Shown: piece after piece, positions 1 through 64,000 of the stretch | Layout of the letters: every line of letters begins with the position of its first letter | Numbering within the stretch: position 1 is the stretch's first letter | Assembly: GCA_023301765.1 (NCBI GenBank) | Contig: JALZUC010000022.1 | Location: forward strand, 1-64,000 | Length of the DNA stretch: 64,000 nucleotides | Reading direction: 5' to 3' | From: Akkermansiaceae bacterium | GTDB taxonomy: Bacteria; Verrucomicrobiota; Verrucomicrobiia; Verrucomicrobiales; Akkermansiaceae | Program-made: the position numbers and the translations under genes | The notes under the pieces: model-generated | Databases searched by the model: none | Told to the model about the DNA's origin: nothing | Seen by the model: only the letters and a program-made list of their open reading frames with translations

Positions 1-165
1 ACCAACAGTAGCTCAACCAACAGTAGCTCAACCAACAGTAGCTCAACCAACAGTAGCTCAACCAACAGTAGCTCAACCAACAGTAGCTCAACCAACAGTG
101 GCTCAACCAACAGTAGCTCAACCAACAGTAGCTCAACCAACAGCAGCTCCACCAAAAGTGCCCCA
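1..165 (+). repeat. 15-bp in-frame tandem repeat encoding PTVAQ
   Basis: The unit accaacagtagctca is repeated head to tail. Units 1-6, 8 and 9 are identical, unit 7 (91-105) has one change (gta to gtg), and units 10-11 (136-165) are diverged. The array continues past the left window edge, so its copy number is unknown. The near-perfect identity points to recent slippage expansion. Confidence 0.95.
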
Positions 166-310
166 GCCAGACATAGCTGGGCCGATGATAGCACAAGGCT
201 CGCAGCAGAGGAAGGATGTTCCTCGCCCACGCAGTGTTACGACGGATGATCAGAAAAAAGTAGATGACCTTCTCCGCCAGTTCCGCGAACGTTACAGCAG
301 GGATCAGTAA
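2..310 (+). CDS. 3' end of a repeat-containing protein of unknown function (partial)
   Basis: The reading frame is open from the window edge to the stop at 308-310, so this is the C-terminal part of a longer protein whose start lies outside. The first about 50 codons repeat the pentapeptide PTVAQ and then decay ([15 protein letters not shown]). The last about 50 residues are polar and charged and end in [13 protein letters not shown], probably a helix. A GTG at 98 is only a repeat variant (gta to gtg) and is unlikely to be the true start. Pro/Thr/Ala/Gln-rich repeats are common in extended linkers of surface or envelope proteins, but no domain is recognisable and no function is claimed. Confidence 0.6.
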
Positions 311-389
311 AATAAACGAATAGCGGAAAAAACATCGCTTATACGTATTTCGCACTTGTCATTGGGCGATCGTCTCTATTGATTCGTCC

Positions 390-1844
390 ATGGCGAATAT
401 CTCTCTTGGACTTTCTTTTGATGACGTTCTGCTCACCCCTCAGATGAGTGGTGTGCTACCTGGTGAAGCTGATCTTAAAACAGATCTCACCGCTAAAATT
501 GGCTTAAACATACCAGTCGTATCTGCGGCCATGGATACTGTTTCTGAGACGGAGTTAGCCATCGCCCTTGCACGTGAAGGCGGTATTGGTGTGATTCACC
601 GTAATAACTTGATCGAGGATCAAGCCGCTATGGTTACTAAGGTGAAGCGCTCTGAGAGTGCCGTTATCTCAGAGCCTTATACGGTGAGAAAAGAGCAAAC
701 CGTAGGTGAGCTCCGCTATATAATGGAGCAGCAAGGTTTCTCTGGATTCCCTGTAGTAAATGGTGAGGGCAAACTCTTAGGTATGGTTACTGGCCGTGAT
801 GTACGTCACTTTGCTAATGATACAGCTAAGGTTTCAGATGTAATGACGCCACTTGAGCGGCTAATTACATCTCATGAAAATACCACTATGAGAGAGGCTC
901 GTAGTATCCTCTATGAAAATCGTATTGAGAAGCTACCTCTTGTAGACGGCTCTGGTAACCTCACCGGACTGATCACTGGTGCTGATATTGAAAAACGGAT
1001 CACATTTACTAACTCCGCTAAAGACCCTAATGGGCAGCTCCGCTGTGGTGCCGCTGTTGGTGTAGGCCCTGATTGTCTAGAACGTGGTGAAGCTCTGGTA
1101 AAGGCGGGTGCAGACGCACTCTTTATAGATGCCGCCACTGGACACACCAGCCGCGTGATGGAAGTTATCTCGAAGCTCCGTGAGCTAGGGGACATACCAG
1201 TGATTGCTGGTAATGTAGTCACAGCTGAAGGTGCTAAAGACCTCTGTGATGCAGGTGTTTCTGCTGTAAAAGTAGGTGTAGGCCCTGGATCTATCTGTAC
1301 TACTCGTGTTATCTCAGGAGTAGGTATGCCTCAGTTTACTGCTATTCAGAATGTAGCATCCTACTGTCGGGATAAAGGAGTGGCAGTGATTGCTGATGGT
1401 GGTATCCGTTACTCAGGTGATATTGCTAAGGCCCTTGCTGCAGGAGCTGATCTTGTTATGTTAGGGTCTATCCTTGCTGGTACTCGTGAGAGTCCTGGAG
1501 CCACTGTTCACTATCAGGGTAGAAGGTTTAAAACATACCGAGGTATGGGATCTGTAGGTGCCATGCGTAAGGGGTCTGGTGATCGCTACGGGCAGAATAG
1601 CTCTGGTAAACTGGTTGCCGAGGGTGTGGAAGGCCGTGTGCCATATAAGGGACCACTTGCTGACGTAGTCTTCCAGCTTATGGGTGGCCTTCGTTCAGGT
1701 ATGGGCTACGTGGGAGCATCTAATCTTACAGAACTCCGTGAGCGTGCAGTATTTACCCAAATCACCGCTGGTGGTCTGAGAGAAAGCCACGCCCATGACA
1801 TTGTTATCACTGAGGAGCCTATTAACTACCAGCCAGCTCTTTAA
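390..1844 (+). CDS. guaB: IMP dehydrogenase
   Basis: Oxidises IMP to XMP with NAD+, the committed step of GMP synthesis in the cytoplasm. At 484 aa it has the usual full length. The (beta/alpha)8 barrel opens with [10 protein letters not shown]. Two CBS domains lie at about residues 95-205 ([16 protein letters not shown]). The catalytic loop GPGSICTTR has Cys303 as nucleophile, and the flap region [16 protein letters not shown] is intact. guaA follows after 57 bp on the same strand, so the two probably form a guaBA operon. No Shine-Dalgarno sequence is visible before the ATG; the start fits the family N-terminus. Confidence 0.97.
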
Positions 1845-1901
1845 TTTTTTTTACTATTCTTAGGCCACTCTAAGTAGAGGCTTCTAACACCATATTTTAA
1901 C

Positions 1902-3425
1902 ATGACAGAAAACAATCACGTTGCCGTTTTTGACTTTGGTTCACAGTACACTCAGCTCATCGTACGCAGAGTCCGTGAGCTTGGATTCTTTGCCAAGCTC
2001 TATGAGCCAGAAGACATCGCTAACATCGGCAGCCCAGGCGCTATTATCCTCTCAGGTGGCCCTAAGAGCACCAGTGATGAGGATGCACCTGATATTGATT
2101 TTGAAAAACTCTGTGGCTACGGAGTCCCAGTTCTAGGTGTGTGCTACGGTATGCAGATTCTAAATATCAAGTTTGGTGGCTCTGTAAAATCAAGTAACCG
2201 CCGTGAGTATGGCCCAGCTGCATTAAGCCCTATAGAGTGCGCAGGCCTCTACGAGGGGATATCTCAGGAGTCCCAGGTCTGGATGAGCCACTCAGACACT
2301 GTTAACGATCTTCCAGAAGATTGTAAGGTATTGGCTGTTAATAAGGAAGAGACACCAGTATCCCTCCAGTGGGGTGAGCGCTTCTTTGGTATCCAGTTTC
2401 ACCCAGAAGTTACACACTCTCATGAGGGACTAAGTATACTTAAAAACTTCCTACTACAGGCAGATACACTGGCTGAGTTCCGCATAGAGGACTTTAAGCG
2501 TGAGATGCTAGACGGCATCCGTGAGCAAGTAGGGGATAAGCAAGTAGTTTGTGGAGTCAGTGGCGGTGTGGATAGCACCGTGCTAGCAGTCCTACTTAAG
2601 GAAGCTGGAGTAAATGTGCGTGCCATCTTTGTAGACCACGGCCTCATGCGCCAAGATGAAGGTGATGAAGTCCGTAAGAACTTTGAGCGTATGGGTGTGG
2701 AAATAGAAACGGTCGATTGTGCAGACCTCTTTCTTGGGAAACTTGCAGGAGTCTCTGACCCGGAGGAAAAACGTAAAATCATCGGCGGACTCTTTATCGA
2801 CGTCTTCTGGGATACGGTAGGAAATGCAGAAATGCTAGCCCAGGGCACACTCTATCCAGATGTGATCGAATCCGCCTCTAACGCTAAATCAAAGGCATCT
2901 AAAATCAAGACTCACCATAACCGTGTAGACCGTATTCTAGAGCTTCAGGCACAGGGGAAAGTCCTTGAGCCACTAGCAGAACTATTTAAAGACGAGGTCC
3001 GTGAGCTAGGAACATCCCTAGGTATCGCTAATGACATCCTCCAGCGTCATCCTTTCCCCGGACCAGGCCTCGCCGTTAGGTGCCCGGGTGATATTACCGA
3101 GGAAAAGCTGCGCATTATCCGTGAGTGCGACCATATCTTTATCACCCGCCTTAAGGAGCACGGCTGGTATGATCAAGTCTGGCAGGCATACGCAGGCCTT
3201 ATCCCAGTGAAAACTGTAGGGGTAAAGGGTGATGAACGAAGCTACGAGTGGGCTATCAGCCTCCGCGCAGTGATCAGTGAAGACGCCATGACGGCTGACT
3301 GGGTAGAGCTACCACCAGCGCTACTACGTGAGACTAGTAACCGTATCCTTAATGAAGTGGATGGGATTAACCGCGTCCTCTACGATATTTCTACCAAGCC
3401 ACCAGCAAGCATCGAGTGGGAGTAA
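1902..3425 (+). CDS. guaA: GMP synthase (glutamine-hydrolysing)
   Basis: Converts XMP to GMP using ATP and glutamine. The 507-aa protein has an N-terminal class I glutamine amidotransferase domain (nucleophile Cys81 in GVCYGMQ, His/Glu in FHPEVTHS), an ATP-pyrophosphatase domain with the P-loop GVSGGVDSTV near residue 220, and a C-terminal dimerisation domain ending in the canonical KPPASIEWE. It sits directly downstream of guaB. No ribosome-binding site is seen (ttttaacATG). Confidence 0.97.
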   Translation: MTENNHVAVFDFGSQYTQLIVRRVRELGFFAKLYEPEDIANIGSPGAIILSGGPKSTSDEDAPDIDFEKLCGYGVPVLGVCYGMQILNIKFGGSVKSSNRREYGPAALSPIECAGLYEGISQESQVWMSHSDTVNDLPEDCKVLAVNKEETPVSLQWGERFFGIQFHPEVTHSHEGLSILKNFLLQADTLAEFRIEDFKREMLDGIREQVGDKQVVCGVSGGVDSTVLAVLLKEAGVNVRAIFVDHGLMRQDEGDEVRKNFERMGVEIETVDCADLFLGKLAGVSDPEEKRKIIGGLFIDVFWDTVGNAEMLAQGTLYPDVIESASNAKSKASKIKTHHNRVDRILELQAQGKVLEPLAELFKDEVRELGTSLGIANDILQRHPFPGPGLAVRCPGDITEEKLRIIRECDHIFITRLKEHGWYDQVWQAYAGLIPVKTVGVKGDERSYEWAISLRAVISEDAMTADWVELPPALLRETSNRILNEVDGINRVLYDISTKPPASIEWE

Positions 3426-3458
3426 CCCACTAATCTAGCAAATCATACGAATCTGGAA

Positions 3459-3484
3459 TCTGGAACCCATCAGTGGGTTCCAGA
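3459..3484 (+). terminator. Hairpin downstream of guaA, possible terminator
   Basis: A perfect 10-bp inverted repeat (TCTGGAACCC / GGGTTCCAGA) with a 6-nt loop starts 33 bp after the guaA stop. No T-run follows, so it may be a Rho-assisted terminator or an RNA-stabilising hairpin rather than an intrinsic terminator. Confidence 0.4.
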
Positions 3485-3675
3485 AGAGAGGGTGCACCGC
3501 GATCGAAAGCCAGTATAGGCGAATAGAAGATAACTGAAGTCCACGATGTGATTTCAAGTGATATCGAAAGCTTAGCCCATATTCGCGGCCATTAGCGGTA
3601 TAGGTAATAATATATATATACCTGCACTCTCTAGTTAGATGTCCCTGAGCTTTTATGAGCTTATGATTTATGGCC

Positions 3676-4314
3676 TTATGGCTGTTTAGTCTGTTGGATA
3701 AAGCTGTCTGCCTCGGCGATAGCTACTTCCATTTCCTTGATCAGGCGGCTCACCTCCACGCGTGTAGTCTGGACTTGGCTCTGGAGAGAAGCGATCGCCT
3801 TGGAGTTAAGGTTATGCTTGAGGAAGAGTGTATGATCGCGGAATTTGCGTAGCACAGGGTCCAGTGACTTCTCAGCACGGCGCATAGCGGCGATGAGGAT
3901 TTTATAACGTGCCTGCGCCGCAGCTAGCTGCTTGTTAGACTCAGCTTTAAGTTCCGTGCTCTCGTAGAGTTTGATTTCCTTTTTCCACTCACGGAAGAGA
4001 GCCTTAGAGACACTCTCCACATCATCATGGCGTGCCTTTACATCCGCAGCCTGCTGTTCAGCAGAGAGATAGGCCTTATTGACTTTGTTATATTTCTGTT
4101 CCAGATCCCCACCTTTAAAGCCCGTCACAGAGCTAAACTCCTCCAGCGCATCCTTAAAGACCTCCTTAGCCTTCTGCTCACTCGTCCGCGCCTTCTCCAC
4201 CCGCGATACCATGATGTCTCGCTTATGAAATCCAACCTTCTCCATAGCACCATAGTAAACAGTAGAACAGGAAGTAAGGAGAACGAGAGAGGGGAGGAGT
4301 AGGTATAGTTTCAT
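3676..4314 (-). CDS. Lipoprotein, DUF2959-like
   Basis: A 212-aa envelope lipoprotein of unknown role. The start at 4314 gives a proper lipoprotein signal (MKLYLLLPSLVLLTSC, lipobox Cys16); the longer frame up to 4368 would bury that signal. The mature part is highly charged and almost all helical, with Lys/Glu-rich coiled-coil character, and it includes SSVTGFKGGDLEQKYNKVN, which resembles the DUF2959 family. It stands alone, convergent to guaA and divergent from the methyltransferase at 4452, and marks the left edge of the AT-rich island. Confidence 0.8.
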   Translation of the reverse strand: MKLYLLLPSLVLLTSCSTVYYGAMEKVGFHKRDIMVSRVEKARTSEQKAKEVFKDALEEFSSVTGFKGGDLEQKYNKVNKAYLSAEQQAADVKARHDDVESVSKALFREWKKEIKLYESTELKAESNKQLAAAQARYKILIAAMRRAEKSLDPVLRKFRDHTLFLKHNLNSKAIASLQSQVQTTRVEVSRLIKEMEVAIAEADSFIQQTKQP

Positions 4315-4451
4315 GGTAGTAGAGTTTGAGCTGTGTAATCTGTTATCAAGTTTAAAAAGAAAACCCATCTTTTTTCAATCTAAGATATGGAGGGAAATGT
4401 AAATTACGAGCTTCCTGAGTATTCATAAATTTGTTAAAAAAAAACTGTTGA

Positions 4452-5645
4452 ATGAAGAAACGCTCATACATAGATCTTTTTGCCGGCTGCGGCGGACTTT
4501 CCCTAGGGTTGTATAACTCAGGTCATTGGCATGGACTCTTTGCTGTAGAGAAGAGTCCTGACGCTTTCGCTACGCTTGAGCATAACCTTATTAAAAGGAA
4601 AAAGCATTTTAGCTGGCCTGATTGGTTAGGGAAACCGAAAAACCACGATATCAACGCTCTCATCGAAACATACGAAGATGAACTGAAGGCCTTGAAAGGT
4701 TCGGTTGATCTTGTTGCTGGGGGTCCCCCTTGTCAGGGTTTTTCGATGGCAGGCCGTCGAGTTGAAAGTGACCAACGTAATAATTTGGTTCACTCTTACT
4801 TAAAGTTCATCAAGTTAGTAGAGCCCAAGATGATTCTTTTTGAAAACGTCAAAGGTTTTAAAGTGGGTTTTAAGAAGAAGGATAATTCAAGAGGTCGCCC
4901 TTATTCGGATGTCGTCATCGAAGAGCTAAAGAAGCAAGGCTATGCTGATGCTCATGCTGAGATCATTGATTTTTCAGAATTTGGCGTCCCTCAGCGACGC
5001 AAGCGTTGCATCATAGTTGCAACAAAAAATAATACAGCTAAGCAGTTTTTTACTAAACTTCACAAAGAGTCATCTGTTTTCTTAAAAAGAAAAGGACTAA
5101 CAAAAGAGGTGCAATTAAGTTCAGCAATTTCAGATATTCGAGCTAAACATGGAACTACTCAATCTCCTGATTCTAGAAACTTTGAGGCCGGAAAATATGC
5201 CCCCAGGTCATACACTGCCTACCAAAAACTGATGAGAGATGAAAGAAAGGGCCTCCCGGATAGTCATCGCTTTGCGAATCATAGTGAAAAAATTAAGAAT
5301 AAATTTAGAGCGATAATCGATGAGAAGCTCAGCTCTCAAGAGGTGAGGGAGCGATTTAATACGAAAAAAAGTAGCACCAAATTACTGCGCTCGAACCTCC
5401 CGACACCAACTTTAACAACCCTTCCTGATGATTACGTTCATTATGAAGAAGAGAGGATTTTAACAGTTCGGGAGTATGCTCGAATCCAATCATTCCCTGA
5501 TTCGTATGAATTTAAAGGGAAATATACAACAGGAGGTCCTAGAAGAAAAATAGAGGTTCCTCGATATACGCAAGTTGGGAATGCTATTCCTCCTTTGTTT
5601 GCAGAACAAACAGGTCGCGTGCTTAAAAAAATAATCAATGGCTAA
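4452..5645 (+). CDS. DNA (cytosine-5-) methyltransferase, Dcm/type II family
   Basis: Transfers a methyl group from S-adenosylmethionine to C5 of cytosine in a specific DNA site. In order: motif I DLFAGCGGLSLG (residues 8-19), motif IV GPPCQGFS with catalytic Cys94, motif VI ENVKGF (131-136), motif VIII near QRRKRC, a variable target-recognition region at about 200-310, and motifs IX-X ending in QVGNAIPP. At 397 aa it has normal length and no visible lesion. It overlaps the next gene by 8 bp, so the two are probably translationally coupled. Base composition is AT-richer than the flanking genes. It probably protects host DNA from the HNH nuclease encoded at 8977-9747. The recognition site cannot be read from the sequence. 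Confidence 0.95.
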   Translation: MKKRSYIDLFAGCGGLSLGLYNSGHWHGLFAVEKSPDAFATLEHNLIKRKKHFSWPDWLGKPKNHDINALIETYEDELKALKGSVDLVAGGPPCQGFSMAGRRVESDQRNNLVHSYLKFIKLVEPKMILFENVKGFKVGFKKKDNSRGRPYSDVVIEELKKQGYADAHAEIIDFSEFGVPQRRKRCIIVATKNNTAKQFFTKLHKESSVFLKRKGLTKEVQLSSAISDIRAKHGTTQSPDSRNFEAGKYAPRSYTAYQKLMRDERKGLPDSHRFANHSEKIKNKFRAIIDEKLSSQEVRERFNTKKSSTKLLRSNLPTPTLTTLPDDYVHYEEERILTVREYARIQSFPDSYEFKGKYTTGGPRRKIEVPRYTQVGNAIPPLFAEQTGRVLKKIING

Positions 5646-7974
5646 AGAAAAAATTCAATTTCGAGTGAGCTCCTCGCTCAAAAGTATTGTTGGGAAAGAT
5701 CTTATTACCAATGATTTTGTAGCAGTCTTTGAATTAGTCAAAAATTCTATTGATGCAGGGGCGTCTAAAATTGAAGTTCTGTTTGATCTAGAAGCGGATA
5801 ACCCTTCAATCTGGATTACAGACAATGGGAAAGGGATGTCTGAAGATGACATTCGCAAAAAATGGTTGTTTTTAGGTTACTCAGCTAAAAGAGAAGGTGT
5901 TGAAGACGAGTATAAAAAAACTTATGCCGGTAATAAAGGAGTTGGACGATTTTCATGTGACCGACTTGGAAAAAAACTAACTATCCAATCAAAAACAAAG
6001 CATTGTAATAACGTTAACACTCTGACCGTTGACTGGCTAGACTATGAATTAAACTCTGAAAAAGAGTTCTCTGACGTCGATGTTTTTTATGAAGAAGTTG
6101 AAGGTTGGGCTATCGACCCACAATTAAAGTCCCCAATGACGGGGCTAGCCATTCAGATTACCGAATTACGTGAAGTCGAAAGTTGGACAAGATTTAAACT
6201 AGAAAAGCTAAAAAGAGGGTTAGCTAAGCTGATCAATCCATTCGGCGGGCAAGAGCAGGAAATTGAAATATTGATTCATTGTAAGCGAGAGATAGCTGAG
6301 GATGATCATAGAGAGCACTCAGATGAGCATCAATATCCTATTATAGTAAATGGCCCTGTTGAGAACCATATCCTAGACGTTTTAGAACAAAAAAGCGCAA
6401 GTATCATAGTCAGTATCGAAGAAGGTGCTTTAACTACAGAACTTAGGGATAGAGGTGAATTGATCTATAAAATATCAGAGCCGATTCCTGAAGACCTACA
6501 GCTACTAGAAGATTCAAAATTTAGGACTGTTGTTTATTATCTAAATAGATCTGCTAAAGCTACGTTTACTCGTCGAATGGGGATTAGTTCTAAAGCTTTC
6601 GGTTCATTATTTTTGTTCAAAAATGGATTTCAGGTTTTTCCTGTAGGTGAGGAGGGTAATGATTATTGGGGATTTGACCATCGAAGAGCTCAAGGGCATA
6701 GCCGGTTTCTTGGAAATCGAGATATGATGGGGCGCGTTGATGTGTCTGGGGGCGATGATAAGTTCCGTGAGTCATCAAGTCGGGACAAGGGGCTTATTGA
6801 TACTATTGCTTCCAGTGCCTTATCGAGAGTTGTTTTTAATATCATCAAGCGTTTTGAAAGGTATGTAGTAGGTGTCACCTGGCAAGATAAACTAGATAAA
6901 GATATTGAGGATACAGAGCGGTTATATCTCGATCATAACAGAGCACGTATTATTGATTTAATCTCGGCTTTATCTGATTCTAAAAATGTCAAAATTCTAG
7001 ACTATAACAAAGATCTTGTTTCAGTTTTAGGGCGAAAAAGTGAACGCTATGAGGAAACATTGGCTCCTCTTAGGGCGCTAGTTGCAAAAATAGACGATCC
7101 AACATTAAGTAGGAAAATTGATGCCGCTGAAATAGTTGTCAAAAAGGCTAGGGAACAACAAATAGAGTCTGAGAAGTATGCTGAAAGAGAGGCTAAAGCT
7201 CGTGAACAAGCCGAAATTATGGCTAGGCAGGCTCAAGAAGCTGAAGCTACTGCTACTGAAGCCTACGAAGAAGAGAAGAAAAGAAATCTGTTTCTGACTA
7301 GAGGTGAATTCTTAGATAAGGATTTATTAGAAAGTTTTCTTCATCAGATTGATCTGTATGCAAGTGATCAGAAAATGGCTATTGAAAACCATTATAAAAG
7401 TTTGTTGAGATCTAAATCGGAAACGGTTTCTAAAGCAAAAACTTTAGATCTAGTGTCATCCTTGCGACAGGGAATTGACAAGATATCAACGGCTTCTCGT
7501 TACGCTACGTTGGCAAATTTCAGATTAGAGTCTGGAAAGGTTACATCTGATGTTCCAGATTTCATTGAGGAATATTTAGCGAAAATAGCGCCTTTGTATA
7601 ATGGAGAGATACAAATTCAGGCGATCAGAGAAACAGGTGATCTGGAAATGACCTTTTCACCCATTGAGTTTTCGATGGTATTAGATAATTTCATTAGTAA
7701 TTCCAGAAAAGCAAAAGCTACAAAAATTGTTTTCTCTGTAGGCGTTAAAAGTAAGATATTAGTCCTCACTATATCTGATGACGGAAAAGGAATTGATAAG
7801 AAAATAGTAAATCCAGAGAAAAATATTTTTGAGAAAGGATTTACTCGAACAAAGGGTTCAGGATTAGGCCTGCATTTCTGTAAAGAAATGATAGAGCGGA
7901 TGGGTGGTTCGCTTGAACTTTCCCAAAATCAACAGCAAAGAGGATTTGAATTAATAGTTAAAATAGCAGGATGA
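5638..7974 (+). CDS. Dual GHKL ATPase: MORC/MutL-like N-terminus with histidine-kinase-like C-terminus
   Basis: A 778-aa protein with two GHKL nucleotide-binding modules. The N-terminal one has FELVKNSIDAGA (Glu32, Asn36), TDNGKGM (61-67) and GNKGVGR (98-104), as in MORC, MutL and Hsp90-like ATPases. A predicted S5-like and unassigned region follows to about 430, then a charged coiled coil at about 495-555 rich in Glu, Ala and Arg. The C-terminal module looks like a sensor kinase: a possible H-box around His569 (FLHQIDL), an N-box near Asp683-Asn684, DDGKGID (714-720) and GSGLGL (740-746). There is no transmembrane segment, so it is cytoplasmic. It overlaps the methyltransferase by 8 bp and the receiver gene by 4 bp (ATGA). 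Inference: it senses DNA damage or invasion and signals to the receiver, or drives restriction by ATP hydrolysis. Confidence 0.85.
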   Translation: MAKEKIQFRVSSSLKSIVGKDLITNDFVAVFELVKNSIDAGASKIEVLFDLEADNPSIWITDNGKGMSEDDIRKKWLFLGYSAKREGVEDEYKKTYAGNKGVGRFSCDRLGKKLTIQSKTKHCNNVNTLTVDWLDYELNSEKEFSDVDVFYEEVEGWAIDPQLKSPMTGLAIQITELREVESWTRFKLEKLKRGLAKLINPFGGQEQEIEILIHCKREIAEDDHREHSDEHQYPIIVNGPVENHILDVLEQKSASIIVSIEEGALTTELRDRGELIYKISEPIPEDLQLLEDSKFRTVVYYLNRSAKATFTRRMGISSKAFGSLFLFKNGFQVFPVGEEGNDYWGFDHRRAQGHSRFLGNRDMMGRVDVSGGDDKFRESSSRDKGLIDTIASSALSRVVFNIIKRFERYVVGVTWQDKLDKDIEDTERLYLDHNRARIIDLISALSDSKNVKILDYNKDLVSVLGRKSERYEETLAPLRALVAKIDDPTLSRKIDAAEIVVKKAREQQIESEKYAEREAKAREQAEIMARQAQEAEATATEAYEEEKKRNLFLTRGEFLDKDLLESFLHQIDLYASDQKMAIENHYKSLLRSKSETVSKAKTLDLVSSLRQGIDKISTASRYATLANFRLESGKVTSDVPDFIEEYLAKIAPLYNGEIQIQAIRETGDLEMTFSPIEFSMVLDNFISNSRKAKATKIVFSVGVKSKILVLTISDDGKGIDKKIVNPEKNIFEKGFTRTKGSGLGLHFCKEMIERMGGSLELSQNQQQRGFELIVKIAG

Positions 7975-8891
7975 AAATAGAATATAAGATTTTATGGTTT
8001 GAAGACCAATTCGAGGATATTACAGCAACAGTTGAAGCTGTAGAGAACCTCTTGGATGACTTTGGTTTTAAAGCTGATATTGAAAAGGTTGAAGTTGTTA
8101 CACCTGGTGTCGTATCTGAGCTTTCGGAGAAGCTTTCTGGATACAATCCTTACGATTTAATTTTATTTGACTATCAGTTAGGTAAAGATGGGAGAGCAGA
8201 CGGTATGGATGTAGCTATATCATTAAGGCAGCATCTATACTCTGATATGATTTTTTACAGCGCAAGCCCTAGAAGCGAGCTAAGAAAACTTCTGTATGAT
8301 CAAAATGTTGAAGGGGTGTTTACTGCGGGGCGATATACTTTTTCAGAGGATGTAGACCCAATTATCGAAGATCAAATTAAACGTATCTCAGACGTTAATA
8401 TGATGCGTGGGATTGTAATGGATGAGGTTAGTCGATTTGATCGGCTGTTGAGAGAACTTTGTTTGAAATATTTAGAAAAAGATGAAAAATACAGAGATTT
8501 AGGTGAAATTAAACTGAGACGACGATTTGAAAAACAAGCAAAAAAACTACTTAAAAAGTCAACGACAATCGATTGTCCTATTGAACAGTATTCTAATGTT
8601 CAGAAAACTAATTTTGACTTAGTGAGGAGAGGTCTTTCTGATTTTCTGAAATTGGACGGTGAAAAGGAACTTAGTTCTGCACTTAGCGAGGAAGGCATGT
8701 TAAATGAACTACAAAATCTTCGTAATCGTTTAGCTCACATTGAGGGCAATCTTGATACTGCTGGAGTAATGACTCTTGTAGACAACGAGAGTGAGAGTTT
8801 TGATTTTGGGCGTTTTATTCAGATAAGAAAGAACTTAAGGGAAGCTAGTGCCCTTATAAATGAAAAATTAAATATGGTAGGTGTGGTATAG
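7971..8891 (+). CDS. Response-regulator receiver protein with HEPN-like C-terminal domain
   Basis: A 306-aa protein. Residues 1-130 fit a divergent receiver: acidic pair Glu11-Asp12 after KILWF, phosphoacceptor candidate Asp67 (LILFDYQLG), Ser97 (IFYSAS), and Arg121 where receivers usually have Lys. No DNA-binding output domain is seen. The rest is all-helical and contains LRNRLAH (Arg251-x4-His256), which matches the RNxxxH motif of HEPN ribonucleases and HEPN-like helical domains. It starts inside the stop of the dual GHKL gene (ATGA), so the pair is probably a kinase and its partner. The nuclease role is inference from one motif. Confidence 0.75.
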   Translation: MKIEYKILWFEDQFEDITATVEAVENLLDDFGFKADIEKVEVVTPGVVSELSEKLSGYNPYDLILFDYQLGKDGRADGMDVAISLRQHLYSDMIFYSASPRSELRKLLYDQNVEGVFTAGRYTFSEDVDPIIEDQIKRISDVNMMRGIVMDEVSRFDRLLRELCLKYLEKDEKYRDLGEIKLRRRFEKQAKKLLKKSTTIDCPIEQYSNVQKTNFDLVRRGLSDFLKLDGEKELSSALSEEGMLNELQNLRNRLAHIEGNLDTAGVMTLVDNESESFDFGRFIQIRKNLREASALINEKLNMVGVV

Positions 8892-8976
8892 AGCTGTGTA
8901 GGTGAATAAAGAGAATACGTTTCGCCCGACCTCTTTAGTCACGGTAAGTCGACTTCTGTGAAGATTTGCTGTATTG

Positions 8977-9747
8977 CTAATGCCCGTGAATGTTTGCATG
9001 AGCCGCTAAAAACTCTACGCTGGGCTTAAACCCAGAAGGCGTAATGATTTTACGCCCTTCAAATTGTTTAAGCCATGAATAAGCATCGCTAGTGTCTTTC
9101 TTTTCAGATTCAAGAAAGAGTTCGGAAAAATGAATGTGGTAGTCTGGATCGATCCACATTAAGCCGTCTTCGAATAATTTATCGTGGAGTCTATTCAGAC
9201 AGAGTCCATTGAGTGGGTTGAGCCTATTCTGAGGGTCTTTGGACCAAGGGATGATGTGCCCTGCGATTAGAAGTCCTGGTGTATTTAAACCGGTTATACA
9301 ACATTTATAATTATAGGCAGACAGGATTCGATTTCGAAAAATATTTTGATTCACACGTGTCTTTACTACACGTGTTCTGTCTGTGCCATCTACAGGAAGC
9401 TGGTCTGTTTCAATCGCGTTAATTTTTTCTACAGTTGAGTTCAACCATTTTGCTTTTACCTGTTCACTTTCATATGCAAGGTCTTCGGGATTACGAATGA
9501 AATCTTCCCAAACCTCTTGTTCTCCTTTGGCTCCATTTTTCAGTCCAGATATGCCACGTTTTTGAAGTGCAGGATCTAATCGGCCAAAATTACCAAGTTT
9601 CATACCTACTGAGCTTGGCGTTCTCCCAATTAAATTAGCGAGTCCGATAATTTTTTGGTTCCCTTTGTGCATTTTCCCAAAAGGAATTTGCCAGTAAAGG
9701 TTGAGGGCAAGAATGTGTTCTTCACGAGACCATAAGGATTTAGCCAT
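8977..9747 (-). CDS. HNH endonuclease, probable restriction enzyme
   Basis: A 256-aa nuclease of the HNH_2 type. The core runs from about residue 148 to 200: a Cys pair in KCCITGL, AGHIIPW with His164, Asn180 in LNPLNGLCLN, and His188 in LHDKLFEDG. The N-terminal 100 residues form a helical, probably DNA-recognising, domain with IPFGKMHKGN and LIGRTPSSVGMKLGNF. It is convergent with the receiver gene (85 bp apart) rather than co-directional. Together with the methyltransferase it completes a restriction-modification pair. The alternative is a solitary defence nuclease; adjacency and shared AT-rich composition favour the former. Confidence 0.88.
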   Translation of the reverse strand: MAKSLWSREEHILALNLYWQIPFGKMHKGNQKIIGLANLIGRTPSSVGMKLGNFGRLDPALQKRGISGLKNGAKGEQEVWEDFIRNPEDLAYESEQVKAKWLNSTVEKINAIETDQLPVDGTDRTRVVKTRVNQNIFRNRILSAYNYKCCITGLNTPGLLIAGHIIPWSKDPQNRLNPLNGLCLNRLHDKLFEDGLMWIDPDYHIHFSELFLESEKKDTSDAYSWLKQFEGRKIITPSGFKPSVEFLAAHANIHGH

Positions 9748-9827
9748 GAAGTGATAGTAACAAACGAAAATCTTAAATCCAGTATATGATGCTCATAGTC
9801 CGTTGACAGGTTTCATAAAATTGAGGG

Positions 9828-10316
9828 ATGGATAATAAATATGTGAATCTCAGGATTAAGAAAATCGATACTTCATTTTTGATGGTGGCGTTAGAAGAAA
9901 GACTTGAGGTTTGGGAGAATACTCTAATCTACGAGCGTTCGGGGGAATCTAAAGGAGAGACTGAGGAGTGTAGCTCCGAGTATGAGGCGGAGCAAATGGT
10001 ATTCCTTTGGAAAGAATTCATCGCGGATATAGCGAAGCAGTTAGAAGGTGAGGGTTTGAATCAATTTAGCGTTCTCGATACCGAGTATTTGGATTTTGCA
10101 AATCGGAGCGTGGATATCATGGAGATCATAATTCGTGGAAGTAAGCAGATGATCTACGTGTTCAATGATAAAGGTTACTACAAGGTGTTTGTTTCTCTGT
10201 GGCATCTGCTTTGCTATTTTAAGTGGGAGGAAAAGCCTGTAGCTGAATTTGATATTGAACGTGAGTTAGATCGCTTTCTTGCGCACTGGGACGGCTCTTA
10301 TGTGAGGAGTAAATGA
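9828..10316 (+). CDS. Hypothetical protein at the edge of the restriction island
   Basis: A 162-aa acidic soluble protein with no recognised domain, no signal peptide and no membrane segment. It has a Glu-rich stretch (GETEECSSEYEAEQ) followed by hydrophobic and aromatic segments (KQMIYVFNDKGYYKVFVSLWHLL). It is divergent from the HNH gene with 80 bp between the starts, so the two share a promoter region. Its composition resembles the island more than the core genes. It could be an accessory or control protein of the system or unrelated cargo; no function is assigned. Confidence 0.65.
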   Translation: MDNKYVNLRIKKIDTSFLMVALEERLEVWENTLIYERSGESKGETEECSSEYEAEQMVFLWKEFIADIAKQLEGEGLNQFSVLDTEYLDFANRSVDIMEIIIRGSKQMIYVFNDKGYYKVFVSLWHLLCYFKWEEKPVAEFDIERELDRFLAHWDGSYVRSK

Positions 10317-10457
10317 ACATCTAATACTAGTGATTAGAAACCAGTAGCTGCACCGAGGTAGCTGCTATTCATTGAACCCTCATATCCGAGGGATCAAAAC
10401 CACAAGATAAGCTCAAATATAGATTCATCAGAATCAACACTGCCTGCTAATACACAC

Positions 10458-11261
10458 CTACCATCTACCGATGATGGCGGAGAGGCTTAGTTCTGAGGTT
10501 TCTCGGGGTTTGAGCAGGTGTTTGCCGACGTTAGCTTGGGGGAAATTGGCGATGAGAAAGGGGGAGTGGGTAAATTGCCCGGTGGTGGCACTGATGGTGC
10601 CAGTTCTGGTATAGCCTCCGTAGGGGTCTATGTAGCTTATTTTAAACGATTGAGCATTTTTGGGGATGCTTTTGGGAATTTCGCTGACGACGACAAAGTG
10701 GGCGCGGATAGGCCACCAGGAGTGCTGTCCTACGGCTTTACTATAGCGGTAGGCGTAGCGGCGGATGCTTATGATAGGTGGGAGGCCTTTAGTGAGAGAT
10801 TTCACCATACGCTGGTGGGTGCGCTGGAGGAGTTTGGTTTTAGTTTCGCTGGGTTTAGTGGTGAGGGTTTCGTTTTTGATTTTGGGAAGAAATGAGGAGG
10901 TGCGCATTTCATTAGCCATATCTGTGAGGTCTAGGAGGTTGATTCCTTGTTTAACATTCCAGCGGTGGACTCCCTTGATGTGTTTAGAGGGTTTGTTTCC
11001 CCAGTTTTTGATAACGGAGTTGATACGGCTACGGCTATCTGTGCCGGCTACTGCGTTATAGGACTTTTGCCATTTTGTATTTCCGTATTGAAAGGCATTT
11101 AGGAGAGATGCTGGGCCGCAGGAGTTACCGTGTGCGCGGCGTTGGTTTATAGGTGAGGCACTTTTATTGGGTGCTGTTAGTAATTCCTGCGCTATGAGTG
11201 TAGCGGGTGCTACCGATAATACGGTGATTGTGCTGAGGAGATACTTTAGTATGACGTGCAT
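10458..11261 (-). CDS. Secreted papain-like (C39-type) cysteine peptidase homologue
   Basis: A 267-aa exported protein. Residues 1-24 are a signal peptide (MHVILKYLLSTITVLS, cleavage probably near IAQ). The mature part has the C39-like triad layout: Cys48 in GNSCGPASLLNAF, His188 in RAHFVVV and Asp212 in YIDPYGG. C39-type domains cleave double-glycine leaders when fused to ABC exporters, but stand-alone secreted forms like this one are mostly uncharacterised. No partner gene is adjacent. It lies just right of the accessory island. Confidence 0.75.
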   Translation of the reverse strand: MHVILKYLLSTITVLSVAPATLIAQELLTAPNKSASPINQRRAHGNSCGPASLLNAFQYGNTKWQKSYNAVAGTDSRSRINSVIKNWGNKPSKHIKGVHRWNVKQGINLLDLTDMANEMRTSSFLPKIKNETLTTKPSETKTKLLQRTHQRMVKSLTKGLPPIISIRRYAYRYSKAVGQHSWWPIRAHFVVVSEIPKSIPKNAQSFKISYIDPYGGYTRTGTISATTGQFTHSPFLIANFPQANVGKHLLKPRETSELSLSAIIGRW

Positions 11262-11518
11262 GGCGTGAGGAGATGAGGAGGGTGGGCTATAGATGGCTAT
11301 TTATAGACTACTACATTTACAGATAACTAGGTGCTATGGGTCTGGGGGCGGATGTGTAAATACTATGAGTATTTAGGCTTTTTAAAAAATGAGATTATGT
11401 GCTTCGCATTGCGCTTGTGTCTGAAGTCGTGTAGGAGTGTGTCTCGCGTGTTACTTAGCTAGCTGATTGTTAGTTCTGTATGCGTATGCTAGTTTTAGCA
11501 AAATTCTGATAAATCAAA

Positions 11519-12379
11519 ATGGAACATAAAATGCAGATGAATACCAGTGCCGAGGAGTTTAAGGTCTGTAATGGTGTCCTTAATGATGAGTGCTTAGATA
11601 AGTTATGGATGAGTGTAAAGATGGCGGCTGAAGAGGTTATCGTAAATGAGCCACAGCTTAGACATTTACTTGAGGATGTGGTAACCAGCCGTAATGGGCT
11701 GGCGGAGAGCTTAGCTGCACGCTTGTCTAGAAAGCTGGCGGGAGAAGATATGCAGCGTAATGAGCTAGAGCCATTACTGCTGGAGACATTGACAAAAAAT
11801 GGCAAACTGGTGCGCAGTGCGGCTAGGGATATGCAGGCTATTGTGGACCGTGACCCTGCGTGTAAGTCGGCTCTTGAGCCGTTATTATTTTATAAAGGCT
11901 TTTTAGCGCTGACGGCTTATCGTGTGGCACACCATATGTGGGTCAGTGATCGTAGGGTTTTGGCTTTGTATTTTCAGAGTATCAGCAGTGAGATCTTTGC
12001 CGTAGATATCCATCCTGCCGCACGGATAGGCTGTGGTATTTTATTAGATCACGCTACGTCACTGGTGATCGGTGAGACGTCTATCGTGGAGGATAATGTG
12101 TCGATCCTCCACGAGGTGACGCTAGGTGGTACAGGGAAGGAGGCAGGAAACCGTCACCCAGTGGTGCGCTCCGGCGTGTTACTAGGTGCAGGGGCTAAAA
12201 TTCTAGGCCGCGTAACTATAGGTGAGTGCGCTAAGGTGGGGGCAGGGAGTGTGGTGCTAGAGGATGTGATGGCACATACTACAGTGGCTGGTGTGCCTGC
12301 TGTGGTGATGGGCCAGAGTGGTGAGGAGAATCCAGCGTTAGGGATGAATCAGACACTCTGTGATGGCTGGCAGATATAG
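11519..12379 (+). CDS. cysE: Serine O-acetyltransferase
   Basis: Makes O-acetylserine from serine and acetyl-CoA, the first step of cysteine synthesis. The 286-aa protein has the helical N-terminal domain and a C-terminal left-handed beta-helix of hexapeptide repeats (AARIGCGILLDHATSLVIGE, VSILHEVTLGGTGKE, VGAGSVVLEDV) with the catalytic Asp-His pair in LLDHAT. The first ATG is used; Met5 and Met7 are alternatives. It is convergent with infA, with 4 bp between the stops. Confidence 0.92.
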   Translation: MEHKMQMNTSAEEFKVCNGVLNDECLDKLWMSVKMAAEEVIVNEPQLRHLLEDVVTSRNGLAESLAARLSRKLAGEDMQRNELEPLLLETLTKNGKLVRSAARDMQAIVDRDPACKSALEPLLFYKGFLALTAYRVAHHMWVSDRRVLALYFQSISSEIFAVDIHPAARIGCGILLDHATSLVIGETSIVEDNVSILHEVTLGGTGKEAGNRHPVVRSGVLLGAGAKILGRVTIGECAKVGAGSVVLEDVMAHTTVAGVPAVVMGQSGEENPALGMNQTLCDGWQI

Positions 12380-12383
12380 CCGG

Positions 12384-12602
12384 CTAGTCTTCTACAATGG
12401 CACTGATGCGGCCTTTTTCAAAGTCATAGGGCGTCATCTCAAGGGTGACTTTAACACCTGCTGCTAGTGACTCGTGCAGGTGCTCCATAGCTTTGGCTAC
12501 ATGGCCGATTATTTTTTTCCCGTTAGGGAGCGCAACGAAGTAGATGTTAGCTTTTGGAGATTCGAGGATAGTTCCTGTGGTGACAACGGGTGGATCAAAC
12601 AT
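12384..12602 (-). CDS. infA: Translation initiation factor IF-1
   Basis: A 72-aa OB-fold protein that binds the ribosomal A site during initiation. It contains GTILES, FVALPNGKKIIGHVAKAM and the family signature VTLEMTPYDFEKGRI near the end. The start at 12602 (MFDPPVV) gives the exact usual length; the frame continues upstream to 12650 but would run into the luxC homologue stop region. It lies 29 bp downstream of the luxC homologue on the same strand, an unusual neighbour for infA. Confidence 0.85.
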   Translation of the reverse strand: MFDPPVVTTGTILESPKANIYFVALPNGKKIIGHVAKAMEHLHESLAAGVKVTLEMTPYDFEKGRISAIVED

Positions 12603-12631
12603 GGTATTATGGTGTGAGGTGTGGTGAAATA

Positions 12632-13708
12632 TTAGCCAATATCCTTCCACTTAATGAGGGATGCTAGTGGGGCAATGCCATCGTGATGCCAGAAGAGATC
12701 TGGCTGCTGACTGCTGCCTAGTGGGCATATGCGGTGTGCTGGAAGGTGGCTAAAAGATTCTGCAGCTACTGTAGAAAATGGGTGTAGCGCGATGGTGGAG
12801 AGATACTGAGATTCGGGGCCTAGGCTAGCTGTAGTAATTTTAGCAGGGAGGGGCTTCACGTAGATGCAGCGATTTAGGCAGGAGAGTTTTAGGGTGGAAT
12901 CAGGCTCTAGGATAACTGTCCAGTGTAGATTTCCTTCACTCTGCCAGAGGTGGGTGAGGGGATCGTTGGCAGCTATAAACTGTGTGGTCTGCCTGAGATT
13001 CTGTATGGCTCCAGCCTCAGAGAGGGAGAGTGGCTGTGGTGGATCCTCTCGGCAGTAGTTATCCATTTCCTGTGCTAGTATTTCTCCAAAGTGAAGGGTG
13101 TCTCCCTGAACATAAATGGCATGAGGGGAGAGGCAGCCGCGCTGATTATGTAATGAACAGTCTTTGGCGGCTAGGCGGGCGGCATTATAAAAATCCTCGG
13201 TAACTATGCCTATGGAAACTTTATGACCATGAGGGATAAATCTTTGTTGAGGTAGTAGCCGGCTGTGGATATCTGCGATGGTGGTATCTGAGCCTGTGGC
13301 GATGACGACGTCTGCTGGATGCAGTATGTCATCTGTGAGCTCACTGTGACAGTTTACTAATCTGGAGAGCTCCGCCGGGAGTGTGAGTATCCATTTTTCA
13401 AAATCAGGCAGACCGAGGGATGGTAGTTTAATCGTATTATTAGAGCCGATCACTAATCCGCGGAGGAGACTTTGGAGTGCTGCGTGTGGAGTGTTCCCGC
13501 TTACAATGTGGAGAATGGAAGATGGGGCAAAAGCTTTACTGCTGAGGTTACCATGTGGGTGAAATATATCTAAGGCATCAGCATGACCTAGCTCAGCTGA
13601 TACCCAGTCTGTTAGCTCTGTCTCGCTGATTTCACCTAATAGCTCTCTGGTAATCCTGTGCCGGCAGGCTTCACCAAGGAGTTGGATTCTTTCCTGAGTA
13701 GTTGTCAT
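12632..13708 (-). CDS. Acyl-CoA reductase-like protein (LuxC family)
   Basis: LuxC-family enzymes reduce activated fatty acyl groups to aldehydes with NADPH. The start at 13708 (MTTTQER) gives about 358 aa and follows the luxE homologue by 4 bp; the longer frame to 13807 would overlap that gene by 95 bp. Features of the aldehyde-dehydrogenase-like fold are VSGNTPHAALQSLLRG, VIATGSD and the probable nucleophilic Cys in HNQRGCLSP (residue 192 from this start). No luxAB is present, so the role is probably lipid or secondary metabolism rather than light. Confidence 0.8.
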   Translation of the reverse strand: MTTTQERIQLLGEACRHRITRELLGEISETELTDWVSAELGHADALDIFHPHGNLSSKAFAPSSILHIVSGNTPHAALQSLLRGLVIGSNNTIKLPSLGLPDFEKWILTLPAELSRLVNCHSELTDDILHPADVVIATGSDTTIADIHSRLLPQQRFIPHGHKVSIGIVTEDFYNAARLAAKDCSLHNQRGCLSPHAIYVQGDTLHFGEILAQEMDNYCREDPPQPLSLSEAGAIQNLRQTTQFIAANDPLTHLWQSEGNLHWTVILEPDSTLKLSCLNRCIYVKPLPAKITTASLGPESQYLSTIALHPFSTVAAESFSHLPAHRICPLGSSQQPDLFWHHDGIAPLASLIKWKDIG

Positions 13709-13712
13709 TTTT

Positions 13713-14771
13713 TTATCCAAGGGCTTGGTCAGCAGATCTAGAACAACCGCGTGGGAGTGCTGTGGGATCACGCCCCAGCAGTGTGAAGGAATTATCTTCT
13801 CCTGCAATGGCTATATCTTGTGTTTGTATAGCAGATACAGAGTAGAGGTTCGCGAGGTCATAGATGGCTAGATGGCCAGACTCGCCAGCGGCAGCATCTG
13901 TGCCTGTGCGAGGGTCTATAACCCGTGTGCGTGTCCAGGAATGGGCTGTATGTGGCTGGTTAAGTCCTCGTGTATAAAACTGACTACTAAGCTCGGTCAT
14001 GGAGTATTCATTGATCACGCAGTCTGGCTTCAGGCCAAGTTTTTCACTAAAGAGTGCGTAGAGTTCAGCTTTCTCAAGCTGTCTCTTAGTACCTTTATAA
14101 CCACCCGTTTCCATGGCAAAGCTACCAGAGGGCAGGGGTATAGAGATTGAGTCAAAGAGATGGAGGAAAGTAATGGCCGTTCCGAGTATAGCGACTGGTG
14201 AGGTGAGCTCAGCGAGTGGCTCTATTTTATCTAGATCTAATGTGCCGTCTTCTGAGATAGCCCATATGATCTGAGCTTCTGCGTAGTGCTCTGCTAGAAC
14301 GCCCATCATGTAACTGAGAGATGAGTGGGGGGCGTGCTCAGGATGAGGGGTGAGAAAGACTAGAGTAGTGGGTTGTGCCAGTGAGAGCCTCTGCCATGAA
14401 CTTAGGATGGCCTGCTTATAAAGCTCAAGGGAGGGGAAGTGATGTTGCCCGCGTATCTCTCCCGTAGTTCCTGAGGTGTGAAATGTGCGTAGAGTAGATG
14501 CAGGGCTATGAGTAATTAGTGGATGGCTAATTACCTTAAAAGCGTCTGTGCTAACTCTTGGGATTTCATGCCAGTGATTGATATTTTCTGGGTTACGTCC
14601 ATGGGTAATGCAGTAGTTCTGGTATGGGATGTTGTGCGTAAACTGGAACTTAAATACCTCTATAGCTAGGATTTCAAAATTAGTATCTATTGCTTCGGGT
14701 GTGCGCAGCATACGTATTAAATTACGTAGTAATGGCTGTGGTATCTGGGGAGCTTCTGGTGAGGGTGACAT
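13713..14771 (-). CDS. Acyl-protein synthetase-like enzyme (LuxE family)
   Basis: LuxE-type enzymes activate fatty acids as acyl-AMP and pass the acyl group to a LuxC reductase. The 352-aa protein carries the AMP-binding P-loop FHTSGTTGEIRG (residues 97-108), ETGGYKGTKR and INEYSMTELSSQFYTRG, all typical of this family. It is the first gene of a minus-strand run with the luxC homologue (4 bp) and infA, so the pair probably forms an acyl-reductase complex. The substrate is unknown. Confidence 0.85.
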   Translation of the reverse strand: MSPSPEAPQIPQPLLRNLIRMLRTPEAIDTNFEILAIEVFKFQFTHNIPYQNYCITHGRNPENINHWHEIPRVSTDAFKVISHPLITHSPASTLRTFHTSGTTGEIRGQHHFPSLELYKQAILSSWQRLSLAQPTTLVFLTPHPEHAPHSSLSYMMGVLAEHYAEAQIIWAISEDGTLDLDKIEPLAELTSPVAILGTAITFLHLFDSISIPLPSGSFAMETGGYKGTKRQLEKAELYALFSEKLGLKPDCVINEYSMTELSSQFYTRGLNQPHTAHSWTRTRVIDPRTGTDAAAGESGHLAIYDLANLYSVSAIQTQDIAIAGEDNSFTLLGRDPTALPRGCSRSADQALG

Positions 14772-14955
14772 TGGAGAAAAGCAGTAGAGCGTGGATTATT
14801 CTGAAATTCGCTGTGACTATCAAGGCTAGATTCAGACTCAAATATTACGTTGAGAGGCTTGTCATCAATTGAATTTATGATATTGCCGCTTTGCAAATTA
14901 TATTTCGTGGTAATTTTTCAAGCCACGTCTTCTAAACAATAAATACCCAAACACA

Positions 14956-16173
14956 ATGATACAAACAATGCATCTACTCGCAGCTGACCTGTCTTTTGGT
15001 CAAAAGATGAAAGAGTTCTTTGCTACCGCTCAAGACGGTATCAACACTCTAGGCCCTCTTGGGGCATTCATCCTCGCCATTCTGGTATTCATCGTTGGCC
15101 GTATGGTCGCCGGTGTAATTCGTAACTTGGTAATCAAAGGCCTCAGTAAAACAGATATTGATAATAAACTTGCTGCCATGGTCGGTCACGAGAGTGGCGC
15201 TGAGAAAGGTATCGGTACATTCGTATACTACCTTCTACTTCTCTTTGTAGTTATTATTGCATTGGGTGTAGCTAAGCTTGATAAAGTAAGCGGTCCTCTT
15301 CAGGAAATGCTTAGCCAATTCTTGAACTTCATTCCTAATGTTCTTGGCGCAGCTTTACTTCTTTTCTGTGTTCTTATCATCGCTAAAGTGATTAAGAACC
15401 TTACAGGAGGAATTCTTGATGGTGCTAAGCTGGACGAGCGTCTAGGCTCTAAGCCTGGCCAAAAGCCAGTATCTAATGCTCTTGTTACAGCACTTTATTG
15501 CTTCATCGTTCTTCTCTTCATGCCTGCTGTTCTTGAGCTTCTCAAGATCGAGAGTGTATCTAAGCCTGTTGGTGACGTTGTTGAGCAAATCCTTGCCGCA
15601 GTGCCAAATATCATCATCGCTAGTGTTCTTGTAGCTGTAGGTATCATGATCGGTCAAATCGCTCGCAAACTTGTTTCTAACCTCCTTGAGGCAGCTGGTG
15701 CAAATGCATGGCCTGCTAAACTTGGTTTAGACGTACCACAAGAGGGCAGCCGTTCACTTAGCGAAGTTGTAGGTCTTGTAGTTATGATCAGCATTGCTGT
15801 GCTCATGATCAGCTCTGCTATTAACGAATTAAACATCGGACTTCTTTCCGGTGCTTCTGAAGGTTTTGTTGATGGATACTTCAACGTGCTCATAGCTATA
15901 ATCATCTTCGGTGCAGGTGTGCTTCTTTCTAAGTTTGCTTACACAAACCTTGAAGATAAGAACATGCTCCTTGCTAATGTTGCTCGTATTGCAATTCTTG
16001 TGCTCACTACCGTGGTAGCGCTAAATCGCTCACAGATCGCTCCTGATCTTACTGGTCTTCCATTCCAGTTTGCTATCTACGCACTTGCTACAGCATTTGG
16101 TATCGGTGGCGCTATCGCTATCGGTCTAGGCGGCAAAGATTTTGTTGCTCGCTGGCTCGAACGCAAAGGTTAA
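14956..16173 (+). CDS. Mechanosensitive-channel-type membrane protein (conserved TM helix repeats)
   Basis: A 405-aa inner-membrane protein with about eight to ten hydrophobic segments, arranged as repeated units (LGAFILAILVFIVGRMVAG, NVLGAALLLFCVLIIAKVI, NIIIASVLVAVGIMIGQIA, FGIGGAIAIGLGGKDFVARW). The FGxGGAxAxGLGGKDFVA ending matches the pore-helix repeat of MscS-related proteins, but the large cytoplasmic beta domain of MscS is missing. Gene expression appears high-bias (regular codon choice). It ends with a strong terminator at 16192. Confidence 0.8.
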   Translation: MIQTMHLLAADLSFGQKMKEFFATAQDGINTLGPLGAFILAILVFIVGRMVAGVIRNLVIKGLSKTDIDNKLAAMVGHESGAEKGIGTFVYYLLLLFVVIIALGVAKLDKVSGPLQEMLSQFLNFIPNVLGAALLLFCVLIIAKVIKNLTGGILDGAKLDERLGSKPGQKPVSNALVTALYCFIVLLFMPAVLELLKIESVSKPVGDVVEQILAAVPNIIIASVLVAVGIMIGQIARKLVSNLLEAAGANAWPAKLGLDVPQEGSRSLSEVVGLVVMISIAVLMISSAINELNIGLLSGASEGFVDGYFNVLIAIIIFGAGVLLSKFAYTNLEDKNMLLANVARIAILVLTTVVALNRSQIAPDLTGLPFQFAIYALATAFGIGGAIAIGLGGKDFVARWLERKG

Positions 16174-16191
16174 TCAACCTATTTAATTATC

Positions 16192-16235
16192 AAGGCGGGG
16201 TGCTTCCTAATGTGGGGCATCTCGCCTTCTTTTTT
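16192..16235 (+). terminator. Intrinsic terminator of the mechanosensitive-type gene
   Basis: A 12-bp stem starting AAGGCGGGGTGC and closing with GCATCTCGCCTT (two G-U pairs) is followed at once by a T-run (cttttttt). Confidence 0.9.
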
Positions 16236-16422
16236 ACCCCCAATAGTGGTTTATAGACTTTATCCCTTTTGCTAGGCTTTAATGATAAAAATAAATATTA
16301 GCTGAAGTCTTAAATGTTAGTAGAAGGTTACGGCCTGAGCTTGACTTACTTAATCTAGCGGAGACACTGTCATCTATAATTTATTCCTACTTACCCAAAC
16401 ATCTTAACTTAAATAGTAATTC

Positions 16423-16863
16423 ATGAAGGACTTATCTAAAATCATCTTACCACTGGGTTGTGTAGCACTCATTGGTGCATGTGCCCCATACCCTCCACGC
16501 CCAGCTCAGCAGCTAACGCAGCAGGCACAACAAGCACAGCAGGCAGCTTCGGCACAGTCTACTCCTCAGGAGACAGCGGCAGATCTAAAACAGCGTAAGA
16601 TCGAAGAGTCACGCCAACGTCTCGCACGTGAGGAGGCAAACCGCCGTGAGCAAGCAAGAAAGGCAGCAGCAGCTTCTAGGCCGGTGACTCCACCTGCTCC
16701 GACAAGACCAAATTATCCTTCGGCTACCGCGGTGCCAGGAAAGCCAGGCTTTGTATTTAACCCTTATACACAAAATATTGTTGATGTTAGAGGTATTGGT
16801 GTAGGTAAGCTCGTTAGAGACCCTGAGGATGGTAATACTACGCACAAGTTTCGCGTCCCGTAG
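16423..16863 (+). CDS. Small Gln/Ala-rich lipoprotein
   Basis: A 146-aa lipoprotein with signal MKDLSKIILPLGCVALIGAC (lipobox Cys20). A Gln/Ala-rich helix (QQAQQAQQAAS) and an Arg/Glu-rich coiled stretch follow, then a Pro-rich linker and a globular tail GFVFNPYTQNIVDVRGIGVG that looks like a short conserved motif of verrucomicrobial lipoproteins (recalled, not searched). No function is known. Confidence 0.75.
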   Translation: MKDLSKIILPLGCVALIGACAPYPPRPAQQLTQQAQQAQQAASAQSTPQETAADLKQRKIEESRQRLAREEANRREQARKAAAASRPVTPPAPTRPNYPSATAVPGKPGFVFNPYTQNIVDVRGIGVGKLVRDPEDGNTTHKFRVP

Positions 16864-16985
16864 GTCTTGGCTTTGCGGAAGCTCATTGTGAGATTCCGAT
16901 ATAAAACTTTCAACAAGAACCGATGCTGTATTTTCAATGCGTCGGTTCTTGCATTTATTGCCACAGATGGCAGTGATGAGCGCGC

Positions 16986-17828
16986 ATGAAAAAGATTGCT
17001 GTTCTTGGTAGTGGATTGCTTGGCGGCTCGATCGCTCTGGCTGTTCAGAAGCGTATGGCAGATACTGCGGTTACCCTGTGGGGGCGCCGTGATGAGGCTA
17101 TCAGGGAGGCGCAGCAGCGAGGTATTAATGGTGCCACTACCGATATAGCGCAAGCTGTAGAAGGAGCTCAGCTCATCATTCTGGCATCACCAGTAGGGGC
17201 GATGTTACAGATTTTAGAATCTGCATCACTGGTAACTTCCTTAGCTGGCGTTATCATAACAGATGTGGGAAGTGTAAAACTTACTCCGCGTAATACACTG
17301 GGTGACGTAGTCGAAAAGTCAGGTGCGCTGTATATCGGCAGTCACCCTATGGCTGGCTCTGAGCAGACTGGTGTAGGCGCTGCATGTGAGAATTTATTTG
17401 TAGATGCCGCCTGCGTGATGACTAATGATTTTAACCACCCAGAATCGGATGTTGTGGAGTTACGTCAATTTTGGGAACAGCTAGGCTGCCGGTGTTACCT
17501 TACTACATCTGAAGATCATGATAGTGCAATGGCTCGGATTAGTCACTTACCCCACATGTTAGCTTCAGTGGGTGCTTTAGTAGGATTAAAGCATCCTGAT
17601 GATGCTGTGTTTGCTGGTAATGGTATGCGTGATACTACAAGAGTAGCATCAGGCCACCCCGGTATGTGGGCGGAAATTCTGCTGCGCAATAAAAAGGCAC
17701 TCAAAGAACCCATCGAAGAGACCATCACTCACTTGCGTGAAATGCTTGCTATGCTGGAAAATTCAAGCGAAGAAGATCTTATCAAAATACTTAACGATGC
17801 TAAGGTGTTACGAGATAATCTAACATAA
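16986..17828 (+). CDS. tyrA: Prephenate dehydrogenase
   Basis: Oxidative decarboxylation of prephenate to 4-hydroxyphenylpyruvate in tyrosine synthesis. The 280-aa protein has an N-terminal Rossmann fold (VLGSGLLGGSIALAV), the dinucleotide loop WGRRDEA, the catalytic region GSHPMAGSEQTGVGAA and RISHLPHMLA in the helical C-terminal domain. It has no fused chorismate mutase or ACT domain. It heads a run with aroA, cmk and plsC. Confidence 0.93.
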   Translation: MKKIAVLGSGLLGGSIALAVQKRMADTAVTLWGRRDEAIREAQQRGINGATTDIAQAVEGAQLIILASPVGAMLQILESASLVTSLAGVIITDVGSVKLTPRNTLGDVVEKSGALYIGSHPMAGSEQTGVGAACENLFVDAACVMTNDFNHPESDVVELRQFWEQLGCRCYLTTSEDHDSAMARISHLPHMLASVGALVGLKHPDDAVFAGNGMRDTTRVASGHPGMWAEILLRNKKALKEPIEETITHLREMLAMLENSSEEDLIKILNDAKVLRDNLT

Positions 17829-17905
17829 GCATCAAATGTAGCCTCATGATAATTCATATAAAGGCCTCAATGTTAAAATAAATTACCCTTTAAAAATCTA
17901 AGATA

Positions 17906-19228
17906 ATGTCAACCATTAAGATAAAGCCGATACAAAAAATTTGGGCGGAATTCGAAGTCCCCGGAGATAAAAGCATCTCGCACCGGGCGGCTATACTAGC
18001 GGGGCTCTCTAATGGTGCCTGCCAGATTGATAACTATCTTCCCAGTGAAGACTGTATCTGTACGCTAAATGCTATGGCGAGTCTTGGTGTAGAATATGAA
18101 GTTCTAGATTCGCTAGAAGGTTATGGCCCTACCTCATTAATTATCAGAGGTAAAAACATGCAACTTACCCAGCCAGTAGATGAAGTAGACTGTGGAAACT
18201 CTGGAACAGGTATGCGCCTCCTAGCTGGGCTACTAGCTGCACAGCCTTTTGAGTCTATCCTTACTGGTGATAGCTCACTCTGCTCACGGCCAATGGGGAG
18301 GATTACCACGCCACTTGAGCAGATGGGAGCTTCTATTAATACTGAGGGGGAAAAGCCTGGCTGTGCGCCACTGCGCATCAAAGGTGGAGAGCTGAAGCAG
18401 ATTACCTATGAGATGCCCGTGGCTAGTGCACAGGTAAAGAGTGCTATCCTTCTGGCAGGGCTCTTTACAGAAGGTGAGACTACTGTAGTTCAACCGAACG
18501 AAACGCGTGATCACACGGAGCGTATGTTCGCATTTTTTAAGATTCGTTCACAGCGTGAGGGGAATCATATTTCCGTTTATGGCGGGCAGACTCCTGAATC
18601 CCGTGATTTCCGTATTCCTGGTGATATTTCTTCTGCGGCATTCTGGATAGTGGCAGCGGCAAGTATGCCTGGCGCACACCTTCAAATTAAGAATGTAGGC
18701 CTGAATGCAACTCGAACAGCACTGCTTGACGTGCTCATCCGCATGGGCGCAAAGATCGAAACTGAAGTGCTTTCTGAGGAACATGGTGAACCATACGGAG
18801 ATATCAAGGTTACCGGGCAGGCATTACGTGGAACAGAAGTTCAAGCGGAAGAAATACCAAACCTTATCGATGAAATCCCTATCCTCGCTGTAGCTGGTGC
18901 TTTAGCCGAAGGAAGAACCGTTATCCGCAATGCTAAGGAACTACGGGTAAAAGAGAGCGATCGTATCGCTACCGTTGTCCATAATCTACTAGCCATGGGT
19001 GCAGTAGTTGAGGAATTCGAAGACGGTATGGAAATCACAGGAGGGAGCGCACTTCATGCTGCGAATCTAGACAGCTACGGTGATCACCGTATCGCCATGG
19101 CTTTTGCCATCGCAGGACTCTTTGCGGATGGTGAGACGATTATTAATAATACCGATTGTATAAATACATCTTATCCTGGCTTTGTAGATCACCTTGCCGC
19201 AATTAAAGCTGGCAAATCACCGGCCTAA
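17906..19228 (+). CDS. aroA: 3-phosphoshikimate 1-carboxyvinyltransferase (EPSP synthase)
   Basis: Joins phosphoenolpyruvate to shikimate 3-phosphate. The 440-aa protein has both family signatures: the glycine-rich GNSGTGMRLLAGLL and the C-terminal RVKESDRI. It also has VPGDKSISHRAAILAG near the N-terminus and SYGDHRIAMAFAIAG. The pathway link with tyrA 77 bp upstream is clear. GNSGTGMR carries Thr where class I enzymes have Ala (GNAGTxxR), so glyphosate sensitivity cannot be stated. Confidence 0.96.
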   Translation: MSTIKIKPIQKIWAEFEVPGDKSISHRAAILAGLSNGACQIDNYLPSEDCICTLNAMASLGVEYEVLDSLEGYGPTSLIIRGKNMQLTQPVDEVDCGNSGTGMRLLAGLLAAQPFESILTGDSSLCSRPMGRITTPLEQMGASINTEGEKPGCAPLRIKGGELKQITYEMPVASAQVKSAILLAGLFTEGETTVVQPNETRDHTERMFAFFKIRSQREGNHISVYGGQTPESRDFRIPGDISSAAFWIVAAASMPGAHLQIKNVGLNATRTALLDVLIRMGAKIETEVLSEEHGEPYGDIKVTGQALRGTEVQAEEIPNLIDEIPILAVAGALAEGRTVIRNAKELRVKESDRIATVVHNLLAMGAVVEEFEDGMEITGGSALHAANLDSYGDHRIAMAFAIAGLFADGETIINNTDCINTSYPGFVDHLAAIKAGKSPA

Positions 19229-19256
19229 TTTTCAACTTTGATTAACTATCTTATCT

Positions 19257-19913
19257 ATGTCTAATTCTCCATACGTTGCCGTTGCTATTGACGGCCCAGC
19301 CGCCTCTGGAAAAAGCACTGTAGCACGCCGCCTAGCACAGCGGTTAGGCCTTATTATGATTAACAGCGGTGCCATGTATCGTGCGATTGCTTGGTCTACA
19401 TTAGAGCGGGGGATCGATGCCTCTGACAGTGCAGCTGTAATTGCCATGTTAGATCTTATAGAAATTACCTGTGGCGTGGAGAATGCTACATCAACTATCC
19501 TCATAAATGGAGTAGATGCAGGAGATGCACTACGGGAGGATGCGGTGAACTCCCGTGTTTCAGCGGTAGCTGCTATTCCTGAAGTTCGTCACCTCCTTGT
19601 AGATAAACAACGTGAGTATCTTAAAATAGGTAGTCTTGTCATGGAAGGGCGTGATATAGGCTCTGTAGTCTTCCCTGACACCCCTTATAAAATTTATATA
19701 GACGCCTCTGAGGAAGTTCGTCTAGCTCGACGTTCTGCTGAAGGGCTTACAGACGAGGTAAGTAAACGTGACGAGGATGACAGTAAGAGAAAAACATCAC
19801 CTCTGATCGTGGCTGATGGCGCTACTGTAATTGATAGTTCAGAGATGGGTATCGATGATGTTGTAGAGGCCGCTTTACAGACTTTGTTGAATCAGGGGAT
19901 GATTATTAACTAA
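19257..19913 (+). CDS. cmk: Cytidylate kinase
   Basis: Phosphorylates CMP/dCMP with ATP. The 218-aa protein has the P-loop IDGPAASGKSTVARRLA, the NMP-binding INSGAMYRAIAW, MEGRDIGSVVFPD and the lid/Arg region RLARRSAEG. It follows aroA after 28 bp and precedes plsC by 15 bp. Confidence 0.95.
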   Translation: MSNSPYVAVAIDGPAASGKSTVARRLAQRLGLIMINSGAMYRAIAWSTLERGIDASDSAAVIAMLDLIEITCGVENATSTILINGVDAGDALREDAVNSRVSAVAAIPEVRHLLVDKQREYLKIGSLVMEGRDIGSVVFPDTPYKIYIDASEEVRLARRSAEGLTDEVSKRDEDDSKRKTSPLIVADGATVIDSSEMGIDDVVEAALQTLLNQGMIIN

Positions 19914-19928
19914 CTTATAATAAAAGAA

Positions 19929-20540
19929 ATGAAGACAGTTTATTGGTTTTTTCAGAGTTTATGGCAAAAATGTTTTATCGCATTTTTCTCGTATAGAGTG
20001 ATTGGGAAAGAAAAACTCATTACAGATGGCTCCGTACTTGTAGCCTCAAATCACGAGAGCTATCTGGACCCTCCATTAGTAGGTATAGCTTATGATAAAG
20101 CAGTCTACTACCTTGCGCGTAAAACCCTTTTCCGTGGTTTTGGTGCCTGGCTTTACCCTAGGCTTAATTCTATCCCTGTAGACCAAGAGCGTCCAGATAT
20201 GACGAGTTTGAAAACTATTATCAAACTACTCAAAAATGGTGAACAAGTTGTTATTTTCCCAGAAGGCGCAAGAACCCTCACCGGCGAGCTTCAGAAGGCG
20301 CAGCCTGGCACTGGGCTTATAGTGGCCAAAAGTAAAACAGTGGTACAGCCAGTTCGTATTTTTGGCGCACGTGAGGCTTTACCTCGAGGTTCCAATAAAA
20401 TGAAGTTTTGCCCCATTACCCTCGTCGTAGGTGATCCGATAACATTTTCAGAGGAAGAGCTAAATGCTAAAGGTCGAGACGAATACCAGCAAATTTCAGA
20501 TAGAATTATGTCTGAGATTGCAAAGCTCAAAATGGAATAA
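19929..20540 (+). CDS. plsC: 1-acyl-sn-glycerol-3-phosphate acyltransferase
   Basis: Acylates lysophosphatidic acid at the membrane surface. The 203-aa protein has the acyltransferase motifs NHESYLDP (HxxxxD), NSIPVDQERPD, FPEGARTLTGEL and the later VQPVRIFGA. It is short, as usual for single-domain PlsC, with one N-terminal hydrophobic stretch. The cmk-plsC order is common in several phyla. Confidence 0.92.
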   Translation: MKTVYWFFQSLWQKCFIAFFSYRVIGKEKLITDGSVLVASNHESYLDPPLVGIAYDKAVYYLARKTLFRGFGAWLYPRLNSIPVDQERPDMTSLKTIIKLLKNGEQVVIFPEGARTLTGELQKAQPGTGLIVAKSKTVVQPVRIFGAREALPRGSNKMKFCPITLVVGDPITFSEEELNAKGRDEYQQISDRIMSEIAKLKME

Positions 20541-20727
20541 GCCCATAGAGGTGGATATAACTTTTACTGTTTAAGTAATTTTCAGGTTAATTGATTAAAA
20601 TCAACTGCCACTTTGTTAAACTAGTAGTTAGATTCCCACTCCTATCTGTGGCCATTGGCAAAGTACGTTAATTAGGCTTGTATCATGTAAATAGTGTAAT
20701 CGAGCTTTATGGTGCTCAGGGCTGCCA

Positions 20728-21126
20728 TTATTTGCGCAGATTACACCAAGGCTCTTCATCAAAGACGTCTACGAGTTCGTAGCCCTCTGTCCCCACACAT
20801 GGCCCAAGGGTAACCATAAGGTGGGCTGGCACATCACCTATATTAAATGTGGCGTGCACTTGATCTTTTCCCACAAAGACAGCGTCACCTGGGCCAAGGA
20901 TTTTTTTTTCATCACCTATCCACTGCTCGATGCTACCTGATATACAGGCGATGACCTCTTCTTGATCTGGGTGTTTATGAAAATCATGTCCCTTTCCAGG
21001 GAACAGTTCAATATCGATTACTGTGAGGTGCTCACTGCCTGTAGCAGGTGGGCGGCTTAACCAAGTAAGCTTTCCCCAGTCGAGTTCATCAGTGGGCGTG
21101 ATAGATTTTAGAATGAATTTGCTCAT
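20728..21126 (-). CDS. Single-domain cupin protein
   Basis: A 132-aa small beta-barrel protein with the cupin metal-site motifs FPGKGHDFHKHPDQEEVIAC (His/His/Glu) and GPGDAVFVGKDQVHATFNIG (His). Cupins of this size include isomerases, dioxygenases and sugar-binding regulators, so the substrate cannot be told. It is monocistronic, with tRNA-Sec upstream on the same strand. Confidence 0.82.
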   Translation of the reverse strand: MSKFILKSITPTDELDWGKLTWLSRPPATGSEHLTVIDIELFPGKGHDFHKHPDQEEVIACISGSIEQWIGDEKKILGPGDAVFVGKDQVHATFNIGDVPAHLMVTLGPCVGTEGYELVDVFDEEPWCNLRK

Positions 21127-21276
21127 AATTTATAAAACGAGTGCTGTGTGGATACTACATAGTTAATAATGCAGCTCAACCTCACGTAGGGAAGCAGATA
21201 AACTATGAAAACTCTTAAACTCATGAAAACCCACGCTACACTGTAAGGTGGAGAGTAACACGGCAACATAGAAAAA

Positions 21277-21371
21277 TGGCGGAGAGGGAAGGAATTGAAC
21301 CAACCAGAGACCATAACAGCCTCTCAACGGTTTTGAAGACCGCGGCGACCACCAGGCACGCTTCACTCTCC
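21277..21371 (-). tRNA. selC: tRNA-Sec (anticodon UCA)
   Basis: The minus strand folds as a 95-nt class II tRNA ending in an encoded GCCA, the same length as the E. coli selenocysteine tRNA. The anticodon loop CTTCAAA (anticodon TCA) closes on GCGGT/ACCGT, and a 6-bp variable arm forms (AGAGGC/GTCTCT). The acceptor GGAGAG/CTCTCC pairs well. Position 7 is mismatched (T with C), and the T-stem GTTGG/CCTTC has two T-T mismatches, so the 3' half is atypical. The 3' side is one base shorter than 8+5 pairing needs. Confidence 0.82.
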
Positions 21372-21514
21372 TATGAATAATAAATATTGTGGATGCAAGC
21401 TACTCAGGTGAGACCACTTGTCAATGGATGAACGAATATTCCTGCTAGTTTTGACTAATGCAGTAGGCACTACTGAAAGTGTGCGGCTGATATCGAGTAT
21501 GGGCAAAAATAAAG

Positions 21515-21586
21515 TAGCCCTACCAGGACTCGAACCTGGAAATACGGAATCAAAATCCGGTGTGTTACCAATTACACTATAGGGCT
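21515..21586 (-). tRNA. tRNA-Gln (anticodon UUG)
   Basis: The minus strand gives a complete cloverleaf: acceptor AGCCCTA/TAGGGCT, D-arm with TGGTAACA, anticodon loop TTTTGAT (anticodon TTG), T-arm CCAGG/CCTGG around TTCGAGT, and discriminator A. CCA is not encoded. It lies 143 bp from tRNA-Sec on the same strand. Confidence 0.95.
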
Positions 21587-21933
21587 TTTTCGCTGATGCG
21601 GTCACGAGGCGAACTACAAGCTGGTAGGCGTATGTAAAATACTAACTCGTGACGGCGGAGTCTCTACGCTACGCAATTATTCTTTGCAATAGCGAAATTA
21701 ATAAAAAATGATATTTTGAGTATTTCCCTGAGCCGTATAATACTCAACCTACTTATTATCAATACAGTAGTTGGTTACCGGTGTTTTTATTTAGATATGC
21801 TTACTATCGATAAGAAGAAAGGCGTGACAAGGGTGAGGGTGTTCTCTATGTATAGCGCGGCTCAGGTATCTCTCTACTTCACCATAGGTGACAAATGAGA
21901 ATTATATGGCCCATTTAATTTCTACTATTCATC
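21587..21933. other. Intergenic region, 347 bp
   Basis: Separates tRNA-Gln from the divergent polysaccharide deacetylase and so should hold both promoters. I see no convincing gene, strong hairpin or repeat. The 60-codon frame at 21716-21898 has no recognisable protein character. Confidence 0.5.
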
Positions 21934-22773
21934 ATGATTTTTAAAACACCTCTCATGTTTGTCCTTTGTTCTGCAACAACGGTTCTTATCGCTTGTTCAG
22001 CGAAAGATAAGGAACCAAAGAAAACGGTGGTAGAACCCGTCACAAAAACAACTACGCAGAATAGCCCAAGCTACAGCACACCTACTCTGCGTGCCCCTGC
22101 GTTAAAAAACCCTGATGTAAATCTACCCGTCACTGGAGCTAGAGCCTCTGGGCTGACTTATTCACGTGTGCGCACGAATTTACCATACATCGCCATGACT
22201 TACGATGATGGCCCTCATCCGCAGAATACTCCACGGCTGCTAGATATACTTCGTAAGCGTAATATTAAGGCTACTTTCTATGTAATTGGGCGTAGTGTAA
22301 ATCTTTACCCACAGTTGACGCGCAGAATAGTAGCGGAGGGACATGAGATTGGTAATCATACATGGACGCACCCTAATCTTAAGACACTCAGTAATGCTGA
22401 TGTTCGTAAGGAGCTCAACAGCACGCGTGACATCATAGTCTCCACATGTGGAGTAAAACCTCGCACGATGCGGCCGCCATACGGAGCTTTACGCCAGGAC
22501 CAACGTGCGTGGATTTATAAGGAGTATGGTTACCCTACAATTCTATGGAGTGTAGACCCAGAGGACTGGAAGCGCCCGGGTGTATCTGTAGTTACCTCAC
22601 GCATAGTAAATAATACCCGTAACGGTGGTATCGTTCTAGCTCATGACCTCCACAAGCCTACCATCGATGCTATGCCAGGGACCCTTGACGGCTTATTAAG
22701 AAAAGGTTTTAAATTTGTAACGATCTCACAGCTTCTTGCACTCAGCCCATCTACAGCTGCTACAAACCCATAG
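21934..22773 (+). CDS. Polysaccharide deacetylase lipoprotein (NodB homology domain)
   Basis: Removes acetyl groups from peptidoglycan or another N-acetylated glycan. The 279-aa protein has a lipobox signal (VLIAC, Cys21), a Pro/Thr-rich linker and a NodB domain: TYDDGPHP (catalytic Asp and metal Asp), HTWTHPNL (metal His pair), RPPYGALR, DPEDWKRPG, and IVLAHD with the last His. Full length and intact. It probably acts in the periplasm at a membrane anchor, near several other peptidoglycan enzymes downstream. Confidence 0.92.
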   Translation: MIFKTPLMFVLCSATTVLIACSAKDKEPKKTVVEPVTKTTTQNSPSYSTPTLRAPALKNPDVNLPVTGARASGLTYSRVRTNLPYIAMTYDDGPHPQNTPRLLDILRKRNIKATFYVIGRSVNLYPQLTRRIVAEGHEIGNHTWTHPNLKTLSNADVRKELNSTRDIIVSTCGVKPRTMRPPYGALRQDQRAWIYKEYGYPTILWSVDPEDWKRPGVSVVTSRIVNNTRNGGIVLAHDLHKPTIDAMPGTLDGLLRKGFKFVTISQLLALSPSTAATNP

Positions 22774-22841
22774 GATTAGTAGCGAACTTAATATCAGCAA
22801 CAGCTAGTTTGACTTGATTTAGGTATATCTAATTGAATTCT

Positions 22842-24563
22842 ATGTTCGGCGAAGAGTATTTCAAAACACGCAAGCGTCTTACCAGCGTAGTTTTGCGCGT
22901 TCTTGAATTAGCGGACAAAACTGGGGCAGATAAGACGCCTCTGCTCGAAAATGATATTACCAATGGCCTGAGTAATCCTTTTTTGTTTGTGCTCTGTGGT
23001 GAGGTTAATGCCGGTAAATCGACATTACTTAACGGCCTCTTTGGTGAAGTATTCTGCAAAACCAATGTTTTACCAGAGACGGATCGCGTGCATTGGTACC
23101 GGTATAACGAAAAGAACTACAATAAGGAAATAACCCCTATCCTAGAGGAGCGTTATCGGCCTATCGAATTTCTGATGGATTTTAACCTCGTGGATACACC
23201 GGGGACTAACTCTGTAGTTGAAGGGCATGAGAAAATAACAGCTCGTTTTCTTCCTGTTTCAGACCTCATTATGTGGGTGTTTCCTGCGAGTAATCCATGG
23301 GGAGCGTCGACTTGGGATTTTATTCAGAATCAGAATGAAGAGATGCTTAGTAAGTCTATCTTCATCGTCCAGCAGGCTGATCTTCGCGATGAGGAGGATC
23401 TTGACGTCATTCTGCGGCACATAGCTGACCTTGCAAATAAGCGTATAGGTATGGTGCCACCTATTTTTCCTGTTTCAGCAAAATTAGCACTACACGCAAA
23501 AACTGAAACTCCGTTTGATGAAGCTCTTTGGCAAATCAGTGGATATCCAGCACTTGAGAAGCATATTTCTGGTGTTGTGACAGATTCTCCATTCCGGCAT
23601 AAGACGTTAGGAAATGCCCGTCATGCCGCCGCCATGGTTTTACGTAATATTGAGGGTATGGTGGAGCTACGCACTCAGCTACTCGATAAAAATGAATATT
23701 TTTTACGTGAAATAGAAGCTGAAATAGATCAAGAGCGGGAAAATAAATCAGTTGATTTTGTAGGTCGATTCACTGGCATGCGTGAGGTTTTTGTCGCCCA
23801 GAGCGAGGAAATTAAATCACTAGTCAGTAAAAAGCTCTCTGTTATACCTACGCTGAAGAGTTTTTTCTCTACTGAAAATATACCAAAGCTGATTGAGTCC
23901 TCTCTGGTGGATTCAGTTAAGCATGCTGTTGAAAACCAGGCACTCCACGATGGTGAATACTTAGAGGCGGAGTGCTACAGACACTGGGAGGGTATACGGC
24001 CACGCGTGAGAGAGAAATTAGCTATTGAGCTGGGCAGCTTTCAAGAGGCTGCATCAGGATTCAGTAATACTCGGCAGCGTTTTATCAAACGTATTGGCAG
24101 AGCGTCACGGCAGGCCGTTGTTGATCTTAAAATTCGTGTTGGCATTGATATGCAGCTTGCTGAGAGGCGTAGACAGCTCAAGAGGTGGCTCTATGGTATC
24201 CTAGTTTGCCTTATACTAGCTGGTACTTCAGGAGGTTTGAAAATCACTGTAGCACCTTATCTAGCACTTGCATTTTTGACACTGGCGGTAATTTTTGCTG
24301 CTGTATTTATCATTCTTACATTTTCTACGCGCGCGGGTATACAGACCTCGCTGAGTGAGATGCTGGGTGGTGCATGCACTCCATTTGCGGATGCCCTAGA
24401 GGATGATTACAGAGATGGTGTCAGGGATTTTTATATCGAATATGGAAGTTTGCTAAAGAGTATACGCAGTTATATCTCTGACGCGAAATTAGAACTTCAA
24501 CCAAACCTCGAGCAATGGAACGGTCTTTTCCTCGAGCTTAAAGAGATAGAACAAGATTTATGA
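22842..24563 (+). CDS. Dynamin-like GTPase, membrane-associated
   Basis: A 573-aa protein from the ATG at 22842; a TTG three codons upstream is an alternative. The GTPase domain has G1 [15 protein letters not shown]3 VDTPGTNS and a G4 candidate VQQADLRDE in place of the usual N/TKxD. A long helical stalk with charged coiled-coil segments follows, then two transmembrane helices at about residues 448-500. The layout resembles bacterial dynamin-like proteins and the YfjP/YeeP-like GTPases involved in membrane remodelling. It overlaps the downstream methyltransferase gene by 4 bp (ATGA). Confidence 0.85.
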
Positions 24564-25189
24564 GGCGTAAAGGAAGAGAAGGTGAAGCACGTGAAAATAA
24601 GCACGTAAGAAGAAATGATTCACAATCGAGCCGTGGAAGAGCCCGTGGAGGTGGGCCAGAGCGTCCACAAGGGAAATCTAAGAGAGTGCGCCCAGAGGAA
24701 GACCTTTATGAACTCATAGCAGATGAGGAAGCGCCGCTACTTCTCATACTAGATTGCGTGCAAGACCCTCATAATTTAGGGGCAATTCTGCGTACTGCAG
24801 ATGGTGCGGGTGTTACTGCTGTGGTTGCACCTAAAGATAAGTCAGCAAGTATTACCGATACCGTTCGCCGAATTTCCGTAGGTGCTTCTGAGCACGTGCC
24901 CTTCATTCAAGTAACTAATCTCGCGCGGACGATGCGTAAACTTCAGGAAGAAGGAGTGTGGCTAGTAGGTACTAGTGATGCAGGGGAAAGCACTCTTTAT
25001 CAATCTAAGCTTACAGGCCCAATGGGTATCGTAATGGGCGCTGAAGGTGATGGTATGAGGCGCCTCACAGAAGATAGCTGTGATTTCCTTATTCAAATCC
25101 CAATGGCTGGAAGTGTAGCTTGCTTAAATGTAAGTGTAGCAACTGCAGTCTGCCTATATGAAGCCGTTAGACAGCGTAGTCTAAGCTAA
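24560..25189 (+). CDS. TrmH/SpoU-family RNA 2'-O-methyltransferase (RlmB-like)
   Basis: Methylates a ribose 2'-OH in rRNA or tRNA using S-adenosylmethionine. The 209-aa protein has SPOUT motifs 1-3: [32 protein letters not shown] and [20 protein letters not shown]. Instead of the usual N-terminal substrate-binding domain it has about 45 Arg/Gly-rich residues, which could bind RNA non-specifically. The exact target (RlmB G2251 or another) cannot be settled. Translationally coupled to the dynamin-like gene. Confidence 0.9.
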
Positions 25190-25204
25190 TAAAAGGCTAG
25201 GGGG

Positions 25205-25810
25205 CTACTCTACAATAACTGGTGTGCCATGACTGGCGTGCTCAAAGAACTTAGCCGCCATAAACTCAGGTAGCCGCACACAGCCATGTGAGGCTGCGTA
25301 TCCAGGCAGGTAGCCTGTGTGCATACCAATAGCACCGTTAAAACGAAGAAAATTAGGCATAGGAGCGTGGACAAATACTTCACCTGGACCAGCACGGTGC
25401 TTGCGAGTGTCTGCATCTTTATTGATCACTTCACCCGTAGCGCGATTTTTAATCACTCCGTAGAGAGATGATGCGTGATTTTTACTTTTCTGTGTGACTT
25501 TAAAATTCCCGCGAGGTGTGCCATGTGATTCGTCACCAGATGAGATAGGGCTCATGCCCACGAGTTTACCTCCCTTATAAAAGTAAGCCTTTTGTTCTGC
25601 ACGGACGATACGTATTTTAGCTGTTCCTTGCACGTCATCACCGTCCCAGTATCCTTGCGGACTATACCCAGGAGTATTACCTTGAGCTGTGGCTCCAGTG
25701 CCATAGCCGGCAAGATATTGGCTACTTCCACCCGTGGATGGAACACACTGGATAAGAGAGCTAAGTGTGAGGGCCGTGAGTGTAAATCTGAATACAGTAG
25801 AGAATTTCAT
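25205..25810 (-). CDS. L,D-transpeptidase lipoprotein (YkuD)
   Basis: Forms 3-3 peptidoglycan cross-links or attaches proteins to the wall. The start at 25810 gives a lipobox signal (MKFSTVFRFTLTALTLSS, then LIQC, Cys22); a longer frame to 25891 would bury it. The YkuD core has SHGTPRGNFKVTQKSKNHAS, NGAIGMHTGYLP and the catalytic SHGCVRLP. 201 aa. Convergent with the methyltransferase (15 bp). It is one of three such enzymes between 25205 and 29741. Confidence 0.9.
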   Translation of the reverse strand: MKFSTVFRFTLTALTLSSLIQCVPSTGGSSQYLAGYGTGATAQGNTPGYSPQGYWDGDDVQGTAKIRIVRAEQKAYFYKGGKLVGMSPISSGDESHGTPRGNFKVTQKSKNHASSLYGVIKNRATGEVINKDADTRKHRAGPGEVFVHAPMPNFLRFNGAIGMHTGYLPGYAASHGCVRLPEFMAAKFFEHASHGTPVIVE

Positions 25811-26017
25811 AATACTTTGCTGAAGGGCTAATATACTTGTGATTATCCATTGTCTAGGTGCTGCGGTCAAGTGGCGTTCCATAGTCATCAAGAAATGTTT
25901 ATGATGTAGAATATTAGTGGCTAGATCTTTCGTGCTTGTGTGAAGTAGAATCCAGCGTTACCGATCTCAGCGACTGTGTTTTCACACTAAGCTATAACAA
26001 TTTAAATTTCCCCTATC

Positions 26018-26257
26018 ATGCCTAACTACGATTACCGTTGTCAGAAATGCGATACTGTCTTTGAAGTTTTTCAAAAGATGAGTGATCAAAAGTTAGAGAC
26101 TTGCCCAGATCAGTCTTGTGCTGGCCAAGTGAAGCGTCTTCTAGGCACAGGTTCCGGTGTGATCTTTAAGGGGACCGGATTTTATCAAACTGACTACCGG
26201 AGTGATTCCTATAAAAAAGGAGCGAGTAAAGATAGTGGCAACAGTAAAAAAGACTAA
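26018..26257 (+). CDS. FmdB-family zinc ribbon protein
   Basis: A 79-aa protein starting MPNYDYRCQKC. Two Cys pairs (CQKC, CPDQSC) make a zinc ribbon, followed by the family motif VKRLLGTGSGVIFKGTGFY and a Lys/Ser-rich tail. The family is widespread and was named after a putative regulator of formamidase, but its role is unknown. It stands alone, 16 bp convergent from the next gene. Confidence 0.88.
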   Translation: MPNYDYRCQKCDTVFEVFQKMSDQKLETCPDQSCAGQVKRLLGTGSGVIFKGTGFYQTDYRSDSYKKGASKDSGNSKKD

Positions 26258-26273
26258 GAGTAGATAGTCTATG

Positions 26274-27182
26274 TTAGCTAGGCTTCAGCTCTGCCAGCGA
26301 TTTTAACCACCTCAGATCGGCTGGGTGAAGCTGTGCTTTACTGTGAGTGGCTGGGTCTGCCATACAGTCTGCATAAACATGACTGATGGCAGATGCCGTA
26401 AATATAGTAGCTGTGGCCTCGCTGGGGGTATTCATCATGGCGGCAAAGGCTATGTTAGGATCATGATTTGTATCCGAGGTCTCCAACGATTCTTCGAGGA
26501 GTCTCAAGACTGGGTCATTCAGAATCTCAGGCGCTAGTTTGGAAATTTCTTTTTCTGCCTCATTAGTGGCTGATTTTTCTAGCGATTTTACTTTTTTATC
26601 ACGTAACCAGTCAGAAACATGATTAATACCATGTTTAGAAAGTTTGCTGGTAACGGTGGGTAGGAGTGCTTTAGCCGCTATACCAATGCCTAGTATAGGG
26701 TTCGCAATGGCTATAACTCCACCGATTAGCACGAGTCCACCAGTGATTCTATCCGAATGCCTATCAATTTCCTGTGCTAGGAGGTCTAGCCGATCGGCTA
26801 GCGGAGCTGAGGTGCTGGCAGTTTTAAGTTTTAGTTCCTTGATCTGGTTTGTAGCCAGTTTCTCTATAGCTGCTGATGCAGCCTTGTCAGGCAGGTGAAA
26901 TATACGCGCCTTAGGAAGGCTGTTAGCTGGGCCAACCCCATCTGGTAATACCCGCTGGGTGAAGAGGGCGTAACTGGATTCATTTAGCCGGTAGGGCACT
27001 AGAAAGTAGTGTGTCTCATCTCTATTTTTCAGGTCAACTGAAGCAATGATTTTTATGGATGTAAAAAAGGGAATGTTACCTAGCTGACCACGAAAGTGCT
27101 CTAGCCCGTCGTCGCTAATACGTTTTACCAACGAGCGGAGTTCCTTGGTGGAATGGATGACTGGGTCAACGATCTTACGCAT
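26274..27182 (-). CDS. Hypothetical protein with one hydrophobic hairpin
   Basis: A 302-aa protein I do not recognise. The N-terminal half looks like a mixed alpha/beta domain (FFTSIKIIASVDLKNRD, THYFLVPYRLN). A Gly/Ala/Ile-rich hydrophobic region lies at about residues 146-178 (GGLVLIGGVIAIANPILGIG) and could be a membrane hairpin. The C-terminal part is helical and acidic. It starts 3 bp after the stop of the lysozyme-like lipoprotein gene on the same strand, so the two are very likely cotranscribed. Confidence 0.75.
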   Translation of the reverse strand: MRKIVDPVIHSTKELRSLVKRISDDGLEHFRGQLGNIPFFTSIKIIASVDLKNRDETHYFLVPYRLNESSYALFTQRVLPDGVGPANSLPKARIFHLPDKAASAAIEKLATNQIKELKLKTASTSAPLADRLDLLAQEIDRHSDRITGGLVLIGGVIAIANPILGIGIAAKALLPTVTSKLSKHGINHVSDWLRDKKVKSLEKSATNEAEKEISKLAPEILNDPVLRLLEESLETSDTNHDPNIAFAAMMNTPSEATATIFTASAISHVYADCMADPATHSKAQLHPADLRWLKSLAELKPS

Positions 27183-27185
27183 TAA

Positions 27186-28040
27186 TTAAAATGGTTTAGC
27201 GTAAGTATTACAGCGGTTATGCCAGCCGGGCGTCCATCTTTTTTCACCACGGGCAGGGGGGGAGTTACGCACACGGCGGTCTAGGCAGCGTTTAGATGAG
27301 GCGGCAAATTCTTTAGCAGCCGCTTGGCCGGATGCTACGTTTTGCATATCCATAAGCACCCACATAAGCCCCCAGCCTTGATCCCTGTATTGTTCGCGGG
27401 GGTTAGTGCCATCACCTTTAAAGTTAACGTAATCTACGAGTGCGTAGATGCCATTTGAGGTGGTGGCTACTTTATTGTAGTTAGCTTGAATACGGGCGCG
27501 GTGAGCCGAAGGGGCAGCTGACATGATCTTAGGTAGCGCTGCCCGTGATTTGTAAGCTATAAATTCTGTCTGAACATTGACATTAGCGGCTAACCAAGTG
27601 CGCAGTCCCTTAAGTTGAGCACCGTTAAAATCACGCTGGAAGGCGGCCTTGTTAGGCCATGGGCAATCTATGGAGTAGGCTACGGCTGGGAGCTTGTGGC
27701 CGTTCGAGGTAGCGTAGCGAACAAATTCTGGGAAGGTTTCCGTCCAGCGGCCATTAAAGCCTTTAGGATACCAGATAAAGTGTCCTATACCAATGGATGG
27801 AAATTCCTCGCCATCATTCCAGTGGGTGAGTCCGGTGACTTTACCGGCAGATTCATTTTGCCATATTTTCCTGCCGATAGCTGACTTCTGTGATGCGGTG
27901 AGTCTGATCGATGCGGGTGCTGCAGTGGCTGGTGTAGCCTTAGCCACACCTGTAGGGGCTGTGGGCTCAGCTACACTGGGTGAGCAGGCAGCCAGAGCGA
28001 AAGTAAGAGAAATAATAGTGAATGCTGGATAAACTTGCAT
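27186..28040 (-). CDS. Secreted lysozyme-like lipoprotein (predicted)
   Basis: A 284-aa envelope lipoprotein with signal MQVYPAFTIISLTFALAAC (Cys19) and a Thr/Ala/Pro linker. The mature domain begins IGRKIWQNESAGKVTGLTHW and has SIGIGHFIWYP; a Glu about 30 residues before a GIGH motif is the layout of T4-type lysozyme-fold muramidases. Two Cys late in the chain (SSKRCLD, HNRCN) could form a disulphide. The lysozyme call is inference. Pairs with the unknown gene at 26274. Confidence 0.7.
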   Translation of the reverse strand: MQVYPAFTIISLTFALAACSPSVAEPTAPTGVAKATPATAAPASIRLTASQKSAIGRKIWQNESAGKVTGLTHWNDGEEFPSIGIGHFIWYPKGFNGRWTETFPEFVRYATSNGHKLPAVAYSIDCPWPNKAAFQRDFNGAQLKGLRTWLAANVNVQTEFIAYKSRAALPKIMSAAPSAHRARIQANYNKVATTSNGIYALVDYVNFKGDGTNPREQYRDQGWGLMWVLMDMQNVASGQAAAKEFAASSKRCLDRRVRNSPPARGEKRWTPGWHNRCNTYAKPF

Positions 28041-28089
28041 GATAGGGCTAGAATACGCTCAATTAACCTCGTTCCAAGAATAAGTTTCT

Positions 28090-28449
28090 ATGCCTATCAT
28101 ATTTAAATATCTAATTACTGCTGCCGTTATCGTATTCATCTCAGAAATCGCTAAACGTAGTGATAAAATAGGCGCGTTAATAGCGGCTTTACCGATGATT
28201 ACGGTGCTTGCTATGACGTGGATGTTTTTTGAACTAAAAGGTGAAGAACAGACAGAGAAAATAGCAAATCACGCGTGGTATACTTTCTGGTACGTCATAC
28301 CTACCATGCCGATGTTTTTACTCATGCCGTGGATGTTACGCCGTGGTATTCACTACGGGTGGACGCTGTTAGCTGCGTGTGTGCTAACAGCGAGCTGCTT
28401 TGTCATCACCGCGTGGGTGATGAAGCGCTTTGGCGTAGAGCTAATGTAG
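28090..28449 (+). CDS. DUF3147-family small membrane protein
   Basis: A 119-aa inner-membrane protein with four hydrophobic helices, of which the first two contain FKYLITAAVIVFISEIAKR and GALIAALPMITVLAM. The IAALPxxxxL pattern after a short Arg/Lys loop fits DUF3147. Function unknown. Convergent with the next gene (20 bp). Confidence 0.82.
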   Translation: MPIIFKYLITAAVIVFISEIAKRSDKIGALIAALPMITVLAMTWMFFELKGEEQTEKIANHAWYTFWYVIPTMPMFLLMPWMLRRGIHYGWTLLAACVLTASCFVITAWVMKRFGVELM

Positions 28450-28469
28450 GAGACTACTTAGTGCTTAAA

Positions 28470-29057
28470 CTACTGAGTAATGGTCACAGGTGTACCAACT
28501 TTAGTTTTAGCAAAAATAGTTTTTACAGCTTCCTTAGGCATACGAATGCAGCCGTTAGAGGCTGGATACCTTTTTACACTACCGCTGTAGTGCATACCGA
28601 TACCGTCATCAGTAAGTCTCATCCAGTAAGGTAGCGGAGAGCCTACAAAACGGCCACCACCACTCCACTTACGGCGGTCACCACCGTAGACTACTTTATT
28701 ACCTTGGTAGAATCTACCAAAGATGTTTGAGCGTTTGGTTGCTATTTTACTAGTGATCTTAAACTGACCTGATGGTGTGCGTTTACCTGCTTTGCCAGTG
28801 CAGCAAGGTAGATCTAGAGCTACTTCCTGACCTACCAGTAGCTGTGCACGTTGATCAGAGAGGTCGATTTTCACTCTAGTATTAGAGGAGTTTGCTGAAC
28901 GAATCACTTCTTCATCACGGTAGACTTCATAAGTTTTTTTGTAGTCAGCTCTGTTGGTGAATTTCGTGTGTTTGCTTTTGCTAGTAGCGGTGGTGGAGCA
29001 GCTGACTGCAGCTAGGGATGTAGCAGCAAGTAGACAGAAAAGAGGTAGCTTTTTCAT
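28470..29057 (-). CDS. L,D-transpeptidase lipoprotein (YkuD)
   Basis: A 195-aa lipoprotein with signal MKKLPLFCLLAATSLAAVSC (Cys20). The YkuD domain has TPSGQFKITSKIA, DDGIGMHYSG and the catalytic ASNGCIRMP, where Asn stands for the more usual His of SHGC. It is adjacent to and resembles the gene at 29097-29741 (shared PYWMRLTxDGIGMH and KRSNxxGRxY), so the pair is a likely tandem duplication. Confidence 0.9.
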   Translation of the reverse strand: MKKLPLFCLLAATSLAAVSCSTTATSKSKHTKFTNRADYKKTYEVYRDEEVIRSANSSNTRVKIDLSDQRAQLLVGQEVALDLPCCTGKAGKRTPSGQFKITSKIATKRSNIFGRFYQGNKVVYGGDRRKWSGGGRFVGSPLPYWMRLTDDGIGMHYSGSVKRYPASNGCIRMPKEAVKTIFAKTKVGTPVTITQ

Positions 29058-29096
29058 AGCGTTAATTAATTTTCAGGTAAGGTGTGTGGATAGTGA

Positions 29097-29741
29097 TTAT
29101 TCGACGATGGTAACTGTGGTGCCGATACGTGTTTTATCAAAAACTGTCTCTACTACTTTGTAATAGGTGCGTATACAGCCGTGAGAAGCTGGGTGGCGAG
29201 GAACATTCCCTTTATGCATACCGATGCCGTCCCATGTTAAGCGCATCCAATAAGGCATGGCGGCACCTACATATTTCCCGCCAGGAGGAACTTTATCCTT
29301 ACGGGTGTCTGCATTTGATTTTACTAAGCCACCTGATGCATTGTAGATACGGCCATAGGTGTTGGAGCGTTTTTCTTTGCGATTTCTCTCTAGAACTTTA
29401 AAAGTGCCTGTAGGAGTAGGGTATTTGCTGCGGCCAGTAGCTACTGGATAGTCCATAGCGAGTTCAGAGCCGTTCATAAGGTAGCCACGTTGATCTGAAA
29501 GATCGATGCGAACGCTAGAGTTAGATGGAGTAGTTTTAGCTAGAACAGCTGCGTTTTTCCAGACCCCGTAGTTTCTTGGATAGCTCTTCTCTGCGCGAAA
29601 ATGTTTATAGGTGCCTGCCTTGTGAGGATTTATATAAACGGCCTTTAGAACAGTCTTTTGCTTAGGGTTGGGCACCTTAGGGCTTGCGCAGCTCGCGAGT
29701 AGAATAGCTGCAACGGGTAGCGTATAAACGAATAGTTTCAT
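29097..29741 (-). CDS. L,D-transpeptidase lipoprotein (YkuD)
   Basis: A 214-aa lipoprotein with signal MKLFVYTLPVAAILLASC (Cys18). Motifs are RVEL-like strand SSVRIDLSDQRGYLM, TPTGTFKVLERNRKEKRSNT, WDGIGMHKGN and the canonical active site ASHGCIR. It lies 39 bp upstream of its paralogue on the same strand. The shared VRIDLSDQR segment before the catalytic domain is unlike the transpeptidase at 25205. Confidence 0.9.
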   Translation of the reverse strand: MKLFVYTLPVAAILLASCASPKVPNPKQKTVLKAVYINPHKAGTYKHFRAEKSYPRNYGVWKNAAVLAKTTPSNSSVRIDLSDQRGYLMNGSELAMDYPVATGRSKYPTPTGTFKVLERNRKEKRSNTYGRIYNASGGLVKSNADTRKDKVPPGGKYVGAAMPYWMRLTWDGIGMHKGNVPRHPASHGCIRTYYKVVETVFDKTRIGTTVTIVE

Positions 29742-29944
29742 AGTCAGATGGCGTTAAGAATTGTAGCGATTACCTAGAGGAAAAGTAATGTGTAAGCAAG
29801 CATAGTTTGCTAAGTCTAAGCTAGTCATTAGATGTTATCTTATCGTAAGTCATCGAGACACCGATAAAAGGCATCATTTAAATCAATGATCATCCTTTTA
29901 TAGTCGATTTGACCGAATCGCTATTTTCTGTTGTTTTAGCCAGC

Positions 29945-32518
29945 ATGCAGGGGATGACAGATGAATTAAGCGATGTGAATTCAAAGATTGGGGCTAAGCC
30001 ATCTCGGAGGAATTGGCTTTCGTTTTGGGGCTTGCTAACTCTACAAACACAGAATGCTTTTAATGATAAGGCAGCACAGTTTCTGCTGATACCTGTGGGC
30101 GCGTGGTTGGTATTAACTGGTGCTAGTGTTCCCGGTGCAGACAAAATAGAGTATATTTTAGCGTCTGTCATCGTATTGCCGTTTATTTTATTTTCTCCTT
30201 TTGCTGGTTGGCTATCAGATCGATTTAGTAAAACTTCGGTGGTGAGAGCAGCATCTATTCTGCAGTTACTGGTGCTGGTTTGGGTATCTGTGTGTATTTA
30301 TTACCAGCAGCTTTGGCTGGCAGTGCTTGGTTTCTTTATGCTCTCTGTGCAGTCGGTGATTCTGAGTCCTGCAAAAAAGGGGCTGGTTAAGGAACTAGTG
30401 GGACATGAGAAGCTGGGGTTTGCTAGTGGCTTGCTAGAGATTACCGTTATCCTTGCTATCTGTGCTGGGCAGATCATTACGGGTTTTTGGTTTACCGCTA
30501 GATTAGGCAAAACAGAGAATGGGTGGGAGGCTGCGCTTACTCCTTTGCTGATATTGACAGTGGCTTCGCTGGTAGCTCTCTGCATGTCATTGCTAATCCA
30601 AAAAACGCCGGCTCAGGGGCAGCGAAAGTTTAAGCTCTCGATTCTTACTGAGCATTTCGGCCAGCTGCGCGAATTACTCTCTGAGAGACCTCTGCGGCTA
30701 TCAGCTTTTGGTGTGGCTTTTTTCTGGGGATACGCTGGTTTTCTGAATTTAGCGGCTATTGCTATTCCCAAGTATCTCACCGGTGGTGGTGGAAATTTTG
30801 CACTGGATTCAGCGGTTTTGATGTCAGCTGCTAGCTTGGGTATTATTACTGGCGGGGCTATGGCTTCGTTTATTTGCCGTAAAAAAATTGAGCTCGGGTT
30901 AGTGCCTTTGGGTGGTTTCGTGATGGTGGTGGGGTCATTAGCATTGGCACTTACACCATTAGACTCTGTGTGGCTGAGATTATGGCTTTTTGTTGCGGGT
31001 GTGGGTGGAGCATTATTCTTGGTGCCACTTAATGCTAATATTCAAGATTTATGCCCACCTGAAAAGCGTGGTAGAATATTGGCTGGTTTAGGTTTGTTAG
31101 ATTGCTTGTTTGGTCTGGTAGCTGTGCTTTTACAATTAGGTCTGATGGTTATGAAGGTGAGCTTTGCCTATCAGTTTATTGGGCTATCTTTGATTTGTAT
31201 TTTTGCCACGCAATACTCAGCTAGATTACTGCCACAGCATTTATTAAGCTTTCTGGTATTAAGTTTGTTTAAGGTGTTTTACGGAGTGCGCGGCATGAAT
31301 GCAGAACGCATCCCTCCTGAGGGTGGGGTACTTCTAACCTCTAATCATGTTAGCTATATGGATGCATTTATCCTCTCAGCAGCTAGTCCGCGTAAGATAC
31401 GTTTCCTTATTTTTGATGGTTATTTTAAACACCCGTTGATAGGGCAGTTTGTGCGGTTTTTTGATACGGTGCCTATTTCGAAAACTCGTGCTAAGGAGGC
31501 TTTAGAAGTAGCTGCTGAGGCTCTAGAGCAAGGGCATTTAGTATGTATCTTCCCTGAGGGCCAGTTGACACGAAGCGGTGGTATGAATGAATTTAAGCGT
31601 GGTTTTGAAATGATTGCTAAGAAGGCTAGTTGCCCAGTGCTACCAACCGCTATGGATGGTTTATGGGGGTCTATATTTTCTTTTGAGAGGGGACGTTTTA
31701 TTTATAAAATCCCTTATACCATACGCTATGGCTTGACGGTAAACTTTGGTAAACTCATTCCACCTGAGCAACTGAAGGCTGGTAGTGTAAGAGCTGCGGT
31801 GAGTGCGCTACGCGTGGAGGCTTTCGCTGCGCGTAAGGTGCTAGAGAATCCTCTATCGATTCTGGATAGGGAGGTCATGCTGCTTTCTGCTAAACCAGCT
31901 ATCATGGATAACTATCAGCAGTCTGTGATAGGGCTTCGGAATGAAGATCTTAAACTGCAAAAACAGCTCGTGGCAAATGCACTTCAAATGGGGGATGTTA
32001 ATGCCATTATCCGTGGTGATACCGTTATGCTTGAGTGGACTGCTCTGGAGGGCTGCCGAGATATTATCGCTATTACCTTTGCACAGTATTATAATCTAAA
32101 GTTGATCTTAGTAGACTCTAGTATCAGTAAGGATGAGCTGCTACAGCTAAGTCATCAGTATGAGGTGGATAAATATATAGGTGGTAATGCTCTTGCTGCT
32201 GTCTGTGTGGAGGCTGGTAATGAGCTATCTTGTTATAATGTTTCTCCAGATGCAGTAGCAGAAAAGGGTACTTTGCCATGCCTACTTCATGAGGGGCGCG
32301 TGATCTCAATGTCTATGCCTCATCCAGTGGCGGAAACGGCTACTAAACAGCATCAGGATGGATACCGCAAGGGGACATGGGGGAGACTGTTACCAGGTTT
32401 TCAGGTGAAATCTGAAGATGGCTGTGTCAGGATATCAGGTGTAAGTATCAATGAGGATAAAGACTTAAAGATCGACGGAAAAGGTGTCGATCTGGATGGC
32501 TTTATCGTGCAGCTCTGA
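29945..32518 (+). CDS. LplT-type MFS transporter fused to PlsC acyltransferase with degenerate adenylation domain
   Basis: A fusion of about 857 aa. Residues 1-410 form a 12-helix MFS transporter like lysophospholipid flippase LplT (NAFNDKAAQFLLIP, GWLSDRFSKT, CPPEKRGRILAG). Then comes an acyltransferase domain with NHVSYMD, FPEGQLTRSG and VLPTAMDGLWG. The last 250 residues look like an AMP-binding domain that has lost its core: GTWGRLLPGFQV remains, but no TSGTTGxPKG loop or GWxxTGD is seen. Aas-like proteins remodel phosphatidylethanolamine. The ATG at 29945 is chosen; a TTG at 29909 and an ATG at 29954 are alternatives. Confidence 0.85.
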   Translation: MQGMTDELSDVNSKIGAKPSRRNWLSFWGLLTLQTQNAFNDKAAQFLLIPVGAWLVLTGASVPGADKIEYILASVIVLPFILFSPFAGWLSDRFSKTSVVRAASILQLLVLVWVSVCIYYQQLWLAVLGFFMLSVQSVILSPAKKGLVKELVGHEKLGFASGLLEITVILAICAGQIITGFWFTARLGKTENGWEAALTPLLILTVASLVALCMSLLIQKTPAQGQRKFKLSILTEHFGQLRELLSERPLRLSAFGVAFFWGYAGFLNLAAIAIPKYLTGGGGNFALDSAVLMSAASLGIITGGAMASFICRKKIELGLVPLGGFVMVVGSLALALTPLDSVWLRLWLFVAGVGGALFLVPLNANIQDLCPPEKRGRILAGLGLLDCLFGLVAVLLQLGLMVMKVSFAYQFIGLSLICIFATQYSARLLPQHLLSFLVLSLFKVFYGVRGMNAERIPPEGGVLLTSNHVSYMDAFILSAASPRKIRFLIFDGYFKHPLIGQFVRFFDTVPISKTRAKEALEVAAEALEQGHLVCIFPEGQLTRSGGMNEFKRGFEMIAKKASCPVLPTAMDGLWGSIFSFERGRFIYKIPYTIRYGLTVNFGKLIPPEQLKAGSVRAAVSALRVEAFAARKVLENPLSILDREVMLLSAKPAIMDNYQQSVIGLRNEDLKLQKQLVANALQMGDVNAIIRGDTVMLEWTALEGCRDIIAITFAQYYNLKLILVDSSISKDELLQLSHQYEVDKYIGGNALAAVCVEAGNELSCYNVSPDAVAEKGTLPCLLHEGRVISMSMPHPVAETATKQHQDGYRKGTWGRLLPGFQVKSEDGCVRISGVSINEDKDLKIDGKGVDLDGFIVQL

Positions 32519-32519
32519 T

Positions 32520-33551
32520 TTAGTGCTTACTCCAAATACGGGTATTCAGATCTAACATTTCCACCACATTGAACAAGTGGCTCATTTGATTAAGAAACGT
32601 CTGCATCTGTGTGATATCGTTTGCTGGTAACTTCATGTTGGGCTCAAACCAGTTATCCACATTAGGTATAGTGAGGTAGAGCTGAGATTTCTTTAGTGAG
32701 AGCCTAATGTTTGCACCGTATCGATTCCTTAATGTGAGTAGGCGCTCTTGCATGTCTGGTGTAAGAATGTAGCGCGCTTCTACTTGATCACTACCGTGTA
32801 CTACAAAGGCTTTCTCAAACTCTGGGTTTTCTAAGCGTATGAGATTAGGGCTAAACGCCTGAATCTTTCTACCAAACCATCCAAAGGATTTCTCCGCAAA
32901 GTCAGGCCTGATCGTGAGCCAGCTACGGAAGTTCTTGTTAAAATCAGCGATAAAAAAGACCCCCTTGAAAATAGTCACCCAGTGGGTGCTAGTATGCCCG
33001 GCGGAGTTCGTGCGCTTTCTCTTATCTTCTGCGTGTATCTCTGAGAACATGATTTCTGTTTTGCCGATTTCTCCTGAGAAGAGGTCCTCACTGCCATAGC
33101 GATCTATACCTGTGGTGTAGAGTCCAGCATCTCGGAATGTAGTTTCAGAAATTCCTCGTCTAGGAGAATAAGTCATACTGCTATGGAGTAACTTACTCAT
33201 ACCTCCAATGATCTGATGCTTATATGCATACCTATAAGCAGTGGAATGGCCTTTGATATATTTGTTAAAAGTAACAAAACAAAAAGTTAATCCAGCCAGA
33301 ACGGCGATGACTAGAATGATAAACTCTGTGCCTGCTGGGTGATCAGTATAACTCAGAACTAATAAAATAAGGATACAAGCTACTGCGGTTCCCAGTAATG
33401 TGAGGCCCATTTTTTTCCAGCCTTTACTCATGTTCGCCAATGACTGCCTACGGCCTTGCTCCATCATGAGTAAAATGGGCTCTAACTCTTTTGCAAGTAT
33501 CCGTGCATTTGCAGGAAATTGCTTCATGGGTTGGATAGGGGGAGGTTTCAT
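32520..33551 (-). CDS. DUF3137-type membrane protein
   Basis: A 343-aa protein with two adjacent transmembrane helices at about residues 48-90 (MGLTLLGTAVACILILLV, FIILVIAVLAGLTFCFVTF) and a large soluble domain after them, with a YGSEDLFSGEIGKTEIMFSE stretch and TIFKGVFFIADFNK, both typical of DUF3137. Function unknown. It follows lemA by 7 bp; LemA and DUF3137 genes are commonly paired. Confidence 0.85.
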   Translation of the reverse strand: MKPPPIQPMKQFPANARILAKELEPILLMMEQGRRQSLANMSKGWKKMGLTLLGTAVACILILLVLSYTDHPAGTEFIILVIAVLAGLTFCFVTFNKYIKGHSTAYRYAYKHQIIGGMSKLLHSSMTYSPRRGISETTFRDAGLYTTGIDRYGSEDLFSGEIGKTEIMFSEIHAEDKRKRTNSAGHTSTHWVTIFKGVFFIADFNKNFRSWLTIRPDFAEKSFGWFGRKIQAFSPNLIRLENPEFEKAFVVHGSDQVEARYILTPDMQERLLTLRNRYGANIRLSLKKSQLYLTIPNVDNWFEPNMKLPANDITQMQTFLNQMSHLFNVVEMLDLNTRIWSKH

Positions 33552-33558
33552 TAAGGTG

Positions 33559-34110
33559 TTAGATGTTTATAGCCTTGGACTCTCGCTCGGAGGTGCCAGT
33601 TTCAAAATGTTGCCTTCTCTTAAACCCAAAGATGCTAGCTATAATACTGGAAGGGAACATGTCCACGCCATTGTTATAATTCATCACAGATGCATTATAA
33701 GCACGGCGAGCAGCGGAAATTTGAGCTTCTATTTCGGTAAGATTACGCTGTAGGTTAAGGAACTGCATGTCAGCCTTAATCTCAGGGTAAGCTTCAGCCA
33801 CGGCGAAAAGTCTGGGTAGGTTAGTATCCAGGCCACGCTCGCCATCAAAGCGCCGGGCGGAGGCGTCTCGTAAGTTTTTTGCCTGATTTCTGGCAGTGGT
33901 GATATTTTTAAAAAGCTCACTCTCGTGCTTGGCGTAACCTTTAACGGAGTTCACAAGATTAGGCACTAGATCCCAGCGTTTCTTGAGCTGTACATCGATG
34001 CTGGAGTATGAGTAGTCCACGGCATTACGTCTATTTATATGGCCGTTATATATAAAGATCAGAAGTAGAACCGGAAATGCGAAAGCGCAGATGATGAAAA
34101 TTACATTCAC
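33559..34110 (-). CDS. LemA family protein
   Basis: A 183-aa protein with one N-terminal transmembrane helix (FIICAFAFPVLLLIFIYN) and a long helical bundle containing RWDLVPNLVNSVKGYAKHE, the family hallmark, and LTEIEAQISAARRAYNASV. LemA proteins are membrane-anchored and have unclear function. Cotranscribed with the DUF3137 gene. Confidence 0.93.
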   Translation of the reverse strand: MNVIFIICAFAFPVLLLIFIYNGHINRRNAVDYSYSSIDVQLKKRWDLVPNLVNSVKGYAKHESELFKNITTARNQAKNLRDASARRFDGERGLDTNLPRLFAVAEAYPEIKADMQFLNLQRNLTEIEAQISAARRAYNASVMNYNNGVDMFPSSIIASIFGFKRRQHFETGTSERESKAINI

Positions 34111-34189
34111 AAAAGATGTTCTACCAGATTAAGAGTTAGATTACTATTATAAGCTGTATGGGAATTTACAATGCAGCTTCAGCACATGG

Positions 34190-35101
34190 CTAACGGGTAA
34201 ATAGAGTGATTAATTTTTCACTTACTCTATGGATGTTAGTATCGGAGCCGATCTCACATGTAGTGAGCCATTGTTCCTTGCCAAACCATGTGCGCTGACG
34301 TTTGGCGTATTGGCGGGTGGCGGCGGCGATACGTTCACAGCACTCTTCGCGCGTTAGCTCACCGGCAAGGTGTGCAGAAATCTGTGGTACTCCGATGGCT
34401 TTTTCACAGGTGTTAGAGAGATCGGTAAGGGCTGCAACTTCTTCGATAGCTCCTGAGCTTAGCATCACCTTAGCCCGGTGATTTATCCTCTGGCGTAGAG
34501 TCTCTCTGTCCCACATTAGGTAAGCGCCGTGGAGGTCTTTCTCGGTAGCGGCGGAGGTTTTTTTCCAATCGCTCTTCAAGATAGACATTTTCTTTCCAGA
34601 GAGGATACAGATTTCTAATGCTCGGATGACGTAGCGGCGGTTCTGGAGATTTGTTTCAGCGGCACCCTCGGGGTCTAAGTGGGTGAGGCGCTCAATGAGT
34701 GCTGCATCAGTTTCTTGTTCTAATTCAAGGCGTAAGTTATCACACCCTGATGGGACCGGTGATGGTCCGTGAGTAAGAAATTTAAGATACATTCCAGAGC
34801 CACCTGTGATGATGGGGTGCTTACCTCGGCCTTGTATTTCAGCTATTATAGGTAATGCCATTTCACGGAAACGCATGGCATCACATGTTTCTGATGGGTT
34901 TAAAACGCCATACAGATGGTGGGGGACTTGTGATGTCTCTTCTTCACTAGGTGCTGCAGAGATGATTTCTAGTCCACGGTATAGCTGGTAGGCATCTGCG
35001 TTAACAATTTCGCCGTCAAGCTCCCGTGCTAACTCTATAGCTAGAGAGGTTTTCCCAGACGCCGTGGGGCCACAAACATAGACTGGAGGTGGGGTGGTCA
35101 A
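34190..35101 (-). CDS. miaA: tRNA dimethylallyltransferase
   Basis: Adds a dimethylallyl group to A37 of tRNAs reading UNN codons. The 303-aa protein has the P-loop VCGPTASGKTSLAIELA, the substrate motif NADAYQLYRGLEI (usually SADSxQxYRGM), ITGGSGMYLKFLTHGPSPVP, RRYVIRALEI and the C-terminal RQYAKRQRTWF. The variant NADAYQLY is unusual but the Asp is kept. Confidence 0.94.
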   Translation of the reverse strand: MTTPPPVYVCGPTASGKTSLAIELARELDGEIVNADAYQLYRGLEIISAAPSEEETSQVPHHLYGVLNPSETCDAMRFREMALPIIAEIQGRGKHPIITGGSGMYLKFLTHGPSPVPSGCDNLRLELEQETDAALIERLTHLDPEGAAETNLQNRRYVIRALEICILSGKKMSILKSDWKKTSAATEKDLHGAYLMWDRETLRQRINHRAKVMLSSGAIEEVAALTDLSNTCEKAIGVPQISAHLAGELTREECCERIAAATRQYAKRQRTWFGKEQWLTTCEIGSDTNIHRVSEKLITLFTR

Positions 35102-35125
35102 TGCAGAGTAGCTGTGTTTAAATTA

Positions 35126-35167
35126 AAATACCCGCGTGTGAGTATGAGTGCTCGCACGCGGGTATTT
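35126..35167 (-). terminator. Bidirectional-type terminator downstream of the RRM gene
   Basis: A stem of at least 13 bp (AAATACCCGCGTG / CACGCGGGTATTT) ending in a T-run on the minus strand (ATTTTAATTT). It sits between the RRM gene stop (35210) and the miaA start (35101), so it ends the RRM transcript. Confidence 0.85.
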
Positions 35168-35209
35168 AATGAAATGTGACTGTATGAAGTTAAGAGTTAT
35201 ATACTCTCA

Positions 35210-36016
35210 CTATTCAGCAGATTCAGATTTAGTTTCTTTCTCAGCTTTAGGCTTATTCCGGACAGGGGATGCTTTATCCTGAGGCTTAGAGCTAGCACCG
35301 TTCACAATGAGTACACGCCCCATAAATGGTTGGTCGTGGAGGACTTCTACTGCGCGTTGAGCTTCCTCTACACTGAGCATCTGAAGGAATGCATATCCTT
35401 TAGAGCGGTGTGTCTGACGATTATAGACTATCTCTACCTTACGCACTGTGCCAATACCTTTAAACAGATCTTCAAGATCATGTTCTGTAACATCATAGGA
35501 TAAATTACCTACATAGAGACGTGCTGTTTCTACAGGAAACTCACCTTCAAAGGCTTTGGCTGGTGCTGCCTTTGGCTGTGTTGGTTTTTTATCTACTGGT
35601 TTTTTGGCTCCACGAGTATCGCGAGTATTACTCTTTGGCTGATTCTTAGCAGCTTTTTTAGCAGTAGTCTGACGGCGTGGAGGGCGTGTAGGCGCTTTGT
35701 AGAGACCTAGCAACTTGAGGATTTTCTCCCAGAATGTAAGTGGTGCAGGTTTTGGCTGACGGCGGCGAGGGCCACCACCTGACTGACGTCCTTGCTGATT
35801 ATTTGAGCGTTTCTGACTGAGGTTTCTGTTACCACCGTTACTTGTAGATCCTTGGCGGTTTTGGTTATCTCTGCCTTGGCGATCTTGGCCACCTTCGCCT
35901 CCTTGGGGCTTACGGTTTCTGTTACGGTTTCTGTTGCGATTGCGGTTTCTGTTTTGGCCATTCTGGCCTCCTTGGCCCCCTTCCTTGCGGGGCTGAGTAT
36001 TGCTTTCTTGAGACAT
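35210..36016 (-). CDS. RRM-domain RNA-binding protein with basic low-complexity N-terminus
   Basis: A 268-aa protein. The first about 160 residues are disordered and basic: an Asn-Arg repeat (NRNRNRNRNRNRNR) near residues 23-36, Gly/Gln-rich stretches and Lys/Pro-rich segments. One RNA recognition motif follows at about 165-240, with RNP2 LYVGNL and RNP1 KGYAFLQM. A Lys/Glu-rich tail ends it. RRM proteins with such tails bind RNA in cold response or RNA turnover in several bacteria. Monocistronic with its own terminator. Confidence 0.9.
   Translation of the reverse strand: MSQESNTQPRKEGGQGGQNGQNRNRNRNRNRNRNRKPQGGEGGQDRQGRDNQNRQGSTSNGGNRNLSQKRSNNQQGRQSGGGPRRRQPKPAPLTFWEKILKLLGLYKAPTRPPRRQTTAKKAAKNQPKSNTRDTRGAKKPVDKKPTQPKAAPAKAFEGEFPVETARLYVGNLSYDVTEHDLEDLFKGIGTVRKVEIVYNRQTHRSKGYAFLQMLSVEEAQRAVEVLHDQPFMGRVLIVNGASSKPQDKASPVRNKPKAEKETKSESAE
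35915..35965 (-). repeat. Short Asn-Arg dipeptide repeat tract
   Basis: Imperfect 12-bp units (plus strand ggtttctgttac and variants) encode alternating Asn-Arg near the start of the RRM gene. Likely prone to slippage. Confidence 0.7.
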
Positions 36017-36429
36017 TGTAATAAGTCGTTGATGTTGTAGTAGGGCGCAGCAGTTGGCAGCTGTTCGTGTAGTTATCTGATTTTTTATAGATGATGCGGA
36101 AAGTTCCGCAGATAAATCAGGCCATTAGTGCGCGGATAATGTGGCCACCTTAAAATGGATTCCGCATTTACATCTTTTATCGATGAAAAATCACCCAATA
36201 CGAGGGAGGAAACACACTGCCTGCATGGCACCCTAGCTGCCTCATGTGAGGCTAAGCGGTGGCTGCTAATAGGTAAAAAAATGTGGGTTTCCATGGGGAA
36301 ATGGCATAAGCAAGGTGGCTGCCGCGGTGAAACTAGCGGTGAATGCTGGAATAACAAGGACAGATTCCGGTATTGTCAGATAGCTACTCTTAGGTAAAGT
36401 CGCGCCCGGTTCATCTCACTCTATTTATT
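36017..36429. other. Intergenic region, 413 bp, with inverted repeats
   Basis: Lies between the divergent RRM and carboxypeptidase genes. It contains a palindrome TGCGGAA-ag-TTCCGCA at 36095-36110 and a GGCCA/TGGCC hairpin with about 17-nt spacing just after it. Frames of 80-90 codons on either strand have no protein-like composition or motif. I cannot assign an RNA gene. Confidence 0.45.
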
Positions 36430-37383
36430 ATGAAGTCTTTTTTCATCATTACGCTCGGCTTTTCAGCTGCATGTTCCTCATTGGTATATTCGGCTGAAAG
36501 TTACCTCGTTATGGAAGCCAACAGCGCACGTGTGATACTGGCATCTGACTCAGAGGCAAAACGCCCGGTAGCAAGCCTTACTAAAATTGCCACAGCTAAG
36601 GTCGTACTAGACTGGGCAAAAGTATCAGGTAGCTCTCTTTCTACTTTAGCAGTAGTACCTAATATTACCTTAAATCAGGGCGTGGTGAACCCTATGGGCT
36701 TGCGCCCCGGTGATAAAGTGTCTCTCCGGGACGCTATTTATTCATCTTTATTAGGCTCTGATAATGTGGCTGCTATAACACTCTCAAATTATGTAGGTAG
36801 CGCCTTATTAGCTCACCGAAGAAGAACGGGTAATCCGCAGACAGCCTTTATCCGTGAAATGAATAATTTAGCTAAAGGCCTGGGTATGAAAAAGACCCGT
36901 TTTACTAGTCCTCACGGTCTAGACTTGGCCGGGAAATCTGGGTATTCTACTGCCGCAGATATGGCCCGTCTCAGTGTCTATGCTATGAGAGATACTGGTT
37001 TTGAATTTTACGTGAAACAGCGCAGCCGCCAGATCTATGTCAATCGTGTGAATGGTCAGAGGCAGGGATATACGGTACGCAATACTAATATGATGCTCGG
37101 TAAACAGGGCGTGAATGGTATTAAAACAAGCCATAGTGCCTCGGCAGGTCAGTGTGTTGTTGTTAATTCAAATAGAGCGCCACTAGTGAAAAAGCTTGGC
37201 GGTGGGCGCTCTCAAATCCATAAGCGAGACCTCATTGTAGTTGTTCTCGGTAGCACGGACCGCTTTGGCCGTGCCAGCCAATTAACCTCTCAGGGGTGGT
37301 CAAATTATGACCAATGGGCAGCGCAGGGATTTCCTCGGTCTGAAAATCAACGCGAATTTCTTGTCGTCCCGTCACCTCGCTAA
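36430..37383 (+). CDS. D-alanyl-D-alanine carboxypeptidase (peptidase S11 type)
   Basis: Trims the terminal D-Ala from peptidoglycan stem peptides. 317 aa with a signal peptide (residues 1-22). The S11 motifs are Ser49-x-x-Lys52 (SLTK), Ser110-Asp-Asn112 (SDN) and the third motif at Lys232, which reads KTS (GIKTSHSASAGQ) instead of KTG. LRPGDKVSLRDAIYSSLLGS and TRFTSPHGLD are typical of PBP5-like enzymes. No C-terminal amphipathic membrane anchor is obvious, so it may be periplasmic. Confidence 0.88.
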   Translation: MKSFFIITLGFSAACSSLVYSAESYLVMEANSARVILASDSEAKRPVASLTKIATAKVVLDWAKVSGSSLSTLAVVPNITLNQGVVNPMGLRPGDKVSLRDAIYSSLLGSDNVAAITLSNYVGSALLAHRRRTGNPQTAFIREMNNLAKGLGMKKTRFTSPHGLDLAGKSGYSTAADMARLSVYAMRDTGFEFYVKQRSRQIYVNRVNGQRQGYTVRNTNMMLGKQGVNGIKTSHSASAGQCVVVNSNRAPLVKKLGGGRSQIHKRDLIVVVLGSTDRFGRASQLTSQGWSNYDQWAAQGFPRSENQREFLVVPSPR

Positions 37384-37412
37384 ACCACTTTTAACTTTTT
37401 CAACAGAAATCT

Positions 37413-37895
37413 ATGAACGATCCATTACTTACACTATTGCAGACAAAAGCGCGCTACACCAATGAGGAGTTAGCAGAAGCACTCTGTTTAAGCACTGAAG
37501 AAGTTAGCCAGCGTATCAGTGACTGGGAACAAGACGGCACGATCCTAGGTTACCAGGCTGTCATAGATGAGGGTAATATAAATAGCTCCGTGGTCACCGC
37601 CTTTATCGAGGTGAAGGTCACTCCTGAGCGTGGTGGTGGATTTGACCGTTTAGCGATGCGCGTGGCGCGCTTTGATCAGGTGGTGTCCTGCTACCTTGCT
37701 AGTGGCGGCTATGACCTAATGATTGTGGTGGAGGGGGCTAACTTACGTGATGTCGCGAGCTTTGTGTCGGAGAAGCTCAGTTCGCTGGACGGAGTTATTT
37801 CCACAGCCACTCATTTCCGCCTGAAGGCCTATAAGGAAAAAGGCTTCATCTTCGAGTCTGATACACCAGAAGGAAGATTACCTGTTGCCCCATAG
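37413..37895 (+). CDS. Lrp/AsnC-family transcriptional regulator
   Basis: A 160-aa protein with an N-terminal winged helix (YTNEELAEALCLSTEEVSQRISDWEQDGTI) and a C-terminal ligand-binding RAM domain (AFIEVKVTPERGG, CYLASGGYDLMIVVEG). Lrp-type regulators sense amino acids. The stop abuts the aminotransferase start, so it may control this pair. Confidence 0.9.
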   Translation: MNDPLLTLLQTKARYTNEELAEALCLSTEEVSQRISDWEQDGTILGYQAVIDEGNINSSVVTAFIEVKVTPERGGGFDRLAMRVARFDQVVSCYLASGGYDLMIVVEGANLRDVASFVSEKLSSLDGVISTATHFRLKAYKEKGFIFESDTPEGRLPVAP

Positions 37896-37900
37896 TGATC

Positions 37901-39067
37901 ATGGACTATTCAGATAAAATTTCCCATCAAGTAGCTGGAATTCCTCGTTCTGGCATCCGCGATTTCTTTGAACTCGTGCAGGGTAGGGATGATGTGATCT
38001 CTCTCGGTGTCGGTGAGCCAGATTTTGCCACACCGTGGCACATTCGTGAGGCCGCGATTTACTCTCTTGAGAAAGGTCAAACCAGCTATACATCGAATCT
38101 AGGGCTACTGAGTCTGCGAAAGGCGATTAGTGACTACGTTAGTGATTTTTTCAATGTCGATTATAAAGCTGATACAGATGTTTTAGTGACTGTGGGAGTC
38201 TCGGAGGCCATTGATCTCGCCTTGCGTGCACTTCTTAATCCTGGAGATGAGGTTATCTACCACTCTCCCTGCTACGTTTCTTACCTACCGAGCATTGCGC
38301 TCGCCTACGGTGTACCTGTGAATGTATCGACTAAAAAAGAAGATGGCTTTGCGCTAAAGGCTGACATGTTAGAGGCCGCTATCACTCCAAAAACAAGAGT
38401 GCTTATGCTCAATTTCCCCACTAATCCTACAGGGGCGGTGATGCCTACTGATGAGCTGAAGAAAATTGCTGCTCTATGTATTAAGCATGATCTAATCGTG
38501 CTGACTGATGAGATTTACTGCGAACTACGCTATGATGATGAAAAACACGTTTCTATAGCGTCGTTACCAGATATGAGAGAACGCACGATTTTACTTCACG
38601 GATTTTCGAAAGCTTTCGCCATGACAGGGTTCCGGTTAGGCTACGCTTGTGCTCCTGAGCCTCTTATTGAGGCAATGATGAAGATTCACCAGTATGCAAT
38701 GCTATGTGCTCCTATTACCAGTCAGGCTGCTGCTCTGGAAGCTCTCCAGAACGGTGAGGCTGCCATGCTTAAGATGCGTGAAAGCTACCACCAGCGCCGT
38801 GACTTCTTAGTAAATAGGCTTAATGAAATTGGCCTTGAATGCCACTCTCCCGGAGGAGCTTTTTACGTTTTTCCTGATATTAGTAAGACGGGACTTACGA
38901 GTCAGGAATTCGCCATGAAACTACTCGAGAGTGAAGACGTGGCGGCCGTGCCGGGTGATGCTTTTGGTGAAGCAGGGCAGGGGTTCTTACGCTGCTGTTA
39001 CGCTACCTCATTTGAGGAGCTGAAGACTGCCATGTTACGCATGGAGCGTTTTGTCAAAACGCTCTAG
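37901..39067 (+). CDS. Class I/II pyridoxal-phosphate aminotransferase
   Basis: A 388-aa enzyme of the aspartate aminotransferase fold I. It has GEPDFATPWHIREAA, NFPTNPTGAV, TDEIYCELRY and the PLP lysine in HGFSKAFAMTGFRLGY. The C-terminus carries FLRCCYATS. The ATG at 37901 is preferred; a GTG at 37895 overlapping the upstream stop is an alternative. Substrate is not readable; N-acetyl-diaminopimelate, aromatic or aspartate transamination are all possible. Probably coupled to the Lrp gene. Confidence 0.93.
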   Translation: MDYSDKISHQVAGIPRSGIRDFFELVQGRDDVISLGVGEPDFATPWHIREAAIYSLEKGQTSYTSNLGLLSLRKAISDYVSDFFNVDYKADTDVLVTVGVSEAIDLALRALLNPGDEVIYHSPCYVSYLPSIALAYGVPVNVSTKKEDGFALKADMLEAAITPKTRVLMLNFPTNPTGAVMPTDELKKIAALCIKHDLIVLTDEIYCELRYDDEKHVSIASLPDMRERTILLHGFSKAFAMTGFRLGYACAPEPLIEAMMKIHQYAMLCAPITSQAAALEALQNGEAAMLKMRESYHQRRDFLVNRLNEIGLECHSPGGAFYVFPDISKTGLTSQEFAMKLLESEDVAAVPGDAFGEAGQGFLRCCYATSFEELKTAMLRMERFVKTL

Positions 39068-39087
39068 AGTTTAATCCCAAAATCAAA

Positions 39088-39855
39088 GTGAACCTAAAGA
39101 AGCTTAAAAAGGATCGCTCGGCAGCTCACATTTTACCTTTGGCGGTCTTTATGCTGATTTTAGTGCCTTATCAGCTCACTGCTTGGCCTGAGTGGAATCA
39201 TCCAGACGCACCATGGTGGAGGCATTACCCCACACAGTGGCTGTATCCACTTCAGTGCCTCATATGTGGTGGATTATTAATATACTTCCGTAAAAACTAT
39301 AGTTTAAAATGGAGTCGTCATGTGTGGCTTGGTGCTATTATGGGGGTAGTGGGAATTAGTTTTTGGATTCTCCCTACACAGATTCATAGCTGGATGGAGC
39401 TTGACGGAAAACAGGAAGGTTTACTCAAGTATCTGGGAGTTATGCCCAGAGATGAGGGTTTTAATCCTCAAGATATAGCGGATAAATTTGGTGGGCATCA
39501 GGGTGTTTATTGGGCGTCGTTACTCATGCGTTTTTTCCGTGCCGTAGTTATTGTATCCCTTGTGGAGGAAATCTTGTGGCGTGGGTTTTTAATGCGCTTT
39601 TTATTGGATCCAGACAGAGATTATTGGAAGGTGCCCTTTGGTAAACCCGCATGGATTTCCTATGGAGTGGTAACACTTGCCTTTATCTTGATACACCAGC
39701 CTGTGGATTATCTAGGAGCATTTATCTTTGGCTCCTTGATGTATTGGGTAGCGGTAAAAACTAAGAGCCTGCTGGCCTGTGTGATGATGCATGGTGTAGC
39801 AAACCTCATCATGGGGTGTTACGCCCTCCATTTTACTAAGTACGGACTTTGGTAG
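39088..39855 (+). CDS. CPBP intramembrane glutamic protease, PEP-CTERM-related type
   Basis: A 255-aa membrane protein with seven or eight hydrophobic segments and the abortive-infection/CPBP motifs: Glu160-Glu161-x3-Arg165 (EEILWRGFLMRF), His203 in ILIHQPVDY, and His235-x3-Asn239 in MMHGVANL. The AFPVL-like N-terminal half resembles the CAAX protease-related proteins found with PEP-CTERM/exosortase systems. It could process exosortase substrates or other membrane proteins. The GTG start follows the aminotransferase by 20 bp. Confidence 0.85.
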   Translation: MNLKKLKKDRSAAHILPLAVFMLILVPYQLTAWPEWNHPDAPWWRHYPTQWLYPLQCLICGGLLIYFRKNYSLKWSRHVWLGAIMGVVGISFWILPTQIHSWMELDGKQEGLLKYLGVMPRDEGFNPQDIADKFGGHQGVYWASLLMRFFRAVVIVSLVEEILWRGFLMRFLLDPDRDYWKVPFGKPAWISYGVVTLAFILIHQPVDYLGAFIFGSLMYWVAVKTKSLLACVMMHGVANLIMGCYALHFTKYGLW

Positions 39856-39923
39856 TATTTTTCAAACTACTTGCTGTTATTTCCACATAAATTATTCTAA
39901 TAACACCTAGCACTTATCATTAT

Positions 39924-41567
39924 ATGAAGATCGGAATAGCTCAGCTGAATGCCGTAATTGGGGATTTCCCTGGAAACGCGAAGCGTATTTTAACAGCTTA
40001 TCGTGAATGTATAGAAATTGGTGCTGATATTGTTATAGCTCCAGAAATGGCGCTTACAGGTTACCCGCCGCGAGATTTACTCCTTAAGTCTCAGTTTGTG
40101 CCAAAATGCCTCCAGGCTTTGGATTATCTTGCGGATGAAGTAAAGAGTGTACCTCTGGTAGTTGGTTACGTAGATCACTGTGAACCAGATAATGTAGGTA
40201 AACCGTTCCGAAATGCAGCTGCGTTTCTCCTCGAGGGTGAAATAAAGAATAAAATCTGGAAAACGCTACTACCATCTTACGATGTCTTTGATGAACGCCG
40301 TTATTTTGAGCCGGGGGAAAGTTGCGAGCCCATTATCTGGAATGACACCCGTCTAGGCATTACAATATGCGAGGATATTTGGACAGAAAGCTACCTCCAT
40401 AGGCCACTTTACCAACGTGATCCAGTAAAGGAGTTAAAGTCAAAAGGGATCGATGTATTACTCAACCTTAGCGCTTCACCCTATAGTATAGGGAAACCAG
40501 CACGTAGGTGGGAGATGCTCCGTGAAGTAGCTAAAGAAGCTGAATTACCACTAGTTTACTGTAACTCTATTGGCGGTAATGATCAGTTAATATTTGATGG
40601 GAACTCACTCGCGCTAGATGCCCACGGCAAGGCACTCATCAGCCTCTCTAGTTTTGAGGAGGAGTGTAAAGTAGTAGATGTCTCACTATCAGGAAAAGAT
40701 CAAAACCTCCCGATAGACACCGCAGAAGAGGAAAATATCTATAAAGCCCTCGTAATTGGACTACGTGACTATGCGCATAAATGCGGTTTTACTAAAGCCT
40801 GCTTAGGACTTAGTGGCGGAATCGACTCCGCACTCACTGCAGCAATAGCATGTGAGGCACTAGGTGCAGACAACGTGCACGGCATGACCATGCCCAGCCA
40901 GTTTTCATCCGGAGGAAGTGTGGATCATTCTATAGAGCTAGCTAAAAATCTAGGTATGCACTGTGATACAGTGCCCATTGGAGATACCTTCGCGGAGGTG
41001 AAAAATGCTATGAAGCCAATCTTTGGTGATCTAGCAGAGGATGTCACTGAGGAGAATATGCAAGCACGTATTCGTGGCCTATTTCTCATGTCACTCTCTA
41101 ATAAAACGAACCGGCTCCTTTTAACCACGGGAAATAAGAGTGAGCTCGCTGTAGGCTACTGCACCATGTATGGAGATATGTGTGGCGGTTTAGCTGTGAT
41201 CAGTGATCTGCCAAAAATGCGAGTCTACGCACTCTCACGCTGGATCAACCGCAATGAGGAAATCATCCCATGGGATACTATAGATAAACCACCCAGCGCA
41301 GAACTAAGACCAGACCAAAAAGATCAAGATACCTTGCCACCATATGAGGTGCTGGACTCCATTTTAGAACTCTACGTTGAGCAGCAGCTCTCAGGCGAGG
41401 AAATCATCGAACATCATGGTCATGATGAAAACCTTGTCCGGTGGGTCCAGCGTAGAGTAGATCTTAACGAGTGGAAGCGCCACCAAGCCGCTCCTGGCCT
41501 CAGAGTTACCTCCAAAGCTTTTGGAATTGGGAGACGCATGCCCATTGTGCAGCGTTTCACCGATTAA
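39924..41567 (+). CDS. nadE: NAD+ synthase (glutamine-hydrolysing)
   Basis: Converts deamido-NAD to NAD+ with ATP and glutamine. The 547-aa protein has an N-terminal nitrilase-like amidase domain (Glu41 in IAPEMALTGYPPRD, catalytic Cys in GITICEDIW) and a C-terminal N-type ATP pyrophosphatase domain (LGLSGGIDSALTAAIA, LLTTGNKSELAVGYCTMYGD). Domain order and length match two-domain bacterial NadE. Confidence 0.96.
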   Translation: MKIGIAQLNAVIGDFPGNAKRILTAYRECIEIGADIVIAPEMALTGYPPRDLLLKSQFVPKCLQALDYLADEVKSVPLVVGYVDHCEPDNVGKPFRNAAAFLLEGEIKNKIWKTLLPSYDVFDERRYFEPGESCEPIIWNDTRLGITICEDIWTESYLHRPLYQRDPVKELKSKGIDVLLNLSASPYSIGKPARRWEMLREVAKEAELPLVYCNSIGGNDQLIFDGNSLALDAHGKALISLSSFEEECKVVDVSLSGKDQNLPIDTAEEENIYKALVIGLRDYAHKCGFTKACLGLSGGIDSALTAAIACEALGADNVHGMTMPSQFSSGGSVDHSIELAKNLGMHCDTVPIGDTFAEVKNAMKPIFGDLAEDVTEENMQARIRGLFLMSLSNKTNRLLLTTGNKSELAVGYCTMYGDMCGGLAVISDLPKMRVYALSRWINRNEEIIPWDTIDKPPSAELRPDQKDQDTLPPYEVLDSILELYVEQQLSGEEIIEHHGHDENLVRWVQRRVDLNEWKRHQAAPGLRVTSKAFGIGRRMPIVQRFTD

Positions 41568-41604
41568 CTTTTACCTCATACGCTAAGCCCACCTTCAAAA
41601 CACG

Positions 41605-43446
41605 ATGAATAATACTGAAGCACGTCAAATTCTAGGACTAGAACCTAAGGATGATCTGCGTGCATATCTGCCCGATTTTGAAGCGACTAAAAAATACAAA
41701 AAGGAACTAATTTTAAATGCTCCTAATGATCTACTGCGCTTCCGTTACGAACAGAATTTACTAGAATATGAAGCCGCTATTAGCGTGGTCGTAGGGCAGA
41801 AAAAATTCCGGCCAAATACGGATTTCATTGCAGTCCTCATGTGTATCATTGCTCTCTGCGTTTGTGGGTGGTGGGGTTATAACTGGTATCAAAAAATATG
41901 GAATCAGGAATCAGAAAACCAGCAACGTATAGCGCATTTAAACACGGTAGGACGTAATGCCATTGCCAAGCGTAAGTGGCTAGAGGCCGAAAAAGCCTAT
42001 GCTGAGATCATAGAGATAGATCCAAACTCACGGATCGCCACCGAGGGGAATGTATCCATCAAACTTGGTCAAACAGAAGAACGTAGCCAGCAAGTTCACT
42101 ATTCACTTGGGGAAAGTCAGGCTGCCCTAGAAGCTAGCAGATGGGATGAAGCAGAGAGCCTCGTTAATGCCGTGCTTAAAATTGAGGCAGATAATGTAGT
42201 AGCTGAAAAACAGTTAGCTTTGATTTATAAGGGACGCTACAAGCAAACGGTATCGCTTAAAATACTTACCATCACAGAAGCGGTGAGAGCTGAGAATATA
42301 TCTAAAGCTCGTAAAGCCATGGCAGACCTCCGTGATATTGATCCTGAAAACGCTAATTTAGCGGGTTTGACGGAACATATAAACAAGACTGCCACATCCA
42401 TCCGCCAGCGTAAGGAACAATCCATGACCCTTCTAGAAAGGGCCCGCAAACTCGACAACGGAGAATTTTCTGCTCAGGCCATATCATTACTTGCAGAGGC
42501 TAGAAATCTAAACCCTAGAAACACAGAAATCTCTGAGCTACTTAGTAAAATGAGTAGCTACACTAGAGCTATTAATGTACCGTTAGATTTCCCTACCATC
42601 ACGGAGGCAGTAGCCGCGGCACGGCCTAAAGACTTGATTCTGATAGCACCAGGTATTTATAGAGAATCACTTGAAATAACTAAGCCTATTAGAATCCAAG
42701 GTTCTACAGATGGAGGAACCGTTATAAAGATAGCTGCTACTGAAGCTTCCATAATTACTATCCATCCACAGGCAAAGGGCACCTTGATCAGTGGTCTGAT
42801 GCTCCAGCATGTGGGCTTCGATCATAGCGATGAACGTTTTTCAGCAGTTACGGTAAAAGCGCAAGAAGTCAGTATCATAGCATGTAGCATTTTACAAGCC
42901 GGAGGGCATGGAATTGCCGTATTAGAAAATGCATCAGCCGCTATCACCGGCTGCCTTATCAAAGGTTCTGGGTGGGACGGTATTTCCGTATATGGAAATG
43001 CAAGTTTAGTTACCATTCGTGATACCAAGAGTCAGGCTAACATCCAGCATGGACTGGGTATCTGGGGTGGGGGCAGTGGTAATATAAGAAAAAGCAATCT
43101 CTCCAAAAACGGCTTTTGTGGTATTTTCGCAATGGGGCTAGGAACTAAGGTTAATATTACAGAAACTATCTGTTCATACAATCGCGAGGCCGGCATCCTT
43201 ATATCTAATCGGGTGTCAGCCATTGTGAATGCTAATCGCTGTGATAAAAACCTACTCAGCGGCATAGTCGTTAGAGATAAAGACACCAGGGTGAGACTTA
43301 CAAACAACGTAACAGAAAATAATGAGGAGGCAGGGCTAATAACCTACCAAGGTGTGCTCATAACAGAGTTTAAAAATAACAACGCTAAAGAAAATGCTAG
43401 AGAGCAAATCTTACGCGATATTAGTGTAAAAAAAACCTCTGAATGA
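41605..43446 (+). CDS. Membrane-anchored TPR and right-handed beta-helix protein
   Basis: A 613-aa protein with four parts: a helical N-terminal region (1-70, including KYKKELILNAPNDLLRFRYE), one transmembrane helix at about 75-96 (FIAVLMCIIALCVCGWWGY), TPR-like helical repeats at about 105-310 (KRKWLEAEKAYAEIIEIDPN, LKIEADNVVAEKQLALIY), and a C-terminal parallel beta-helix at about 325-600 with repeated Asn/Gly/Ile turns (PTITEAVAAA, GISVYGNAS, GIFAMGLG). Beta-helix domains often bind or cleave polysaccharides, but no catalytic residues can be assigned. The soluble part should lie in the periplasm. Confidence 0.82.
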   Translation: MNNTEARQILGLEPKDDLRAYLPDFEATKKYKKELILNAPNDLLRFRYEQNLLEYEAAISVVVGQKKFRPNTDFIAVLMCIIALCVCGWWGYNWYQKIWNQESENQQRIAHLNTVGRNAIAKRKWLEAEKAYAEIIEIDPNSRIATEGNVSIKLGQTEERSQQVHYSLGESQAALEASRWDEAESLVNAVLKIEADNVVAEKQLALIYKGRYKQTVSLKILTITEAVRAENISKARKAMADLRDIDPENANLAGLTEHINKTATSIRQRKEQSMTLLERARKLDNGEFSAQAISLLAEARNLNPRNTEISELLSKMSSYTRAINVPLDFPTITEAVAAARPKDLILIAPGIYRESLEITKPIRIQGSTDGGTVIKIAATEASIITIHPQAKGTLISGLMLQHVGFDHSDERFSAVTVKAQEVSIIACSILQAGGHGIAVLENASAAITGCLIKGSGWDGISVYGNASLVTIRDTKSQANIQHGLGIWGGGSGNIRKSNLSKNGFCGIFAMGLGTKVNITETICSYNREAGILISNRVSAIVNANRCDKNLLSGIVVRDKDTRVRLTNNVTENNEEAGLITYQGVLITEFKNNNAKENAREQILRDISVKKTSE

Positions 43447-43460
43447 TTACACTCCAAGGT

Positions 43461-43481
43461 CTTATACACTAAGTGTATGAG
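43461..43481. promoter_or_regulatory. Palindrome upstream of htpG
   Basis: The 21-bp CTTATACACTAAGTGTATGAG region is symmetrical about 43471 with one G-U exception. It could be an operator or the base of an RNA hairpin; no T-run follows. Confidence 0.3.
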
Positions 43482-43527
43482 TGCGGAGATAAATACCAAG
43501 CTCTACGCTGAGTCATTAATTTCCCTC

Positions 43528-43563
43528 ATCCTCCGCATAATCAGCTTCGTGGAGGATTTTTTG
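43528..43563 (+). terminator. Terminator of the beta-helix gene
   Basis: ATCCTCC pairs with GGAGGAT across a 16-nt loop and runs into six T. It ends transcription about 100 bp before htpG. Confidence 0.7.
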
Positions 43564-43672
43564 TGTCTCGATTTCTCTTGCAGGGCGGGGGACTTTGCGT
43601 ATTTTTCGCGCGCACCATGGAGTGTTCTATAGCTCCACTTTTTAAATATTAATTATTATCCATTTTAAAAAT

Positions 43673-45514
43673 ATGTCTACTGCTCCAGAAGAACACACTC
43701 ATTCATTCCAGGCTGAAGTCCGTCAGCTTCTCGACATCGTTATCCACTCACTATACACTGATAAGGAAATCTTTGTTCGTGAGTTAGTTTCCAACGCCTC
43801 AGACGCGCTGGAAAAGATGCGCCTTAAGCAACTTACTGAAAAAGAGTTCTTCGAGCCTGATCGTGAACTAGGTATCGAGATCACAGTAGATGAAGAAGCT
43901 AAGACCCTGACTATTGCTGACAGTGGTATCGGCATGAATAAAGACGAGCTTGTTGAAAACCTCGGCACTATCGCTCACTCTGGCACCAAGGCATTTCTTG
44001 AGAAAATGAAAGAGGGCGGCTCTGATGCAGATGTCATCGGCCAGTTTGGTGTAGGTTTCTATTCAGCCTTCATGGCTGCTGATAAAGTAGAAGTCAGCAC
44101 ACACTCATGGGAGAAAGATCAAGCTGGTCACACCTGGAGTAGTGATGGCACTACAGGCTACAGCATTGATGATAATGCAGACGCCAAGCGAGGCTGCAGC
44201 ATCATCGTACACCTCAAAGAGGATATGGAGGAGTTCAGCCAAGTCTCTCGTATCAAGTCCATCCTTGAGAAATACTCAAACTTCGTTTCTTTCCCGATCA
44301 AACTTAATGATGAGCACATCAATAAAGTAGACGCTCTCTGGCTTAAAAATAAAAAAGAAGTTACCACTGAGCAGTATTCTGAGTTCTACAAATTTACCGC
44401 CAAAGCATTTGATGAGCCTCGCTTTACCATGCACTTTAGTGCAGATGCACCACTAGCAATTAATGCACTTCTCTTTACGCCTACTGAAAATACCGAACAG
44501 TTCGGAATGGGTCAGATGGAGGCAGGTGTTTCCCTTTACTGCAAAAAAGTTCTCATCGATGCTAAACCTGAAAAGCTGCTCCCAGAATGGCTGCGCTTCC
44601 TCCGCGGTGTTATCGATAGTGAAGACCTACCATTAAATATCTCACGCGAGTCTATGCAAGACAGTGCCTTGGTTCAGAAACTCAACAAGATGATCACCAA
44701 GCGTTACCTTAAGTTCCTTGAGAAAGAGGCTAAAGACAACCCTGAGTCTTATGAAGACTTCTACGCTAAGTTCAGCCGCTTCCTCAAAGAAGGTATTGCT
44801 ACTAGCTACGAGCACCAGGAGCAACTTGCTGGGCTACTACGCTTTGAAAGCTCCATGCAGGAGAAAGGTGAACTCACCAACTTCGCACAATACATCGATC
44901 GTATCAAAGATGAGCAGGAAAGTATCTACTACCTGACTGGGATGTCACGTGACGCCATTGAAAGTGGCCCATATCTAGAAGCCTTTAAGGCCAGGGGGCT
45001 AGAGGTTTGTTTCTTTACAGAGCCAGTGGATCAATACGTGATGGAAGCGCTACCTGAATTTAAAGGTAAGAAAATGGTGTCTGCAGATCGTGCAGAAATC
45101 GAGCTAGATGACGTAGCCACTGAAGGTGAAGCTCTTAGCGAAAAAGATAGCGAAAAGCTCATCGAATTTTTAGAACAAGAACTCTCTGCACGTATTGAAA
45201 AAGTAGAAGCTTCAGGCAGACTCGTAGACAGCCCAGTAGCTGCACTTACGCCTAAGGATGCGCCAAATGCACAGATGCGTGCTATGATGCAGTCCATGGG
45301 TCAAGATATGCCAGCTACTAAGGCAACATTAGAAATTAATCCGCGCCACGAAGTCATGCATGGTCTCCATAAGCTCATAACCTCAGATGAGGATACAGCC
45401 AAGCTCATCGCTCAGCAGCTCACAGATAACGCATTATTAGCCGCCGGACTTCTGGAGAACCCGCATCAGATGGCAGCACGTATGAATGAGCTCATCGGCA
45501 AGCTTGTGAAGTAA
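43673..45514 (+). CDS. htpG: Molecular chaperone HtpG (Hsp90)
   Basis: An ATP-dependent chaperone. The 613-aa protein has the GHKL ATPase domain (RELVSNASDALEKMRLK, IADSGIGMNKDEL, GQFGVGFYSAFMAA), the middle domain (RGVIDSEDLPLNISRE) and the C-terminal dimerisation domain ending near MAARMNELIGKLVK. The family core is intact. No Shine-Dalgarno sequence precedes the ATG (ttttaaaaatATG). Confidence 0.96.
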   Translation: MSTAPEEHTHSFQAEVRQLLDIVIHSLYTDKEIFVRELVSNASDALEKMRLKQLTEKEFFEPDRELGIEITVDEEAKTLTIADSGIGMNKDELVENLGTIAHSGTKAFLEKMKEGGSDADVIGQFGVGFYSAFMAADKVEVSTHSWEKDQAGHTWSSDGTTGYSIDDNADAKRGCSIIVHLKEDMEEFSQVSRIKSILEKYSNFVSFPIKLNDEHINKVDALWLKNKKEVTTEQYSEFYKFTAKAFDEPRFTMHFSADAPLAINALLFTPTENTEQFGMGQMEAGVSLYCKKVLIDAKPEKLLPEWLRFLRGVIDSEDLPLNISRESMQDSALVQKLNKMITKRYLKFLEKEAKDNPESYEDFYAKFSRFLKEGIATSYEHQEQLAGLLRFESSMQEKGELTNFAQYIDRIKDEQESIYYLTGMSRDAIESGPYLEAFKARGLEVCFFTEPVDQYVMEALPEFKGKKMVSADRAEIELDDVATEGEALSEKDSEKLIEFLEQELSARIEKVEASGRLVDSPVAALTPKDAPNAQMRAMMQSMGQDMPATKATLEINPRHEVMHGLHKLITSDEDTAKLIAQQLTDNALLAAGLLENPHQMAARMNELIGKLVK

Positions 45515-45535
45515 TCCTACGAAAAAATCTAAATC

Positions 45536-45576
45536 AACGGTCATTCTTGCTAGTCAGGTATGACCGTTTTCTTTTT
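45536..45576 (+). terminator. Intrinsic terminator of htpG
   Basis: A 9-bp perfect stem (AACGGTCAT / ATGACCGTT) with a 15-nt loop followed by ttcttttt, 22 bp after the htpG stop. Confidence 0.92.
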
Positions 45577-45916
45577 CCACCTACACAGCGCGACCCATCA
45601 TCCAGTTAGCAGTCAAATATCGTATTCTCAGAGCCTTTAGCAAATTGCACCTGCAAACAGAGCTGATTAAGCTTCGGAACGCATAATAGAGAATTCCTAG
45701 TCATAACCATATACAGCCCTATAATACGCACCTTAAATACAACTTCGCACAATATATGTAATACGTGGTTTACATTGTATTGATTGATATAAAGAGGATA
45801 AAACGTATTCCAATGAGCCTTACTCACTTTTACTCTTGAAATTTAAAGTCGACTGAAGAAATTCAGAAGTCATAAGCTGTCTGACACTAGCTAAGTAAAG
45901 AATCACTACGTGACTC
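45577..45916. other. Intergenic region, 340 bp
   Basis: AT-rich spacer between the htpG terminator and the ABC transporter operon, where the operon promoter should lie. No gene, repeat or strong hairpin is seen. Confidence 0.5.
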
Positions 45917-46639
45917 ATGATAGAAGTAAACAACCTCACAAAAAACTATGGTTCTAAAACTGTGGTTAACGATCTCTCCTTCACGGTAAACAAAGGTGAA
46001 GTTCTAGGATTTCTAGGGCCGAATGGTGCTGGTAAGTCCACAACCATGCGTATGGTCACCGGCTTTATATCACCTAGTAAAGGAGACGCGACTATCTGTG
46101 GAGTCTCAGTAGTAGATAATCCTAAAAAAGCCAAATCCTTCATCGGCTACCTACCTGAGTCAGCCCCGCTATATGACGATATGACCGTCATTGATTTTCT
46201 TAAATTCTGTGCAGCCATGCGTGATCTCCGTGGTGCTGCCGCAAAGGAGGCTATCGACTACTCAATAGAGACATGTTTTCTAGAAAATGTAGCACGTCAA
46301 TCTATTCATACCCTATCTAAAGGATACCGCCACCGCACGTGCCTAGCTCAGGCACTGCTACATGATCCTGATGTCCTGATCCTGGATGAACCCACTGATG
46401 GACTAGATCCTAACCAAAAACATGAAGTACGCCGCCTCATCGCACGATTAGGTAAGACCAAGGCCATTTTATTCTCCACCCATATTCTTGAAGAAGTAGA
46501 GGCCGCCTGCACGCGAGCTGTCATTATTGATCAAGGTGTCATCGTGGCAGATGGCACCCCTACTGGACTCAAAAAACAATCAGGCACAGACTCACTCCAC
46601 GACCTCTTCCGGAACTTAACAACTAAGGAAACTGAGTAA
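45917..46639 (+). CDS. ABC transporter ATP-binding protein (GldA-like)
   Basis: A 240-aa ATPase with Walker A LGPNGAGKSTTMRM, Q-loop YLPESAPLY, signature LSKGYRHRTCLAQAL (LSKGY in place of LSGGQ), Walker B VLILDEPTDGLDP and switch His in STHILEE. It is the first gene of a plus-strand set whose order (ATPase, permease, GldG-like) matches the Bacteroidota gldAFG transporter linked to gliding. Here it probably serves an envelope export task. Confidence 0.92.
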   Translation: MIEVNNLTKNYGSKTVVNDLSFTVNKGEVLGFLGPNGAGKSTTMRMVTGFISPSKGDATICGVSVVDNPKKAKSFIGYLPESAPLYDDMTVIDFLKFCAAMRDLRGAAAKEAIDYSIETCFLENVARQSIHTLSKGYRHRTCLAQALLHDPDVLILDEPTDGLDPNQKHEVRRLIARLGKTKAILFSTHILEEVEAACTRAVIIDQGVIVADGTPTGLKKQSGTDSLHDLFRNLTTKETE

Positions 46640-46674
46640 AAATACCTTTAAACAGCTCAACTCCAAGTCATTCC

Positions 46675-47400
46675 ATGTTTACTATATTTAAACGAGAACT
46701 GAAAAGTTACTTCACCCAGCCCACAGCGTATGCAGTGATTGTGATCTTTCTGTTTATGTCCCTATTCTTTACCTTTTCGTTAGGGAATTTCATCAAAACT
46801 GGTGATGCAAATTTAGAATGGTCATTTTTCTTCTGGCACCCATGGATCTACATGCTGCTAGCCCCTGCCCTTGGTATGCGTATTTGGGCTGATGAACAGC
46901 GCAGTGGTACTATCGAGCTGTTAGGAACATTCCCCACCACTATTGGCTCCGCTATATTAGGGAAATACCTTGCGGCTGTCGTCGTGTGGGGTATCGCCCT
47001 CTTACTGACGTTCCCTATGGTTATGGCTGTCAATAAGCTAGGAGACCCAGATAATCTCACCATTTTTTCTGGTTACATTGGTAGCTTTCTTCTCTGCAGC
47101 ACGTTTCTAGCAATCACATGTTTAGTTTCCGCCTTTACGCGAGATCAGGTGACCTGCCTTATTATATCATGTAGTATCTGTGTGATTCTGGTGGTGGTAG
47201 GGTTTGATCATGTTGTGCGCATTTTCTCCCAGACATTTTCTGAGGCCACTACAGATGCCATTGTTTCCACCTCTGTATTAGATCACTACCAGCCGTTACT
47301 CCGTGGCGCTTTACGTCTTCAGGATTTCACCTACTTTGCCTCTATCATCATCGCCTGTTTACTTTGCACCAGCGCTATTCTGAACTCAAAGCGTTCCTGA
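46675..47400 (+). CDS. ABC transporter permease (ABC-2/GldF-like)
   Basis: A 241-aa permease with six hydrophobic segments, starting MFTIFKRELKSYFTQPTAY, with AVIVIFLFMSLFFTFSLGNF and WADEQRSGTIELLGTFPTT, which is the family-defining loop. Follows the ATPase gene by 35 bp. Partner of the GldG-like gene that follows. Confidence 0.9.
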   Translation: MFTIFKRELKSYFTQPTAYAVIVIFLFMSLFFTFSLGNFIKTGDANLEWSFFFWHPWIYMLLAPALGMRIWADEQRSGTIELLGTFPTTIGSAILGKYLAAVVVWGIALLLTFPMVMAVNKLGDPDNLTIFSGYIGSFLLCSTFLAITCLVSAFTRDQVTCLIISCSICVILVVVGFDHVVRIFSQTFSEATTDAIVSTSVLDHYQPLLRGALRLQDFTYFASIIIACLLCTSAILNSKRS

Positions 47401-47431
47401 GAATCAAGTCCCCCACCCACTTTCTAACATT

Positions 47432-49345
47432 ATGGCACAGACAAAAAAAGATTCGGTATCCCACGCCAAAGTGACCCACCCAGTGGTGCGCACCATCTTG
47501 GGTATTGTAGCCGTCATCTGTATCCTCGTATTTGCTAACTGGCTAGTCCGTTCTACCTCACTAGGTAATAGAACATTAGACCTTACGGAGAATAAAGTCC
47601 ACACCCTCACACCGGGCACAGAGGCCATTCTCAGTGAGTTAAAAACTCCCGTTACCATCCGCTACTACGCCACACGCAAGAGTGAAGCTATGCCACGGAG
47701 GGTAAAAAATTACATGCGCAAAGTAGATGACTTGTTAGCTAGATATAAGAATCTAGCAAATGGCAAAGTTCGTATAGAGCACCTAGATCCTCAGCCAGAT
47801 ACAGATGATGAAGATTCGGCTAATATGGACGGTGTGGGAGGTCAGCGCATCGAGGATGAGAACCTCTATTTTGGCCTCGCGATCTCTAGCCTAGATCAGC
47901 AAACTACCATTCCATTTTTAGATCCAGTTCATGACACTATGTTAGAGTATATGCTCTCCAGTGCTATTGCTAATGTCACCACCTTTAAAAAACCAAACAT
48001 TGGCCTGATGACTACCCTCCCACTAGCTGGGACCCCTGCCACACAGCCAGGTGAAGAGCCAGGTCCACCGTGGGTGATTTTTCAGCTACTTCGCCAGCGT
48101 TATTCTATCCAATACCTGGGAATGACTCCAGAGCAGTTAGATCCAGAGGAAACCCCCGTGCTACTACTTGTGCACCCAGCTGGCATAAGCACTCAGACTG
48201 AATATCTGATAGATCAATACCTACTCAAAGGCGGTATCGTCGTTGCCTGTCTAGATCCGTATGCTCTTACTGCACCAAAGCAAGATCCTCGTTTGCAAAG
48301 TATGCCTGGAGGTAACGTATCACCATCATCGACATTAAAATCCCTTCTAGGAGCATGGGGTGTAGGCTTTGATGCATTCTCCGTAATTGCAGATGGAAAA
48401 TACGCTACAGACTTTGGAAATGGGCAGCGTATGCACTCACACCTATCTCTAAGTACTGCGGCAATCACCTCTCAGGATGACATCATTACCCAAGGATTTG
48501 AAAACATCTACCTCCCTCTAGCCGGTGGCTTCACCCTCAAAGGTGATAGTGGCGTGTCTATTGACACCCTTGTCAAAAGCTCGAATGAAGTATTACTCAT
48601 AGACGGTAAGTCTGCCACACAAGCGGACCAAGGTCTCTTTGCTCGTAAACAAACAACAGGTAAAGAATACGGTCTTGTTTTACGACTTCAGGGTGAATTT
48701 AAAACAGCTTTCCCTGAGGGAGCTCCTACCGTTAAAAAAGAAGATACTGAGGAGCCAGAAGCAGAGAAAGAAGTAGCTCTGCCACACCTAACTACAGCTC
48801 GAGAACCCAGCTCCGTTTACCTTATCTCGGACGCAGATTTCCTAATCGATCAAGCTAGCTTTGCTAGCAGTGATCAAGGCTACAGTGCGGTGAATAATAA
48901 CGCAGCTCTGCTTCAGAACATTTTAGATCAATGCACAGGCTCCAGACATCTAATAGGCTCTCGTAGCCGCGCCGCTACCACAAGGCCATTTACCATTATC
49001 AAGGAGATGGAGACTGACTTTGAGAAAGACCTGCACGAAGATGTAGAAGCTGCTCGAATTTCTATGGAGAAAGTAGTCCAGCAGTTACAAGTCCTCCATG
49101 AACAAAAAACCGGCAGTAACGCGCTCGTATTAAGCCCAGAACAGGAAGCTAAAATACAAGAGCTACAGACCCAACAGTTAAAGCTACGCCGTGACCTTCG
49201 CGAGCAGCAGAAAGGCCTACGTGATCGTAAAGATCAACTATACTCTGAGATTACATGGCAAACTGTAGCTACCACACCTATCCTAGTGGCACTTGCTGGT
49301 CTGTGTGTCTGGCTTTTCCGCCGCCGCTCCACTCGCACAGTTTAA
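47432..49345 (+). CDS. GldG-like ABC transporter auxiliary protein
   Basis: A 637-aa protein with an N-terminal transmembrane helix (VRTILGIVAVICILVFANWLV), a large extracytoplasmic domain starting LDLTENKVHTLTPGTEAIL and a C-terminal helix (VATTPILVALAGLCVWLF) followed by Arg/Thr-rich residues. The LTxNKxxTLSPxTxxIL motif is typical of the GldG/uncharacterised ABC auxiliary family. A coiled-coil segment rich in Gln/Glu/Leu lies at about 550-610. Long polar insert (PGEEPGPPW) and Asp/Glu stretch (DTDDEDS) are seen. Confidence 0.87.
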   Translation: MAQTKKDSVSHAKVTHPVVRTILGIVAVICILVFANWLVRSTSLGNRTLDLTENKVHTLTPGTEAILSELKTPVTIRYYATRKSEAMPRRVKNYMRKVDDLLARYKNLANGKVRIEHLDPQPDTDDEDSANMDGVGGQRIEDENLYFGLAISSLDQQTTIPFLDPVHDTMLEYMLSSAIANVTTFKKPNIGLMTTLPLAGTPATQPGEEPGPPWVIFQLLRQRYSIQYLGMTPEQLDPEETPVLLLVHPAGISTQTEYLIDQYLLKGGIVVACLDPYALTAPKQDPRLQSMPGGNVSPSSTLKSLLGAWGVGFDAFSVIADGKYATDFGNGQRMHSHLSLSTAAITSQDDIITQGFENIYLPLAGGFTLKGDSGVSIDTLVKSSNEVLLIDGKSATQADQGLFARKQTTGKEYGLVLRLQGEFKTAFPEGAPTVKKEDTEEPEAEKEVALPHLTTAREPSSVYLISDADFLIDQASFASSDQGYSAVNNNAALLQNILDQCTGSRHLIGSRSRAATTRPFTIIKEMETDFEKDLHEDVEAARISMEKVVQQLQVLHEQKTGSNALVLSPEQEAKIQELQTQQLKLRRDLREQQKGLRDRKDQLYSEITWQTVATTPILVALAGLCVWLFRRRSTRTV

Positions 49346-49379
49346 ATCTTTATTTCTCTAACTGCTAATTTCCATTCCT

Positions 49380-50576
49380 ATGAAATTCCCTACTGTTATC
49401 ACTTTATGGTTTATTGCCATCCTACTTGGCGTGACCGCATACTTCGTTAAATTTCACGGTAATGAGGAGGCTACAGCGCGCACTCAGCTCCCTCCCGGTG
49501 AAAAGTTATTTGAGAGTCTTCCCATCCGTGAGATCTACTCCGTCACACTTAAACAAGGTGAGCAGACCACCCAGCTTCTACGTGGAGAAAATAATGAATG
49601 GGGAGTTAAAGAACGTGCTAAATACCCTATTAATTATGAACTACTTAGGAATTTGTTAGGATCTTTAAACAGCCTAGAGGTTACCCAAGGATATCCAGTA
49701 GCTAGTGAGTATCTCCCACGTTTTGGGCTTACGGAAGAACCTTCAGTAGAGGATGAAAAGCGAGGTTACTTAGGGGCTATCAAAGTTACCATGACAGATA
49801 AAAAAGGTAACACTATCGCGGAGATCGCTATGGGGAAATACAGTGGAACTTCACGTGTGGGTGGACGTTTCGTCAGAATCTCGGGTGATGAAAGCGGCGT
49901 CTACACCGTGGCAGAAACCTTCCCCGGTGTAACTGCCGAACCTAATAACTGGATAACTAAAGACTTTTTAAAAATCGAACAAATGCAGTCTATTTCACTC
50001 AGTGCTCCTCATGACCCTAAGTTTACTAAATGGAAACTCAGCCGTGATAATAATAAAGCACAATTCAGCATAGAGGGTATAAATGATGGTGAGTTCATGC
50101 AGCTCACCTCTACAAATGCTCTGCGTAACCTATTGGTCAATAGTCAGTGTCAAGATGTGCTTAGTGCTGAACATGTAATTAAGCTTTCACAGCCAGATGA
50201 GAAACTCAAACGTAAGGCTCTAATTACCACCTTTGATGGCTTGAATTACGAGTTACACCTCTGGCCACACAAAATTTTACCAGAAGACCCCAATGCCGAT
50301 TCAAGATTACCACCAGTACCTCCAAGCTTCAGCCTAACAGTCAAGGTTACAATAGACCCTCCTAAATCACGAAATAAGGCAGCGGATGAAAAACCTGAAG
50401 ATACTTTGATATTAGACGAGCAGTTTAACCAATTACAGAAATCAGCTCAGGAAAAATTTGCTTACGCAAAGACTCTAGAAGGCAGAGTCTACCAAGTAAG
50501 CCAGAGCACCATAGCCCCACTGCAAAAACTACGTAGCGATTATGTCAAATCCCCCGCCACTTCTGCTCAGCCTTAA
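49380..50576 (+). CDS. DUF4340-domain protein
   Basis: A 398-aa protein with one N-terminal transmembrane helix (VITLWFIAILLGVTAYFV) and a repeated beta-rich domain (EIYSVTLKQGEQTTQLLRG, VTMTDKKGNTIAEIAMGKYS) that matches DUF4340. Genes of this family usually follow GldG-like ones in ABC loci, as here (34 bp gap), and their product likely works with the transporter. Confidence 0.85.
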   Translation: MKFPTVITLWFIAILLGVTAYFVKFHGNEEATARTQLPPGEKLFESLPIREIYSVTLKQGEQTTQLLRGENNEWGVKERAKYPINYELLRNLLGSLNSLEVTQGYPVASEYLPRFGLTEEPSVEDEKRGYLGAIKVTMTDKKGNTIAEIAMGKYSGTSRVGGRFVRISGDESGVYTVAETFPGVTAEPNNWITKDFLKIEQMQSISLSAPHDPKFTKWKLSRDNNKAQFSIEGINDGEFMQLTSTNALRNLLVNSQCQDVLSAEHVIKLSQPDEKLKRKALITTFDGLNYELHLWPHKILPEDPNADSRLPPVPPSFSLTVKVTIDPPKSRNKAADEKPEDTLILDEQFNQLQKSAQEKFAYAKTLEGRVYQVSQSTIAPLQKLRSDYVKSPATSAQP

Positions 50577-50602
50577 TCAAAAAACACTTCTGCAATATAC
50601 TT

Positions 50603-51058
50603 ATGAGTAATCTTACCACACAAATAACCGATGATATGAAAACCGCCATGCGCGAGCGCAATAAGGAGGCTCTTAATGTCATTCGTGCACTTAAAACAGC
50701 CATCACCAATACCGCTATTGAAAAAGCCGGTGCAGGCACTGAGTTAGACGATAACGAAGTTATTACGATCATTCGTAAACAGATCAAACAACGCCAAGAC
50801 TCTATTGAACAATTTGAAAAAGCCGGACGTGCTGAATTAGCAGAGACAGAAAAAGTAGAAATCACTGTTCTAGAAACTTATCTACCAGCCGCGCTAAGTC
50901 AGGAGGAAATAGAAAAAGCAGTTACTGAAGCTATCTCTGAAACCGGTGCTGAATCACGAAAAGACATTGGGAATTTCATGAAAGTGTTACAGGAAAAAAC
51001 GGGAGGACGTGCAGATGGAAAAACACTTTCTCAAGCTGTTATGAAACATCTTTCTTAA
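50603..51058 (+). CDS. GatB/YqeY domain protein
   Basis: A 151-aa protein of the YqeY family, related to the tail domain of the GatB amidotransferase subunit that binds tRNA. It has DDMKTAMRERNKEALNVIRAL, EVITIIRKQIKQRQDSIEQF and ADGKTLSQAVMKHL. Function is unproven. Starts 26 bp after the DUF4340 gene. Confidence 0.9.
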   Translation: MSNLTTQITDDMKTAMRERNKEALNVIRALKTAITNTAIEKAGAGTELDDNEVITIIRKQIKQRQDSIEQFEKAGRAELAETEKVEITVLETYLPAALSQEEIEKAVTEAISETGAESRKDIGNFMKVLQEKTGGRADGKTLSQAVMKHLS

Positions 51059-51081
51059 TCGTCCCCTTACCCTCTCATTAC

Positions 51082-51741
51082 TTGAAATTCGCTGTCATCA
51101 TCGTAGCTGCTGGCTCTAGCCGGCGTATGGGCTTTGATAAACTACTTGCTGGCCTTGGCGGTAAAACTGTGCTCCAGCGTAGTATTGAGGCTTTTATCAC
51201 ATGCCCTGATGTCACAGACATTACGGTGGTCTGCCCTCAGGAAAGTTATGATCGCCTAGAGCTCGAATGCGCTAACAAAGTTATCCAGCGGGTAAACGGT
51301 GGGATTGACCGGCATGACTCTGTAGCGTCTGGCCTAGCTGCACTACCAGAAGATATTTCATACATCGCTGTGCATGATGGTGCTCGGCCATTGATTTCAA
51401 AAACACAAATTCACAAGGTTCTAACTGCTACTAAGGAACATGGTGCAGCAGCCTCGGCACGCCCCATCACAGAGACAGTTAAAAGAGCTAATGATCAGCA
51501 CGCTGTATGTGAGTCTGTAGACCGAGAGAATCTCTGGCTCATGGAAACCCCACAGATTTTCCGAGCAGATCTCTTGCGTGATGCTTACAGACGAGTTGCA
51601 GAATCTGGGACACGTGTTACCGATGAAGTATCAGCCATGGAACTCATCGGTCAAGCTGTGCACCTAGTCAGTAACGATACGGTTAATCCCAAGATCACCT
51701 ACCCAGCAGACATCGAACAGGCTAAAATATTTCTCACCTAA
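51082..51741 (+). CDS. ispD: 2-C-methyl-D-erythritol 4-phosphate cytidylyltransferase
   Basis: Second dedicated step of the MEP isoprenoid pathway, transferring CMP. The 219-aa protein begins MKFAVIIVAAGSSRRMG with the nucleotide motif, then DKLLAGLGGKTVLQRSIEAF, VHDGARPLIS, and ETPQIFRADLLRDAY and TDEVSAMELIG. The start codon is TTG at 51082, since no ATG fits the family N-terminus. Confidence 0.94.
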   Translation: MKFAVIIVAAGSSRRMGFDKLLAGLGGKTVLQRSIEAFITCPDVTDITVVCPQESYDRLELECANKVIQRVNGGIDRHDSVASGLAALPEDISYIAVHDGARPLISKTQIHKVLTATKEHGAAASARPITETVKRANDQHAVCESVDRENLWLMETPQIFRADLLRDAYRRVAESGTRVTDEVSAMELIGQAVHLVSNDTVNPKITYPADIEQAKIFLT

Positions 51742-51755
51742 ACACATACCTATAT

Positions 51756-52115
51756 ATGACCATAGATAACCTCTGCACCATTATTCCCTACTTCCAAATC
51801 AAGGAAGGTAAATTAGATGCTTATAAAGCCATTTGCCAGCAAATGGTAGAACAGACTAAAAATGAGCCACTCTGTCACTACTATAGTTTTTACTTTGATG
51901 GTAATACAGCATTTTGCCGTGAGGCCTATGAAGGTGCAGAAGGCGTGCTCGCACACATTGAAAAAGTGGGTCCTCTCCTTGAGCTGATTCTGGAGATCTC
52001 AGAGATGACATTTCTAGAAATCCACGGCCCTGCAGCTGAGCTAATTAAGCTCAAAGAACCGCTTGCAGAGCTTAGCCCACGCTACTTCGAGCTAGAGTGT
52101 GGTTTTAAAAAATAG
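51756..52115 (+). CDS. Dimeric alpha-beta barrel (ABM-like) protein
   Basis: A 119-aa protein with IIPYFQIKEGKLDAYKAI and CHYYSFYFDGNTAFCREAYEGAEGVLAH, which fit the antibiotic biosynthesis monooxygenase fold (NxxxYxxY pattern). Such small proteins are often uncharacterised oxygenases or binding proteins. Last gene of the plus-strand run, convergent with apaG (no gap). Confidence 0.7.
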   Translation: MTIDNLCTIIPYFQIKEGKLDAYKAICQQMVEQTKNEPLCHYYSFYFDGNTAFCREAYEGAEGVLAHIEKVGPLLELILEISEMTFLEIHGPAAELIKLKEPLAELSPRYFELECGFKK

Positions 52116-52502
52116 TTAAGCCCAGTCTGGGAGCTCAAGTTTAAAATCAGGTATGATGGCAAGAACCTTGCGGTCATCCACTGTGGCACCAAAAAATGCA
52201 CCTTGAACATCTGAGTCATCCGCAGCTACATGGTAGCTATTGTAGGAAAATTCTTCACCTGGATCTAGTATAGGTTTCTGCCCTACTACCCCTTCACCTT
52301 CCACTACCAGAGTCTCACCACCCCGTTCTCTCACTACCCACTTTCTCCCGAATATACGTATGGCCTCTTCTGAGCCATTAACAATGGTAATGAAGTAAAC
52401 AAAGGGATGCGGCTTATCCGCAGGTGCGTCTAGGCTAGGCATATAGACTACATCATCTACACGCACAGTGAGTCCCTTAAGTTTCTGGTATTTATTAGCC
52501 AC
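52116..52502 (-). CDS. apaG: ApaG-domain protein
   Basis: A 128-aa fibronectin-III-like beta-sandwich protein. It has VYFITIVNGSEEAIRIFGRK, VVGQKPILDPGEEFSYNSY and AFFGATVDD, matching ApaG (PGExFxYxS). ApaG was linked to Co/Mg resistance in enterics and its role is not settled. It ends the tonB-exbB-exbD-def-apaG run. Confidence 0.88.
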   Translation of the reverse strand: MANKYQKLKGLTVRVDDVVYMPSLDAPADKPHPFVYFITIVNGSEEAIRIFGRKWVVRERGGETLVVEGEGVVGQKPILDPGEEFSYNSYHVAADDSDVQGAFFGATVDDRKVLAIIPDFKLELPDWA

Positions 52503-52526
52503 TGAAATTAATAAACGGGTTAAACA

Positions 52527-53081
52527 CTAACTACCCTCATGAGCCGCAAGTCTGCGTAGCTTCCGCTTAATACTTACCTTAGAGGCGGGGCTGATACGGT
52601 CTACGAATAAGGTGCCATTAAGGTGATCTACCTCATGCTGAATAGCACGTGCTAGTAGACCATCAGTCTCTAGCTCAATGGTGTTACCATCTATGAGTGG
52701 TAATATGGCCTTTACCTGACTGGGACGTTTTACATTAGCACGCACCTCGTAGATACTGAGGCAGCCTTCAGCGTCAGTCTCCTTAGGACCATCAAGCTCT
52801 AACTCAGGGTTAATAAAGATCAAGGGCATGTAGTCCTCCATCCTCGCGTCCTCTCCATTAACTTTAAAATAAGAAATACACTCAGGGTCGTGAGAGACAT
52901 CTACTACGGCCATACGGATTTCCTCACCTATCTGTGGTGCGGCTAGACCTACGCCATTAGCATCCACCATAGTATCCACCATGTCCTCAGCTAGTTTAAT
53001 GATTTTATCATCGATAGCATCTACAGGGCGGCATTTTTTGCGGAGCACTGGATTTCCATACTGAGTAATTTCCAAAATCAT
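52527..53081 (-). CDS. def: Peptide deformylase
   Basis: Removes the formyl group from nascent N-terminal methionine. The 184-aa metallohydrolase has all three motifs: GVGLAAPQIG, EGCLSIYE (metal Cys) and QHEVDHLNG (HExxH). Located 17 bp after exbD on the same strand. Confidence 0.95.
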   Translation of the reverse strand: MILEITQYGNPVLRKKCRPVDAIDDKIIKLAEDMVDTMVDANGVGLAAPQIGEEIRMAVVDVSHDPECISYFKVNGEDARMEDYMPLIFINPELELDGPKETDAEGCLSIYEVRANVKRPSQVKAILPLIDGNTIELETDGLLARAIQHEVDHLNGTLFVDRISPASKVSIKRKLRRLAAHEGS

Positions 53082-53098
53082 AAAGCGTGTGGTGTATA

Positions 53099-53533
53099 TT
53101 ATTGGTTAATAGTTGTATTGGGGATTTTTACCCGTGATGGGACATCCTTAGGGTTAAAGCCAGCCTGAATTAAAGCATTTTGAACACGGATAAAACGCTC
53201 AAGGGGCAGTGCTTTATCGGGCTCTAGCTCTAGACGGCGGTCTGGGTAAAGTTTACGGAATTGTTCCAGATATGTCACTAGTAGCGAGTCATCTATTCTA
53301 GTGGCATCTAGTGTAATTAGGCCTTCAGCGGAAATGGCAAGCACAGCGGCAGGCTCTACCACAGCACTTGTCAGCTTAGAGTCCTGCACCAGTGCTAACT
53401 GGATATCCATAATCGGGCGTTTCTTCTTAGGGGCAAACTCGAGGGCAAAGTAGATTAACAAAATAGCCATGATGTCGATCAGAGGAATGATCGGCACAGG
53501 AGGTATTTTACGTTGGACGCGCTGAAATTCCAC
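53099..53533 (-). CDS. ExbD/TolR-type biopolymer transport protein
   Basis: A 144-aa protein with one N-terminal transmembrane segment (IIPLIDIMAILLIYFALEF) that includes the functional Asp (PLIDIMAILLIYF), followed by a periplasmic domain with RRLELEPDKALPLERFI. The motif PxIDxxxxLLIFF-like is typical of ExbD/TolR. It pairs with the ExbB gene (9 bp upstream). Confidence 0.87.
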   Translation of the reverse strand: MEFQRVQRKIPPVPIIPLIDIMAILLIYFALEFAPKKKRPIMDIQLALVQDSKLTSAVVEPAAVLAISAEGLITLDATRIDDSLLVTYLEQFRKLYPDRRLELEPDKALPLERFIRVQNALIQAGFNPKDVPSRVKIPNTTINQ

Positions 53534-53542
53534 GAGATAAAA

Positions 53543-54211
53543 TTACTTATTTTGACCAAAAAGATGCTGATGACAAGCTGAAGTCACCTTACCCAAGAGT
53601 ACCTCAAGGCGTACTGCCATAAGCTCGATTTTACGGCCAAAGTGGCTGTGCGCAATCACAGTAGGAACAGCCACTGCTAGACCCGCTACAGTAGTGTTTA
53701 GTGCCATAGCGATTCCCTGCCCTACGCTGGCCTGGTCTGCATCAGTGCCTACATTATCAAAGACAACTACCAGACCACTGGCGGTACCTAACAAACCAAG
53801 TAAGGGAGCGATGGTAATGACCACCTCAAGTGTTGCCATACCGGTATTCATCTTCACAATTTCCTCCCTTGCTGCTGATTGAACTGCTTCCTGCACCTCC
53901 ACCTGTGTGCGGCCAGCATTATGAAACGCTTGCTGACAAAGGCGAGCAAGGGACGTTTCTCCGGCTTGAAACTCCTTTTGAAGACCTTCAATATTACCCT
54001 CATGTAAATGTTCCTCGATCTTCTCAACCTCGGCGGCTAGTTGATCAGGGATAATTAATGACTTAGATAGTGTCATGAGTTTATAAGTCACCACGGTAGC
54101 TGCTATTACTGAGCAGATGAGAATGGGTAACATAAACACTCCCCCATTTTTGAAGAAGTTCCACACCGTCTCCCACGCCGTGGGATCAGAGCTTGCGATA
54201 AAGGTTTCCAT
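53543..54211 (-). CDS. MotA/TolQ/ExbB proton channel protein
   Basis: A 222-aa membrane protein with three hydrophobic segments (GGVFMLPILICSVIAATVVT, GMATLEVVITIAPLLGLLGT, LNTTVAGLAVAVPTVIAHSH). The LGLLGTASGLVVVF and GIAMALNTTVAGLAVA motifs match the family, with the Thr residues of the proton path present. Acts with ExbD and TonB to energise outer-membrane transport. Confidence 0.92.
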   Translation of the reverse strand: METFIASSDPTAWETVWNFFKNGGVFMLPILICSVIAATVVTYKLMTLSKSLIIPDQLAAEVEKIEEHLHEGNIEGLQKEFQAGETSLARLCQQAFHNAGRTQVEVQEAVQSAAREEIVKMNTGMATLEVVITIAPLLGLLGTASGLVVVFDNVGTDADQASVGQGIAMALNTTVAGLAVAVPTVIAHSHFGRKIELMAVRLEVLLGKVTSACHQHLFGQNK

Positions 54212-54321
54212 ATTCGTTTACTTAGTTTGGGCTACTCATGAGATGCACTGCGGCAGCGGCATGATCCAGCTGTAAATTGCGCATTGTTAAATTATTCAGT
54301 AATATCGCTCTTATTCAGAGT

Positions 54322-55578
54322 TTAGAAATAAAAGTTATAAATCAGTTCCAGCGATTCATCCTGAAGTTCTTTTTTTACCGAAGATGACATTTTAGGTAGT
54401 TTAGTCTGGCGGATGGCTCGCTGAGTGAAACCCGTCATAATATAACTAGCACCAATTACCTCTTGGAATTTCACACCAGATATCAGCCCTTTACTATCAA
54501 CATAAAAACGCACTGATACCACACCGGGTACGATGTGGTCACGGTGTTCATCACATTTTCTACGCCATTGTAGCTCTACAGCTTTACTGACCTGTGCTTG
54601 ATAACGCCCTAATGCTGAGTTTTTAACATTAAGGGCACTTTTACCACTTCGGGAAATAGAGCCTGTAACTCTGGTTTTACGCGAAAGCCCACGGAAGCCG
54701 TCTTTCTTAGGTGTCTGCTCAGTAGCGTCACCCTGCCCGTCATTTTTTGATCCTAGGTTTGGTTTTTCCTTTGGCGCCTCATCTCGCTTAGTTTTATCCT
54801 GAATGGTAGACTTCCCTACACCATTATCCGCAGTCGGCCTCAGCTCCCCTTCGGCAAGGTGTTTATTTTTAATTTTAGCCGCGCTACCACCACCTGGTTC
54901 AGGCTGTATAAGCGCTGGTTTTTGATCAATAGTTTCTGAATCCTTCCTTGCTGTAGCCTCTTGAGGCCGCTCAGTTTCATCGCCTATTTTATCCATTCCC
55001 ACAGAGCCATCTACATGCCTGCGCTCTACGGTTTCTACGTGACCGGGGTGTAGAGGGGCAGCACCATTTTGGCTAGGAGTGTTAGGTTTATTTACTGCAG
55101 AAGGCGGAAGTTCAGATGCTGCGCGAGTATCACGCTCACCTAAAATATCTGTGTGTGCATCTGGAGTTCCTTCTTGATCGGTTGATGTGCGAGCAAAGCG
55201 CTGTTTTTGCTCAGCTAGAGTTTTACGTTCGGTAGGTTTAGTTTGTTCTGGTTTTGCGATGGCTCGGGGTGTCGCCGGGGGCTTTAACTCAGCTGGTAGA
55301 GGTGGCGTATCCTTAGGTCTTGTCGGCGGCACTGGCGTTGGTTTGGGCTTTAACTTGGCTAAGGGTGTTAGAGTATCTTGGGGAACCTTTTCGATTGCTC
55401 TAAGAATTACAGTCACAGCCTGCTCAGGAGGTAGTTTTTTTTCAGGAACAATAGGTTTAAAAACGGCTACCTCTAGAATGATGACAGATACCCACGAGGC
55501 GAGAATAAGGCCATGCACAGCGAGCGCCACCAAGAGAGAGAGGGCGGCGCGCTTTTGTATAAGGCTAAGCTGATTCAC
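54322..55578 (-). CDS. TonB-type energy transducer
   Basis: A 418-aa protein with one N-terminal transmembrane helix (LSLLVALAVHGLILASWVSV), a long Pro/Lys/Thr-rich periplasmic spacer (residues 50-320), and a C-terminal domain of about 90 residues (GRYQAQVSKAVELQWRRKC, VSVRFYVDSKGLISGVKF) similar to TonB/TolA C-termini. It opens the minus-strand run with exbB and exbD. The spacer is longer than in typical TonB. No periplasmic PxxE-box is certain. Confidence 0.8.
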   Translation of the reverse strand: MNQLSLIQKRAALSLLVALAVHGLILASWVSVIILEVAVFKPIVPEKKLPPEQAVTVILRAIEKVPQDTLTPLAKLKPKPTPVPPTRPKDTPPLPAELKPPATPRAIAKPEQTKPTERKTLAEQKQRFARTSTDQEGTPDAHTDILGERDTRAASELPPSAVNKPNTPSQNGAAPLHPGHVETVERRHVDGSVGMDKIGDETERPQEATARKDSETIDQKPALIQPEPGGGSAAKIKNKHLAEGELRPTADNGVGKSTIQDKTKRDEAPKEKPNLGSKNDGQGDATEQTPKKDGFRGLSRKTRVTGSISRSGKSALNVKNSALGRYQAQVSKAVELQWRRKCDEHRDHIVPGVVSVRFYVDSKGLISGVKFQEVIGASYIMTGFTQRAIRQTKLPKMSSSVKKELQDESLELIYNFYF

Positions 55579-55678
55579 GAGACGAGCTTAAATCTTCTGA
55601 GCAAAATCTCAAATTCTAAATCAATGAAGAATACTCGCCGTATTGACTTCCACCTCCCCACCCTGCACGGTTCTTTTT

Positions 55679-56626
55679 GTGAACATTGAAGTGGATAAAG
55701 TTGAGAGCCAGAGGATCGATCAGTTTCTGACCGTTTACTTACCAGATCTTTCACGTTCAAAAATTCAAACACTCCTAAAGTCAGGTGCTATCCTGCTTAA
55801 TGGAGCTAAAGCAAAGGCGAAGCAAACTATAGCTAACGGTGATACAATCTCAGTTTCCATTCCTGATGAAAATCCAACATCGGAAACACTGCCTCAAGAT
55901 ATCCCTTTGAACGTCTTATATGAAGATGATGAAATGATCGTTATTGATAAAGCCCCGGGGATGGTCGTACACCCGGCTGCTGGGAATACAGATGGCACTC
56001 TCGTTAATGCCCTTCTTTTTCACTGTAAGGGTAAGTTATCTGGTCTCAGTGGTTCGGATCTTGATGAAGAAATAGCTATTGATGCTCAGAGGCCAGGCAT
56101 TGTACATCGCCTAGATAAGGACACCTCTGGCTGCATGGTTGCGGCTAAAACAGATGAGGCCCACCGAGCATTAGCCGCACAGTTTGCTGCCCGTAGTAAT
56201 GAAAAGCGTTACCTAACTGTAGTGCAGAGCCAGCCTAACAAAAAAGAAGATACTATATTCACCCACATTGGCAGACACCCGGTCAACAGAATGAAAATGA
56301 CTGTGGTAAACCCTGGTAGTGGGAAAAGTGCTATCACAGACTACCGAGTGCTACACACTGCCTCAGATGGCACCTCTCTCATTCATTGTGACTTACATAC
56401 AGGTAGGACGCATCAGATACGTGTTCATATGGTTCACCTAGGCACACCTATTCTTGGTGATCCTATTTATGCTAAACCAGCTAGGCAGCCCCAACAGCCA
56501 GGCAGACTTATGCTACACGCATGGCAACTAGTAATAGACCACCCTAAGACAGGAGAAAGAATGGCTTTTCAGGCTGAAATTCCAGAGGATTATCTACCGT
56601 GGACGAGCGCTTCAGGAGTCTGTTAA
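55679..56626 (+). CDS. RluD-family pseudouridine synthase
   Basis: Converts uridine to pseudouridine, in 23S rRNA for RluD. 315 aa from the GTG at 55679; the frame is open to 55643 but the extension lacks family character. An S4 domain at the N-terminus (QRIDQFLTVYLPDLSRSKIQ) is followed by the catalytic domain with GIVHRLDKDTSGCMVAAKT (catalytic Asp) and the C-terminal HTGRTHQIRVHMVHLGTPILGD-type motif. Divergent from tonB. Confidence 0.92.
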   Translation: MNIEVDKVESQRIDQFLTVYLPDLSRSKIQTLLKSGAILLNGAKAKAKQTIANGDTISVSIPDENPTSETLPQDIPLNVLYEDDEMIVIDKAPGMVVHPAAGNTDGTLVNALLFHCKGKLSGLSGSDLDEEIAIDAQRPGIVHRLDKDTSGCMVAAKTDEAHRALAAQFAARSNEKRYLTVVQSQPNKKEDTIFTHIGRHPVNRMKMTVVNPGSGKSAITDYRVLHTASDGTSLIHCDLHTGRTHQIRVHMVHLGTPILGDPIYAKPARQPQQPGRLMLHAWQLVIDHPKTGERMAFQAEIPEDYLPWTSASGVC

Positions 56627-56664
56627 ACATTGAAACTAATACTGCATCACAGTAACTTCACTCC

Positions 56665-56919
56665 ATGAACGACGAATCACTTATCGAGTCCTTGCTACCG
56701 GCCGTGAAACAGCAAATGGAGTCTACACAAACTCCCTATGTAAAAGAAACATTTACTCGACTGGTCGAAAAAGAGGCCTTCAGCCCAAACGATGCACTTG
56801 AGGCAATAGCCCTGTGCCTAGCAGATGAGTCTAACCGCATGTTTATCGATAAGCGTAACTTTGATGAGACGCGCTATCGTGAGCTACTTATAGCTCTTCC
56901 TGATTCACTCGATGATTAG
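56665..56919 (+). CDS. Small hypothetical protein
   Basis: An 84-aa acidic protein (NDESLIESLLPAVKQQMEST, KEAFSPNDALEAIALCLADE) with helical character. It starts 38 bp after the pseudouridine synthase gene, so the two may be cotranscribed. Convergent with rbfA (5 bp). No function known. Confidence 0.65.
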   Translation: MNDESLIESLLPAVKQQMESTQTPYVKETFTRLVEKEAFSPNDALEAIALCLADESNRMFIDKRNFDETRYRELLIALPDSLDD

Positions 56920-56924
56920 AGTTC

Positions 56925-57293
56925 CTAAGCTTTTGGCTCTGGATCCTCTTCAGGTGCCTTGGGTAGCTTATCGACTTCATCAAGGATATTTACCATCTCC
57001 ACACCACGTTCCGCAGACTGATCAATACGGAAATCTAGGATAGGTGTGCAGCGTAAGACTACTCGCTTAGCCACGCGGCTCTGAATCAAGCCCCGCTTTT
57101 GGCCAAGCTGCTCTAGAACTTTATTGTGATGTCCACCGAGCACCCCTACAAAGACCTTTGCCTCACGCAGATCCTGCGTGATCTCTACAGCGCTGACTGT
57201 GACGAGTGCACCACTAAACTCGAAATCACGTGCCAGCACAGTGCTGATTTCACGGCGAAGTAGTTCGTTTATTCTATCGAGTCTTTGGCTCAC
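56925..57293 (-). CDS. rbfA: Ribosome-binding factor A
   Basis: Matures the 5' end of 16S rRNA on the 30S subunit. The 122-aa protein has the single KH-like domain: RINELLRREISTVLARD, VTVSAVEITQDLREAKVFVG and FRIDQSAERGVEMVNIL. Short Glu/Pro tail. Third gene of nusA-infB-rbfA, 12 bp after infB. Confidence 0.93.
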   Translation of the reverse strand: MSQRLDRINELLRREISTVLARDFEFSGALVTVSAVEITQDLREAKVFVGVLGGHHNKVLEQLGQKRGLIQSRVAKRVVLRCTPILDFRIDQSAERGVEMVNILDEVDKLPKAPEEDPEPKA

Positions 57294-57305
57294 TAAATTA
57301 TTTAG

Positions 57306-59438
57306 TTAGAGGGTCTGTGGGATCTTCTCCAGAACGTAGCACTGGATAATATCACCTTCTTCGTAGTCACTGAACTCACCTAGACGGATACCACACTCAA
57401 TACCCTGCTTAACTTCATCCACCTCATCCATGTGGCGGCGAAGCGTGGACATTTTACCATCAAATACTGGTACCTTACCCCGGAGCACACGAGCGTGCGC
57501 TGTGCGGGTAACTTTACCATCCTTGATGATACAACCGGCAGCACGGCCTTTACGCACCTTGAATACTTGCTTAACATCAGCGTGACCAATAATTGTCTCA
57601 CGAGTTTCTGGATCAAGTAGTCCAAGCATGGATTCCTCTACAGTATCAAGAAGCTCATAAACTACGGAGAAGAGTTTGATCTGAGTGTCATCACGTTTAG
57701 CTGCTCTAACAGCATTACTTTCCACCTTAGTGTTAAAGCCTAAAACAACGGCACCGGATGATGCGGCCATCAAGATATCAGACTCTGTAATGGCACCAGC
57801 AGCGGCACTGATGAAGCGAGGCTCCACCTTGTCACTCTTGATTTCCTCTACAGCATTTTGAATAGCTTGCACAGATCCCTGCACGTCACCTTTAAGAATG
57901 ATGTTGAGCTGGGCCTTATTATCACCCTGCACCATGGATAGAAGGTCTTCCATTCGGCTCATCTTAGGACGTTGCAGACGATCGTTACGCTTACCTTCCT
58001 GACGTTCCTCAGAGAGCTTTTTAGCAGCGCGCTCGTTTTTCATTTGCACCATCTCATCACCTACATGCGGTAGTTCGGCAAATCCGATTACTTCCACTGG
58101 AGTGGCTGGGCCAGCTATTTTGACTGACTCACCCCGGTCATTAAACATGCTCTTCACCTTACCTGCATATGGACCACAAATAAATGGAACACCTACTTTA
58201 AGTGATCCTGCACGCACCATAACAGTGGCTGTAGGTCCTTTACCAGGCTGGATACTTGCCTCTATAACAGATGCACGTGCGTTAGCCTTAGGATTAGCTT
58301 TTAGCTCTAGAACTTCGGCCTGTAGAGCCATTAGTTCTAGTAGCTCATCCATGCCTTGACCTGTAATAGCAGATACTTCCACACATTCGATGTCACCACC
58401 GAAATCTACTGGCTGTAGCTCGTGCTCCATTAGCTGTGTCTTAACGCGCATAGGATCAGCTCCCGGCGTATCACACTTATTAATAGCTACGATGATTGTT
58501 TTCTCTGCCTTTTTAGCGTGCTGGATGGCTTCCTTAGTCTGTGGCATAATGCCATCATCAGCAGCTACTACAAGCACGACAATGTCAGTAACGTCAGCAC
58601 CACGGGCACGCATTTCTGTGAAAATAGAGTGACCAGGTGTGTCAATGAAGCTGATTGGGTGGCCATTGTGCTCTACGCGGTAAGCCCCAATGTGCTGAGT
58701 GATACCACCTGCTTCACCTTTGGTAACACGGCTCTTACGGACGTAATCTAGTAGTGAAGTTTTACCGTGATCAACGTGCCCCATAAAGGTGATGATCGGA
58801 GCTCGGTATTCAAGTTTTTCTTCAGGCTCATGTTCTACAGCTTTAGGCTCCTTGATCTTTTTCTTTTCCTTGTGAACACCGCCGCCCTTCTCACGCTTTT
58901 CGCGCTCGAAGACAAAACCGTGCATATCACAGAGCTTCTCTGCAATCTCAGGCTCAATCGCCTGATGGGGAGCTACAAAAATTTCGAGCTTAATGAGATC
59001 TGCCATCAGCTGGAATGGCTTAAGATCCATAAGGTCAGCTAAATCACTTACTATGATGGGAGGTTTAATGGTAATGAGCTTACCCTCCTTGACCTCTGCT
59101 TGTTTATCATCACTCTCGTCTGATGCTACTTCGTCAGACTTATCAGCAGCAGCTGCTTTATCCGTAGTAAATTCATCAACATCCCTTTTAAGGACTTTTG
59201 AAATAGCTGGTAGAGGCTTATTAGCACCACCCTTTTTCTTGATTACTGAGGTCTTTTTCTTAGTCCCCTCATCTTCAAAAATATCTAATGCCTCCTTTTT
59301 CTGAGCATCCACTGTCTTTACCTTGGAAGCCTCCTCGAGACGTTGGCGCTCACGACGTGAGAGCTTTTTCTCAGGATTCTCATCAATAAGATTGAGAGTT
59401 TCCTTTGTTTTTTTTGGTTTGTCGCTGGAATCTGCCAT
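57306..59438 (-). CDS. infB: Translation initiation factor IF-2
   Basis: The 710-aa GTPase brings initiator tRNA to the 30S subunit. An acidic/Lys-rich N-terminal region (1-150), then the IF2-N-type segment (IIVSDLADLMDLKPFQLMAD), and the G domain with GHVDHGKTSLLDYVRKS, DTPGH, and INKCDTPG. The C-terminal domains contain KGDVQGSVQAIQNAVEE and VYELLDTVEESMLGLLDPE. Shorter N-terminus than enterobacterial IF-2 but otherwise complete. Confidence 0.96.
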   Translation of the reverse strand: MADSSDKPKKTKETLNLIDENPEKKLSRRERQRLEEASKVKTVDAQKKEALDIFEDEGTKKKTSVIKKKGGANKPLPAISKVLKRDVDEFTTDKAAAADKSDEVASDESDDKQAEVKEGKLITIKPPIIVSDLADLMDLKPFQLMADLIKLEIFVAPHQAIEPEIAEKLCDMHGFVFEREKREKGGGVHKEKKKIKEPKAVEHEPEEKLEYRAPIITFMGHVDHGKTSLLDYVRKSRVTKGEAGGITQHIGAYRVEHNGHPISFIDTPGHSIFTEMRARGADVTDIVVLVVAADDGIMPQTKEAIQHAKKAEKTIIVAINKCDTPGADPMRVKTQLMEHELQPVDFGGDIECVEVSAITGQGMDELLELMALQAEVLELKANPKANARASVIEASIQPGKGPTATVMVRAGSLKVGVPFICGPYAGKVKSMFNDRGESVKIAGPATPVEVIGFAELPHVGDEMVQMKNERAAKKLSEERQEGKRNDRLQRPKMSRMEDLLSMVQGDNKAQLNIILKGDVQGSVQAIQNAVEEIKSDKVEPRFISAAAGAITESDILMAASSGAVVLGFNTKVESNAVRAAKRDDTQIKLFSVVYELLDTVEESMLGLLDPETRETIIGHADVKQVFKVRKGRAAGCIIKDGKVTRTAHARVLRGKVPVFDGKMSTLRRHMDEVDEVKQGIECGIRLGEFSDYEEGDIIQCYVLEKIPQTL

Positions 59439-59526
59439 GCTGGATATAATTAAGTGGGAAGGAGGTCTTTGGAAATGTGCGTGCAGCTGTTTTTATTAAA
59501 CTGCGTAGAGATCAATCAAGTGTCTG

Positions 59527-60816
59527 TTAGGCGTCAGCCTTATCATTAGGTGCTGAGTCTTCACCAGGGATAACTACCTTGCTAAGTATCTCAGCTGCTT
59601 CCTCCTCGGATACCTCCAAGGCTTGAGCAATATATTCGGCGGGCATTTGTGCTACAAGTTCAGCGGTAGCACCACCGGCGCGGAAAAGCTTATCTGCCAT
59701 TTCATCATCTAGACCAAGCTGACCACCCAATGATGATGCAGCATCACCCACACGGGCTTCAAACTGTTCGTGCTGAGTTTCATCTTTACTGACCTGAACA
59801 TCCCAGCCCATAAGTTTAGCTGTAAGCCTTGCATTCTGACCTCGACGCCCGATTGCTTTACTAAGTTCTTCTTCATCTACAGTGACTGAGACGACTTTGT
59901 TTTCCTTATCGAGCTTGATAGTCCGAATATTAGCAGGCTTAAGAGCATCAACTACGAAAGTGGCAGGATCATCTGACCAACGGATAATATCTACTTTTTC
60001 GTTGTTCAGCTCGCGAACAATATTTTTTACACGCGCTCCACGAAGCCCTACACAGGCTCCTACTGGATCTACTTTTTCATCATTACTACCCACAGCAACC
60101 TTAGTACGGTAGCCTGCTTCACGAGCAATACCGCGGAGCTCCACTGTATTGTCTGCGATTTCTGCAACTTCAGATTCAAAGAGACGGCGCACAAAGTTCG
60201 GGTGGCTACGTGAGAGTATAATCTCAGGTCCACGTGCTTCATTTTCCACGGCTACTACATAAACGCGAATGCGATCACCGATGTTGTAGTCTTCTGTTAC
60301 TACACGTTCGCGTGATGGGATACGGCCTTCAAATTTTCCAAGATCAATTAACACATCGCTTTTTTCAAAACGACGCACTGTGCCACTGACAATATCTCCA
60401 GCACGGTCTTTAAATTCATCATAGATCATTTCTTTTTCAGCCATACGCAGTCTCTGCATCATTGTCTGTTTAGCAGTTTGTGTTGCTATACGGCCGAAGT
60501 CTTTAGGTGTGACGTTAAAGTCTACTGAATCACCAAGCTCTGCATCAGGCTTGCTTTTACGAGCAAGACTAACAGGCACCTCATTAAACTTATCTACATA
60601 GTCGTCATCAGCCACTACCTCAAGAGCTGCAAAAATAACGGCGTCACCTCTTTTAGCATCCACATCTGCGCGGATTTTCTCGATGGCATCTGCACCGGGA
60701 ACCGTCTTTCTGTAGGCGGAAATGAATGAAAACTCGAGTGCGGCAAGGACCTTATCACGGTCGATACCTTTTTCTTTTTCATAGTAGTCAATGAGAGCGA
60801 CGATGTCGTTGGTCAT
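59527..60816 (-). CDS. nusA: Transcription termination/antitermination factor NusA
   Basis: The 429-aa protein has the N-terminal RNA polymerase-binding domain, an S1 domain at about 135-200 (GDIVSGTVRRFEKSDVLIDL), KH1 and KH2 domains (GVCVG-like GACVGLRGARVKNIVREL, SKAIGRRGQNARLTAKL) and a helical C-terminal domain with HhH-like QMPAEYIAQALEVSEEEA. First gene of the run; no rimP precedes it, unlike many bacteria. Confidence 0.95.
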   Translation of the reverse strand: MTNDIVALIDYYEKEKGIDRDKVLAALEFSFISAYRKTVPGADAIEKIRADVDAKRGDAVIFAALEVVADDDYVDKFNEVPVSLARKSKPDAELGDSVDFNVTPKDFGRIATQTAKQTMMQRLRMAEKEMIYDEFKDRAGDIVSGTVRRFEKSDVLIDLGKFEGRIPSRERVVTEDYNIGDRIRVYVVAVENEARGPEIILSRSHPNFVRRLFESEVAEIADNTVELRGIAREAGYRTKVAVGSNDEKVDPVGACVGLRGARVKNIVRELNNEKVDIIRWSDDPATFVVDALKPANIRTIKLDKENKVVSVTVDEEELSKAIGRRGQNARLTAKLMGWDVQVSKDETQHEQFEARVGDAASSLGGQLGLDDEMADKLFRAGGATAELVAQMPAEYIAQALEVSEEEAAEILSKVVIPGEDSAPNDKADA

Positions 60817-60899
60817 GGCTTGGTCTTGCGTTGATTAAATAATTACTTGAGTAAGGGCTGATGCCCTATTTGATGAAAGTGACGGTATCACCTCTCGAC

Positions 60900-60925
60900 A
60901 AAAAAGAGTGGGTCTAATGACCCAC
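60900..60925 (-). terminator. Intrinsic terminator on the minus strand upstream of nusA
   Basis: A 7-bp perfect stem (GTGGGTC / GACCCAC, loop TAAT on plus) is followed on the minus strand by TCTTTTTT. It ends a transcript coming from the right, in a region without a protein gene, or attenuates the nusA operon. Confidence 0.7.
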
Positions 60926-61085
60926 CCCCGAACGTTCGTAGAGCTGACGAACGGTTCATTACTGTGAATTACTATCACTGGCAAGTAGAAACTGAGCTTT
61001 TACCCTTGGTAATAGAGGGGCATGAATGCATTGGGTTTCTTTTTCGAGCGACCACACCAAAGCTATTAATAAAGCGCCTCATTTT
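60926..61085 (-). ncRNA. Candidate non-coding RNA or structured leader upstream of nusA
   Basis: This stretch has no protein gene but ends on the minus strand in a terminator (60900-60925). A second hairpin lies at 60930-60957 (GAACGTTCGT / ACGAACGGTTC with one bulge). An AT-rich stretch around 61080-61095 (minus CTATGTTAAAATG) could hold a promoter. It may be a small RNA or a leader controlling nusA-infB-rbfA. No known RNA family is recognised. Confidence 0.3.
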
Positions 61086-61202
61086 AACATAGAAAAAAAA
61101 AATCAGAAAGTGTGAGTTTTATCTTGCGTAATCACAGCTGATACGTATTTTGCCGCCGCGCCGCATCTCGTTAAGAGCTGCATCGCAAAAACCCAACAAA
61201 AA
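60926..61202. other. Intergenic region upstream of tRNA-Lys and nusA
   Basis: 277 bp; with 60817-60925 the gap between nusA and tRNA-Lys is 386 bp. It should hold the divergent promoters. Apart from the hairpins described at 60900-60957 I see no gene. Confidence 0.4.
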
Positions 61203-61275
61203 GCGCAGATAGCTCAGTTGGTAGAGCAGTTGGCTTTTAACCAATTGGTCCTGGGTTCGAGTCCCAGTCTGCGTA
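61203..61275 (+). tRNA. tRNA-Lys (anticodon UUU)
   Basis: A full cloverleaf: acceptor GCGCAGA/TCTGCGT (one G-U), D-arm AGCTCAGTTGGTAGAGC, anticodon loop CTTTTAA (anticodon TTT), T-arm CTGGGTTCGAGTCCCAG, discriminator A. CCA is not encoded. Confidence 0.97.
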
Positions 61276-61281
61276 CTTTAT

Positions 61282-61321
61282 AACCCGCTGTATCTTAACG
61301 GATCAGCGGGTTTCTTTTTTT
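61282..61321 (+). terminator. Terminator of tRNA-Lys
   Basis: A 9-bp stem AACCCGCTG / CAGCGGGTT with a 12-nt loop followed by a T-run (tcttttttt), 6 bp after the tRNA. Confidence 0.92.
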
Positions 61322-61348
61322 ATACCCGCTGGGAATTAAAGAGCTCCG

Positions 61349-62077
61349 TTAAGTGCGACGATAGAGTATAACAATAAGTCCAGCTAGGCTTATGAAGGCC
61401 GCAGATGATGGCTCAGGAATGGTGCTTACAGTGAGGTTATCTAGGTCAACTGTATTTACGCCAGTAGCGCTACCTGGTGTGGAGTTAGCAAACACTAGAC
61501 CCACAAATTGGTCGGTTCCATTGTAGTCAAAGCTAAAGGTTACAGCTGTTCCATTCCCTGTAATTTCTTGATTTACGCCAAGCTGATTAATCGAAGCGCT
61601 ACCTGTTGCTGTAGGATTACCCTGAGAATTAAAACCTCCATGAAGATCCAAGCTCACCGAATTCATGGAATCTACTCCATTCGCTGTAAATACCTGAAAA
61701 ACAGGATTTGAATTAGAATTCGGTGTTACGGGAAAACTGGCTACATCAACGGCTACAGTTATAGTTCCAGCAGTCCAGCCAGACGCATCAAGCCAGATGC
61801 CGGCACCTCGGTATCTATTTACCGTGGTATTCCCTAGAGAAAGGTCACCAGAGGCTATACTCACGCCATTGGTAGAACCAAACCATTCACCAACCTGAAT
61901 ATCTGGGGATTCCCCACCGAAAATATGAGCCTCAGTGCCTGAGGAGGCGAAAGCAGTGTTATCAAAGTTTTCAATAAAAATTACAGCTGCCTGAGATGAT
62001 AATGATAAGATAACTGTCACACCTGTGATGAGGGTTACATGTTTAAATCCTACTCTGTTAAAATCTACTTTGTTCAT
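61349..62077 (-). CDS. PEP-CTERM sorting-signal protein
   Basis: A 242-aa secreted protein with a signal peptide (residues 1-30, HVTLITGVTVILSLSSQAA) and a C-terminal PEP-CTERM signal: PEPSSAA starting near residue 221, a hydrophobic helix and the basic tail YRRT. The middle is a beta-rich Asn/Gly/Ser/Thr domain with VDLDNLTV, a concanavalin-like pattern. Such proteins are processed by an exosortase and delivered to the surface or matrix. No exosortase gene lies in the window. Confidence 0.88.
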   Translation of the reverse strand: MNKVDFNRVGFKHVTLITGVTVILSLSSQAAVIFIENFDNTAFASSGTEAHIFGGESPDIQVGEWFGSTNGVSIASGDLSLGNTTVNRYRGAGIWLDASGWTAGTITVAVDVASFPVTPNSNSNPVFQVFTANGVDSMNSVSLDLHGGFNSQGNPTATGSASINQLGVNQEITGNGTAVTFSFDYNGTDQFVGLVFANSTPGSATGVNTVDLDNLTVSTIPEPSSAAFISLAGLIVILYRRT

Positions 62078-62430
62078 GATGAAAAAATATTCAATTTACA
62101 ATTAAACGTAATATTTACTCTTATCAGACTATATATTGAAGATACATTTAAAAACGTAACAATAATATCTTTAGATATTCGGATTTAGAGCTGAACAAGC
62201 ATTGACGGGCCTACTTACAGGTGCAGGCCTTCCCTATCACCCGTAATTCTAGCCTAAAGTAATTCACTGGGATAGCCCAGTTTTAGATTATCACAAAAGT
62301 CATCACTCATTTGGTCGATAACTTTTCTTGTGTATTAGGTATAGGTATTACTGGTCTTTTATTTCTATAGATTTATTTATTTTTACATAATTAATAGTCT
62401 ATCAAGTTAAAGCTCTGCAACCACGGGCAT
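62078..62430. other. Intergenic region, 353 bp
   Basis: AT-rich spacer between the PEP-CTERM gene and the rpsA terminator; it should hold the PEP-CTERM promoter. No gene or strong hairpin is seen. Confidence 0.5.
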
Positions 62431-62467
62431 AAAAAAACGCCGCCGGAGGTTTCCCTCCGGCGGCGTG
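62431..62467 (-). terminator. Intrinsic terminator of rpsA
   Basis: A very strong GC-rich stem (ACGCCGCCGGAGG / CCTCCGGCGGCGT) with a 4-nt loop; on the minus strand it is followed by TTTTTT. It lies 33 bp past the rpsA stop. Confidence 0.96.
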
Positions 62468-62499
62468 ATAATTTCTTTTAGTTTGGTAGGACTAGGAGA

Positions 62500-64000
62500 T
62501 TACTCCTTGTCGTCCTCAGCACTTGGGCTCCACTCCTCAGCGTCTCCAGTGGAGGCGAGGTTGAATGCCTGCTCAAGACCAACGAGGTCACCAGACGGAC
62601 GTAGTGTCTCGAAGCTGGCTGACTCTTTCTCAAGCTGCTCTGGATCGTAGTCAACGGCCTTGATGGAGAGACCAATACGGCGCTCCACTTTGTCCACCTT
62701 GATTACACGGGCTTCGATATCGTCGCCCACCTTGATGACGTCCTTGACCTTCTCAACGTGCCCTTCAGCAAGCTGGGAGATGTGGATAAGACCATCAATG
62801 TCATTCTCGAGGTTAACAAATGCTCCGAAGCTTGCGATCTTAGCGACTTGACCTTTAACGAGGTCACCGACCTTGAAGTTACCTTCGATCTCAGACCATG
62901 GATCACCGTCAAGCTGCTTGACGCCAAGGGAAACACGCTGGTTTTCCTTGTCGATGCTGAGCACTATTGCTTCCACTTCGTCGCCCTTCTTGAGGATCTC
63001 TGATGGGTGGTTGATCTTGCGTGTCCATGAAAGATCGGACACGTGGATCATACCGTCGATACCTTCTTCCATTCCGAGGAATGCACCGTAAGGAGTGAGG
63101 TTGCGCACCTCGCCCTTGACCTGGCTGCCGATAGGGTACTTCTGCTCGAGGATGTCCCATGGATTTTCGTCCATTTGGCGAACACCGAGAGAGATCTTCT
63201 GCTCTTCGATGGAGATACCGAGCACAACTGCTTTGATCTCTTGATCGATTTCAAGCACATCGCTTGGGCGGTTGATACGCTTGACCCAAGATAACTCGGA
63301 TACGTGCACAAGGCCTTCTACGCCGCTCTCCATCTCGATGAAGGCACCGTAAGGAAGAAGCTTGGTAACTTTTCCGGTAACCTCTGTGCCGATTGGGTAA
63401 CGAGCTTCGATGTCTTCCCATGGGTTGTCCTCCATTTGCTTGAGGCCCAGAGAAACACGCTCTTTTTCACGATCAACATCCAGAATAAGAACTTCCACAA
63501 CTTGACCGATGTGAACCAGTGCAGATGGGTGAGAAATACGTCCCCAGCTCATGTCTGTAACGTGGAGAAGTCCGTCCATGCCCTGAAGGTCAACAAAGGC
63601 TCCGAAGTCAGTGATGTTCTTCACTTGACCGTCAACCTTATCGCCAACCTTGACGCTCTGGAGGAATAGCTGACGTTGCTCAGCACGCTCGCTCTCGATC
63701 ACTTCACGGCGTGAAAGAACGATGTTCTTACGCTCGTCGTTAACTTTAACGATCTTAAATTCGTAAACCTTACCAACGTATTCGTTGAGGTCTTTTGGTG
63801 GGATGATATCGACTTGTGATCCAGGAAGGAAAGCTTCGACACCGACGTTGACCATGAGACCACCTTTAACAGCGCTCTTGATCTTGCCTTTAACGAGTCC
63901 ACCATCGTGGAATACACCAACGATTTTTTCCCAGTTCTTACGGTGTGCGGCTTTCTCCTTAGAGAGCACGACCATACCTTCGTCGTTTTCGAGTTTCATC
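62500..64000 (-). CDS. rpsA: 30S ribosomal protein S1 (partial, N-terminus outside the window)
   Basis: S1 binds mRNA on the 30S subunit. About 499 residues are visible in the frame, which is open to the right window edge. Five S1 OB-fold repeats can be seen: near KSAVKGGLMVNVGVEAFLPG, NITDFGAFVDLQGMDGLLH, KLLPYGAFIEMESGVEGLVH, NLTPYGAFLGMEEGIDGMIH and KIASFGAFVNLENDIDGLIH, so the protein is a multi-repeat S1 with the N-terminal repeat(s) cut off. The Met at 63999 is internal. An acidic tail ends it. Because Shine-Dalgarno sequences are rare in this window, S1 may carry much of the mRNA recognition here (inference). Confidence 0.95.
   Translation of the reverse strand, partial: MKLENDEGMVVLSKEKAAHRKNWEKIVGVFHDGGLVKGKIKSAVKGGLMVNVGVEAFLPGSQVDIIPPKDLNEYVGKVYEFKIVKVNDERKNIVLSRREVIESERAEQRQLFLQSVKVGDKVDGQVKNITDFGAFVDLQGMDGLLHVTDMSWGRISHPSALVHIGQVVEVLILDVDREKERVSLGLKQMEDNPWEDIEARYPIGTEVTGKVTKLLPYGAFIEMESGVEGLVHVSELSWVKRINRPSDVLEIDQEIKAVVLGISIEEQKISLGVRQMDENPWDILEQKYPIGSQVKGEVRNLTPYGAFLGMEEGIDGMIHVSDLSWTRKINHPSEILKKGDEVEAIVLSIDKENQRVSLGVKQLDGDPWSEIEGNFKVGDLVKGQVAKIASFGAFVNLENDIDGLIHISQLAEGHVEKVKDVIKVGDDIEARVIKVDKVERRIGLSIKAVDYDPEQLEKESASFETLRPSGDLVGLEQAFNLASTGDAEEWSPSAEDDKE

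Follow-up and report, generated by a model that had tools for sequence, protein, structure and literature searches.

What do homologues of the luminescence enzymes LuxE and LuxC do in an Akkermansiaceae bacterium, and why does a gene of the initiation factor IF-1 family directly follow them? The window analysed here is a stretch of 64,000 nucleotides (positions 1 to 64,000 of contig JALZUC010000022.1, assembly GCA_023301765.1) of a genome hereafter called G000, the assembly of which comprises 2.46 Mb and is 97.8% complete. The first-pass annotation of the window had proposed a fatty aldehyde route, unusually cotranscribed with an essential initiation factor. The reading that we favour, with a probability of about 0.68, is that LuxE and LuxC form an acid-to-aldehyde module without luciferase, whose genes belong to a conserved, probably cotranscribed cluster with a diverged gene of the IF-1 family. 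We call this divergent IF-1 paralog of the window IF1'.

Layout of the locus

The gene order luxE-luxC-IF-1, the common strand and the gaps of 4 and 29 bp that had been claimed for this locus all agree with the ORF coordinates (Table 1), the 4 bases between the luxE stop and the luxC ATG being 13709-13712. Among the 13 genomes of the same genus for which the IF1' locus was fetched, 11 have a cysE homologue next to IF1'. Given the close same-strand spacing, cotranscription of luxE, luxC and IF1' is likely. A scan for promoter-like sites found none in the luxC-IF1' spacer; over positions 12300-15000, the same scan yielded 3 sites, compared with 3.4 in shuffled sequences.

Table 1. Features of the luxE-luxC-IF1' locus and its surroundings in the window
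Feature	Coordinates	Strand	Description
luxE-like gene	13713-14771	-	352 aa; adenylate-forming acyl-protein synthetase homologue; TSGTT (99-103) and C-terminal RGCS with Cys343
luxC-like gene	12632-13708	-	358 aa with the ATG at 13708 as start; homologue of acyl-thioester reductases; Cys192 of QRGCLS is the putative nucleophile
IF1' gene	12384-12602	-	72 aa; predicted OB fold, without the canonical IF-1 basic block
luxC-IF1' spacer	12603-12631	-	29 bp, without promoter-like match
Possible sigma-70-like promoter, 5' of luxE	14795-14823	-	TTGATA-17-AATAAT; weak (3 regional sites versus 3.4 in shuffles)
cysE (serine acetyltransferase)	11519-12379	+	Convergent with IF1'
Mechanosensitive channel gene	14956-16173	+	Divergent, upstream of luxE
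tRNA-Sec	21277-21371	-	Context only; same contig as the luxE-luxC-IF1' block in G000 and G001

A LuxE-LuxC pair without luciferase

The claim of an acyl-activating and thioester-reducing pair without luciferase withstood closer analysis. The luxE-like protein matches PF04443 with 45 bits (cut-off 24.9) and the luxC-like protein matches PF05893 with 156.5 bits (cut-off 21). As a reference for aligning the cysteines we used 7xc6, a solved LuxC-LuxE complex. A LuxE profile of 14 rows (A3) matches its chain E (6.1e-31), and the GCS motifs of the two align; a LuxC profile of 15 rows (A2) matches its chain A at 2.4e-32, with QQACFS facing QRGCLS and the cysteines aligned. Cys343 is kept in all 31 LuxE homologues, in which TSGTT is invariant and RGCS is kept as well, and the Cys at the nucleophile position of LuxC (GCLS) is found in 38 of 40 homologues in one alignment and in 15 of 15 in another. 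From work on luminous bacteria, we take the Cys343 site of LuxE and the Cys192 site of LuxC to be the acyl-carrying cysteines, with Cys192 as the nucleophile.

Both proteins score far below the luminescence equivalogs, with 38.8 of 550 for LuxE (NF052244) and 67.9 of 750 for LuxC (NF052251), so their substrate may differ from that of the luminescence enzymes. The LuxC of the window is also about 80 residues shorter at its N-terminus, as positions 26-355 of the profile correspond to residues 107-445 in the 477-residue chain 7xc6_A. A luciferase encoded elsewhere in the genome was considered and rejected: no match to the luciferase family PF00296 was found in the whole of G000 (97.8% complete), and the same search was positive in 10 of 14 control genomes. 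By these sequence criteria, the pair is not a luminescence system. It shares with the bioluminescence LuxE-LuxC both enzymes, the adjacency of their genes, both aligned cysteines and the TSGTT loop, and it differs by the missing luciferase match, the shorter LuxC and the low equivalog scores. Gene order also differs, being luxE-luxC in the window and luxC...luxE in the lux operon.

The conserved, aligned cysteines and the absence of a luciferase match make an ATP-driven acid-to-aldehyde step by LuxE and LuxC likely, and the two proteins most likely work as an acyl-to-aldehyde pair. In such a scheme, LuxE would adenylate a carboxylic acid with ATP, most likely a fatty acid, and the acyl group would be loaded onto Cys343 of LuxE before being handed to Cys192 of LuxC. 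LuxC would then reduce the acyl thioester with NADPH to give the aldehyde, and IF1' would be made from the same message as the two enzymes.

IF1' is a divergent paralog of IF-1

The canonical infA product binds the A site of the 30S subunit and is essential; a basic block of IF-1 contacts that subunit. The gene behind luxC had been named infA, which holds at the level of the family, as its product matches eIF-1a/IF-1 (PF01176) with 32.6 bits for a cut-off of 30.2. The name does not hold at the level of the canonical infA equivalog TIGR00008, for which the product reaches 43.3 bits with a cut-off of 61.15, and a better, canonical copy is found on another contig of G000 (C9:11643-11831; 77.8 bits versus 31.4 for the window copy). 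In an alignment with the copies of relatives, the GKMRKRFIR basic block is absent from the window IF1'. The idea that the window gene is the canonical copy was rejected on account of its score below the TIGR00008 cut-off, the better copy elsewhere and the missing block. What had been taken for an essential initiation factor tied to lux-type genes is a divergent second IF-1, and since the canonical one is encoded on another contig, the locus gives no grounds for tying an essential initiation factor to the pathway. Judging by these sequence features, IF1' is most likely not the main initiation factor.

The difference between the two kinds of IF-1 extends to the relatives. Of 31 canonical rows taken from them, 28 have GKMRKRFIR, 2 have GKMRKRFIK and one (G029) was mis-extracted. 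Over 31 canonical and 37 paralog copies, Lys and Arg account for 4.9 versus 1.5 of the nine residues at the basic block, and the mean core net charge is +3.9 versus about -0.4; these means include the mis-extracted canonical row, which was dropped from the later canonical profile, and the incomplete paralog sequences G023, G035, G011 and G056. The residues L, NGK, H, D and RI are kept in all paralog rows of two alignments.

IF1' is under purifying selection, with a dN/dS of about 0.20 between the window copy and that of its nearest relative, L218 (dN 0.155, dS 0.770). Of five IF1' pairs tested, four have a low ratio, and the fifth, L264-L266, has one of about 0.6. An AlphaFold2 model of IF1' (mean pLDDT 84) aligns over 68 residues with the E. 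coli IF-1 structure 9fco_I (Z 11.9, rmsd 1.7), and rows 1-13 of a Foldseek search with this model are all IF-1. Taken together, the conserved residues, the purifying selection and the predicted fold indicate that IF1' is a real, maintained protein of the IF-1 fold.

As the predicted OB fold is kept and the basic block is lost, IF1' is most likely a specialised RNA- or ribosome-associated OB protein, which would be made together with the enzymes. It resembles bacterial IF-1 in its length, predicted OB fold and TPYD..KGRI motif, and it differs in lacking the basic block, in the charge of the paralogs (about -0.4 rather than +3.9) and in being a second copy. Second infA copies occur in other bacteria, such as infA1 and infA2 of beta-proteobacteria. 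The parallel is the presence of two IF-1 genes per genome, but one of the two in G000 has diverged strongly and is a neighbour of luxEC, and in relatives it is also tied to selB.

Distribution of the gene order

Rather than a one-off, as the word 'unusual' in the first-pass annotation implied, the arrangement turned out to recur across Verrucomicrobiia. Among named genomes, we scanned the luxC loci of the best 80 of 299 confirmed relatives, a choice that makes the set lean to near relatives. With our own ORF and profile criteria (same strand, end of luxE at most 300 bp upstream, IF-1 at most 400 bp downstream), luxE is just upstream of luxC in 53 of these 80 loci, a count that may miss distant luxE genes because the LuxE profile was built mostly from the window's family. 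IF-1 is just downstream in 45 loci, and both neighbours are present in 33. The other 35 loci have no detected adjoining IF-1, including 4 at contig ends that are not judgeable downstream; one locus is not judgeable upstream. In the 45 linked loci, the gaps between luxC and IF-1 range from 4 to 121 bp, with a median of 23 for one and 16 for the other of the two IF-1 types described below.

A set of 58 genomes of near relatives gave a similar picture. LuxC matches of at least 74 bits were found in 26 of them, and in 18 of these 26 the luxC match is directly followed on its strand by a match to the IF-1 family, as read by eye from the coordinates, with 65-249 bp between the profile matches. We roughly estimate at 1e-4 per genome the chance that a correctly oriented IF-1 gene falls no more than 300 bp downstream of luxC. 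There is a counter-example, G034, in which luxC and IF1' are on different contigs; in G011, luxC and IF-1 are both at contig ends, and in G021, G033, G029, G017 and G016 the LuxC is of a weaker type and has no adjoining IF-1. In the class as a whole, LuxC (E up to 1e-12) is present in 132 of 286 genomes. Among 74 of these 132, picked mostly for the shorter LuxC type and inspected by eye, luxC-IF-1 adjacency was found in 11 (G131, G159, G168, G219, G232, G236, G245, G272, G281, G290 and G303). The families with this adjacency are at least six, namely f1, f23, f33, f42, f58 and, through G056, f2. A chance arrangement or a one-genome oddity was rejected, as the order recurs across genomes of the class far above chance. 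Its presence in related bacteria suggests that it is probably kept for a reason. No report of a luxEC-IF-1 linkage was found in the literature searched, which consisted of open-licence PMC papers.

Four luxC loci without IF-1 (G115, G174, G144 and G149) showed no common theme that would point to a further shared partner of luxEC. The matches among their neighbours are to argininosuccinate lyase in G115, GT87 and, weakly, an esterase in G174, GT2/polysaccharide epimerase in G144, and Nuo51/thioredoxin-like ferredoxin/dihydroorotate dehydrogenase in G149. No Pfam match was obtained for a 170-aa neighbour in G115, nor for a 628-aa gene in G236, where luxC has an adjoining IF-1.

Two types of IF-1 behind luxC

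The IF-1 genes of the 45 linked loci, for which start codons were chosen by script, fall into two types. Thirty-one are nearer the paralog profile and none of them has GKMR; 14 are nearer the canonical profile and all have it. According to their titles, eight of the canonical-type loci belong to Chthoniobacter, Chthoniobacterales, Spartobacteria or Terrimicrobiaceae, five to unplaced Verrucomicrobia and one to Verrucomicrobiaceae. Among the paralog-type loci are those of Akkermansiaceae, Rubritalea, Roseibacillus and Persicirhabdus. A sole IF-1 of canonical type behind luxE-luxC, which is what had been claimed for the window, does occur, but in another genome, G159 (99% complete).

In a tree of 131 IF-1 sequences (72 columns), the paralog-type copies are in a group of 61 (support 89). 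In the canonical-type half, 19 linked copies form a group (support 76) apart from a group of 11 unlinked ones (support 99); labels were assigned by locus, and L231 and L286 are labelled linked though no IF-1 was found beside luxC there. The tree resolves these groups but not the deeper branching, and a single ancestral linked copy may have given rise to both types. In a first, small tree, the canonical copies formed one clade (support 0.83), and the paralogs were not recovered as a clade.

Links to selB and to acyl-CoA ligase-like genes

In other genera, IF1' has a 640-aa neighbour that is SelB, with TIGR00475 scores of 300-330 bits in the four tested (cut-off 242). Both genes are present in 27 near relatives, and in 9 of them (G014, G020, G021, G022, G024, G028, G032, G033 and G034) selB comes directly after IF1' on the same strand, the four spacings measured being gaps of 3-5 bp or an 8-bp overlap. 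In G020 and G022, the genes luxE, luxC, IF1' and selB follow one another on a single strand (in G022, luxE and luxC are about 0.6 kb apart), as do luxC, IF1' and selB in G014. Rubritalea marina DSM 17716 (locus L227) likewise has luxC, IF1' and selB in this order, and no luxE was found immediately upstream of them. In G000 itself, selB is on the same contig (82648-84534), about 70 kb from IF1', and the tRNA-Sec gene of the window is 9 kb from IF1'.

Across the 58 genomes, 27 have both IF1' and selB, 10 IF1' only, 6 selB only and 15 neither (Fisher p 0.002, without correction for kinship). IF1' was taken in these counts to be the second, lower-scoring PF01176 match (or, in G018, the sole one), and very diverged copies are therefore missed; G041, for instance, has no IF1' in this search, yet one appears at L241 in the luxC-locus scan. 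In the window's family (36 genomes), all 23 genomes with selB above the cut-off have IF1', 9 have IF1' only and 4 have neither. These patterns are suggestive of a task shared by IF1' and selB. There are also genomes with IF1' but neither a LuxC of at least 74 bits nor selB above the cut-off, such as G018, G019 and G025, which indicates that IF1' does not obligatorily belong to the aldehyde module.

As for the nature of the substrate, a gene for an AMP-binding, long-chain acyl-CoA ligase-like protein of 634-637 aa lies 3' of IF-1 in G131, G272, G219 and G245, which represent families f33 and f23 between them; it is absent from that position in G168, also of f23. Relatives of this gene are found behind IF-1 in L244, L261, L262 and L279. 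Two of the proteins match PF00501 with 263.8 and 250.2 bits, and the ligase-like neighbours tested score under their NCBIfam equivalog cut-offs. The occurrence of such a gene behind IF-1 in other lineages points to fatty acids, and thus favours a fatty acyl substrate for LuxE-LuxC.

Alternative explanations and significance

It is quite possible, if somewhat short of an even chance, that the gene order is a leftover of shared ancestry, with genes perhaps cotranscribed for convenience, and that aldehyde production and IF1' have no functional tie. The order is often broken, since 35 of the 80 loci have no detected IF-1 (even if 4 of them are at contig ends), and the four IF-1-less loci described above share no neighbour theme. 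Furthermore, IF1' stands beside c4lip-tyrA-aroA without luxEC in G255, G277, G318, G282 and G246. Persistence by descent alone nevertheless fits poorly with the tight same-strand spacing in at least six families (f1, f2, f23, f33, f42 and f58), in which the flanking genes vary. Descent alone would also explain the position of IF1' behind luxEC if IF1' were an accessory factor of selenocysteine decoding with SelB. We consider this quite unlikely, despite the close IF1'-selB pairs in 9 of 27 near relatives, the presence of IF1' in all 23 selB genomes of the window's family and the nearby tRNA-Sec gene: 10 of the 58 genomes have IF1' without selB above the cut-off, 6 have selB without detected IF1', and selB is about 70 kb away in G000. 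The first reading, in which this organism cotranscribes an essential initiation factor with its aldehyde genes, is very improbable. The 29-bp spacing and the gene content of G159, to which this reading would apply, speak for it, but the better canonical IF-1 is on another contig of G000, and IF1' scores below the equivalog and has no basic block.

A different role for the enzymes would be the modification of a surface glycan or another non-lipid acyl group, instead of the production of a free fatty aldehyde; such a role has been proposed for homologues from flagellin glycosylation islands. Passages of two papers place luxE and luxC homologues among fatty-acid-type genes in flagellin glycosylation islands, of Aeromonas in one case (PMC7874193) and of Enterobacteriaceae in the other (PMC4875605). 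These islands, as those passages describe them, resemble the locus in having a LuxE-LuxC pair apart from luminescence, but luxEC of the window has no directly adjoining glycosylation, acyl carrier protein or flagellar gene. Glycan-type genes are found beside luxEC in G144 and G174, whereas the neighbours in the window are cysE and a mechanosensitive channel gene, with no adjoining glycosyltransferase, and an acyl-CoA ligase-like gene comes next in other lineages. We therefore regard a glycan-related role as rather unlikely, and an acid-to-aldehyde module in a conserved cluster with IF1' remains the preferred reading.

This reading implies a conserved use of LuxE-LuxC without light, for which we found no described product in this bacterial class. 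It also brings out a subfamily of diverged IF-1 proteins whose genes are repeatedly tied to luxEC and selB in the genome. The first reading is corrected in two respects: the IF-1 gene of the locus encodes a diverged paralog, and the arrangement, far from being an oddity, recurs in Verrucomicrobiia. Should IF1' act on the ribosome, it would represent a new translation factor of a specialised kind. It is tempting to speculate that Verrucomicrobiia possess a second class of IF-1, without the basic block and in an operon with LuxE-LuxC or selB, that serves as a specialised ribosome factor, e.g. in UGA recoding by SelB or in coupling translation to acyl-aldehyde metabolism, although we deem this unlikely. 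As for the link between luxEC and IF-1, it is directly testable in G159, where the only IF-1 found lies behind luxE-luxC.

IF-1-like genes behind luxC and beside selB

In G159, a genome that is 99% complete, the canonical IF-1 gene behind luxE-luxC is the sole IF-1 gene found. At three other loci (L236, L241 and L242), an IF-1-like gene more divergent still than the IF-1 paralog lies behind luxC, with CKI followed by Trp in the tail of its product; a Pfam search of G041, the genome of L241, missed this luxC-linked gene. The IF-1 paralog, IF1', is also found with selB directly downstream of it in G014, G020, G021, G022, G024, G028, G032, G033 and G034, and at the four loci measured the two genes are separated by gaps of 3-5 bp or overlap by 8 bp.

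Atypical loci and other genes of the window

In genome G034, a LuxE homologue (L064) has an in-frame TAA and lies on a different contig from luxC and IF1', a possible case of pathway decay. The record NYXU01000078.1 (L275), titled Porticoccaceae, a gammaproteobacterial family, carries luxE-luxC of the Verrucomicrobial type adjoining tyrA and aroA, and is probably a mis-binned contig.

Within the window, the gene group at 4452-9747 resembles a restriction-modification or other defence island. The 267-aa protein had no match in Pfam or NCBIfam at an E-value of 0.001, and its homologues are present in nine of the gene neighbourhoods retrieved.

Coordinates of the genes and loci discussed
Feature	Location	Strand
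C5-cytosine methyltransferase	window 4452-5645	
Protein with two HSP90/histidine-kinase-like ATPase domains	window 5638-7974	
306-aa protein without a family assignment	window 7971-8891	
HNH nuclease	window 8977-9747	-
267-aa protein	window 10458-11261	-
IF1'-selB example	L097:4075-6219	
LuxE homologue with in-frame TAA (L064)	G034:C48:31596-32561	
luxE-luxC, then canonical IF-1 (G159)	L157:7069-9631
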